IMG/VR virus record: IMGVR_UViG_3300034012_003301
Coordinates: 1-32,043 of that record
Direction: 5' to 3' (one strand)
Origin: a virus
Length of the DNA: 32,043 bases
The notes under the pieces were generated by a model, which worked only from the letters and a program-made list of their open reading frames with translations, was not told the DNA's origin and ran no database searches. Of the stretch, positions 1 through 32,043 are shown one piece after another (position 1 is the stretch's first letter; each line of letters begins with the position of its first letter). The position numbers and the translations under genes were made by a program.

Positions 1-416
1 TTAATCTTATACTTGTTATGGATGATATATCCATTAGAACCAATAGTTGATCCACTTGATAATACTAAGTAGTTACGACCTACAGTCCAATCTGTATTTG
101 AGTTATAGGTATATGTACCGTTTGTATAAGTATTATATTTGTAATTATCCCAAGTTTTATAACTTACAGATGGAGTCATTCCATTTACAGCTGCATCTAC
201 TGTAGTTGAGATATAAGTTAATAATGTTTTCTTATATTGCCAGTCAACTTGAAATGTACGAATATCAGGTGAACCTGGTCTATAATACCAAGCTACATCT
301 AATGTATCTCCCCTTCTTACAGTAGCAAGAGTCTGGAAGTGTCCAATTTGAGGTGTTTGAGAATATGTGGTTACGTAACTAATTAAAAGCGAAATTGCTA
401 ATAATAGTTTTTTCAT
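1..416 (-). CDS. Secreted protein of unknown function, 3' end outside window
   Basis: This reading frame starts at ATG 416 and is open to the left edge, so the C-terminus is missing. At least 138 residues are visible. The N-terminus (MKKLLLAISLLISYVTTYSQ) is a clear signal peptide: two Lys, a hydrophobic core, and a likely cleavage site near TYSQ. The mature part is rich in Tyr, Thr, Asn and Ser, with several aromatic residues (DVAWYYRPGS, TDWTVGRNYL), which suggests a beta-rich extracellular domain. The start overlaps the stop of the upstream gene as ATGA, so the two are probably translationally coupled. I do not recognise the family. A signal peptide on a phage protein suggests export to the host periplasm or surface, not virion assembly. 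Confidence 0.75.
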   Translation of the reverse strand, partial: MKKLLLAISLLISYVTTYSQTPQIGHFQTLATVRRGDTLDVAWYYRPGSPDIRTFQVDWQYKKTLLTYISTTVDAAVNGMTPSVSYKTWDNYKYNTYTNGTYTYNSNTDWTVGRNYLVLSSGSTIGSNGYIIHNKYKI

Positions 417-889
417 AGTAGTTTATCGATTAGGTTAATAATGGTTTTTTTAAGTGCAGAACGAGCTGACGCTTGATTAAAACCACCACCTTCATCAATT
501 ATCATAGTTGAGGTAGATATTTCAGAACTCTTACCTGTTGCAACGTATTCTTTAGGTTTTTTATCGTTTGTATAAAGAATACCTTTTATTCTAATTATTG
601 TTTCGTTTTCTGTTTTGTGAAACACACTTACACCAGTAGCTGTTTGTTGTATATCAAAATATATAATTTCAAGATCTAATCTAAATGCTGTACTGTCATT
701 AGTTAAATCATGTCCTTTATCTAATATAACTTCTTCAGCTACATTTTTAACACCAAATGCTAAATTTTTATTACCTGTTAAAGGACCCATTTTAACTTTA
801 TTAGTCACACTACCAACATATACTGTAGTTGGTTGCGCAGCTAGTACTGTATATAATGATATCAATATAATAGTTAAAAACAGTCTCAT
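413..889 (-). CDS. Secreted protein, distantly YajG/LpoB/CsgG-like
   Basis: A 158-residue protein with a signal peptide (MRLFLTIILISLYTVLAAQ, probable cleavage after LAAQ). The mature part alternates strands and helices: an early VYVGSVTNKV segment, an FRLDLEIIYFDIQ strand near residues 69-81, an IIRIKGILYT strand, and a C-terminal amphipathic helix containing ASARSALKKTI. This order resembles small CsgG/LpoB/YajG-type periplasmic proteins, but I see no diagnostic motif, so that is only a guess. There is no lipobox Cys. A TATATTTATA box lies 18-27 bases upstream of the start. Its TGA overlaps the next ATG, linking it to the secreted protein that runs off the left edge. Confidence 0.7.
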   Translation of the reverse strand: MRLFLTIILISLYTVLAAQPTTVYVGSVTNKVKMGPLTGNKNLAFGVKNVAEEVILDKGHDLTNDSTAFRLDLEIIYFDIQQTATGVSVFHKTENETIIRIKGILYTNDKKPKEYVATGKSSEISTSTMIIDEGGGFNQASARSALKKTIINLIDKLL

Positions 890-906
890 ACTTTTAATTA
901 GTCAGG

Positions 907-916
907 TATAAATATA
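907..916 (-). promoter_or_regulatory. TATATTTATA box upstream of secreted-protein pair
   Basis: Read on the minus strand this is TATATTTATACCTGAC, 18 bases before ATG 889. The same extended element (TATATTTATATCCGAC) precedes the gene starting at 1613. It resembles the Bacteroidota -7 box TAnnTTTG. Promoter function is inferred from recurrence. Confidence 0.45.
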
Positions 917-945
917 AAAAAAAGACGGTTCATTATTGAACCGTC
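915..945 (-). terminator. Rho-independent terminator after the PT-repeat gene
   Basis: A perfect 9-bp stem (924-932 with 937-945) closes a 4-base TTAT loop and is followed on the minus strand by a run of T (positions 923-916). It lies just downstream of the gene ending at 969 and abuts the next TATATTTATA box. Confidence 0.85.
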
Positions 946-968
946 CTTTACTTTTTTAATTTAATTTA

Positions 969-1613
969 TTAAGGACATGATGGGCAGCTACTTGAAGTTG
1001 ATGTTGAGCCATTCATATAATTATATGTACCTGTTTCTAATGTAGTATAAGCTGATGGGATTACAGATCCAGAGTAAGTAAATGTAGATACTCCTTGTGA
1101 TAATCCTATTGAGAATGAAGAACTTATACAAGTACTACCACTAGGTATAACTAATGATCCAGTTAATATATTTCCAAGATGTCCAGTCCAGTCAAAGCTA
1201 ACTGACACCGCTGTATTTACAGCTATTGGTGTACTACCAGATACAGCATAAGCATATATTATCATATCAGCTGATGATGATTCTGGAGCGCATAAATTAA
1301 TAGCTATGAGTGAACCTGTTGGAGTTGGGGTTGGGGTTGGAGTTGGGGTTGGAGTTGAAGTTGGTGTTGGGGTAGGAGTTGGAGTAGCTGTTGGAGCAGG
1401 AGTAGTAACAGCTGGTGTTCCAAGTCCAGCACCAGCAGCAGCTACTGCGCTTTGCATACTTTGTTGTTGTTGTAAAGCCTCAAATAATTGAGTGGCATAT
1501 AGATTAGATTCCATCATATATTTTTTACTCACTTCATTAAGTGGTAAATTAACATTATCAGCTCTTTTTACATATTGAGCCCAAGGCCCTGGATCAAGTT
1601 GAATACGATACAT
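969..1613 (-). CDS. Pro/Thr-repeat (mucin-like) protein, possible virion component
   Basis: A 214-residue protein in three parts. Residues 1-65 are a helical N-terminal region with a Gln-rich stretch (ALQQQQSMQS) and an Ala/Gly-rich end. Residues about 70-99 are an uninterrupted Thr-Pro repeat. Residues 100-214 are a Ser/Thr-rich, probably beta-sandwich domain ending in SSSCPSCP, with four Cys in total. There is no signal peptide. The layout (anchor, extended PT linker, exposed beta domain) is common in phage fibre or decoration proteins. The same repeat type occurs in the LamG protein at 15346-16470. Function is inferred; PT linkers are typical acceptors for O-glycosylation and the window encodes glycosyltransferases. 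Confidence 0.75.
   Translation of the reverse strand: MYRIQLDPGPWAQYVKRADNVNLPLNEVSKKYMMESNLYATQLFEALQQQQSMQSAVAAAGAGLGTPAVTTPAPTATPTPTPTPTSTPTPTPTPTPTPTGSLIAINLCAPESSSADMIIYAYAVSGSTPIAVNTAVSVSFDWTGHLGNILTGSLVIPSGSTCISSSFSIGLSQGVSTFTYSGSVIPSAYTTLETGTYNYMNGSTSTSSSCPSCP
1318..1404 (-). repeat. Short tandem repeat encoding (Thr-Pro)n
   Basis: On the plus strand this is an imperfect GGNGTT hexamer repeat, read on the minus strand as alternating Pro and Thr codons. Codons vary at the third base, so the array is protein-selected and not a simple identical repeat. Confidence 0.9.
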
Positions 1614-1638
1614 TATTTTATTTTTTAATTATGTCGGA

Positions 1639-1648
1639 TATAAATATA
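1639..1648 (-). promoter_or_regulatory. TATATTTATA box upstream of PT-repeat gene
   Basis: The minus strand reads TATATTTATATCCGAC, 25 bases before ATG 1613, nearly identical to the element at 907-916. It directly follows the tmRNA terminator, as expected of a promoter starting a new unit. Confidence 0.45.
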
Positions 1649-1649
1649 G

Positions 1650-1674
1650 AAAAAAAGCAACTAATGATAGTTGC
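1650..1674 (-). terminator. Rho-independent terminator after tmRNA
   Basis: A 7-bp stem (1657-1663 with 1668-1674, loop ATGA) is followed on the minus strand by seven T. It starts 15 bases after the tmRNA 3' end and defines the end of the RNA island. Confidence 0.85.
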
Positions 1675-1688
1675 CTTTTAAAAAATTG

Positions 1689-2053
1689 TGGAGGAGACCG
1701 GAATCGAACCGGTGTATCCGTAAGGAACAATAACACCAGCGTATCACATGCTTAGATCTGCAAGCTGATCAGTAATTTGGGGACGCTAGTTTTGGTTAGC
1801 GTGCCTGCCACCACTTAATTTATTACGGATGAAACTAAGAAACCCAGTGCTGTTCTGTTGCAAGGCTATCAGCTGCCCCTTGCGGATTAGGCTGCAAGAG
1901 CGTAATCGGCGCCTACGAAGGCCATAAGGTCGTCGAAGGTCATGTCTGACAATTCGTTGTCATTTATTTGTTGAAAGTTTGTTTAAAGGCGACACATCCA
2001 ACCGCCTGCATGTAGTGGTATCTTCACATTACGGAGCAATACCTGGCTCCCCC
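1689..2053 (-). ncRNA. ssrA: tmRNA (ssrA) with an unusually long proteolysis tag
   Basis: tmRNA rescues stalled ribosomes and tags the unfinished protein for degradation. The ends form a tRNA-like domain: GGGGGAG (2053-2047) pairs with CTCCTCC (1696-1690) over 7 bp with one G-U, A is the discriminator (1689), and a perfect T arm (ACCGG-TTCGATT-CCGGT) precedes it. CTAAGCATGT near the 3' end matches a conserved tmRNA segment. The length of 365 nt is normal. CCA is not encoded. The tag frame lies at 1961-1887 and ends in ADYALAA before TAA. By alignment of AAATAAAT with the E. coli AAATAGTC segment, the resume codon is probably GAC, giving a 24-residue tag beginning DNELSDMTFDD. Bacteroidota host tags as I know them are short (GENNYALAA type). 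A terminator follows. Confidence 0.93.
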
Positions 2054-2065
2054 ATAAATTAAAGA

Positions 2066-2113
2066 ACTAAAAAAGTTCACCCATTGGTCGCTTGGCGTCC
2101 GCTGGATGAACTT
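2066..2113 (-). terminator. Terminator after the small lipoprotein gene
   Basis: AAGTTCATCC (2113-2104) pairs with GGGTGAACTT (2082-2073), a 10-bp stem with one G-U and a 21-base loop, followed on the minus strand by a run of T. It separates the lipoprotein gene from the tmRNA. Confidence 0.7.
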
Positions 2114-2128
2114 GTTAGCTTAAGCTAA

Positions 2129-2305
2129 TTACTTAACTTCAACAGCAGGTGTAGAAGCGGTAGTGTCAACAGCTACGGCTGTAGTATCTACGGCTACAGT
2201 AGAATCAACACTAGTTGAATCAACAGTTGTAGCGGCTCCTTCACTTGAGTTGTTACAAGCAGCGAACATAATTACAGCTGCGATTGCGAACATTACTTTT
2301 TTCAT
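2129..2305 (-). CDS. Small Bacteroidota-type lipoprotein (58 aa)
   Basis: The frame encodes 58 residues. The first 17 (MKKVMFAIAAVIMFAAC) are a classic type II signal peptide: two Lys, a hydrophobic core and the lipobox FAAC, with the lipidated Cys followed by NNSSEG. The rest is a low-complexity acidic tail of VDSTSVDST and VDTTAV repeats. Such tiny repeat lipoproteins are familiar in Flavobacteriia and relatives, so this is either a recent host gene or phage mimicry of one. An AGGA motif lies 4 bases before ATG and a TATATTTA box 23 bases before. A terminator follows. It sits inside the tRNA/tmRNA island, a favoured place for cargo genes. Confidence 0.8.
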   Translation of the reverse strand: MKKVMFAIAAVIMFAACNNSSEGAATTVDSTSVDSTVAVDTTAVAVDTTASTPAVEVK

Positions 2306-2327
2306 TTTCCTGTTTTTTAATTAATAA

Positions 2328-2335
2328 TAAATATA
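2328..2335 (-). promoter_or_regulatory. TATATTTA box upstream of lipoprotein gene
   Basis: On the minus strand TATATTTA lies 22 bases before ATG 2305 and just after tRNA-Leu, matching the recurrent box in this window. Confidence 0.4.
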
Positions 2336-2338
2336 TCG

Positions 2339-2424
2339 TACCTGAGGCCGGAGTCGAACCGGCACGGGCGTTTCGGCCCAAAAGATTTTAAGTCTTTCTT
2401 GTCTACCTATTTCAACACTCAGGT
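2339..2424 (-). tRNA. tRNA-Leu (TAA)
   Basis: The 7-bp acceptor stem ACCTGAG/CTCAGGT, the anticodon arm AAAGA-CTTAAAA-TCTTT, a long variable arm (TGGGCCGAAACGCCCG) typical of Leu, and the T arm GCCGG-TTCGACT-CCGGC are all present. CCA is not encoded. Confidence 0.96.
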
Positions 2425-2444
2425 GTTTAATTTTTTAATATAAT

Positions 2445-2452
2445 TAAATATA
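2445..2452 (-). promoter_or_regulatory. TATATTTA box upstream of tRNA-Leu
   Basis: TATATTTA on the minus strand lies 20 bases before the 5' end of tRNA-Leu, in the only clear gap between tRNA-Leu and tRNA-Arg. The box before a tRNA argues for a transcription signal and not a translation signal. Confidence 0.45.
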
Positions 2453-2484
2453 CTATTCTTTTTTTGGGTCAGAAATATTTTTTG

Positions 2485-2556
2485 TAGTCCCGACAAGAAT
2501 CGAACTTGTATCCACTGCTTAGAAGGCAGTTGTTCTATCCGTTGAACTACAGGACC
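2485..2556 (-). tRNA. tRNA-Arg (TCT)
   Basis: The anticodon arm ACTGC-CTTCTAA-GCAGT gives TCT. The acceptor GGTCCTG/CGGGACT pairs with two G-U, and the T arm ACAAG-TTCGATT-CTTGT is intact. TCT reads AGA, a codon favoured in AT-rich genomes. Confidence 0.95.
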
Positions 2557-2565
2557 TAAAGTCAG

Positions 2566-2640
2566 TTGACCCTCCCGGGTTCGAACCGGGGACCTAATGA
2601 TTATGAGTCATTTGCTACTAACCAACTGAGCTAAGGGTCA
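2566..2640 (-). tRNA. tRNA with CAT anticodon (Met elongator or Ile2)
   Basis: The acceptor TGACCCT/AGGGTCA, the D arm GCTCAGTTGGTTAGTAGC, the anticodon arm AATGA-CTCATAA-TCATT, and the T arm CCCGG-TTCGAAC-CCGGG are all intact. The anticodon stem lacks the three G-C pairs of initiator tRNA, so it is either elongator Met or an Ile tRNA whose C34 is changed to lysidine. Sequence alone does not settle which. Confidence 0.93.
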
Positions 2641-2645
2641 ATAAG

Positions 2646-2732
2646 CGGAGACTCAGGGATTCGAACCCCAGATACGTTTTCACGTATGACGGTTTTCAAG
2701 ACCGTTGCATTCAACCGCTCTGCCAAGTCTCC
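2646..2732 (-). tRNA. tRNA-Ser (TGA)
   Basis: Acceptor GGAGACT/AGTCTCC, anticodon arm ACGGT-CTTGAAA-ACCGT, and a long variable arm with stem ATACGT/ACGTAT as in class II Ser tRNAs. It directly abuts tRNA-Gln, with no spacer. Confidence 0.96.
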
Positions 2733-2803
2733 ATGTCCCTCAGGGATTCGAACCCCAACTAAATGGACCAAAACCATTTGTGCTACCGTTACACCAAAGG
2801 ACA
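2733..2803 (-). tRNA. tRNA-Gln (TTG)
   Basis: Anticodon arm AATGG-TTTTGGT-CCATT; acceptor TGTCCTT/AGGGACA with one G-U; T arm GGGG-TTCGAAT-CCC. Its 5' end is 8 bases from tRNA-Thr. Confidence 0.94.
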
Positions 2804-2811
2804 ATTTACAG

Positions 2812-2884
2812 AGCCAGAGACAGGAATCGAACCTGCGACCTATTGATTACAAATCAATTGCTCTACCTGCTGAGCTACTCGGGC
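2812..2884 (-). tRNA. tRNA-Thr (TGT)
   Basis: Anticodon arm ATTGA-TTTGTAA-TCAAT gives TGT. The D and T arms (GCAGG-TTCGATT-CCTGT) are intact. The acceptor GCCCGAG/CTCTGGC has one C-U mismatch at the fourth pair. Confidence 0.93.
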
Positions 2885-2891
2885 ATATTTG

Positions 2892-2990
2892 CTGACCCTG
2901 CTGGAATCGAACCAGCGGCACGGCTTTGTTCCCGGCGTTTTGGTATTCGCTAGTACTGAAGCTTGCTCTAACCTACTGAGCTAAGGGCCA
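2892..2990 (-). tRNA. tRNA-like gene with aberrant anticodon region
   Basis: The outer parts are tRNA: acceptor TGGCCCT/AGGGTCA with one G-U, D arm GCTCAGTAGGTTAGAGC, and a perfect T arm GCTGG-TTCGATT-CCAGC. Between D arm and T arm lie 47 bases where 21-33 are usual, and no 5-bp stem with a 7-base loop and U33 can be drawn. The best hairpin is GCT-TCAGTACT-AGC, only 3 bp with an 8-base loop. It is either a degraded tRNA, one carrying an insertion in the anticodon arm, or a non-decoding tRNA mimic. Isotype not assigned. Confidence 0.6.
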
Positions 2991-3025
2991 GACGTGGCGT
3001 CAATGCTTATCGCACCGTCTTCAGG

Positions 3026-3097
3026 TACTCGGTACGGGAGTCGAACCCGTATTTCATCCGTGAAAGGGACGCGTCCTAACCATTAGACGAACTGAGC
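3026..3097 (-). tRNA. tRNA-Glu (TTC)
   Basis: Anticodon arm CGTCC-CTTTCAC-GGATG, the loop typical of Glu; T arm ACGGG-TTCGACT-CCCGT. The acceptor GCTCAGT/ACCGAGT has one A-C mismatch. The 35 bases between this and the next gene (2991-3025) contain a small TGC-GATAA-GCA hairpin and nothing else recognised. Confidence 0.92.
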
Positions 3098-3115
3098 ATA
3101 ACAAAACAATCTTTT

Positions 3116-3182
3116 GAGCCACTAAGTAGCTCTACCGATACTCCCGCATGAAGCGAGAGCGTTGTCACCTCGGAACAGAGCT
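3116..3182 (-). ncRNA. Structured inter-tRNA RNA of unknown function
   Basis: Between tRNA-Pro and tRNA-Glu the minus strand folds into nested helices: AGCTCT (3182-3177) with AGAGCT (3133-3128), CCGA with TCGG, and CTCTCGC-TTCAT-GCGGGAG. The last helix needs a T-G pair that works only for the minus-strand RNA (the plus strand would have C-A), which agrees with the transcription direction. A competing hairpin GAGC-TACTTAGTG-GCTC (3132-3116) overlaps the outer stem. It could be a processing signal, a degraded tRNA or a small RNA. No family recognised. Confidence 0.4.
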
Positions 3183-3183
3183 G

Positions 3184-3257
3184 TCGGGAAAGCAGGATTC
3201 GAACCTACGGCCTCTTGGTCCCAAACCAAGCATTCTACCGGACTGAACTATTTCCCG
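3184..3257 (-). tRNA. tRNA-Pro (TGG)
   Basis: Acceptor CGGGAAA/TTTCCCG, anticodon arm CTTGG-TTTGGGA-CCAAG, and a T arm GTAGG-TTCGAAT-CCTGC. It is the first RNA gene of the island in transcription order. Confidence 0.95.
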
Positions 3258-3275
3258 ATTAATTTATATTTTAAA

Positions 3276-3665
3276 TTAAAATCTTAATTCAGGTCCAAAA
3301 ATATCTTTTAAATGTTTACAAAAATAATCTTTACATATTTTAGGTCTAATATCATAAACACTACATGATTTATTTTCTTGATCATAAAACATACAGAATT
3401 TTCTTTCACTATTCATATCTACTCTTAAAGTTGGATAAACAGCTGGATTTTGAAAATGTTTTTTATCAGGGAATAATTTACTACCTTCTTCATAATCTAT
3501 AAAAACATCTTCATATTTCAATCCATTTCCAAGTCTTTCTAAAAATTCTGAAGCATCATAAACTGGACCTAAAACAAAATTACTGTCTGTGACATTACAG
3601 CAACCACCATGGTGGTTTTGTTTACCAAGGCAACTATTACTGCATATGTCACTACAATTAATCAA
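3276..3665 (-). CDS. YkgJ-like cysteine-cluster protein
   Basis: A 129-residue protein with 11 Cys. The N-terminal part has C4, C8, C12 and a CC pair near 22-23. The C-terminal part reads CMFYDQENKSCSVYDIRP followed by KICKDYFC, which matches the UPF0153/YkgJ signature C-x(n)-C-x-IY-x2-RP-x2-C-x3-C, a putative Fe-S or zinc site. The biochemical role of that family is unsettled. The start lies 2 bases after the GroEL stop, so it is the last gene of the chaperone operon, before the tRNA island. No membrane segment or signal peptide. A role in metallocentre handling or redox is possible but not shown. Confidence 0.7.
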   Translation of the reverse strand: MINCSDICSNSCLGKQNHHGGCCNVTDSNFVLGPVYDASEFLERLGNGLKYEDVFIDYEEGSKLFPDKKHFQNPAVYPTLRVDMNSERKFCMFYDQENKSCSVYDIRPKICKDYFCKHLKDIFGPELRF

Positions 3666-3667
3666 AA

Positions 3668-5305
3668 TTAATAACCTAATTCAGAATTAAAATTATCTTC
3701 TTTTTTCTTCTCAGTTAGTTCTTCATGAACAACTGTTTCTGTTGTTAATATAGTACCTGCTACAGCAGCGGCATTTTCAACCGCTAAACGAGTTACTTTA
3801 GTTGGATCTAAAATACCCTCATCTTCCATATTAACAAATGTCTCTGATTTTAAATCATAACCGAACCAAGTACCTTTTAACTTACCTAATTCATATAAAT
3901 AATAAATTGGATTAGATAAACCAGCGTTTTCTAAAATTTGGATAAATGGTGATGATAATGCTGAGTAGACAATTTTTTTACCTGTATTAAAATCATCACT
4001 ATCTTCTTTAGATGTAGTAATAGCTTCTCTAGCATATAATAACGCTGCGCCTCCACCTGGTAATACTCCTTCTTCAACAGCGGCGCGAGTGGCAAATAAA
4101 GCGTCTTCAACTCTATCTTTATACTCTTTTAACTCAATTTCATTATTACCACCTACATTAATAATAGCTACACCACCAATTAACTTACCTAAACGTTCTT
4201 GAAGTTTTTCTTTCTCAAACATTGATTGAGCTTTATCAATTTGTTGTTTAATTTCTTCAGCACGAGCAGTAATTGCTTCTTCACTACCTTTACCATCAAC
4301 AACAGTTGTTTTCTCTTTTTCAACTGTCACTGTTCTAGCTTTACCTAAGTAAGCTGATAATTGAGCTACATTAAGTTTATCAAGTTTTAATCCTTTTTCT
4401 TTACTAATAACTTGACCACCAGTTACAATAGCTAAATCTTCTAATAATAATGTTCTACGTTCACCAAAATCAGGTGCTTTAACAGCTACTACTTTAACAA
4501 TACCTCTCATCTTATTTACAATAAGAGTTGCTAATGCTTCACCATCAATATCTTCAGCTACAATCAATAATGATTTATTTTCACTATTTACTTTTTGTAA
4601 TACATTTAATAATTCAGCAGCTGCTATAATTCTACCATCATAAATTAAAACATAAGGGTCTTCTAATACTGCCTGCATTGTACTATTATTAGTTACAAAG
4701 TAAGGTGATTTAAAACCTCTATCAAACTGAATGCCTTCAACTACTTCAAGTGTTGTTTCACCTGTTTTACTTTCTTCAATAGCAACTACTCCATCACGAC
4801 CTACTTTTTCAAGAGCTGTAGCTACTAAATTACCTGTAAATTCATCATTATTAGATGAAATAGTAGCTACTTGTTTTAATTGTTCTTCTGATGAAATGTC
4901 TCTACTGTTTTTCTTTAAGGCGCTAACTACTTGTTTAACAGCGGCATCAATACCTTTTTTAATTTCAACAGCATTGGCTCCAGCTCTAACTTTACTTAAA
5001 CCTTCTTTAACCATAGTGTTAGCCAAAAGAGTAGTAGTGGTAGTACCATCTCCAGCTGTGTTGGCTGAACGTATAGCAGCTTGTTTAACAATCTCAGCCC
5101 CAATGTTTTCAATTGGATCTTTAAGTTTAATTGATTTTGCGACTGTGACTCCATCTTTAGTTGATTGAGGTAATTCATTTTCTTTTTCAATAATAACATT
5201 ACGACCAAATGGACCTAATGTTGTGACAACAGCTTTAGATAACTTATCTACGCCGTCAGCTAGTTTTTGTCTAGCGTCTGTGTTATAAACTATAATTTTA
5301 CTCAT
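3668..5305 (-). CDS. groL: GroEL-type chaperonin (60 kDa)
   Basis: A full-length, 545-residue group I chaperonin. The equatorial ATP site is intact: TLGPFGRNV, the Asp of STKDGVT, the GDGTTTTTLLA loop, RVEDALFATRAAVEEG (equivalent to Asp398), GGGAALL and GILDPTKVTRLAVENAA. The apical substrate groove (RGFKSPYFVTN) is also conserved. The C-terminus is Lys/Glu-rich and ends in ELGY, without the GGM repeat of most bacterial GroELs, a useful sign of divergence from host genes. The start overlaps groES by 8 bases. Phage chaperonins probably help fold the capsid or tail proteins, or make the phage independent of the host machine. Confidence 0.97.
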   Translation of the reverse strand: MSKIIVYNTDARQKLADGVDKLSKAVVTTLGPFGRNVIIEKENELPQSTKDGVTVAKSIKLKDPIENIGAEIVKQAAIRSANTAGDGTTTTTLLANTMVKEGLSKVRAGANAVEIKKGIDAAVKQVVSALKKNSRDISSEEQLKQVATISSNNDEFTGNLVATALEKVGRDGVVAIEESKTGETTLEVVEGIQFDRGFKSPYFVTNNSTMQAVLEDPYVLIYDGRIIAAAELLNVLQKVNSENKSLLIVAEDIDGEALATLIVNKMRGIVKVVAVKAPDFGERRTLLLEDLAIVTGGQVISKEKGLKLDKLNVAQLSAYLGKARTVTVEKEKTTVVDGKGSEEAITARAEEIKQQIDKAQSMFEKEKLQERLGKLIGGVAIINVGGNNEIELKEYKDRVEDALFATRAAVEEGVLPGGGAALLYAREAITTSKEDSDDFNTGKKIVYSALSSPFIQILENAGLSNPIYYLYELGKLKGTWFGYDLKSETFVNMEDEGILDPTKVTRLAVENAAAVAGTILTTETVVHEELTEKKKEDNFNSELGY

Positions 5306-5588
5306 AAATTGATAGAATTTCTGTTTCTTTAGTTACAATATAATCTTCTCCATCTACAGTGATTTTGACTGATCCCATTTTAGGAATAAGTACTTTTTGG
5401 CCAGGTGTTAATTTAGACTTAACATAATCTCCTGTATGCCAATTGTAAGTGTCACTCACTGATATTACTTCTCCAATTTCAGGTTTTTCTTTACCTAAAT
5501 CAGGAATAACAATATTACCGTAGGTTTGTTCTTCAAACTCAATAGGTTTAATAATAACATGACCATTAACTGGTGTTAATTTATTCAT
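5298..5588 (-). CDS. groS: GroES-type co-chaperonin
   Basis: A 96-residue GroES of normal length. The start (MNKLTPVNGHVIIKPIE) matches the first beta strands, the mobile loop contains TYGNIVIPD with the hydrophobic IVI anchor that contacts GroEL, and GEVISVS and KVLIPKMG follow as in cellular GroES. T4 makes gp31 as its own cap; this phage has a sequence-recognisable GroES together with GroEL. The stop overlaps groL by 8 bases. A TATATTTA box ends 15 bases before the ATG. Confidence 0.96.
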   Translation of the reverse strand: MNKLTPVNGHVIIKPIEFEEQTYGNIVIPDLGKEKPEIGEVISVSDTYNWHTGDYVKSKLTPGQKVLIPKMGSVKITVDGEDYIVTKETEILSIYE

Positions 5589-5603
5589 AATACTTTATTT
5601 TAT

Positions 5604-5611
5604 TAAATATA
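5604..5611 (-). promoter_or_regulatory. TATATTTA box upstream of groES-groEL
   Basis: TATATTTA on the minus strand, 15 bases before ATG 5588 and immediately after the stop of the small gene at 5612. It may give separate transcription of groES-groEL. Confidence 0.45.
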
Positions 5612-5818
5612 CTAATTTTTTTCTTCGTCTCCAAGTATTTCAATTTCTTCTATTTCATCTAGAAAGTACAAATAACCTTCCTTTCTTAATACTTTATCAG
5701 CACCACACCATTCCATCACTAAATCAAGATTATTACCTGTGTATTTAGGATCGTCAAGTATACGTCTAATTAGTAAATAAGCCTTGTCTTGAAAATAAAT
5801 TACTTGTCTTGAAATCAT
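5612..5818 (-). CDS. Small protein of unknown function in chaperone operon
   Basis: A 68-residue protein with an aromatic/basic first half (RQVIYFQDKAYLLIRRIL), a central GADKVLRKEGYLYF segment and a very acidic tail (DEIEEIEILGDEEKN). I do not recognise it and see no membrane segment. It lies between Hsp20 and GroES, with its start just downstream of a GAGA...TCTC leader element shared with the hsp20 leader. Position suggests a chaperone-linked or phage-regulated accessory protein. Confidence 0.65.
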   Translation of the reverse strand: MISRQVIYFQDKAYLLIRRILDDPKYTGNNLDLVMEWCGADKVLRKEGYLYFLDEIEEIEILGDEEKN

Positions 5819-5821
5819 AAC

Positions 5822-5845
5822 TGAGATTAAGGTAGGTCTCGTTTT
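5822..5845 (-). promoter_or_regulatory. Leader element 1 with CCTACC loop
   Basis: The minus strand reads AAAACGAGACCTACCTTAATCTC, then AGTTATG, which includes the start of the 68-aa gene. GAGA and TCTC can pair, leaving CCTACC in the loop. The element at 6347-6370 has the same flanks with the inner segment inverted (GGTAGG). Confidence 0.5.
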
Positions 5846-5848
5846 AAA

Positions 5849-6289
5849 TTATCCTTTAAGGATTTGTTTTTTATTTACTTTGATTTCAATTTTCCTAGGT
5901 GCTTGTTCATCAGCATAAGGAATATTAAGTACAAGTAAACCTCTATCTAATGATGCTTCTAATTTAGTTAAATCAAATTTAGATGCTACTTTCCAAGCTA
6001 AATCAAATGAGCGACGAGCAATACCTCTTTGGAGATATTTAATTTGATAATGTTCTGTTTCTGGTTTTTCGTGTTTAACACGTAATGTGTCGCCTTCTAC
6101 TTGAATGTCTAAATCTAATTCTGTGAGACCTACTACTGCGAGTTCAAATCGTAACCCTGTTTCTGTTTCGTAAATATCAACTGGGTAGTTGATTTTGTTT
6201 TCAATTGTGTTGAAATTTGAATTTACATCGAAGAAATTTTTCCAAACGATGTCAAATGGGTCAATACCCCAATGTGTGATTTTTGTCAT
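5849..6289 (-). CDS. Small heat-shock protein (Hsp20/alpha-crystallin)
   Basis: A 146-residue sHSP, an ATP-independent holdase. The N-terminal arm contains WGIDPFDIVWKNFF. The alpha-crystallin domain runs from about residue 36 (YPVDIYETETGLRFELAVVGL) through LDIQVEGDTLRVKHEK to the signature LEASLDRGLLVLNIPYAD, close to the A-x-x-x-n-G-v-L family motif. The tail PRKIEIKV supplies the I-x-I type motif used in oligomer assembly. It has the strongest ribosome binding site in the window (AGGAGG, 6 bases before ATG). sHSPs are known in T4-like cyanophages. It leads the hsp20, 68-aa, groES, groEL unit. Confidence 0.95.
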   Translation of the reverse strand: MTKITHWGIDPFDIVWKNFFDVNSNFNTIENKINYPVDIYETETGLRFELAVVGLTELDLDIQVEGDTLRVKHEKPETEHYQIKYLQRGIARRSFDLAWKVASKFDLTKLEASLDRGLLVLNIPYADEQAPRKIEIKVNKKQILKG

Positions 6290-6295
6290 TTTAAA

Positions 6296-6301
6296 CCTCC
6301 T
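6296..6301 (-). promoter_or_regulatory. Strong Shine-Dalgarno site for hsp20
   Basis: AGGAGG on the minus strand, 6 bases before ATG 6289. Most genes here have only A/T-rich leaders, so this perfect site is exceptional. Confidence 0.8.
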
Positions 6302-6310
6302 GTGTTTTAT

Positions 6311-6327
6311 GCTTCCCTAAGGTAAGC
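6311..6327 (-). promoter_or_regulatory. Hairpin in the hsp20 leader
   Basis: GCTTACC and GGGAAGC can pair (six pairs, one mismatch) around a 3-base loop, ending 9 bases before the AGGAGG site. A regulatory, possibly temperature-sensitive, role is speculative. Confidence 0.35.
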
Positions 6328-6346
6328 GGTTAATTAATTCATAACT

Positions 6347-6370
6347 TGAGACCTACCTATAATCTCGTTT
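6347..6370 (-). promoter_or_regulatory. Leader element 2 with GGTAGG loop (hsp20)
   Basis: The minus strand reads AAAACGAGATTATAGG, then TAGGTCTCAAGTTATGA. Flanks match element 1 (5822-5845), but the inner 10-11 bases are the reverse complement. It lies 5 bases after a TATATTTA box, at or near the predicted RNA 5' end. Confidence 0.5.
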
Positions 6371-6374
6371 TATA

Positions 6375-6382
6375 TAAATATA
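6375..6382 (-). promoter_or_regulatory. TATATTTA box upstream of hsp20 leader
   Basis: TATATTTA on the minus strand, 85 bases before ATG 6289, giving hsp20 the longest leader of the set. It follows the clamp-gene stop directly. Confidence 0.45.
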
Positions 6383-7114
6383 TTACTGATTAGAAAGACG
6401 AACTAAATAATAAGTAGATTCTATAGAATCTTCTTTAAATGATATTTTCATTAGTCCTTCACTACTAATATTAATTGTACCATATACTGCTTCTTCATTT
6501 GCTTTTAATACTTCCATCATTATATCAGCTGGGAATGGAATTTCATCTAATCCAAACATTGATTCACAGATAGTTTTAAATTTGATTTTATTTGCGTATC
6601 CATTTCCATCACCAATTACAATTAATAATTCAGTAATATCATCTTTAGTTTCTGTCTTAACAGTAAATTGTTTAACGTCACCTAATGCTTTTTTAGCATT
6701 AGCAAACTTATTAATAAACTCAGAGTCAATATGAACATCAGCATCATAACTAGCTGGTTCATTAATTGTAGGTACTGTTTCAATCAACATTAAGTCTGAT
6801 AAGTAATAATTCAAATCATATTGATTATCTTGTAATGTTAATTCAAGTGGTGTACCATATGGGCTTTTAGTTAAACCTAAAACAATAGTACTATCCATTA
6901 TTTTAACTAGCTTATAAAATTGACTAGTATTATATATACCAACTTGAGTATCATCTAAATCAAAATTAGGACTAGTTACTTTACCAACTAAATTTTTCAT
7001 TGGTGTGATAAAGTCAACTGTTATGTTTTTATTCTTAATATCCCATTTAACTGACTCAACAGTACCATTAAGATGATACTTGTCAATAATTGATGTTAAT
7101 GTTTGTTTTTGCAT
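6383..7114 (-). CDS. Sliding clamp, T4 gp45-like
   Basis: A 243-residue protein, slightly longer than T4 gp45 (228). The segment VGIYNTSQFYKLVKIMDSTI matches the gp45/PCNA-type 'LGIYDLNKFL' region, and the end SIESTYYLVRL fits the last clamp strand. It would be the trimeric ring that tethers the DNA polymerase. The gene is directly downstream of DNA polymerase, which supports the call. No clamp-loader genes (gp44/62) are in this window. A TATATTTA box ends 4 bases before the ATG, so the message may be nearly leaderless. Confidence 0.8.
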   Translation of the reverse strand: MQKQTLTSIIDKYHLNGTVESVKWDIKNKNITVDFITPMKNLVGKVTSPNFDLDDTQVGIYNTSQFYKLVKIMDSTIVLGLTKSPYGTPLELTLQDNQYDLNYYLSDLMLIETVPTINEPASYDADVHIDSEFINKFANAKKALGDVKQFTVKTETKDDITELLIVIGDGNGYANKIKFKTICESMFGLDEIPFPADIMMEVLKANEEAVYGTINISSEGLMKISFKEDSIESTYYLVRLSNQ

Positions 7115-7118
7115 ATAT

Positions 7119-7126
7119 TAAATATA
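7119..7126 (-). promoter_or_regulatory. TATATTTA box, 4 bases before clamp ATG
   Basis: The minus strand reads TATATTTAATATATG with the ATG at 7114. The 4-base gap is identical to that at DNA polymerase and at the GlcNAc-transferase. Confidence 0.45.
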
Positions 7127-7135
7127 ATATTCTTT

Positions 7136-9724
7136 TTAGAATGAAAAAAACTTATTAGCATATTGATTTAAAGTTGGAAATGACCATTTCAAATCACTGT
7201 ATATACCTTGTAATTTATTTAATAGTACTGAATTGAATCCTTCTTCTCTATCAACAAATTTCTCTATAAACTCATTTATAAATTCTGGATCGTTTCCTGT
7301 AAATCCTAACACTTCAATTTTATATGGATTATCCTTTAATTGAACATAATACATCTTATCGCCCTCAACAAAACATGGATATTTTTTATCTAATTTTTTA
7401 AAACGCAACAAGTCATTATACCAAATAGCTGCTTTAGTATTAATAGGACATTTTAATTCTAATTTAGAAAATATTTGTCCTGATGCTGGTTTTGAAGCGA
7501 TATACTTATTAATATTCCTAACTCCAGTAGGTTTAGCAATACTCTTATAAGGTAAAGCGGCTAGTGTATCTTTAAAGTCAATAATTTTTTTATCAATATC
7601 TCTCTTGGTTTTACCATACATGATATCAAGTAATATTTGTTCTCCAAATTTACGATACAATGGAGTCATATTTGACTTCATCACATCCATACCTTTAATA
7701 TCTAATTCTTCAGTTGGTACACCTTCTTTATTAACAATAAATTGAGCGTATCTTCTTTTACCAGCAAAATATCCTCGTTCTAGTACAACCTCTTGTTTTA
7801 ACTCAAAGTATTCATTATCAACATTAAATAGTGATTTACATAGATTTTGTAGGAACGGTTGTGTTTTATCTTGATACTCTTTAGTTATTTCAAGTGCTAC
7901 AGGTACTACATCCTCTCTATTATTAATGTCAACATCTGGTTTACGTTTCTTAATTAAGTCTTTTAATTCAAAAAATAAACTATCAGTGTCAGCTGTAATA
8001 ACATAATCACGTTCAACACCTAATTCTTTAGTAACTTCTTTATTTACAAAGTTAATACTTTCTTGGTCTAAGCGTTGGCCAGTAAGTGTAATGGCTTTAC
8101 TAATAAACAAATTACCATCAGAGTAACGCCACCCGTTTTGTGCAAATACACCATAAACGTCGTTTAATTTAATTTTAAATGTATGTTGTAGCCTATTATA
8201 ATGTTCACCCATTGATTTATCACCTGACTTAAATGCTTTTTTCATCAAGTCTTTATATTGTTTTCTTTTATTAAACCAGTCATTTAATATTTCCACTACA
8301 ATACTTGATTTATCTCGTCTAAACAATGTTCCGTTAGCGGATATAATCAATTTATTTTTTTCAATTAGTTCAATTAAGTCTTTAGCTTTAATACTACTTA
8401 CCTTCACTTTTCTATCAGGTGTTACTTTTTCAATAGTAATATCAGTATCTGGTTCTAAGTCCTTTAAATCGCCTAATCCCCATTGATTATCGTATTTATC
8501 TCTATTTTGTATCCTACCAACTAATGTTTCTATACCCATATTTAAATTACGAATAATAGATGGATATAGTGAAGTAAAGTCTAAGTCAGATACCCATTCA
8601 TATAATCCTGGTACTGGATCTTTAAGATAACCACCAGCGTATTCTTCATTAGCTTCTTTTAATGCTGAATTGTAAGTAGTTGGTTTATTAGGTGAAACTA
8701 TGTCTTTTCGTTTCAGATAAGTTAAAATAGCACCTTCATTTAAAGCAGTTGAGTAATATATGTTTTCATATGGTGTGTGACATAAATGGCATATATTAAC
8801 TGTTAAATCTATAAACTGTAATTTTTTATCTAATTCAATTAGAATTTCAACGTCACGTAAGTTATACTCTATAAACTTATTAACATCTTCTCTAAATAAT
8901 TTATCAAGTGATCCTTCATAATCAACCTTACCTAACTTAACATATTTCTCTCCTATGTCACCTAGTTTATAAGATGACTCTTGTTTCATAATAAATTTCT
9001 TATGAAGCAACATATAGTCAAGATGGTTAACACCTGCTATATTAATTGTAGATTCAGTTGTTTGTTCTCGTTTATTAAAGAAATCTTTAACAGTAACAAT
9101 ACCTAACGGAGATAATGTTTTAGCTTTTTCTTCACCCAATACCTTACATATCCTATGATATAAATAAGGTATGTCAAAAAACTCACTATTCCAACCACTA
9201 ATAATAGTGGGATCACTAACCAACCAAGTATCAATAAATTTTGATAATAAACTCGCCTCGTCATCACAAGGGATGATTTCTTTGTTTTCTTCCTCAACAT
9301 GCTTCAATTGTTTCTTTTCGTCTAAAATTAGACAGTAGAATTTTTTTAAATTAACATCATAAAGAGATACTGATGTTATTTTCATTGGAGCTGATTTGAT
9401 ATAATCAGTAGTTAATGCACCTCCAATTTCACACTCAATATCTAAAAATACTGTATTGTGGTATTTAGGAGCATCATCTAAATCTTTATAAGCATCCACT
9501 AACACCCTAGTTTCCATAGGAATGTCTATTTCATAGTATGTTAATGGATCATTTTTATCACAAGTATAAGTTTTAGATACTCGTTTACCATCTAGTGTTT
9601 CATATTGACCTTTAGGATCTAACTTATAATAAGTAGGAGTGTACTCAAATGATAACCAACCTTGTTGATCATCTCTTAAGTGACATGTTTTACTTCTAAA
9701 ATCGTAATGAATGGATTGATACAT
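7136..9724 (-). CDS. Replicative DNA polymerase, family B (T4 gp43-like)
   Basis: An 862-residue polymerase, close to T4 gp43 (898). The 3'-5' exonuclease motif I FLDIECE lies near residues 93-99, and Exo motifs II and III follow (SGWNSEFFDIPYL, FIEYNLRDVEIL). Palm motif A is DLDFTSLYPSIIRN near 382-395, motif B KIKLNDVYGVFAQNG near 517, and motif C TADTDSLFF near 577. All catalytic Asp are present. It would replicate the phage genome with the clamp encoded next to it. It is unbroken, unlike some T4-like polymerases that are split or carry inteins. Confidence 0.97.
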   Translation of the reverse strand: MYQSIHYDFRSKTCHLRDDQQGWLSFEYTPTYYKLDPKGQYETLDGKRVSKTYTCDKNDPLTYYEIDIPMETRVLVDAYKDLDDAPKYHNTVFLDIECEIGGALTTDYIKSAPMKITSVSLYDVNLKKFYCLILDEKKQLKHVEEENKEIIPCDDEASLLSKFIDTWLVSDPTIISGWNSEFFDIPYLYHRICKVLGEEKAKTLSPLGIVTVKDFFNKREQTTESTINIAGVNHLDYMLLHKKFIMKQESSYKLGDIGEKYVKLGKVDYEGSLDKLFREDVNKFIEYNLRDVEILIELDKKLQFIDLTVNICHLCHTPYENIYYSTALNEGAILTYLKRKDIVSPNKPTTYNSALKEANEEYAGGYLKDPVPGLYEWVSDLDFTSLYPSIIRNLNMGIETLVGRIQNRDKYDNQWGLGDLKDLEPDTDITIEKVTPDRKVKVSSIKAKDLIELIEKNKLIISANGTLFRRDKSSIVVEILNDWFNKRKQYKDLMKKAFKSGDKSMGEHYNRLQHTFKIKLNDVYGVFAQNGWRYSDGNLFISKAITLTGQRLDQESINFVNKEVTKELGVERDYVITADTDSLFFELKDLIKKRKPDVDINNREDVVPVALEITKEYQDKTQPFLQNLCKSLFNVDNEYFELKQEVVLERGYFAGKRRYAQFIVNKEGVPTEELDIKGMDVMKSNMTPLYRKFGEQILLDIMYGKTKRDIDKKIIDFKDTLAALPYKSIAKPTGVRNINKYIASKPASGQIFSKLELKCPINTKAAIWYNDLLRFKKLDKKYPCFVEGDKMYYVQLKDNPYKIEVLGFTGNDPEFINEFIEKFVDREEGFNSVLLNKLQGIYSDLKWSFPTLNQYANKFFSF

Positions 9725-9728
9725 GCGT

Positions 9729-9736
9729 TAAATATA
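9729..9736 (-). promoter_or_regulatory. TATATTTA box, 4 bases before DNA polymerase ATG
   Basis: The minus strand reads TATATTTAACGCATG with the ATG at 9724. It lies between the end of glf and the polymerase. Confidence 0.45.
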
Positions 9737-9741
9737 ACAAG

Positions 9742-10839
9742 TTATTTTAGCGCAGGCAAACTCTTTACTTTATTAAGAGCACTGGCTATAACTTGATGCA
9801 TGTCATAGTATTTATATTCAGCTAATCTTCCGCCAAATATGATATTTTCTTCTTTATCAGCTAATGTTTTGTATTGAAAATATTTAGTATTGTTTTCATC
9901 ATCATTAACTGGATACATTGGTTCTGTTTTGTTAGCTTTATATTCAGTTGGGTATTCATTAGTGATCCAAGTGATTGAAGATTCAGTTCCTTCAAAATGT
10001 TTATGTTCAATTATTCTAGTGTGAGGAACATTTTCATCAGTATAATTCATAACAGCTATACCTTGCCAATTATCAGTTTTTTTCTTCTGATGTTTAAATT
10101 CTGTTGTTTTATATTCTAACTCTCCAAACTGATAGTTATAGAATTTATCTATTGGTCCTGTATAAATTAGTTTTTTATATTCTGGAATGTATTTTTTATC
10201 TGTGAAATAATCTACTTTTAATCTGACATCTATTCCTTTTAATAATTTTTCAAATATCTGAGTGTATCCACCAATTGGAATACCTTGATATTTGTCATTA
10301 AAGTAATTATTGTCATAAGTAAATCTAACTGGTAAACGTTTAATAATACTAGATGGAAGTAATTTTGGATCTTTTTTCCACTGTTTAGCTGTATAGCCTT
10401 TAATTAATTTCTCATATACATCTGTACCTACCAATTTAATAGCTTGTTCTTCTAAATTTTTAGGTTCACCTATATGTTTACTTTGTTGATCAATTATAAG
10501 TTTGGCTTGATGTGGGTGAGTTACTCCCCATAATTTATTAAATGTCCACATGCTGAAAGGTAAAGAATAAGATTCACCTTTATAAACAGCTAGTGGAGAA
10601 TATCTAAAGTTATTAAATGAAACGAATTGATTAATCCACTGCCATACTTCTTCATTTGATGTATGGAATATATGAGGACCATAGATATGAATATTAATAT
10701 CATCTTTTTTTTCAGTATAACAATTTCCACCAATATGCTCTCTAGAATCAATAACACAAACTTTATAACCTTGTTTATTTAACTCGTATGCACAAATTGA
10801 ACCATAAAAACCAGCTCCAACTATTAAATAATCAACCAT
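9742..10839 (-). CDS. glf: UDP-galactopyranose mutase
   Basis: A 365-residue flavoenzyme that converts UDP-galactopyranose to UDP-galactofuranose, the donor of Galf. The FAD-binding Rossmann motif is at the N-terminus (DYLIVGAGFYGSICAYEL), followed by HIGGNCY and YGPHIFHT, both hallmark UGM segments. Later GYTAKQWKKDPKLLP and the substrate-loop region RFTYDNNYFNDKYQGIP are conserved, and the C-terminal FAD contact FGGRLAEYKYYDMHQ is present. Length is normal. It starts 1 base after the methyltransferase stop and closes a four-gene sugar cassette. Phages rarely need free Galf, so a role in glycosylating a virion or host-surface polymer is inferred. Confidence 0.95.
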   Translation of the reverse strand: MVDYLIVGAGFYGSICAYELNKQGYKVCVIDSREHIGGNCYTEKKDDINIHIYGPHIFHTSNEEVWQWINQFVSFNNFRYSPLAVYKGESYSLPFSMWTFNKLWGVTHPHQAKLIIDQQSKHIGEPKNLEEQAIKLVGTDVYEKLIKGYTAKQWKKDPKLLPSSIIKRLPVRFTYDNNYFNDKYQGIPIGGYTQIFEKLLKGIDVRLKVDYFTDKKYIPEYKKLIYTGPIDKFYNYQFGELEYKTTEFKHQKKKTDNWQGIAVMNYTDENVPHTRIIEHKHFEGTESSITWITNEYPTEYKANKTEPMYPVNDDENNTKYFQYKTLADKEENIIFGGRLAEYKYYDMHQVIASALNKVKSLPALK

Positions 10840-10840
10840 A

Positions 10841-11524
10841 TTATTTTTTTATAAAATGAAAATCAGCATCAGCTCCATTGTTATAGAAAAATTTATCTTT
10901 AGTTCCTGTACGTACTAACTCAAAACCTAATGACTCAATAAACGGTATAGACTTATTTGTTTGTTTAGCTCCTATATTATATTCAACATGTTGCAACTCC
11001 ACTATAAGATGTTTTACTGTTTTTAAAGTGTTAGTCATTCCTTGTAGAATATCTAACTCAGCTCCTTGAACATCTATTTTTACAAAGTCTGGAGGTGGGA
11101 ATCCAGATAATGAAACTATTGAATCTATAGTTATTGTATGTCTTAATTCTTCAAATTCTTTAGTGTATATATCTTTAGCTGCTGGGGAGTATTTTTCATT
11201 TTCTTTATAATATGAATTACCACCAATATGAATTGGGTGGCAATGATATGTTACTTCTTTATTATTTTCATCACTAAATACTCCTAGTGAGTACTCAACA
11301 CCATATTCATTATACCATTCTTCAACATATGTCATAGCTTCAAAAGCAATATATCTAGCATTAGGCCAAATTTGTTTAGCCTCTTTAGTCCAATGTAAAA
11401 CAGCTGCTCCAATATCATAAACAACAGAAGGAGTATATTGAATAGTTTTTAAATAATCAACATGTCCTTGTGGTATACTAATCTCATTATGTAAACGTTT
11501 ATAATAATCTGTATAATTATCCAT
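10841..11524 (-). CDS. FkbM-family SAM methyltransferase
   Basis: A 227-residue protein. The SAM-binding beginning SVVYDIGAAVLHWTKEA and acidic strand YIAFEAM fit class I methyltransferases, and DFVKIDVQGAELDILQG is the FkbM signature. FkbM enzymes typically O-methylate sugars or polyketides. Here it overlaps the GT4-like gene by 8 bases and precedes glf by 1 base, so the likely substrate is a sugar hydroxyl on the glycan made by the cassette. The normal GxGxG loop is modified (YDIGAAVLHW). Confidence 0.88.
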   Translation of the reverse strand: MDNYTDYYKRLHNEISIPQGHVDYLKTIQYTPSVVYDIGAAVLHWTKEAKQIWPNARYIAFEAMTYVEEWYNEYGVEYSLGVFSDENNKEVTYHCHPIHIGGNSYYKENEKYSPAAKDIYTKEFEELRHTITIDSIVSLSGFPPPDFVKIDVQGAELDILQGMTNTLKTVKHLIVELQHVEYNIGAKQTNKSIPFIESLGFELVRTGTKDKFFYNNGADADFHFIKK

Positions 11525-12701
11525 TCAATAATTGATTTATAAAGTTAATCCACATAGAACCAACTTTGTTAGAGTTAAATTTATCTAAAATATATTGTTT
11601 ACCTTTTGATCTTAATTCTTCTTTTAATTGAGGATTGTCTTCTAAATATTTTATTTTTTCAATTATTTTTGGAATATTATCTTTAAAAATACCTTCTTCG
11701 TCTTTTGATAAAGGTTCACTTTGCATTTTAGCTGGATTAGCTTTATCTGGAAAATCAATCCATACACAATGTCCTTCAAAATTCTCAGGTAATGCTCCTA
11801 ATGGATAAGTCACTGGTATAGCTCCTAAAGCAATAGCTTCAGCCACAACACATGAGAAAGTATCTTTATGAACATCTTTGTATGGTGTATATAAAGGATA
11901 AATAAAATAATCACTTTCAGCTAAATGAGTAAATAATGTTTTTTTATCTACTCCGTTATGCATTTTAAAAAATGAATCTTCATGAGCATGTGTAGCCATC
12001 AAATAATCAAAAGCATGAAATTCAGAATCTGGGTAATTTAATTGTTTAACAGTTTCTATAGCTATATTTCCTCCTCTAGCCCAAGCAGCGTGAAAAATAA
12101 ATTTATGAGTTTTTTTAGTTGGATTAGTCTCTAATACTTCATTAATTATATCATCCATCACTGGATTAGGTATTAATATTTGTTTAGTATGAGGTATATG
12201 ACTTTTAATAGAATCAATTACTCCTTGAGTCATACTTTTTTCCCACTCCGATATATTAACAAAACCTAATTTTAAATTATTTTCTTTAGTATATTCTATA
12301 ATTTCATGTAAACCATATATCCACTGCATATGGTTCCAATATATAAGAGCTTTAGTCACTTTAATAGGTAATTCTTTATATTTAAAAAACCATAAACTGT
12401 TAATTAAAATATCAAATTCTTTATTTTCAACGCCATCAAAATTCAAATTAGTATAAATAACACCTCTTATTTTTTCTCCTGGTGTGTAAATTCTACCTAA
12501 TGATTTATAAATTTCTTCTAGTTTGGGTTCAAGTGCTTCAGTAACAAATACTACTTCATGTCCTTGAGAAGCTAAATATTCAGCTACTACTATAGAACTA
12601 GTGTCAGTACCACTTCCTCCTCCACCTTGATATCTTAAAGTGTCACCATTTAAATAGTTACTTCTTCTACTATTACCTATAACTGTGAAAACTATTCTCA
12701 T
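11517..12701 (-). CDS. Glycosyltransferase, GT4-like (GT-B fold)
   Basis: A 394-residue protein. The N-terminal domain begins with MRIVFTVIGNSRRSN and a Gly-rich GGGGSGTDTSSIVVAEYL segment, as in GT-B acceptor domains. The C-terminal donor domain has FIFHAAWARGGNIAIETVK and the conserved DTFSCVVAEAIALGAIPV segment, equivalent to the E-x7-E motif of GT4. No signal peptide or membrane span. It overlaps the GlcNAc-transferase by 4 bases (ATGA) and the methyltransferase by 8. Donor and acceptor cannot be read from sequence; UDP-Galf made by the glf product is one candidate donor. Confidence 0.88.
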   Translation of the reverse strand: MRIVFTVIGNSRRSNYLNGDTLRYQGGGGSGTDTSSIVVAEYLASQGHEVVFVTEALEPKLEEIYKSLGRIYTPGEKIRGVIYTNLNFDGVENKEFDILINSLWFFKYKELPIKVTKALIYWNHMQWIYGLHEIIEYTKENNLKLGFVNISEWEKSMTQGVIDSIKSHIPHTKQILIPNPVMDDIINEVLETNPTKKTHKFIFHAAWARGGNIAIETVKQLNYPDSEFHAFDYLMATHAHEDSFFKMHNGVDKKTLFTHLAESDYFIYPLYTPYKDVHKDTFSCVVAEAIALGAIPVTYPLGALPENFEGHCVWIDFPDKANPAKMQSEPLSKDEEGIFKDNIPKIIEKIKYLEDNPQLKEELRSKGKQYILDKFNSNKVGSMWINFINQLLNG

Positions 12702-13948
12702 AAATCTTTTTCGTAACGATCACTCCATTGTTTTTCTTCATCAAATAAAAACATAACTATTTTACTTGGTTTATCAAAAGAATTAATAGTAAGTGAATAT
12801 TGATTATTTTCTAAATTAACATACTGTGGATCACTTTCAATAAGAAAATCTTTTCTAGCTAATTCTAAACCAGATTTTGTTTGAATACCTAAAGTTAAAA
12901 ATTTAGGTTTTTTAAATTCATATTTTTTAAAGAAATCAAGATCCCAAGCGCATGTAATTTTGAATTGACTACTTATAAATTGTTCTTCCCATGGTGTTGG
13001 ATTAGGTGGTTCTTTTACTTTTAAAGTATAATCTTGTATTCTACATTTTTTAAAATCAAACCCACCATACACTTCATAGTCATGTAAACTCCTAACATCA
13101 CCTAAATCATATTCACCTAAATCAATTCCATGCTCTTCAGTACCAAATAATTGACGTGTTTTATTTCTAGCGAATATATCTCTTTCACCACTTGTTTTTT
13201 TAGTTTGGCTTTCTTTACCATGGTCATCCCAATGTTTAGGTCTATAATTTCTTGTATATTCATGCCACATTACCATTCTATATGGACTAAAAAAATCATA
13301 TCCATTAGTAAATGCTCTAACACTTAAAGTAGTTTCTTCAGTATAACCACCAAAATAGATATCTGGATCATAAGGTACTTCTTTAATAAATTTACCTGAT
13401 GTGAAATAGAAGTGGCCACTTATTGTTCTAGCTTTAATAACATGATTTCTTTCTTTATAATCTTGAATATACCAAGGCATACTCATCAATAGCTTATCAC
13501 TACTAAATTCATATTGTGACATTAAGCATGGAACTGGATTCCAAGTTGATTTATCTTTAGTTGGATCAAATGGAGTACAATAAGTAGTGATAACTGGTTT
13601 TTTAGATAGTTTTTTAGCTTGTTTATAATCTTCTAAACAAATATCATCCCATCCTTGAACAAAACGATGATGAGAATCGATTTGTAAAGTATATTTCTCA
13701 CCCTTATATAATGTGTTTGTGATATGTCTAGCCCAACCTAAACCTTGACTTTCTGAATAATGATGTTTACTAATTCTAAAACGAGAATCATTATCATACT
13801 TAGTAATATCTTCTGTTTCATCATGTTGCCAACAAATACCAAATACTAAATTTTCTGGATGTGATGCTTTTGAAAGCATATCTTCGATAGTAGGAATCAA
13901 CTGTGGATCCCTATAACTAGCGATCTGTACAAAAATTTTATTATTCAT
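12698..13948 (-). CDS. GlcNAc-transferase, GT60/Skp1-GnT-like (PF11397)
   Basis: A 416-residue protein. The opening IFVQIASYRDPQLIPTIEDM, then FGICWQHDE, and the core SQGLGWARHITNTLYKGE leading into YTLQIDSHHRFVQGWD match the PF11397 GlcNAc-transferase family; DSH is the metal/UDP-binding motif. Characterised eukaryotic members add alpha-GlcNAc to hydroxyproline of Skp1 or to Thr of mucins (CAZy GT60). The last ~110 residues are an extra beta-rich domain. No signal peptide. It heads the sugar cassette with a TATATTTA box 4 bases before ATG. The acceptor is unknown; Thr/Pro-rich phage proteins in this window are plausible. Confidence 0.85.
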   Translation of the reverse strand: MNNKIFVQIASYRDPQLIPTIEDMLSKASHPENLVFGICWQHDETEDITKYDNDSRFRISKHHYSESQGLGWARHITNTLYKGEKYTLQIDSHHRFVQGWDDICLEDYKQAKKLSKKPVITTYCTPFDPTKDKSTWNPVPCLMSQYEFSSDKLLMSMPWYIQDYKERNHVIKARTISGHFYFTSGKFIKEVPYDPDIYFGGYTEETTLSVRAFTNGYDFFSPYRMVMWHEYTRNYRPKHWDDHGKESQTKKTSGERDIFARNKTRQLFGTEEHGIDLGEYDLGDVRSLHDYEVYGGFDFKKCRIQDYTLKVKEPPNPTPWEEQFISSQFKITCAWDLDFFKKYEFKKPKFLTLGIQTKSGLELARKDFLIESDPQYVNLENNQYSLTINSFDKPSKIVMFLFDEEKQWSDRYEKDL

Positions 13949-13952
13949 AACT

Positions 13953-13960
13953 TAAATATA
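13953..13960 (-). promoter_or_regulatory. TATATTTA box, 4 bases before GlcNAc-transferase ATG
   Basis: The minus strand reads TATATTTAAGTTATG with the ATG at 13948, at the head of the sugar cassette. Confidence 0.45.
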
Positions 13961-13962
13961 AC

Positions 13963-14976
13963 TTAAAGTTCTTGGTTTTCCAATAATCCTTTAGCTTTTT
14001 CATAACTCATATTATAAACTTTTTTTCTTCTATTACCAGAAGTAATTTCAAGTTCAGAACATAAAGCTATAAAATTATTAATATCTGTTTGATTACAATT
14101 TAACTTTTGAGATGAGGCTAAAGCTATAAGTTTAGTTTTAGCTAATACTGGATCTTGTTCTTTTTTTCTTCCGTTTTGATAATATAGTTTTAACAAACGT
14201 AAATTTAACTCTAGTTGTTTAAATTTAGGTGTTGTTAATAAGTTCTTCATTTCATCATATGAAGTCCAAATATAGTAAGCGTTAAAAGCAACACCTATTA
14301 AAATAATTAATTCTAAGAAGAATACCATCACAGCAAAAGCGAAATCATTTTGTTTTAATTCCTCTATTTTAGCTGCTGATTTACCTTCAGTTTTAGATTC
14401 AATTTCTTTTATTTTAGTGTCTTTAGTTGTTTGTAAAACAGCTACAATTGAATCTCTATATTTTCTATCTGCTCTAGTTGATGCTCTTTGATTACGATAA
14501 AAGTCTATTTCTTTATCATAATATTTAGCTACTGAATCTACTTTAGTTGATAATACTTGATCAGTTGTTATTTCAATAGTGTCTGAAGTATCAATTAATC
14601 TATGAGCTCCATTTAGTCCTAAATAAAATGATCCTACTACTAATGATAAAGTTACTAAAGTACCTAATATAATATTAAGTGTAACTTTTCTAACTCTTAA
14701 AATAGTAGATGTTAATTGTTCAAAAGCAAATCTCTTAAATAATTCATACCCTGTCATAAACAGAATAATGAATATAGAAAAGAATACACCTTGTCCTGTA
14801 AATAAAACAGGAATACTATTAGTTACATCTTTAATAAAAAAATAACTGAATAGAATTAAAAATATATTACCTAAAAATGAGAAATAATAGAGTGTCTTAC
14901 TTAAAGAATTAAAGTTATTCTCAAAGTTAAACGTTTCTAATTCATTTTTAAGTTTAAAAAATTTATCTAATTTCAT
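13963..14976 (-). CDS. Multi-span membrane protein with coiled coil, unknown
   Basis: A 337-residue protein with four predicted membrane segments: about 30-50 (YFSFLGNIFLILFSYFF), 60-76 (GQGVFFSIFIILFMTGY), 102-122 (LGTLVTLSLVVGSFYLGL) and 216-238 (FFLELIILIGVAFNAYYI). Between the third and fourth lies a charged, helical, probably coiled-coil loop with DSVAKYYDKEIDFY and ESKTEGKSAAKIEELK. The C-terminal 95 residues are Lys-rich and cytoplasmic-like. No family recognised. It overlaps the upstream small gene by 4 bases. Possible roles include host-membrane remodelling, superinfection exclusion or lysis timing, none shown by sequence. Confidence 0.7.
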   Translation of the reverse strand: MKLDKFFKLKNELETFNFENNFNSLSKTLYYFSFLGNIFLILFSYFFIKDVTNSIPVLFTGQGVFFSIFIILFMTGYELFKRFAFEQLTSTILRVRKVTLNIILGTLVTLSLVVGSFYLGLNGAHRLIDTSDTIEITTDQVLSTKVDSVAKYYDKEIDFYRNQRASTRADRKYRDSIVAVLQTTKDTKIKEIESKTEGKSAAKIEELKQNDFAFAVMVFFLELIILIGVAFNAYYIWTSYDEMKNLLTTPKFKQLELNLRLLKLYYQNGRKKEQDPVLAKTKLIALASSQKLNCNQTDINNFIALCSELEITSGNRRKKVYNMSYEKAKGLLENQEL

Positions 14977-15299
14977 ATAATTTCTTCTAAGACTCCATCC
15001 TTAACAAAACCTATAATATTATTATGTAGAGTATCTTTTTTACTTACTTCTATAATAACATCAGCTGTATAAAATTCATTATTCCAATTAAAGTTTTTTA
15101 ATACTTTAAATTTACGAACTGTTGTTTCATAAGGAAACAATTCATTTAACATTTGTCTACGTTCATTACATCCACATCCTGGTGCTCCAGCTAATTTAGC
15201 TACAGCGTCAGCTACTTTATCAATACCAAAAAAATTAGTGATTTTAGCTATTGTGTCACCAACACCTTGTGATTGTTGTTTTGGGTCAAATCCTTCCAT
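14973..15299 (-). CDS. Small Cys-containing phage protein, unknown
   Basis: 108 residues from ATG 15299 (MEGFDPKQQS). I prefer this start over upstream ones because it follows a TATATTTA box and begins the well-formed part of the protein. It has a helical region (DTIAKITNFFGIDKVADAVAKL), then PGCGCNERRQMLNELFPY with two Cys, then a beta-rich tail (RKFKVLKNFNWNN). The CGC-ERR-LN-LFPY motif is memorable, but I cannot assign a function. Its TGA overlaps the start of the membrane protein, so the two probably act together. Confidence 0.65.
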   Translation of the reverse strand: MEGFDPKQQSQGVGDTIAKITNFFGIDKVADAVAKLAGAPGCGCNERRQMLNELFPYETTVRKFKVLKNFNWNNEFYTADVIIEVSKKDTLHNNIIGFVKDGVLEEII

Positions 15300-15320
15300 A
15301 ATATAACATTTTTCATTATA

Positions 15321-15328
15321 TAAATATA
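15321..15328 (-). promoter_or_regulatory. TATATTTA box upstream of small Cys protein
   Basis: TATATTTA on the minus strand, 21 bases before ATG 15299. An out-of-frame ATG at 15316 sits 4 bases after the box and opens a 22-codon frame of doubtful meaning. Confidence 0.4.
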
Positions 15329-15345
15329 TACAAAATTTAGGAAAA

Positions 15346-16470
15346 TTACAATCCGTACTTTGCTTTAGTAGCATTATAGTTCTGTAATACTTCAGCTGCA
15401 CTTAATCCCTTAGTATAGAAATAACAGGCTCCTATTTTACCATTCAAATATAATGAACTAACACCAGTACCAATAAATCCTAAATATAAAGGATTGGCTT
15501 CAGTATAACCATCGTTACCATGTGCTGTTGATAATACTTCAGTTGTATTAATATAAACCTTTGTAGTATTGGTAGTTGATGTTATTTGTGACATAAACGT
15601 AAATAGATACCAGTTATTTATTGATACTGGATTGGTTGATGTTGTGGATATTCTTTGAGTTGCTGTTCCGTTTGTTACAACTCTTACATTTCCTGTGTTA
15701 GAGAATAATCCACCCCAATATCCATCAAAGGCAAAATTAGATGATAACTTACCAAATACTGGTATTTGTTGGTTTAGGCCTCCTAAAGCGTCAAATTTAA
15801 CCCATACTTGAATTGTTCTTTGAGTTGTTGTATTTAGGCTAAGGTTAGCTGTATGAGCAATTTGAATATTATCATTTATGCCATCCAAATCAAATATACC
15901 GCCATCATCACTTAACCAAGTAGCACCGTTGATAGTAGCATTATTACCATTACCTGTTTCATCAGTCCATTGACCGCTAGTATAGTTTGAAGCATCTAAC
16001 TCTATAAATAAGCTATTTGTAACTAAACCATTAACTGTTGGAGTTGCAGTTGGTGTTGAAGTTGGTGTTGCAGTTGGTGTTGAAGTTGGTGTAGATGTAT
16101 TTGTAGGGATTGGTGTAGGTGTAGGTGTTGGTGTGTTAGTTGGAGGAATAGGAGTTGAAGTTGGAGTTGGGGTTGGTGTATCTGTAGGAGTTGGAGTTGG
16201 TGTATCTGTAGGAGTTGGAGTTGGAGTATTAGTAGGAGTAGGGGATGGTGTAAATGTTGGTGTTGGAGATGGAGTAGGGGTAGGTGATGGAGTGGGAGTG
16301 GAAGTTGGAGTTGGTGTTGGTGTAGCAGTTGGAGTTGGAGTTGGTGGAAGAAAACGTTTTTTATTTTCTTCAAATATAATATATCCTTTATTAATTGAAG
16401 TCGTTATCCTTTCATTCTTTTTGAATGGATTTTTATCATTATTAAAAAAAGGATATTTATTTGATGTCAT
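15346..16470 (-). CDS. PT-repeat LamG-domain protein, likely fibre or adhesin
   Basis: 374 residues from ATG 16470; an upstream in-frame ATG lies inside a hairpin and is unlikely. Residues 1-41 are a basic N-terminal region, 42 to about 145 a Pro/Thr/Ser repeat of about 100 residues, and 155-374 a laminin-G/concanavalin-like jelly roll: [76 protein letters not shown] and [20 protein letters not shown], the usual LamG strand order. LamG domains bind carbohydrate. No signal peptide, so it is more likely a virion fibre or decoration protein than a secreted one. The repeat would be a good O-glycan acceptor. Confidence 0.88.
16030..16348 (-). repeat. Long tandem repeat encoding Pro/Thr/Ser linker
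   Basis: About 320 bases of imperfect GGNGTNGNT-type hexamers on the plus strand, read on the minus strand as Thr-Pro with occasional Ser, Asn, Asp, Ala, Phe and Ile. Third-base variation argues for selection on the protein. Confidence 0.92.
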
Positions 16471-16476
16471 TATATA

Positions 16477-16484
16477 TAAATATA
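16477..16484 (-). promoter_or_regulatory. TATATTTA box upstream of LamG gene
   Basis: TATATTTA on the minus strand, 6 bases before ATG 16470, directly after a terminator-like hairpin. It supports the shorter start. Confidence 0.45.
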
Positions 16485-16492
16485 GAGAATAA

Positions 16493-16514
16493 GTGCCCCT
16501 CATTTGAGGAGCAC
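16493..16514 (-). terminator. Terminator-like hairpin after the dcd gene
   Basis: GTGC(T)CCTC pairs with GAGG(G)GCAC around a 4-base AAAT loop, eight pairs with one mismatch. The minus-strand T tract (TTATTCT) is weak, while the plus strand has TTTT. It probably ends the long nucleotide-metabolism transcript. Confidence 0.6.
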
Positions 16515-16543
16515 TTTTGAGGCATTAATCGACTACCTGCGGA

Positions 16544-17077
16544 TTATAATGAAATTCGTTGTTTATCATTTTGCCACTGACCATCATATTTTTCAGCAGA
16601 TTCACACTCATGAAAATAAATTTGTGCTACTCTAGCGTCTTTTTCAATGAATATTGTTTCATGAACATATAGTAATGTACCCATATTGTCTGTTTTAAAA
16701 CCTGGATCAAATACAGGTGAGTTAATAATAGCTCCATTACGATATAATGATGAACGTTGTTTAATAAATGCTACTCTATTATCAGGTATATTACATCCTT
16801 CCCAAAATGTAATATCATATACTCCTTCATATAATAGCCATCCCTCATTTCCATCTAATTGAATAGTATCAAGCGGAATGTAAGTAGTTAATTCAGTCTT
16901 ATCTTTTAATACTTTACCTATTTTAGCATCTTTATTAAAAGTTCCTCCTACAACTCTACTAGAACCTACTTTATTCACTGATTTTAAACTAAGATCATAC
17001 CCAACTTGTGCTGGTTTGCCTTTAGTTTCATCTAATTTAAGTAATTCTTCTTCTAAAATTTGTTTTACGTTTAACAT
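16544..17077 (-). CDS. dcd: dCTP deaminase/dUTPase superfamily protein
   Basis: A 177-residue trimeric-fold nucleotide hydrolase. GYDLSL (residues 26-31) corresponds to the YDLrLg motif, and KQRSSLYRNGAIINSPVFDPGF (about 106-127) to the S-S-x-x-R-x-G and D-x-G-F motifs that bind the nucleotide. Dcd makes dUTP from dCTP, and bifunctional forms go on to dUMP for dTTP synthesis; which activity this one has is not clear. The family's Asp/Glu deaminase signature should be aligned before fixing the reaction. It overlaps the phosphoribosyltransferase by 7 bases and ends the nucleotide operon. Confidence 0.82.
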   Translation of the reverse strand: MLNVKQILEEELLKLDETKGKPAQVGYDLSLKSVNKVGSSRVVGGTFNKDAKIGKVLKDKTELTTYIPLDTIQLDGNEGWLLYEGVYDITFWEGCNIPDNRVAFIKQRSSLYRNGAIINSPVFDPGFKTDNMGTLLYVHETIFIEKDARVAQIYFHECESAEKYDGQWQNDKQRISL

Positions 17078-17478
17078 AATTTATAGTCTTGTATTGTTTT
17101 TGAGTCTTTATTTTCCCATGGATAAACTATCCATTCATTTTCATAAGCTATTTCCCAAAAGTAATGAGGTTGATATTCAGATGATTGTTTCCAATGTAGA
17201 GCAGCAGTATAAATATTATTTTCAAATTTAAATCGCTTTAATGTTTTACCTGTATCACAAATATCATCTACAACTAGAATATCACCTGCTACTGATGCTA
17301 TATTAGCTTGAGCTACAAATGGAATACTTAATCTATGAGATAGCATTACAGCAGCAATTAATCCTCCACGAGGTAGTCCTCCAACAGCTTCAAATTTAAT
17401 TCCACTAGTATGAATACTAGCTACTAGTCTATTAATCGCTCTATCAACATCATTCCAATTTAAATATCGCTTATCCAT
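17071..17478 (-). CDS. Gpt-like guanine/xanthine phosphoribosyltransferase
   Basis: A 135-residue type I PRTase. The PRPP loop is GDILVVDDICDTGKTLKRF (about 66-84), an excellent match to the 13-residue motif with the two Asp. VGGLPRGGLIAAVMLSHRL matches the RGGL-P-x-L region of xanthine-guanine PRTase (Gpt), and ENEWIVYPWE corresponds to the Gpt base-binding WIEQPW segment. The reaction would be PRPP plus guanine or xanthine to GMP or XMP. It overlaps folE by 1 base. In this operon it could salvage the guanine that DpdA displaces from DNA, returning it toward GTP, the FolE substrate (inference). Confidence 0.8.
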   Translation of the reverse strand: MDKRYLNWNDVDRAINRLVASIHTSGIKFEAVGGLPRGGLIAAVMLSHRLSIPFVAQANIASVAGDILVVDDICDTGKTLKRFKFENNIYTAALHWKQSSEYQPHYFWEIAYENEWIVYPWENKDSKTIQDYKLC

Positions 17479-18203
17479 TATTTATATCCTTCCATATTTA
17501 GTTTTAACATTTCAATTACCTCCATCTTAGCTGTTCTACTATGATCAGCAAATACACCTGATACTTCACTTGTAACCATACTAGCACCAAAGTGTTTTAC
17601 CCCACGACAACTAACACAATTGTGGTATGAATGTACTACTACCATTACATTTTCAGTTTCAGCTACAGCTTGAATAGCATTATGGATTGCTACTGTAAGT
17701 TGTTCTTGAATAGCTCCTCTACGAGCAAAATGTTCTACAATACGATTCAACTTACTTAAACCTACTACTTTACCATCTTCACCTGGTATATAAGCAATAT
17801 GTGCTTTACCTAAAATAGCTTGATGGTGATGAGAACACATACTTACAATTGGAATATCTCTTTCTAATACAATACCAGCGTAACCATCACTTGGAAATGC
17901 TGTAATGTCAGTTGGTAACTCATATCTACCTCTCCATAAATCAAACACATATGCTTTAGCTACACGACGAGGTGTTTCCATACTATTTGGATCATTTTCC
18001 CAATCAACACCAAGTGCTGTTAAAAACTGTCCATATGCTTTTTCAGCGTTAGCTACTATACCCCATTTTTCATCATCATTTAAAGAACGATGATATCCAT
18101 CTTCAAGTAATGACTTTAAATGAGTTGAAATACCGTTAGCAAAACCGGCTTGTGCTGTTTCTAATGTCTCTGCATTAGCAATTTTCCTGCGTTTGTTCTC
18201 CAT
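17478..18203 (-). CDS. folE: GTP cyclohydrolase I (FolE)
   Basis: A 241-residue enzyme converting GTP to 7,8-dihydroneopterin triphosphate, the first step of 7-deazaguanine synthesis. The zinc ligands are intact: Cys123 and His126 in CSHHHQAILGKAHIAYIPG, and Cys196 in HNCVSCRGV. GLSKLNRIVEHFARR and the QEQLT helix are canonical. An additional Cys (199) lies two residues before the RG of the RGV motif. The start is downstream of an overlapping small gene (29-base overlap), and the stop overlaps the PRTase start by 1 base. In this context it serves preQ0/DNA modification more likely than folate synthesis, since no other folate gene is present. Confidence 0.96.
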   Translation of the reverse strand: MENKRRKIANAETLETAQAGFANGISTHLKSLLEDGYHRSLNDDEKWGIVANAEKAYGQFLTALGVDWENDPNSMETPRRVAKAYVFDLWRGRYELPTDITAFPSDGYAGIVLERDIPIVSMCSHHHQAILGKAHIAYIPGEDGKVVGLSKLNRIVEHFARRGAIQEQLTVAIHNAIQAVAETENVMVVVHSYHNCVSCRGVKHFGASMVTSEVSGVFADHSRTAKMEVIEMLKLNMEGYK

Positions 18204-18414
18204 TATTATTTTCTTTATTATTTAATATATCAATACTTTTTTGAGTATCCAAAAGTTTCATTGCAACCATAGTATTCCAAACTGAAATTTGATTCCATAA
18301 TTTTTGGACTTCACTTTTAAGAGTAAAAATTTGTTTCCATTGAAACATTTGTATTACCATTAATAAAAGAATTATTCCTAAATAAAAGTGTTCTTGAGTT
18401 AATGTAAATGTCAT
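18175..18414 (-). CDS. Small single-span membrane protein, unknown
   Basis: 79 residues with one membrane helix at about 11-26 (YLGIILLLMVIQMFQW), followed by a heptad-like helix (QIFTLKSEVQKLWNQISVW) and a polar Asn/Glu-rich tail. It resembles small phage spanin- or accessory-type membrane proteins in layout, but no family is recognised. It overlaps folE by 29 bases and follows the Smr gene by 9, so it is co-transcribed with the modification genes. Confidence 0.6.
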   Translation of the reverse strand: MTFTLTQEHFYLGIILLLMVIQMFQWKQIFTLKSEVQKLWNQISVWNTMVAMKLLDTQKSIDILNNKENNNGEQTQENC

Positions 18415-18423
18415 ATTTGTATT

Positions 18424-18630
18424 TTAATCTATTACAATTATTTCTCCATGATTATGAGCAGGAATATAATGTTGTAATTTATGTTTATTAAGCATGTTTT
18501 GTGTTAGATTTCTCATTCTTTCAGAATATCCTGTTATTATTCTGAATGGTGGGTTATTCATTAGGATAAAATTTTCAACTACATCTCTTACATCATAATG
18601 AGATACACCATGGAGATCTAACTCTTTCAC
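18424..18630 (-). CDS. Minimal Smr-domain protein
   Basis: A 68-residue protein that is almost entirely a Smr (small MutS-related) domain. The LDLHG motif is at residues 4-8, followed by SHYDVRDVVENFI and RIITGYSERMRNLTQNML (the TGxG-type loop of Smr, here TGYS), ending in GEIIVID. Smr domains are nucleic-acid binding and often nicking nucleases; LDLHG contains the proposed catalytic His. The last Gly of the usual TGRG is replaced, so activity may be altered. It lies between PspC and the membrane protein in the operon. Confidence 0.78.
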   Translation of the reverse strand: MKELDLHGVSHYDVRDVVENFILMNNPPFRIITGYSERMRNLTQNMLNKHKLQHYIPAHNHGEIIVID

Positions 18631-18640
18631 TTTATTTTAT

Positions 18641-18826
18641 TTACTTATTGTTTTTAGGTATTACCGCCCAAGCTATGAAGTAAAACATAATAACAGGTAC
18701 AGGAGCAAATATTAAGGCTAAAAATATTAATCTCCAAAGTGTAGAATCTGTATTGGTATACTCACCGAGTCCACCACAAATTCCTGCTATTTTTTTGTCT
18801 AACTGGCTTCTAAATAGTTTTTTCAT
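18641..18826 (-). CDS. PspC-domain membrane protein
   Basis: 61 residues from ATG 18826 (MKKLFRSQLDKK); an in-frame ATG 9 bases upstream is also possible but would overlap queE. The family signature KKIAGICGGLGEYTNTDSTL is followed by one hydrophobic stretch (IFLALIFAPVPVIMFYFIAW) and the end VIPKNNK, a nearly complete PspC domain. PspC senses or binds partner proteins at stressed membranes; stand-alone domains are common in Bacteroidota. Its presence between queE and Smr suggests either host-derived cargo or a phage factor that buffers envelope stress. Confidence 0.85.
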   Translation of the reverse strand: MKKLFRSQLDKKIAGICGGLGEYTNTDSTLWRLIFLALIFAPVPVIMFYFIAWAVIPKNNK

Positions 18827-18827
18827 A

Positions 18828-19661
18828 TTATACATTTAATGTTTTATTCCAAGCTGAAATGTGTAGACGAGTAAGTCCTCTGAACTTGTAGATCTTGGCC
18901 ATTTCAAGAACGAAATTAGTACGCTCGTGGAAATCATCTTGATCATCTAAACCAGGCATACACACTACATTTTTAAGTGGAATATTAAATGGTTCTACAA
19001 AGTCGCGGAATAATTCCTTAACATCATCTTCTGTGCTGATAACGAATTTAAATTGATAATTACTATGTTCCATTATACGTTTAATAGCAGCAGGTACAAT
19101 ACGTTGTTTTTCGGTCATACCTGAGTTTGCTAGTTTAGGGGAGCAATTGATTTGGTTAATCCAGCTGAATAAATTAGTTCCAATTTCAACAGTACCATTT
19201 GTTTCTATTTCATTATATACATTAGATAAGTCTTTATCTTGACTTAACCAATATGTAAAGAAATTACAAATAGCATCCTGATGGCCTTTAATTGTAGGTT
19301 CACCACCTGTCCAAATGATATGAATGTTACCATTTTTAATATCATCATAGATACCTTGTTCTTTCCAACGATCAATTAGATATTGGAACTCTTTATCTTC
19401 ACCTCTCCACAACCACTGACTTGTAGAATCACAAGTCCATGTTGCTTTACCTTCAGCGTGTAAATCACCTACGAAGATTTCTCCGTCTTCTAGTTTCTTT
19501 TCCTTCTCTAATTGATTGGCAAACTTACGGCTCATACCGCAAGTTAGATTACAGATACCTAATCTTACAAAGTAAGAGGGCACTCCTGAGGAGATACCCT
19601 CACCTTGGACAGAGTAGAAGTCACTAGAAATTAATAATTTGTTTGGATCTATTTTACTCAT
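18828..19661 (-). CDS. queE: QueE, 7-carboxy-7-deazaguanine synthase (radical SAM)
   Basis: 277 residues. QueE rearranges 6-carboxy-5,6,7,8-tetrahydropterin to 7-carboxy-7-deazaguanine. FYSVQGEGISSGVPSYFVRL is a typical QueE start, and IIWTGGEPTI is the SAM-binding GGEP motif; EIETNGT and the CSPKLANSG segment also match. The 4Fe-4S motif is unusual: C37-x3-C41 is followed by about 35 inserted residues before C77 (WTCDST), where canonical members have C-x3-C-x2-C. The inserted part is charged (LEKEKKLEDGE). The gene overlaps the 75-aa gene by 4 bases. Confidence 0.9.
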   Translation of the reverse strand: MSKIDPNKLLISSDFYSVQGEGISSGVPSYFVRLGICNLTCGMSRKFANQLEKEKKLEDGEIFVGDLHAEGKATWTCDSTSQWLWRGEDKEFQYLIDRWKEQGIYDDIKNGNIHIIWTGGEPTIKGHQDAICNFFTYWLSQDKDLSNVYNEIETNGTVEIGTNLFSWINQINCSPKLANSGMTEKQRIVPAAIKRIMEHSNYQFKFVISTEDDVKELFRDFVEPFNIPLKNVVCMPGLDDQDDFHERTNFVLEMAKIYKFRGLTRLHISAWNKTLNV

Positions 19662-19885
19662 AATACTATTCCTTTTACAATTTTATATTTTGATTTGTCG
19701 GGTACATGGTATTCAGTACTGGCATCTTCATGTTTACCATAATACCATTCGTCGTGTACATTTAAAGCAATTTCCATTTCTTCACCTACATATACATCAT
19801 TATATCCACCTTCATACCCCGCTGTGAACACGTGCAGATCAGGATCTAATTGTTGTAGTTGCTCTATTAGTTCTTTGACGGTCAT
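19658..19885 (-). CDS. Small acidic phage protein, unknown
   Basis: 75 residues: an N-terminal helix (TVKELIEQLQQLDPDLHVF), then TAGYEGGYNDVYVGEEMEI and a C-terminal strand. The helix followed by DPD-x-V resembles a widespread class of small phage and bacterial proteins (KELI..L...D.D..V), of unknown function. It is joined by ATGA overlaps both to the 41-aa gene before it and to queE after it, so it is translated with the queuosine-type genes. Confidence 0.72.
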   Translation of the reverse strand: MTVKELIEQLQQLDPDLHVFTAGYEGGYNDVYVGEEMEIALNVHDEWYYGKHEDASTEYHVPDKSKYKIVKGIVL

Positions 19886-20007
19886 TTAAATAATGTTTTT
19901 ATATAATTAAATATAGGACTTATATTTTGCCAATCTGCAAGTACACTTAATATACTGAAGTGTTTTTCACCACATAATCCTAATGCATGTTCTATAACAT
20001 GAATCAT
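19882..20007 (-). CDS. 41-residue microprotein between QueC and the 75-aa gene
   Basis: The frame starts at ATG 20007, which overlaps the queC TGA as ATGA, and ends at a TGA that overlaps the next ATG. It encodes MIHVIEHALGLCGEKHFSIL and so on, ending in YIKTLFK. It is amphipathic, with three His and one Cys in the first 16 residues. Perfect 4-base overlap at both ends, no gap, and a filled 118-base space between two coding genes argue that it is real. No family recognised. Confidence 0.65.
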   Translation of the reverse strand: MIHVIEHALGLCGEKHFSILSVLADWQNISPIFNYIKTLFK

Positions 20008-20831
20008 ATATTAGTTTTTTTATGTTCTAATAATACTTGTTCTACATGTGCTTTTACTTCATCCCACTGTATTATTCTAACTCCATCCTCAATTTTTTCA
20101 CCATATATTACAGGATCAGGACGACCTAATTTAATAAACGCTTCAATACGCTCTACGGACGCGGCTGATTTAAAATCAGATACCCAATATCCTTCTTCAA
20201 CTTTAATTGGCTTATAAGATGTATTAGTACGAGAATAAACTTCATCAAAGTCTAATTCTAATTTTTCACAACATTTTAACCCATCTTCTAGAATAGTAAA
20301 TTTATTCATTTTAAGATACGGTGTATAAAAACTTACTAATTCAGAATCCCAATTACCAATTTTAAATGCTTCCATATCAGCATCTCTAAATTCTTGTCTA
20401 CAATCAGGATAAATAGCATGGTCACCAGCGTGAATACCTAATGCAATATGTACTTCTTGTTTCTCACCTTTAGTAGCAATTGACAATGCTACTGCTTGAA
20501 TAATAGAGCTAAATATTTTATTACGATTAGGAACAACAGTTTCTTTCATATTGTCTTGTTCGTAATGTCCTTCAGGTACATCTTTACCACCTTCAACTAA
20601 AGCTGAATTAAGTAGTTGCTGTAATCCGTCTAGTTTGATAATCTGGTGTGTTACATTTTGTCCTTTAGAATTTAAATACTTCACTAACGATGTAGCACGT
20701 TCAAGTTCTACTTTATGTTTCTGTCCATAATCAAAGGATAGAGCTGTTACTTCATAGCCATTGGCGAGTAGATGAAGCAGCAAGGTGGAGCTATCCATTC
20801 CTCCACTTAATGATAATACTGCTTTTTTCAT
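20004..20831 (-). CDS. queC: QueC-like 7-cyano-7-deazaguanine synthase lacking zinc Cys
   Basis: 275 residues. QueC uses ATP and ammonia to turn 7-carboxy-7-deazaguanine into preQ0. The PP-loop SLSGGMDSSTLLLHL (7-21), LSFDYGQKHKVEL, TVVPNRNKIFSSI and HAGDHAIYPDCRQEF are textbook. The C-terminal zinc site is not: where the family has a Cys in SCY and three more in CGxCxxC, this protein has Ser205 (TSY), Ser218, Ser222 and Ser225 (SDFKSAASVER). It may still be active with a different structure, or have changed chemistry. ATGA overlaps join it to dpdA and to the 41-aa gene. Confidence 0.9.
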   Translation of the reverse strand: MKKAVLSLSGGMDSSTLLLHLLANGYEVTALSFDYGQKHKVELERATSLVKYLNSKGQNVTHQIIKLDGLQQLLNSALVEGGKDVPEGHYEQDNMKETVVPNRNKIFSSIIQAVALSIATKGEKQEVHIALGIHAGDHAIYPDCRQEFRDADMEAFKIGNWDSELVSFYTPYLKMNKFTILEDGLKCCEKLELDFDEVYSRTNTSYKPIKVEEGYWVSDFKSAASVERIEAFIKLGRPDPVIYGEKIEDGVRIIQWDEVKAHVEQVLLEHKKTNI

Positions 20832-21613
20832 TGTATATATTGTTTAAATTTATTAATATTGAATTTAATATCTTCCATTCGCTCAGTCAAATCTACTTCA
20901 AATAATTCTTCAATCTTAGTCTTTGGTTTATATTCAATTCCATTATCTCCATATCTAACACCTTCAGATCCTACAATAATTGGATTTGATGTATCAACTG
21001 ATTTAATCCAATCAAATTTAGTATAGGCCATAAATTCTTGAGGTAATGAACAACCAAGTAAATGATGATATATTTCTTTTCTAATAGTATCTTTTTCAAT
21101 TAAACGTCTAATTAATTCAATTCTGCCTAACATTTGAGCATATACTGGTTTATGCTGTGGGTAGAAATCAGTATAGGCTATACTAGAATGATTAAATGCA
21201 ATATGTTTATATCCTATATCTACTAATGTTTGATATGTAGTTATTAATTCACCCATATCTTTACCTTGACATACAGCCATTAAATTAGTACCTTCAGGTA
21301 ATTTATCTTTATAATTAAGCATCCAATGCTTAGCATTTCGTAAAGTAGCATTAGCATCATTCCATTCATCAGGTACAATGAATATATCTGGTTTGACTAA
21401 CCATATTTTATCGAATAGATCTTCAGTTGTATGGGTTACACCTTCAAATAACCCATTATCCATAATAATGAAACGTTTATCTAAACGTGCTTTTTGAAAG
21501 AATAATCTATAACGATCGTATTTGTCTATTAAATGTGGGAGGCAATAATCATAATCGTTCCACTCATAACTGTGATTCATTAATTCAATAGGTAACTCAT
21601 GACTTACTTTCAT
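20828..21613 (-). CDS. dpdA: DpdA-like DNA 7-deazaguanine transglycosylase
   Basis: A 261-residue TGT-fold protein that would exchange guanine in DNA for a 7-deazaguanine base. IIMDNGLFEG (D52) takes the place of the TGT S-D-S-G-G segment with its acid/base Asp; IVPDEW lies at 79-84; VCQGKDM, then HHLLGCSLPQEF matches the L-G-G-x-x-G-E region; and WIKSVDTSNP supplies Asp207, the presumed nucleophile. At 261 residues it is shorter than tRNA TGTs (about 370-380), and it lacks the Cys3-His zinc site. It resembles phage DpdA rather than tRNA enzymes. It overlaps queC by 4 bases, and no tRNA-modifying partner is seen. Confidence 0.85.
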   Translation of the reverse strand: MKVSHELPIELMNHSYEWNDYDYCLPHLIDKYDRYRLFFQKARLDKRFIIMDNGLFEGVTHTTEDLFDKIWLVKPDIFIVPDEWNDANATLRNAKHWMLNYKDKLPEGTNLMAVCQGKDMGELITTYQTLVDIGYKHIAFNHSSIAYTDFYPQHKPVYAQMLGRIELIRRLIEKDTIRKEIYHHLLGCSLPQEFMAYTKFDWIKSVDTSNPIIVGSEGVRYGDNGIEYKPKTKIEELFEVDLTERMEDIKFNINKFKQYIQ

Positions 21614-21618
21614 ATTGT

Positions 21619-21831
21619 TTATTTATAATGGTGTAATTTCTTTTTCCATTTATCAATTTGTGTCTGGCAATACCATTTGCCTAACCAACTAGAGGCGTTA
21701 AAATATTTTTTCTCCCATTCTTCTATTTTTCTAAATATAGGAGCATTAGCTTTATTTATAATATCAATATCATAATAGCTATTTTCCTCTAGCATTGCTT
21801 TTTCCCATTCTTCTTTTTTACTCTTACTCAT
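21619..21831 (-). CDS. Small Trp/Lys-rich protein, unknown
   Basis: 70 residues, highly charged, with repeated E/W/K helices (KKEEWEKAMLEENSYY, EEWEKKYFNASSWL, KWYCQTQIDKWKKK). No family recognised. It overlaps the QueD-like gene by 8 bases and lies 5 bases before dpdA, so it is a member of the same operon. The helical, Trp-studded layout fits a small binding or adaptor protein. Confidence 0.6.
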   Translation of the reverse strand: MSKSKKEEWEKAMLEENSYYDIDIINKANAPIFRKIEEWEKKYFNASSWLGKWYCQTQIDKWKKKLHHYK

Positions 21832-22285
21832 ATATAGCTGTATTTTTATTATGTTCCATAAATTCTACTCTTACAACTTTAACTCTACCATTTGTTTCTT
21901 CTTGAACAAATGTATCTAGTTTTTCAAAAACATATTTTGCAAATTGTTCTGCTCCAACAGCTGGAAGTATTCTTAATTGGATAATACCTAATTGGTCCAT
22001 TGTTTTAAATCCACCTAATCCTGGATCATCTTCAGCAATAATTGTAGTATGATCAAACATATGATCCATCCATGCTTTAGGATTTTTACCATCAATAGTA
22101 CCTTTAGCACGTTTCATGCCTCCAAAATCCCAAACCCAATTACGTTCATCTAGTTCACCTTCGAACCATACTCTAAATGATACTCCATAACCGTGAAGAA
22201 ATCTACAATGTGTTCCTTCTGCTTTCCATTGACGGAATACTGTACTAAATCCATCAAATAATTTTGTTGACTGAAATTTACTCAT
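21824..22285 (-). CDS. queD: QueD-like 6-pyruvoyl-tetrahydropterin synthase-fold protein
   Basis: 153 residues. QueD makes 6-carboxy-tetrahydropterin from dihydroneopterin triphosphate. The fold and catalytic residues are visible: Cys27 in GTHCRFLHG, Asp78-His79 in MFDHTT, and Glu144 in VEFMEHNKNTAIY. Two of three zinc His differ: the FSAAH His is Phe17 (FSTVF), and the HGH motif reads His31-Gly-Tyr33. About 20-30 extra residues lie in the middle. It may be a slow or altered QueD, a metal-free variant, or a paralogue that does another step while the host supplies QueD. ATGA overlap with the 163-aa gene. Confidence 0.82.
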   Translation of the reverse strand: MSKFQSTKLFDGFSTVFRQWKAEGTHCRFLHGYGVSFRVWFEGELDERNWVWDFGGMKRAKGTIDGKNPKAWMDHMFDHTTIIAEDDPGLGGFKTMDQLGIIQLRILPAVGAEQFAKYVFEKLDTFVQEETNGRVKVVRVEFMEHNKNTAIYE

Positions 22286-22773
22286 ATATTATATTTTTTG
22301 GGTCTTCCTCTACGTTTTTGTTTTGCTCTGAAATTATAAGTAGCTTTTATTAGGTCATAAAGCTCTCTTAATGTGCCTTCAAAAGACTCCATTTTATTAT
22401 CTAACTCTTCATCTTCAATTTCAAATAAACCAGTTATAGCTTTTTTATATGCTTCTAAACGTTGTGGTTCATCTTTTTCAAAATCCTTCATTAAACGTCT
22501 ATAACGTTCTCTATATATAGTTTGTGCTTCATGACGTGTAGATGGATTAGATATATGTCCTGTTTTTTCTTCCATCTCAAGTAAAGCATATTGTGCTTGC
22601 CAATAATAAGACGAAAAATCAAAGTCTCCATTATCAATTCGAGCATGTACAGCATCTTTAGTTGACAACGGAGACTTATCTTTAAATTTTCTCCACCAGA
22701 AAAACTGATTATATTTGAGTGGTTGTAGTTTACTTAATTCTTTATTAACAATTTCTTTTGTGTGTGTTATCAT
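22282..22773 (-). CDS. Phage protein of unknown function, basic RGRPKK tail
   Basis: 163 residues, mostly helical and rich in Arg, Lys and Glu (RHEAQTIYRERYRRLMKDFE, then TLRELYDLIKATYNF). The end KQKRRGRPKKYNI contains an RGRPKK core like an AT-hook, which in other proteins binds the minor groove of AT-rich DNA, so a DNA-binding role is conceivable here. It overlaps the DUF5522 gene by 29 bases and the QueD-like gene by 4. No family recognised. Confidence 0.7.
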   Translation of the reverse strand: MITHTKEIVNKELSKLQPLKYNQFFWWRKFKDKSPLSTKDAVHARIDNGDFDFSSYYWQAQYALLEMEEKTGHISNPSTRHEAQTIYRERYRRLMKDFEKDEPQRLEAYKKAITGLFEIEDEELDNKMESFEGTLRELYDLIKATYNFRAKQKRRGRPKKYNI

Positions 22774-22984
22774 AACCTTTTTTCAACTTAAATATATCAA
22801 TTTCTTCCTTGGTCACCAAATATTTGTCTTGTATATTTTTAGTACCATGTTTATGTTTTGGATCAAATGGACAATGACGACATCCATTTCCGCAACATTG
22901 GCCACGTTCAATATGGAATTGAGCGGTGAAAATCACACGCTCATTTTCCATATAATAATGTATACCTTCTTTATACGACTTCAC
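22745..22984 (-). CDS. DUF5522-like Cys-rich protein
   Basis: 79 residues if the GTG at 22984 is the start. I prefer it because GGAGG lies 5 bases upstream inside the end of the reductase gene; ATG 23029 and 22951 are alternatives. The core FTAQFHIERGQCCGNGCRHCPF matches the DUF5522 signature (Y/F-H-x-x-R-G-x-C-C-G-N-G-C-R-H-C-P), a small metal-binding-looking protein that I know mainly from Bacteroidota. Function unknown. It overlaps the reductase by 14 bases and the next gene by 29. A host-type gene like this in a phage is a hint to the host phylum. Confidence 0.8.
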   Translation of the reverse strand: MKSYKEGIHYYMENERVIFTAQFHIERGQCCGNGCRHCPFDPKHKHGTKNIQDKYLVTKEEIDIFKLKKGYDNTHKRNC

Positions 22985-24824
22985 AAGCACCTCCAGCACA
23001 TGCGGCTTGATCTTGTAAATTAGTTTCATCACTAAATTCAACTACCTTACTTAAATCAAGAGCATGTAAATGTTTAACACGTTCATTAAATTGTTCTTCA
23101 GTAATTGTCTCAAATGGAGCTTGAGTATATGTTCCTAAATCTTCTGGTAAGAAAGATAATGCGGTAAAATACTCTTTATTTTCCCATAACCACTCACCTA
23201 CAGTTGACCATTCTTCTTGTTTAATATTTACAGTAGCTGATACGTTATGCATATTGGATCCTTTTCTGTGACCTGGTTTAATCCATTCTTTGTTGAACTT
23301 CTTAATACGCTCAAGTAATTCAATAGCTGTTTCTTTAGGACGTACAATTGATCCTTGAGGAGCACGTTGAGGAATAGTTACAATAGCCTGAATATTTGGT
23401 TTGAAGAAATCATCTTCAAGTAATTCAGGATGATGAATTGATAAGTGAGTATATAATGCCTCATTCTTACCAATGCGGATTCTTCTTAAATAGAAATCAT
23501 CGTGCCAAGCGTGAATACCACTTGATGTACCTAACACTAATGATGTAGTACCTGATGGTTTAACACATGTTACACGAGCTGCTTTATTAATACCTAATAC
23601 CTCAGCTAAACGAGCATTTTCTTCTACTGCGATTTTAGCTGCTTCTTTTAAGCTATATTTTAATACCTCACCTGAAGCAATACCTGTCATTCCGATACCT
23701 AATAATGCTTCTTTTTCAGTTGTTTTTTTCCATACATCTCTTAAATAATGGAAATCAGTATATGAGGCTTGTAATGTACCGATGAATGCTGCTGCTTTAA
23801 CTCTAGCGTTTAAATCCTCTTGTGATTCAACTGTTGAAGCATTTACCTCACATAAGTTACAGAACTGATTTGGTTTCAAATTAATCTCAGCACATGGGTT
23901 AGTTCCAGCATCTTTATCGTTTGAGAAGATAAATCCTGGTTCACCTGAATTACTTAATTCGATTTTCTTCCATAATTCGAGGAATGTATCTTTTTCAATT
24001 TTAGATTTAATTAATACAGCTGTGTTATTAGCTCTTCCACGTTGTGGATTGTTTTCCCACCAGTTTCCAAACTTACAAGTTAACATATCTTCATCATCCA
24101 AATTAAATAAGGCAATAAGAGCAGCTCTACGAATACCGCCTGACAACACAGCATCAGCTAAATGACAAATAATATCATGACATTCAATTGATGTAAGTTG
24201 TTCACCATCTTTTTTTCTATCTAAGATAGCTTGTACATGCACTAAAGCAATTTTAAGTGGTTCTGGACCAGGTGCTTTACCACCTACAGTGATTAATTGG
24301 GCACCTTTAGGACGAATATCTCTAAAATCAAATAATGGAAGTGCTCCACCACGTAAATAAGATTTAACTAATACTTTAACAGCATCAGCCCATCCCTCAA
24401 TACTGTCACCTACAAGGTAACGCTTTGATTTTAATGGCTTTCTTACAACAGGTAATTTTTCAATATGATGTTTTTGAACACTATACCCTACTCCACAACC
24501 AGAAAGAAGTAAAAACATTATTTCGCTGAAGGAAGCGATGTCATCAATAGGAAGATAAGAACAATTAAATATACGAGCATTATTGATGTCAACGGGCTTA
24601 CCTGCAAATTGCATAGAGCGCATTGACGGAAGTACTTTTTTATCATATACAAACTTGTAAGCTTCTTCAATTTCATTTTTTAATTTAGGAAATTTTTTAA
24701 TATGCATTTCCTTGTTTCTGTCTACTAATTCTTCCCATGTTTCTCTTCTGTTTAATTCAGGTCTGAATTTGGCGTACTTCATGTACGTGGTAATGTCAGA
24801 TAGAATTTCTTGTGTTACGTCCAT
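22971..24824 (-). CDS. nrdJ: Class II (B12-dependent) ribonucleotide reductase
   Basis: 617 residues, of the monomeric ribonucleoside-triphosphate reductase type (about 739 residues in Lactobacillus). Key residues fit: Cys88 in FNCSYLP, Cys311-x-Glu313 in NPCAEINL, Cys322 eleven residues later as in the Lactobacillus enzyme (408/410/419), and a C-terminal shuttle pair Cys609/Cys614 (CAGGAC). PKGAQLITVGGKAPGPEPL and SSGIHAWHDDFYLRR are typical. It makes dNTPs using adenosylcobalamin, without oxygen or a second subunit. T4 uses class I enzymes instead. No B12 riboswitch is visible in the 75-base gap upstream (24825-24899). Confidence 0.95.
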   Translation of the reverse strand: MDVTQEILSDITTYMKYAKFRPELNRRETWEELVDRNKEMHIKKFPKLKNEIEEAYKFVYDKKVLPSMRSMQFAGKPVDINNARIFNCSYLPIDDIASFSEIMFLLLSGCGVGYSVQKHHIEKLPVVRKPLKSKRYLVGDSIEGWADAVKVLVKSYLRGGALPLFDFRDIRPKGAQLITVGGKAPGPEPLKIALVHVQAILDRKKDGEQLTSIECHDIICHLADAVLSGGIRRAALIALFNLDDEDMLTCKFGNWWENNPQRGRANNTAVLIKSKIEKDTFLELWKKIELSNSGEPGFIFSNDKDAGTNPCAEINLKPNQFCNLCEVNASTVESQEDLNARVKAAAFIGTLQASYTDFHYLRDVWKKTTEKEALLGIGMTGIASGEVLKYSLKEAAKIAVEENARLAEVLGINKAARVTCVKPSGTTSLVLGTSSGIHAWHDDFYLRRIRIGKNEALYTHLSIHHPELLEDDFFKPNIQAIVTIPQRAPQGSIVRPKETAIELLERIKKFNKEWIKPGHRKGSNMHNVSATVNIKQEEWSTVGEWLWENKEYFTALSFLPEDLGTYTQAPFETITEEQFNERVKHLHALDLSKVVEFSDETNLQDQAACAGGACEVV

Positions 24825-24899
24825 TTTGATTATATAATTTAAAAGTTAAGTGTATGTTGTCATGCCACCTCTCAGCAGCTTTTCTTTTTTGTTTTTAAT

Positions 24900-25163
24900 T
24901 TAAAGTAAGCGACTGTCTAAATCAGTCATCTGAAGATACAAAACAAAATCTTCAAAAATATCTTTAGGTACACCTTTAAGTGTTAAAGCATGTTCTTGAA
25001 GAAGTGACTCAGAGATTCTGTCACTAGTATTTTCTAAAAGCAAAGGTTTAAAACCATTAAACACTTCATTAATCAATTCTGATTCAGATATATCACCAAA
25101 ATCTTCATTATCTTGAAGATATTGAATCATTAACTCCTCTATTTGCTTTTTAGAGTATACCAT
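24900..25163 (-). CDS. Small acidic protein, unknown
   Basis: 87 residues, helical and acidic (YSKKQIEELMIQYLQDNEDF, ISESELINEVFNGF, DIFEDFVLYLQMTDLDSRLL). No motif recognised. It overlaps the DUF6884-like gene by 14 bases, so the two are probably translated together. It is separated from the reductase gene by 75 bases in which I see no coding frame. Confidence 0.65.
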   Translation of the reverse strand: MVYSKKQIEELMIQYLQDNEDFGDISESELINEVFNGFKPLLLENTSDRISESLLQEHALTLKGVPKDIFEDFVLYLQMTDLDSRLL

Positions 25164-25638
25164 TTTTATAAAGTTTTTTAACTTCCTTAATTATTTTGGT
25201 TGTTAACTTAATGATAGCTTCTTTAAGTTTTTGTAACAACGCTTTCTTTTGTTGTCCTATACGAAGACCGTTAAATGGAACTTCAACATTCTTCATATGG
25301 GGTTCTAAATATTGACGATAAGCATTTCCTGCTAAGATAACAAACTTATCTTTATCAAGGTTATAACCTTTTTGTTGTAATTGTTTTAAAACAACTTCAG
25401 CCCATTTCTCACGTTCTGGGGCTGGCATTTCTTTTAATGTCTTATTGTATGGTTCAATTTTAGCACGTAAAGGTACTAAATGATACTTAGCGGAGATGAT
25501 GTATATATCATTTGGGCTAGTTAGTTTTTTGGCGTATTCCAATTGTTTTTTAAACAAATCGGAATTGTAAAGCTCTTCAGCAGGAGCTGCTTGACTTTCT
25601 TTACCAGCGGAACATGATACTAATACAACCTTACTCAT
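25150..25638 (-). CDS. DUF6884-like protein
   Basis: 162 residues. The pattern VVLVSCSAGKESQAAPAEELY, then SDLFKKQ, then IYIISAKYHLVPLRAKIEPY and KWAEVVLKQL matches DUF6884 phage and bacterial proteins, which share a Cys-Ser-x(n)-K start, an LY-S-x-LF motif and S-A-K-Y-x-L. The middle portion recalls the C-terminal domain of archaeal ArcS, part of the tRNA 7-deazaguanine machinery, so a link to the DpdA cluster just downstream is possible but unproven. A TATATTTATA box ends 7 bases before ATG. The Lys-rich tail could bind nucleic acid. Confidence 0.75.
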   Translation of the reverse strand: MSKVVLVSCSAGKESQAAPAEELYNSDLFKKQLEYAKKLTSPNDIYIISAKYHLVPLRAKIEPYNKTLKEMPAPEREKWAEVVLKQLQQKGYNLDKDKFVILAGNAYRQYLEPHMKNVEVPFNGLRIGQQKKALLQKLKEAIIKLTTKIIKEVKKLYKNGIL

Positions 25639-25645
25639 ATAGGTA

Positions 25646-25653
25646 TAAATATA
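25646..25653 (-). promoter_or_regulatory. TATATTTA box upstream of DUF6884 gene
   Basis: TATATTTATACC on the minus strand ends 7 bases before ATG 25638 and shares the extended TATACC end of the element at 907-916. It lies 10 bases after the helicase stop. Confidence 0.45.
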
Positions 25654-25662
25654 TTAAACTAA

Positions 25663-27030
25663 CTATTGGTTATTAAGTTCAAAAAATTTCTTTTTAAGTA
25701 TATCTCTATCTACAGAGTCAAAATTTTCATTTAGTTTAACTGGGTGTTCTCTTTCAAGTGTTTCTTCATCTAATTCATCAGTGTCAATTTGTATATGACC
25801 TGTTGATGTGTCTATGACAGCTGAATAAGTAACACCATCCATACCATATCGATTTTTCATAATATGGAATCTACCTGTACCACCTGCTTTATCTTGACGT
25901 CGACGTGAAATTGACATTGCAAAATCTGTAATCATCATTTTATTATATGAACCAGCTGCTTTATCACCTTCAATAATATTATCATTAGCGCCTGCTCGAT
26001 TAACCTGACTCACAGACCAAATTGGAACATTTAATTCACGTGCTAAACCTTTAGTAGCAACATAAACATCATCAATTTCCTCTTTACGTTCTTTACTTGT
26101 TCTATTAGCACGTAATAAGTCGACATAGTCAATAATAACTAAATCAGGCATTTGATCTAAATCCTTACATTTTTGAATATGTGCTTCAATAGTACTTATA
26201 GTTGCTTTACCTGTTGGATATTCTTTAATAACCAATTTACCAGATAAATTAGATACTGTTTTTTCAACGTCTGTTCTATGGTTTTGAATGTTATTTACTG
26301 ATATGTTAGTAAAACAAGCATCATATCGTTTACCAACATATGCTTCACTTAACTCAAGTGTATAGTGATTAACATTAAATCCAGCTTGTACAGCTGCTGC
26401 TCCTAAAGCAATTAATGACCAACTCTTACCACCACCAGGACCTCCAAATATTAGTCCAAAATCTCCTCCACCTAGTCCACCTTGTAGTAACTGATTAATA
26501 CCAGGCCAAGGTGTGGCAACTGGATTTCTATATTCTTCACGATATCTGTCTTCAACATCTTTTTCATATTCATGGCCTAAATTCTTATCCATACCTGCTT
26601 TTAACGCTGAATCAATTAAATGTCTAATATCATCATACATTCCAGATTGTAGTAAATCTACAGATGTTAATAATGCTTTCTTTAGTTGTTGGTTTTTACA
26701 AAAATTACTAAATTCAGCTTCAACATATTCAGCATCTTCATTTGTTGCTTTATATGCTTCTTTTAATTGTTCTACTACTGATGTTTTTAATACTTCATTA
26801 TCTATTTTCTTTACCTCAATATGTAAAGTGTCTAATGTAGGAGTAGCATGCCATTTATCAAAATACTTAATAATTGTTTCTACTAACCATTGGTGTGCTT
26901 GGTTATCAAAATATTCTGGTGTAGCAACATCACGAATATTAAGTAAGAATTTTTTATTCTTTAAAAGCGAGCTAATAACCTTGGTTTGAAAATTCAAACC
27001 ATACTGATTTAATTTGCTAAAAGCAACCAT
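25663..27030 (-). CDS. Replicative DNA helicase, DnaB/T4 gp41-like
   Basis: A 455-residue hexameric helicase. The N-terminal domain (about 1-150) is helical, with the typical early LL-x-x-x-x-F/YF segment (ATPEYFDNQAHQWLVE). The RecA-like ATPase has Walker A GGPGGGKS (196-203), Walker B LVIIDYVDLL (about 287-296), and sensor WSVSQVNRAGAN, as in gp41/DnaB. A C-terminal SISRRRQDK arginine-finger region follows. It unwinds DNA at the fork and recruits primase; no primase (gp61) is in the window. Start 2 bases after the exonuclease stop. Confidence 0.93.
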   Translation of the reverse strand: MVAFSKLNQYGLNFQTKVISSLLKNKKFLLNIRDVATPEYFDNQAHQWLVETIIKYFDKWHATPTLDTLHIEVKKIDNEVLKTSVVEQLKEAYKATNEDAEYVEAEFSNFCKNQQLKKALLTSVDLLQSGMYDDIRHLIDSALKAGMDKNLGHEYEKDVEDRYREEYRNPVATPWPGINQLLQGGLGGGDFGLIFGGPGGGKSWSLIALGAAAVQAGFNVNHYTLELSEAYVGKRYDACFTNISVNNIQNHRTDVEKTVSNLSGKLVIKEYPTGKATISTIEAHIQKCKDLDQMPDLVIIDYVDLLRANRTSKERKEEIDDVYVATKGLARELNVPIWSVSQVNRAGANDNIIEGDKAAGSYNKMMITDFAMSISRRRQDKAGGTGRFHIMKNRYGMDGVTYSAVIDTSTGHIQIDTDELDEETLEREHPVKLNENFDSVDRDILKKKFFELNNQ

Positions 27031-27032
27031 AA

Positions 27033-28067
27033 CTATTTTAATTTATATACCTGAAGATAAGAAAAAATTTCGTTAAGCCAAATCTCTACGTTAGGGATTG
27101 AATTACCTAATCTGTCTTCATTGTAAAACTTTATGAAATGTAACTTATCTAATCTATTAGGTTCATTTGTTAATACTTGTTCTATTTCTTCTAAACTGTC
27201 TTCTGGTAAGTCAGGATCAGACAAATCCATTAGTTGTTGATTGATAAGTAGTTGTTTTTTAAAGTTAACTATATCACCATACAATCCATGTTCATTAACT
27301 AACTCTTCAGACTTAGTAAATATACTATCTAATGTGACTGCAAAATTAGCCTCTAATTCTGGGAATAATTTAAATAGTTTTTTAGGTCCTAATCCTTTAA
27401 CACCAGGTATATTATCTGAATCATCACCCATTAATATTTTTTTATTAATAAAGTTTTGAGGATATAAACCATACTCTTCCTTTACTAATTTAGGTGTATA
27501 GAATTTCTTCTTAATAGGTGAGTACACTGTTACTTTATCATTTACTAATTGTAGAAAATCTTGGTCAGCAGACATTATATGTACTTCACCATCTAATTTA
27601 TTTGTTATATAACCTATAACATCATCAGCTTCTACTTTATCAATAGATAATAAATCAACAGGTAAACACTTTAAATACTCTACTAAACGTAACATTTGAT
27701 TTTCAATAGAGGCTGATTCATCTTCTTTACCATCAAAACCATCCCAATTAGTTATACGTTGTAGTTTTCTATGTGCTTTATATTCTGGGTATAGATTCTT
27801 TTTATTAGTAGTGCTACCATTGCCATCAAATACTAAAATAACTCTTGTAGGCTTAATATGACGAATTGCAAAACCAATCGATTTTAAGAACCCAGTGAGC
27901 CCACCGATGTGGGCTCCACTTGGATTCATATGATTGATCATGGCAAAACTTCTTAAAAAGGTATTCATTGAGTCTACTAAGAGTACCTTACTGTTTAAAT
28001 ACAAGGCTTCTTGCTTAGTATTCTTAATATTGGACAGTATATCTTTAAACGTCTTGTTCATCGTCAT
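27033..28067 (-). CDS. 5'-3' exonuclease, FEN/T4 RNase H-like
   Basis: 344 residues if the first ATG (28067) is used; ATG 28061 is also possible. The N-terminal metal site is KVLLVDSMNTFLRSF, followed by VILVFDGNGSTTNKK with YPEYKAHRK, then the acidic cluster KVEADDVIGYI and MSADQDFLQLV. GDDSDNIPGVKGLGPKKLFKLF is the helix-3-turn-helix DNA-binding motif. All metal-binding Asp appear present. It would remove RNA primers and flaps during lagging-strand synthesis. The start lies within the end of uvsX (23-base overlap). Confidence 0.9.
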   Translation of the reverse strand: MTMNKTFKDILSNIKNTKQEALYLNSKVLLVDSMNTFLRSFAMINHMNPSGAHIGGLTGFLKSIGFAIRHIKPTRVILVFDGNGSTTNKKNLYPEYKAHRKLQRITNWDGFDGKEDESASIENQMLRLVEYLKCLPVDLLSIDKVEADDVIGYITNKLDGEVHIMSADQDFLQLVNDKVTVYSPIKKKFYTPKLVKEEYGLYPQNFINKKILMGDDSDNIPGVKGLGPKKLFKLFPELEANFAVTLDSIFTKSEELVNEHGLYGDIVNFKKQLLINQQLMDLSDPDLPEDSLEEIEQVLTNEPNRLDKLHFIKFYNEDRLGNSIPNVEIWLNEIFSYLQVYKLK

Positions 28068-29154
28068 TATCGATTTCAATCATTGGAGATATCTTACTAC
28101 TTTCTTCCCACTCACTATTATCCTCAGTAACCTTTATCTCATCAATTTTTACTCCCTCACCAAACCATTCATGAGCATGAGCTGCTTTATAAGCTTTCTC
28201 ATCATCTTTGTCATCTGGAATGAATCCATGAGGTGTAACAATTACTGTTGATGTGGTAGCAATTCCACAATCAGCATGAATTTTATCGATAGCGATCTTA
28301 GTACGTTTAGCAAATTCTACTTTCTTACCCTTATGTTGAGCGTGAATCTTACTTGTACCACTATTTGTAACATTACCAAATGTAATTACAATTGAGGCGT
28401 CCCAATACATTGTATTACCACCTTTATTAGTCATACGAGGTTGACTCATAGGAGTTAAAGCTGGTTGAACACCTGTTTTATTAATTACAAAGAATGTGTT
28501 AGTAAACTGATATGATTCTTTACGTGATAGTGGGATTTTCTGATTGATAAAATTACCAAACTGTGTAGCCATTGCTCCAGCGTTCCACATTGGATTGTTT
28601 TTACCTTGTTCAATACTCATATCACATGGTATAGAACCTACTGAATCCCATAAGAATAATAAATCATGAGGTAAGTTACCTTTCTTTTGTTCATCTAAAA
28701 TGTCAGCCATAAATGCTGCTACATCCTCAATTGAATTAAGAGTTGATCTATCAACATATAGAAAAAAACCTTTGTAATTTATTACTTCACCTGTAGCTTC
28801 ATCAGCTTCAGCTTCACATTGAAAGCCCATTTTTTGAGCATGAGCGAAATCCCATTTCATCTCAGTAATGATAAACACCGGTAGAATGCCCATTTTCTGA
28901 GCATTCACCGCTGTTTCAATCATTAATGTTGTTTTACCTGTATCCGAGCCGCCTCTAGCTATGGTAATATGTCCCATAGGCACGCCTGGTATTGAGAGAG
29001 CGTCTTGTACAGCTGGTGAAAATGGAATCCACTTTTGGGTTTTAAAGTTAGACGATTGGTCTAGCTTTTTAGTTTTCTTGAACTTATCAAGATCAAATGT
29101 ACCCTTAATTGCTTGTGATACACTTGCATTTACACTTTTAGCAGATTTAGCCAT
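28045..29154 (-). CDS. uvsX: RecA-like recombinase (UvsX)
   Basis: A 369-residue strand-exchange protein. Walker A is GGSDTGKT (68-75), Walker B is HDLLFLWDSVGSIP, and the PMSQPRMTNKGGNTMYW region fits the L2 DNA-binding loop of RecA/UvsX. It has a charged, acidic C-terminus (IEIDNDDEQDV), as UvsX does. It is followed by the exonuclease and preceded by the gp32-like protein, the T4-type recombination partner set. UvsY is not recognised here. Confidence 0.92.
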   Translation of the reverse strand: MAKSAKSVNASVSQAIKGTFDLDKFKKTKKLDQSSNFKTQKWIPFSPAVQDALSIPGVPMGHITIARGGSDTGKTTLMIETAVNAQKMGILPVFIITEMKWDFAHAQKMGFQCEAEADEATGEVINYKGFFLYVDRSTLNSIEDVAAFMADILDEQKKGNLPHDLLFLWDSVGSIPCDMSIEQGKNNPMWNAGAMATQFGNFINQKIPLSRKESYQFTNTFFVINKTGVQPALTPMSQPRMTNKGGNTMYWDASIVITFGNVTNSGTSKIHAQHKGKKVEFAKRTKIAIDKIHADCGIATTSTVIVTPHGFIPDDKDDEKAYKAAHAHEWFGEGVKIDEIKVTEDNSEWEESSKISPMIEIDNDDEQDV

Positions 29155-29159
29155 TTTAA

Positions 29160-29963
29160 TTACTTGTTAAATAGTTCATCAAATTCATCTTCATCAAACC
29201 CTTTTTTCTTAGTGTTAAGAGTATAGTTAGCCTTAGGAGCTTCTTGTACTGGTGTTTCAGTAACTTCTTCAGTTGTTTCTTCACCATTGTCCTCAGATGG
29301 TTCTAACCATTCCATTAACATAGTCTTCATTTCATCAAACTCATACTTTTTATAGAGTGATAAAACATCAGGCTGTTCACTAATCCATTTCTTAATAACT
29401 TCATTGTCTTCAGTCAATGGGCTAGTTTTCGGTTTAATACGAATAGATGATTTGTTGAACTTAGTACCTGTAACTTCAGGACCAACTGTATCAACTGTTA
29501 AATCTCTACCTTCCATAATGTCGGTGTAGTCTCCGATATCCTCATCTTCAGCAATACCTAACAATTCGAGATACATTTCTTTACCAAACTGCCACATGCG
29601 AACACCTTTGTCTTCTTCACCACGGACAATAACAGGTACAAACACCCTCATTTTAGGTTCAATCTTCTTAGCTAATGACCAATTTTCTTTGTCACTAGTT
29701 TTACGAAGTTGCTGTGCAAACTCAACAATTGGATCTTTTTCTCCAAAGTTAGTTAATGACAACATGGTTTTGTTTCCAATACCATAATGGAACATTACTT
29801 CTTTGAACGGATTTGCCTTGTTGAATTTAGATGGAACAATACGAATCACTGATTTACCAACTGGTGGAACCCAGAAATTCTTGGCACGGTCATCTTTGTT
29901 TCCGCCGCCTTTACCTTTGTTTTGCAACGATTGCATACGTTGCTTGATTTGTGCTAAATCCAT
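29160..29963 (-). CDS. ssDNA-binding protein, T4 gp32-like
   Basis: 267 residues. The N-terminus (LAQIKQRMQSLQNKGKGGG) is a basic cooperativity-type region; the OB core includes KNFWVPPVGKSVIRIVPSK and FKEVMFHYGIGNKTMLSL; the C-terminus is a long acidic tail (ETTEEVTETPVQE, then FDEDEFDELFNK) that in gp32 recruits other replication proteins. The zinc-ribbon Cys/His of T4 gp32 are absent: there is no Cys in the protein, so it is a zinc-free variant. Start 5 bases before uvsX, and a TATATTTA box lies upstream. Confidence 0.88.
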   Translation of the reverse strand: MDLAQIKQRMQSLQNKGKGGGNKDDRAKNFWVPPVGKSVIRIVPSKFNKANPFKEVMFHYGIGNKTMLSLTNFGEKDPIVEFAQQLRKTSDKENWSLAKKIEPKMRVFVPVIVRGEEDKGVRMWQFGKEMYLELLGIAEDEDIGDYTDIMEGRDLTVDTVGPEVTGTKFNKSSIRIKPKTSPLTEDNEVIKKWISEQPDVLSLYKKYEFDEMKTMLMEWLEPSEDNGEETTEEVTETPVQEAPKANYTLNTKKKGFDEDEFDELFNK

Positions 29964-29984
29964 AACTGTTTATTATTTTAGAAT

Positions 29985-29992
29985 TAAATATA
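29985..29992 (-). promoter_or_regulatory. TATATTTA box upstream of gp32
   Basis: TATATTTA on the minus strand, 21 bases before ATG 29963, between the terminator-like hairpin at 30030-30051 and gp32. It probably starts the gp32-uvsX-exonuclease-helicase transcript. Confidence 0.45.
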
Positions 29993-30029
29993 AGATAAGA
30001 TTAGCCGAAGGCCAAACTTAGGTTAAATT

Positions 30030-30051
30030 GAGCCTTCATTTCTGAAGGCTC
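30030..30051 (-). terminator. Terminator-like hairpin upstream of gp32
   Basis: A perfect 9-bp stem, GAGCCTTCA with TGAAGGCTC, with a 4-base loop. The T tract is weak on the minus strand (AATTTAA). It lies 10 bases after the stop of the gene at 30062. Confidence 0.65.
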
Positions 30052-30061
30052 TATTTTGTTA

Positions 30062-30436
30062 TTAAGTACTTTTGTATTGATATTTTTTTCCTTTAATAAA
30101 ATCTTCTCCATTCTTATCTAGCCATTTCTTAGCTTTATTAACAGAAAAAACTACATCACGTGCTCCAGGAATACCACTAGGTTCTGTTAGTAATTTTCCT
30201 TTATAGTAAACATCTGTTTTTATATGGTAAAGATTTTTTTCTCTTCCCTCAGCCATAGCATAACCTATAGTTTTTAAATTAAATTTTAAACCTGATGGTG
30301 TTTTATAATCTTCATCATTTAGAAGATATTCATATATAGTAGAAGATCCAAACATATCTCTTTCTCTTTTTTTAGATAAAAGCTTATATTGAGAAAATGG
30401 ATCAACTGCTTCTTTTAAAATATCGATTAGTTTCAT
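30062..30436 (-). CDS. Phage protein, MKLIDILKE family, unknown
   Basis: 124 residues. The N-terminus MKLIDILKEAVDPF is a type often seen at the start of unrelated phage proteins in large marine and freshwater myoviruses; its meaning is not known to me. The rest is basic, with LKFNLKTIGYAMAEGREKN, then IPGARDVVFSVNKAKKWL and the tail KGKKYQYKST. No membrane segment. It lies between an unknown protein (139 aa) and a terminator-like hairpin. Confidence 0.65.
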   Translation of the reverse strand: MKLIDILKEAVDPFSQYKLLSKKRERDMFGSSTIYEYLLNDEDYKTPSGLKFNLKTIGYAMAEGREKNLYHIKTDVYYKGKLLTEPSGIPGARDVVFSVNKAKKWLDKNGEDFIKGKKYQYKST

Positions 30437-30464
30437 TTTTTTTATTTAGATCAATAATAAATAT

Positions 30465-30884
30465 TTAAAGATTAACTATCTTATAGATAGTTGTTTCCAA
30501 CTTACGAAGATCAGGACCATTTGTTAATAAAATGGTATTCTTGTAATCGTTCCACTCAACTTTATAATTAGGATCAGCGTAACCATTATTCAACGTTTTG
30601 ATTAAAGTATTCAAAGCGTTAATAGTATATAATGTATTTGACTCTTTCTTGCGATGTAATAATATAGTATTAGGTAATACAGTGGTTGTACTTAAATTAC
30701 CTGGATCAATATTATATGTGCAGATAAATTCATCACTATCCTTAGACTCTAAAATAAAAATTTTATTGAATAAGATAGAATAGCGGGCTGTAATAACCTC
30801 AATTGTTTGATTTATGTCTTCCTTCTTTGAGAAGGTTGCGAATAACTTGTTTGCCAATTCCTCTATTGTTAAATTCCATGTCAT
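30465..30884 (-). CDS. Phage protein of unknown function
   Basis: 139 residues, mixed alpha/beta, with an N-terminal helix (WNLTIEELANKLFATFSKKE), a central strand region (FICTYNIDPGNLSTTTVL) and a C-terminal helix (DLRKLETTIYKIVNL). One Cys. No family recognised. It follows the family A polymerase-like gene by 7 bases, so it may be its partner. Confidence 0.65.
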   Translation of the reverse strand: MTWNLTIEELANKLFATFSKKEDINQTIEVITARYSILFNKIFILESKDSDEFICTYNIDPGNLSTTTVLPNTILLHRKKESNTLYTINALNTLIKTLNNGYADPNYKVEWNDYKNTILLTNGPDLRKLETTIYKIVNL

Positions 30885-30891
30885 AAATATG

Positions 30892-32043
30892 TTATTTTTT
30901 AATTAAAGCACCATAGTTCTCGCCAATACTCATGCGAGTTGGAAAACCATCAGCTTCTAATTCTTGTTTAATTTTTGGTAATAGTTTAATATCTTCTTTA
31001 GCTACATCCAGTAATATTGAATCATATGTGTATAATACTATTTTAGTTTTTTTACTATATAGTAGTTTTAACACACGCTGTAATGTCATTGTGTTATAAT
31101 ATGTTTCGTAAGCCTGGATTAGATAGCTTAATATTTTATTTTTATTTGGTTCTTTTATTTGACCAGCCCATATATTAGGACCACTAGGTAATTTTAAATG
31201 GTTGGTATGTTTAAAATCCTGCCATTGTTTATCTAACCACTCATTTAGTTTACTAAAAAATGGAAACCATGCATATTCATCTCTAATACCACCATATATG
31301 TTTTGAAACATTATTTCTTTAGGTATTTCATCATATGGTTCACCTTCAAATGTATAACCAATTGCCTTAGCAATAATTCGTGGATGGTAAGCACTATAAT
31401 CAAATTCAACAAATATATAATTATTTGGTTCAAATGATTCACGTGCGCCGTCCTTAGGTAAAGCTGCGAAATTAACGCCATTAAATGCGTTTGAAGGACG
31501 AGTAGTTACATTATATAAATTATATTGTGTATAAACTGTATTCCCGTAAATCGAATTATCTTTCCAAGTAGTTTCAAAATGTTTATTAAACTTACGTGGA
31601 TCAATACCTATACCATTTTTCTCAATTTGATAAAATACTTCAGTATAATGAGAATTTAAAAATGAATTGTCACCATGCCACTTAGAAAGAAGTAATTTAT
31701 CTATCACACTAGTGTATATTTTTTCCCATTTCTCATAATGTTTAGGTATTGGTATCAGTGTGTTTAATTCATTTATATAATATTTTTCACGATTAAAGTC
31801 AGTATGTACTTTAGTATCAAATTGTGATTCATCAACATAATCATTAAAATTAACATCAATTAAATTATCACCTGATAAGAAATACAAATGAAATTTCTTG
31901 TCTAACACATATACTTTCTCAATGCTATATATAAATTGTTTGACTGTTAACCAATCTAATTTAAATGCTTCACTATGGTCGATAGGTAATATATAACCTT
32001 TTTCTCCATCATTATAATATACTAAACATGGTTTAGTTAAAGA
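30892..32043 (-). CDS. Family A DNA polymerase-like protein, 5' end outside window
   Basis: The frame is open to the right edge: codons continue without a stop through 32043, so the GTG at 31906-31908 is not the real start and the N-terminus is missing. At least 384 residues are visible. The polymerase domain has TTRPSNAFNGVNFAALPKDG (the PolA TGRL-SS-NPN-L-Q region), motif A FVEFDYSAYHPRIIA (in place of DYSQIELR), an O-helix-like IMFQNIYGG, and motif C YTYDSILLDV (in place of VHDE). The upstream part resembles a degenerate exonuclease-type fold. Catalytic Asp are retained; the motif C Glu is Ser. It is a second polymerase, beside the family B enzyme. Confidence 0.8.
   Translation of the reverse strand, partial: SLTKPCLVYYNDGEKGYILPIDHSEAFKLDWLTVKQFIYSIEKVYVLDKKFHLYFLSGDNLIDVNFNDYVDESQFDTKVHTDFNREKYYINELNTLIPIPKHYEKWEKIYTSVIDKLLLSKWHGDNSFLNSHYTEVFYQIEKNGIGIDPRKFNKHFETTWKDNSIYGNTVYTQYNLYNVTTRPSNAFNGVNFAALPKDGARESFEPNNYIFVEFDYSAYHPRIIAKAIGYTFEGEPYDEIPKEIMFQNIYGGIRDEYAWFPFFSKLNEWLDKQWQDFKHTNHLKLPSGPNIWAGQIKEPNKNKILSYLIQAYETYYNTMTLQRVLKLLYSKKTKIVLYTYDSILLDVAKEDIKLLPKIKQELEADGFPTRMSIGENYGALIKK

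Follow-up and report, generated by a model that had tools for sequence, protein, structure and literature searches.

A viral stretch of 32,043 nucleotides (IMG/VR record IMGVR_UViG_3300034012_003301; hereafter, the window) encodes what is probably a zinc-free variant of the known enzyme QueC. Going by its sequence, we put the chance that this assignment is right at roughly 80%. The gene lies at 20004-20831 on the minus strand and encodes a protein of 275 amino acids. According to a 2026 survey of the family, a motif of four zinc-binding cysteines is the hallmark of QueC, and zinc is required for its function (PMC13329287). The protein in the window has none of these four cysteines.

A QueC that lacks the zinc motif

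The initial annotation had named this open reading frame as a QueC, and profile searches agree: it matches PF06508 with E = 1.8e-40 (139.1 bits, where the cut-off is 22). Its score against TIGR00364, the NCBIfam equivalog model for QueC, was 137.6 bits, which is below the cut-off of 150.3. AlphaFold2 gave a confident model (pLDDT 95.1, pTM 0.92) whose closest matches in the PDB are the QueC structures 2pg3 and 3bl5; a relative with the cysteines gave a model of similar quality. The C-terminal region, for which the initial annotation had proposed a structure prediction, is predicted to keep a confident fold, with pLDDT of 94-98 across residues 201-230, where the zinc site used to be.

To map the zinc site, we used alignments to QueC from E. 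coli, mycobacteria, Vibrio, and other phages, as well as an alignment of 206 sequences. The zinc cysteines of E. coli (188, 197, 200, and 203) correspond to S205 (codon TCT at 20217-20219, minus strand, as are all of the codons given here), D219, S222 (TCA, 20166-20168), and S225 (TCC, 20157-20159). The protein therefore has S-D-S-S where the motif C(x)8CxxCxxC would have its four cysteines. The initial annotation had stated that all four cysteines were replaced by serine. Residues 205, 218, 222, and 225 are indeed all serine, and the claim stands for three of these, but not for Ser218: if the alignment is extended backwards from R228 without gaps, then the second cysteine is matched by Asp219, and Ser218 is one residue earlier (Ser218-Asp219, 20175-20180). 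So the site is S-D-S-S, with an invariant serine just before the aspartate, rather than four serines.

The site seems to be kept or lost as a whole. Among the 206 sequences, 132 have no cysteine at the four positions, 74 have all four, and none are intermediate. We also considered whether the true metal site might be elsewhere in the protein. Across the 206-sequence alignment, we found no new conserved cluster of cysteines or histidines that could rebuild it, and we rejected a relocated site.

Conservation across phages

A scan of IMG/VR identified 446 stretches that encode such a protein. We aligned the best 80 of these 446 together with the homologue from Flavobacterium phage immuto (57.6% identical to the protein in the window) and the window's own protein, for a total of 82. 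This also answers a call in the initial annotation for a survey of phage homologues. S205, S218, D219, S222, and S225 are invariant in all 82, even though the median pairwise identity is 76% and the minimum is 60%. Several other serines vary across the same homologues, which excludes chance as the explanation for the five-residue pattern.

The active site is conserved as well. In E. coli QueC, key residues of the active-site signature have been tested by mutation, and Y35A, R99A, Y131A, and Y189A are inactive (PMC13329287). SGGxDS, YxQxHxxE (Y35, Q37, H39, and E42), VPxRN, YPDC, K165, and Y189 (E. coli numbering) are kept in 81 of 81 phage homologues and in 18 of 18 cellular relatives (see below); the cysteine of YPDC, Cys144, is retained in all 81 of the phage proteins. 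Hence the PP-loop and the substrate motifs are intact in every respect that we tested, as had been claimed. The equivalent of the essential Y189 is Tyr206 (20214-20216), which is invariant and directly adjoins the first of the lost cysteines.

These phages do not seem to have another QueC. In each of the 30 phage records that we searched, there was a single protein that matched PF06508 (two pieces in G042 are one frame), and we did not find a second, canonical QueC in any of these 30 records.

Cellular relatives

When we scanned genomes, we found QueC without the zinc cysteines in Marine Group II archaea (Poseidoniales) and in Pirellulaceae. These proteins are 46-56% identical to the phage type and share its active-site motifs. 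They differ from the phage proteins in having mostly SSSD at the zinc positions, rather than SDSS; they are also cellular, with a tRNA transglycosylase (TGT) in the genome, and the archaeal ones are often fused to MsrB. Across the flavophage, archaeal, and planctomycete proteins, the patterns are SDSS, SSSD, SSTD, SHTD, and SDTD.

We examined 18 cellular genomes (15 archaea and 3 planctomycetes). Every strong match to PF06508 in all 18 of them lacks the cysteines (there is one match in 17 of the genomes and two in G014). These genomes were assembled from metagenomes, so a second QueC, or salvage of preQ0, could be missed. TGT is present in 17 of the 18 genomes, the ArcS-type domain DUF5591 in 15 of 15 archaea, and QueF in 3 of 3 planctomycetes. 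We then turned to a larger set of 146 genomes from Poseidoniales: a clear orthologue was present in 122, and all 30 of those we read lack the cysteines. Of the QueC proteins that we read from a wider draw of Planctomycetota, 29 of 30 are of the cysteine type, so the trait is rare there. In one Marine Group II locus (L134), the gene order is folE-queE-queC-queD, with FolE, QueC, and QueD identified by profile; the queC of this locus (L134:4983-6149) is a clear fusion, with a methionine-R-sulfoxide reductase domain (MsrB, SelR) at the C terminus. The GCGWP motif of MsrB is found in 21 of the 30 Poseidoniales frames that we read. We did not find a published description of the loss in Poseidoniales or Pirellulaceae in the literature that we searched.

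The zinc site was lost at least twice

We computed a tree of QueC without the zinc region. The phage proteins with the serine pattern group with the archaeal and planctomycete proteins (SH-aLRT 100), while a clade of proteins similar to that of Rhizobium phage RHph_X3_2 lies apart (SH-aLRT 99). A minimum of four changes in the state of the cysteines is needed on this tree, and the zinc site has been lost at least twice independently. The RHph_X3_2-type proteins are like the protein in the window in that they lack the cysteines, have matching active-site motifs, and are encoded near folE, queD, and queE. Unlike it, they form a separate clade, with other residues at the four positions (A/S; mostly T/V/I; D/N; and S/T/N), and two relatives of this clade (L123 and L126) have all four cysteines in the corresponding columns. 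One further contig without the cysteines (L130) has a long branch, so its placement is unsure.

Gene neighborhood

The gene is surrounded by other genes for 7-deazaguanine synthesis, all on the minus strand. These are folE (GTP cyclohydrolase I; 17478-18203; PF01227, E = 6e-46), which has the usual metal-ligand motif CSHHH; a QueE-like radical SAM enzyme (18828-19661; phrog_2076, E = 5.3e-39, and NCBIfam QueE models); a putative DpdA/TGT-like DNA guanine transglycosylase (20828-21613), whose gene overlaps the start of queC; and queD (21824-22285; PF01242, phrog_2389). The linkage to queD and queE that is expected of a canonical QueC is present. Among 43 loci with full flanks, QueE was near the cysteine-less QueC in 42, a DpdA-like protein in 42, QueD in 40, and FolE in 34.

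The DpdA-like protein is diverged. It is 35% identical to an immuto protein that is annotated as “DNA guanine transglycosylase,” and it has a conserved TGT-like region (HLLG...D.S.P). It had no match to Pfam (the TGT profile) or NCBIfam, a weak match to the PDB profile of the DNA-guanine transglycosylase 7ui4 (E = 0.86), and no significant match by hhalign to three DpdA proteins from mycobacterial and arthrobacterial phages (probability 6.5%). It appears to belong to a diverged TGT-like group that also occurs in phages of the Campylobacter phage CP220 type, and beyond the flavophages, its nearest homologues are from the CP220 group.

A two-domain QueF is encoded alongside the cysteine-less QueC in immuto, L036, and L047. 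In L036 and L047, queF has the DpdA-like gene on one side and a formyltransferase-like gene on the other; in immuto, queF and a formyltransferase-like gene both fall within this region. We saw no QueF in most phages of this clade, including the fragment in the window. FolE and QueF belong to the same T-fold superfamily. We rejected weak matches to PF14489, in frames of about 200 amino acids, as cross-matches to FolE rather than QueF; the two such frames that we read look FolE-like. In three flavophage contigs (L263, L264, and L259), the DpdA-like gene, queF, a PurN-like formyltransferase, and a small kinase are close together, which suggests a formylated base of the preQ1 type in the DNA. Such a base was reportedly among four additional 7-deazaguanines found in phages.

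Proposed reaction and alternative explanations

We infer a metal-free enzyme, its chemistry, the role of the serines and the aspartate, and the base in this phage's DNA as follows. The enzyme would bind ATP at the PP-loop and activate the carboxyl group of 7-carboxy-7-deazaguanine (CDG); ammonia would then be added to give the amide (ADG), which would be dehydrated to the nitrile preQ0 in a second ATP-dependent step. The C-terminal knuckle, which in canonical QueC is held together by a zinc ion bound to four cysteines, would be held without metal by the invariant S205, S218-D219, S222, and S225. The product would be passed to the neighboring DpdA-like transglycosylase and exchanged for guanine in the phage's DNA, and the modified DNA would be protected against nucleases from the host. 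We have good confidence in this proposal as the best explanation.

It is established that QueF reduces the nitrile preQ0. Since QueF also occurs with the cysteine-less QueC, this enzyme most likely still converts CDG to preQ0, and its co-occurrence with TGT and with the ArcS-type domain points the same way. For phages without QueF, including the one in the window, the gene content fits either preQ0 or ADG as the end product. Of the two possibilities raised in the initial annotation, that QueC is stable without zinc or that its reaction has changed, the former draws support from the conserved subfamily with its complete active-site signature, from its status as the sole strong QueC type in 18 of 18 cellular genomes with tRNA pathways that use preQ0, and from its occurrence with QueF in some phages.

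A specific form of the changed reaction is that, without zinc, QueC stops at ADG and the phage's DNA carries dADG. This would fit with the lack of an apparent QueF in most phages of the clade and with the nearest non-flavophage relatives of the DpdA-like protein being in the CP220 group, as the DNA of CP220 is reported to have dADG in place of all dG (in a passage of PMC8306585 that cites earlier work). However, CP220's own QueC keeps all four cysteines, so losing the cysteines and ending the synthesis at the amide do not go hand in hand. Also, relatives without the cysteines occur with QueF, a nitrile reductase, and with ArcS-type proteins, and the active-site signature is unchanged. We rejected stopping at the amide as the main reading because of CP220 and the co-occurrence with QueF, and we consider it unlikely; the wider idea of a changed reaction is unsupported on the same grounds, as far as that passage describes CP220. 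In MED16, another dADG phage, we detected dpdA alone. It is also conceivable that the knuckle still binds zinc or another ion, via Asp219 and oxygens from serines or the backbone, or via recruited residues. The four positions are polar in the flavophage, archaeal, and planctomycete proteins, but serine-rich sites are weak zinc ligands, the clade has no new conserved cysteine or histidine, and the second cysteine-less clade has Ala, Val, Ile, Asn, and Thr there, which are poor ligands. This makes a retained metal very unlikely.

That the protein is degenerate and non-functional, or that the alignment is in error, is scarcely credible: we found nothing in favor of either, the strict conservation of the site, together with the conserved gene cluster, already refutes degeneracy, and the alignment is gapless from R228, with the cysteines of L123 and L126 falling in those same columns. 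A separate question, whose answer is compatible with a zinc-free QueC, is why the cysteines were lost. Sparing of zinc or resistance to oxidation can be suggested only tentatively. Poseidoniales inhabit the surface ocean, which is rich in reactive oxygen species (PMC10783094), and their QueC often carries the MsrB-type motif or, in L134, the fused domain; the Zur regulon of Neisseria meningitidis includes queC (PMC6103462); and the repeated loss would fit either cause. On the other hand, type I FolE, itself a zinc enzyme, is retained in this pathway, so zinc is not avoided pathway-wide.

Comparison with known systems and implications

The protein in the window shares the PP-loop fold, the active-site motifs, and the linkage to queD, queE, and folE with canonical QueC (E. 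coli b0444 and B. subtilis 3BL5). It differs from canonical QueC (PF06508 cluster 1) in lacking C(x)8CxxCxxC, in having a longer loop before the knuckle, and in scoring below the TIGR00364 cut-off. The deazaguanylation enzymes QatC and Cap9 also have the QueC fold, but they keep the zinc cysteines and are encoded in defense operons, and QatC lacks the active-site motifs of QueC (PMC13329287, PMC13279940). With QueC motifs, no zinc cysteines, and a folE/queD/queE/dpdA context, the window's protein belongs to neither group.

There is also an analogy outside of this family. Zinc-ribbon ribosomal proteins can have “C-minus” paralogues that do not depend on zinc, in which a structural site with four cysteines was lost as a unit while the fold and the role were kept. 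These proteins are unrelated to QueC, and a C-minus paralogue is usually a second copy under the control of Zur, whereas the cysteine-less QueC is the only type present.

We did not find a description of a cysteine-less QueC in the literature that we searched, which was not exhaustive, and it is likely new. The loss is fixed in many phage copies, and abundant archaea of the ocean and some planctomycetes share it and lack any other QueC, so zinc is probably dispensable in QueC. More broadly, we consider it likely that a widespread zinc-free QueC, which phages share with Poseidoniales and which is the sole type in the latter, performs the full two-step synthesis of the nitrile, and that zinc, lost at least twice, is a replaceable structural staple. 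Phage contigs commonly encode this type, and Poseidoniales have no other, so the role of zinc can be tested directly. Annotation rules that demand the zinc motif of QueC should be used with caution, and these proteins offer natural metal-free enzymes for work on nitrile synthesis and on the modification of phage DNA.

Other genes in the window

With folE on one side and a dCTP-deaminase-like gene on the other, a phosphoribosyltransferase gene (17071-17478, minus strand; PF00156) encodes an enzyme that may use a deazaguanine base as its substrate; such a gene is within 6 kb of queC in 15 of the 43 loci with full flanks. In the QueE of the window, about 35 residues separate the second iron-sulfur cysteine from the third (CNLTC...WTCDS), where two is the norm for QueE. 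This spacing of about 35 residues is found in 54 of 61 related phage QueE proteins, and the other 7 have a short version with 7 residues; in the QueE of Poseidoniales, the spacing is normal. Finally, two frames in the window, at 15346-16503 and at 969-1613 (minus strand), have long proline-threonine repeats (PTPTPT), and one of these ends in a lectin/laminin-G-like region.
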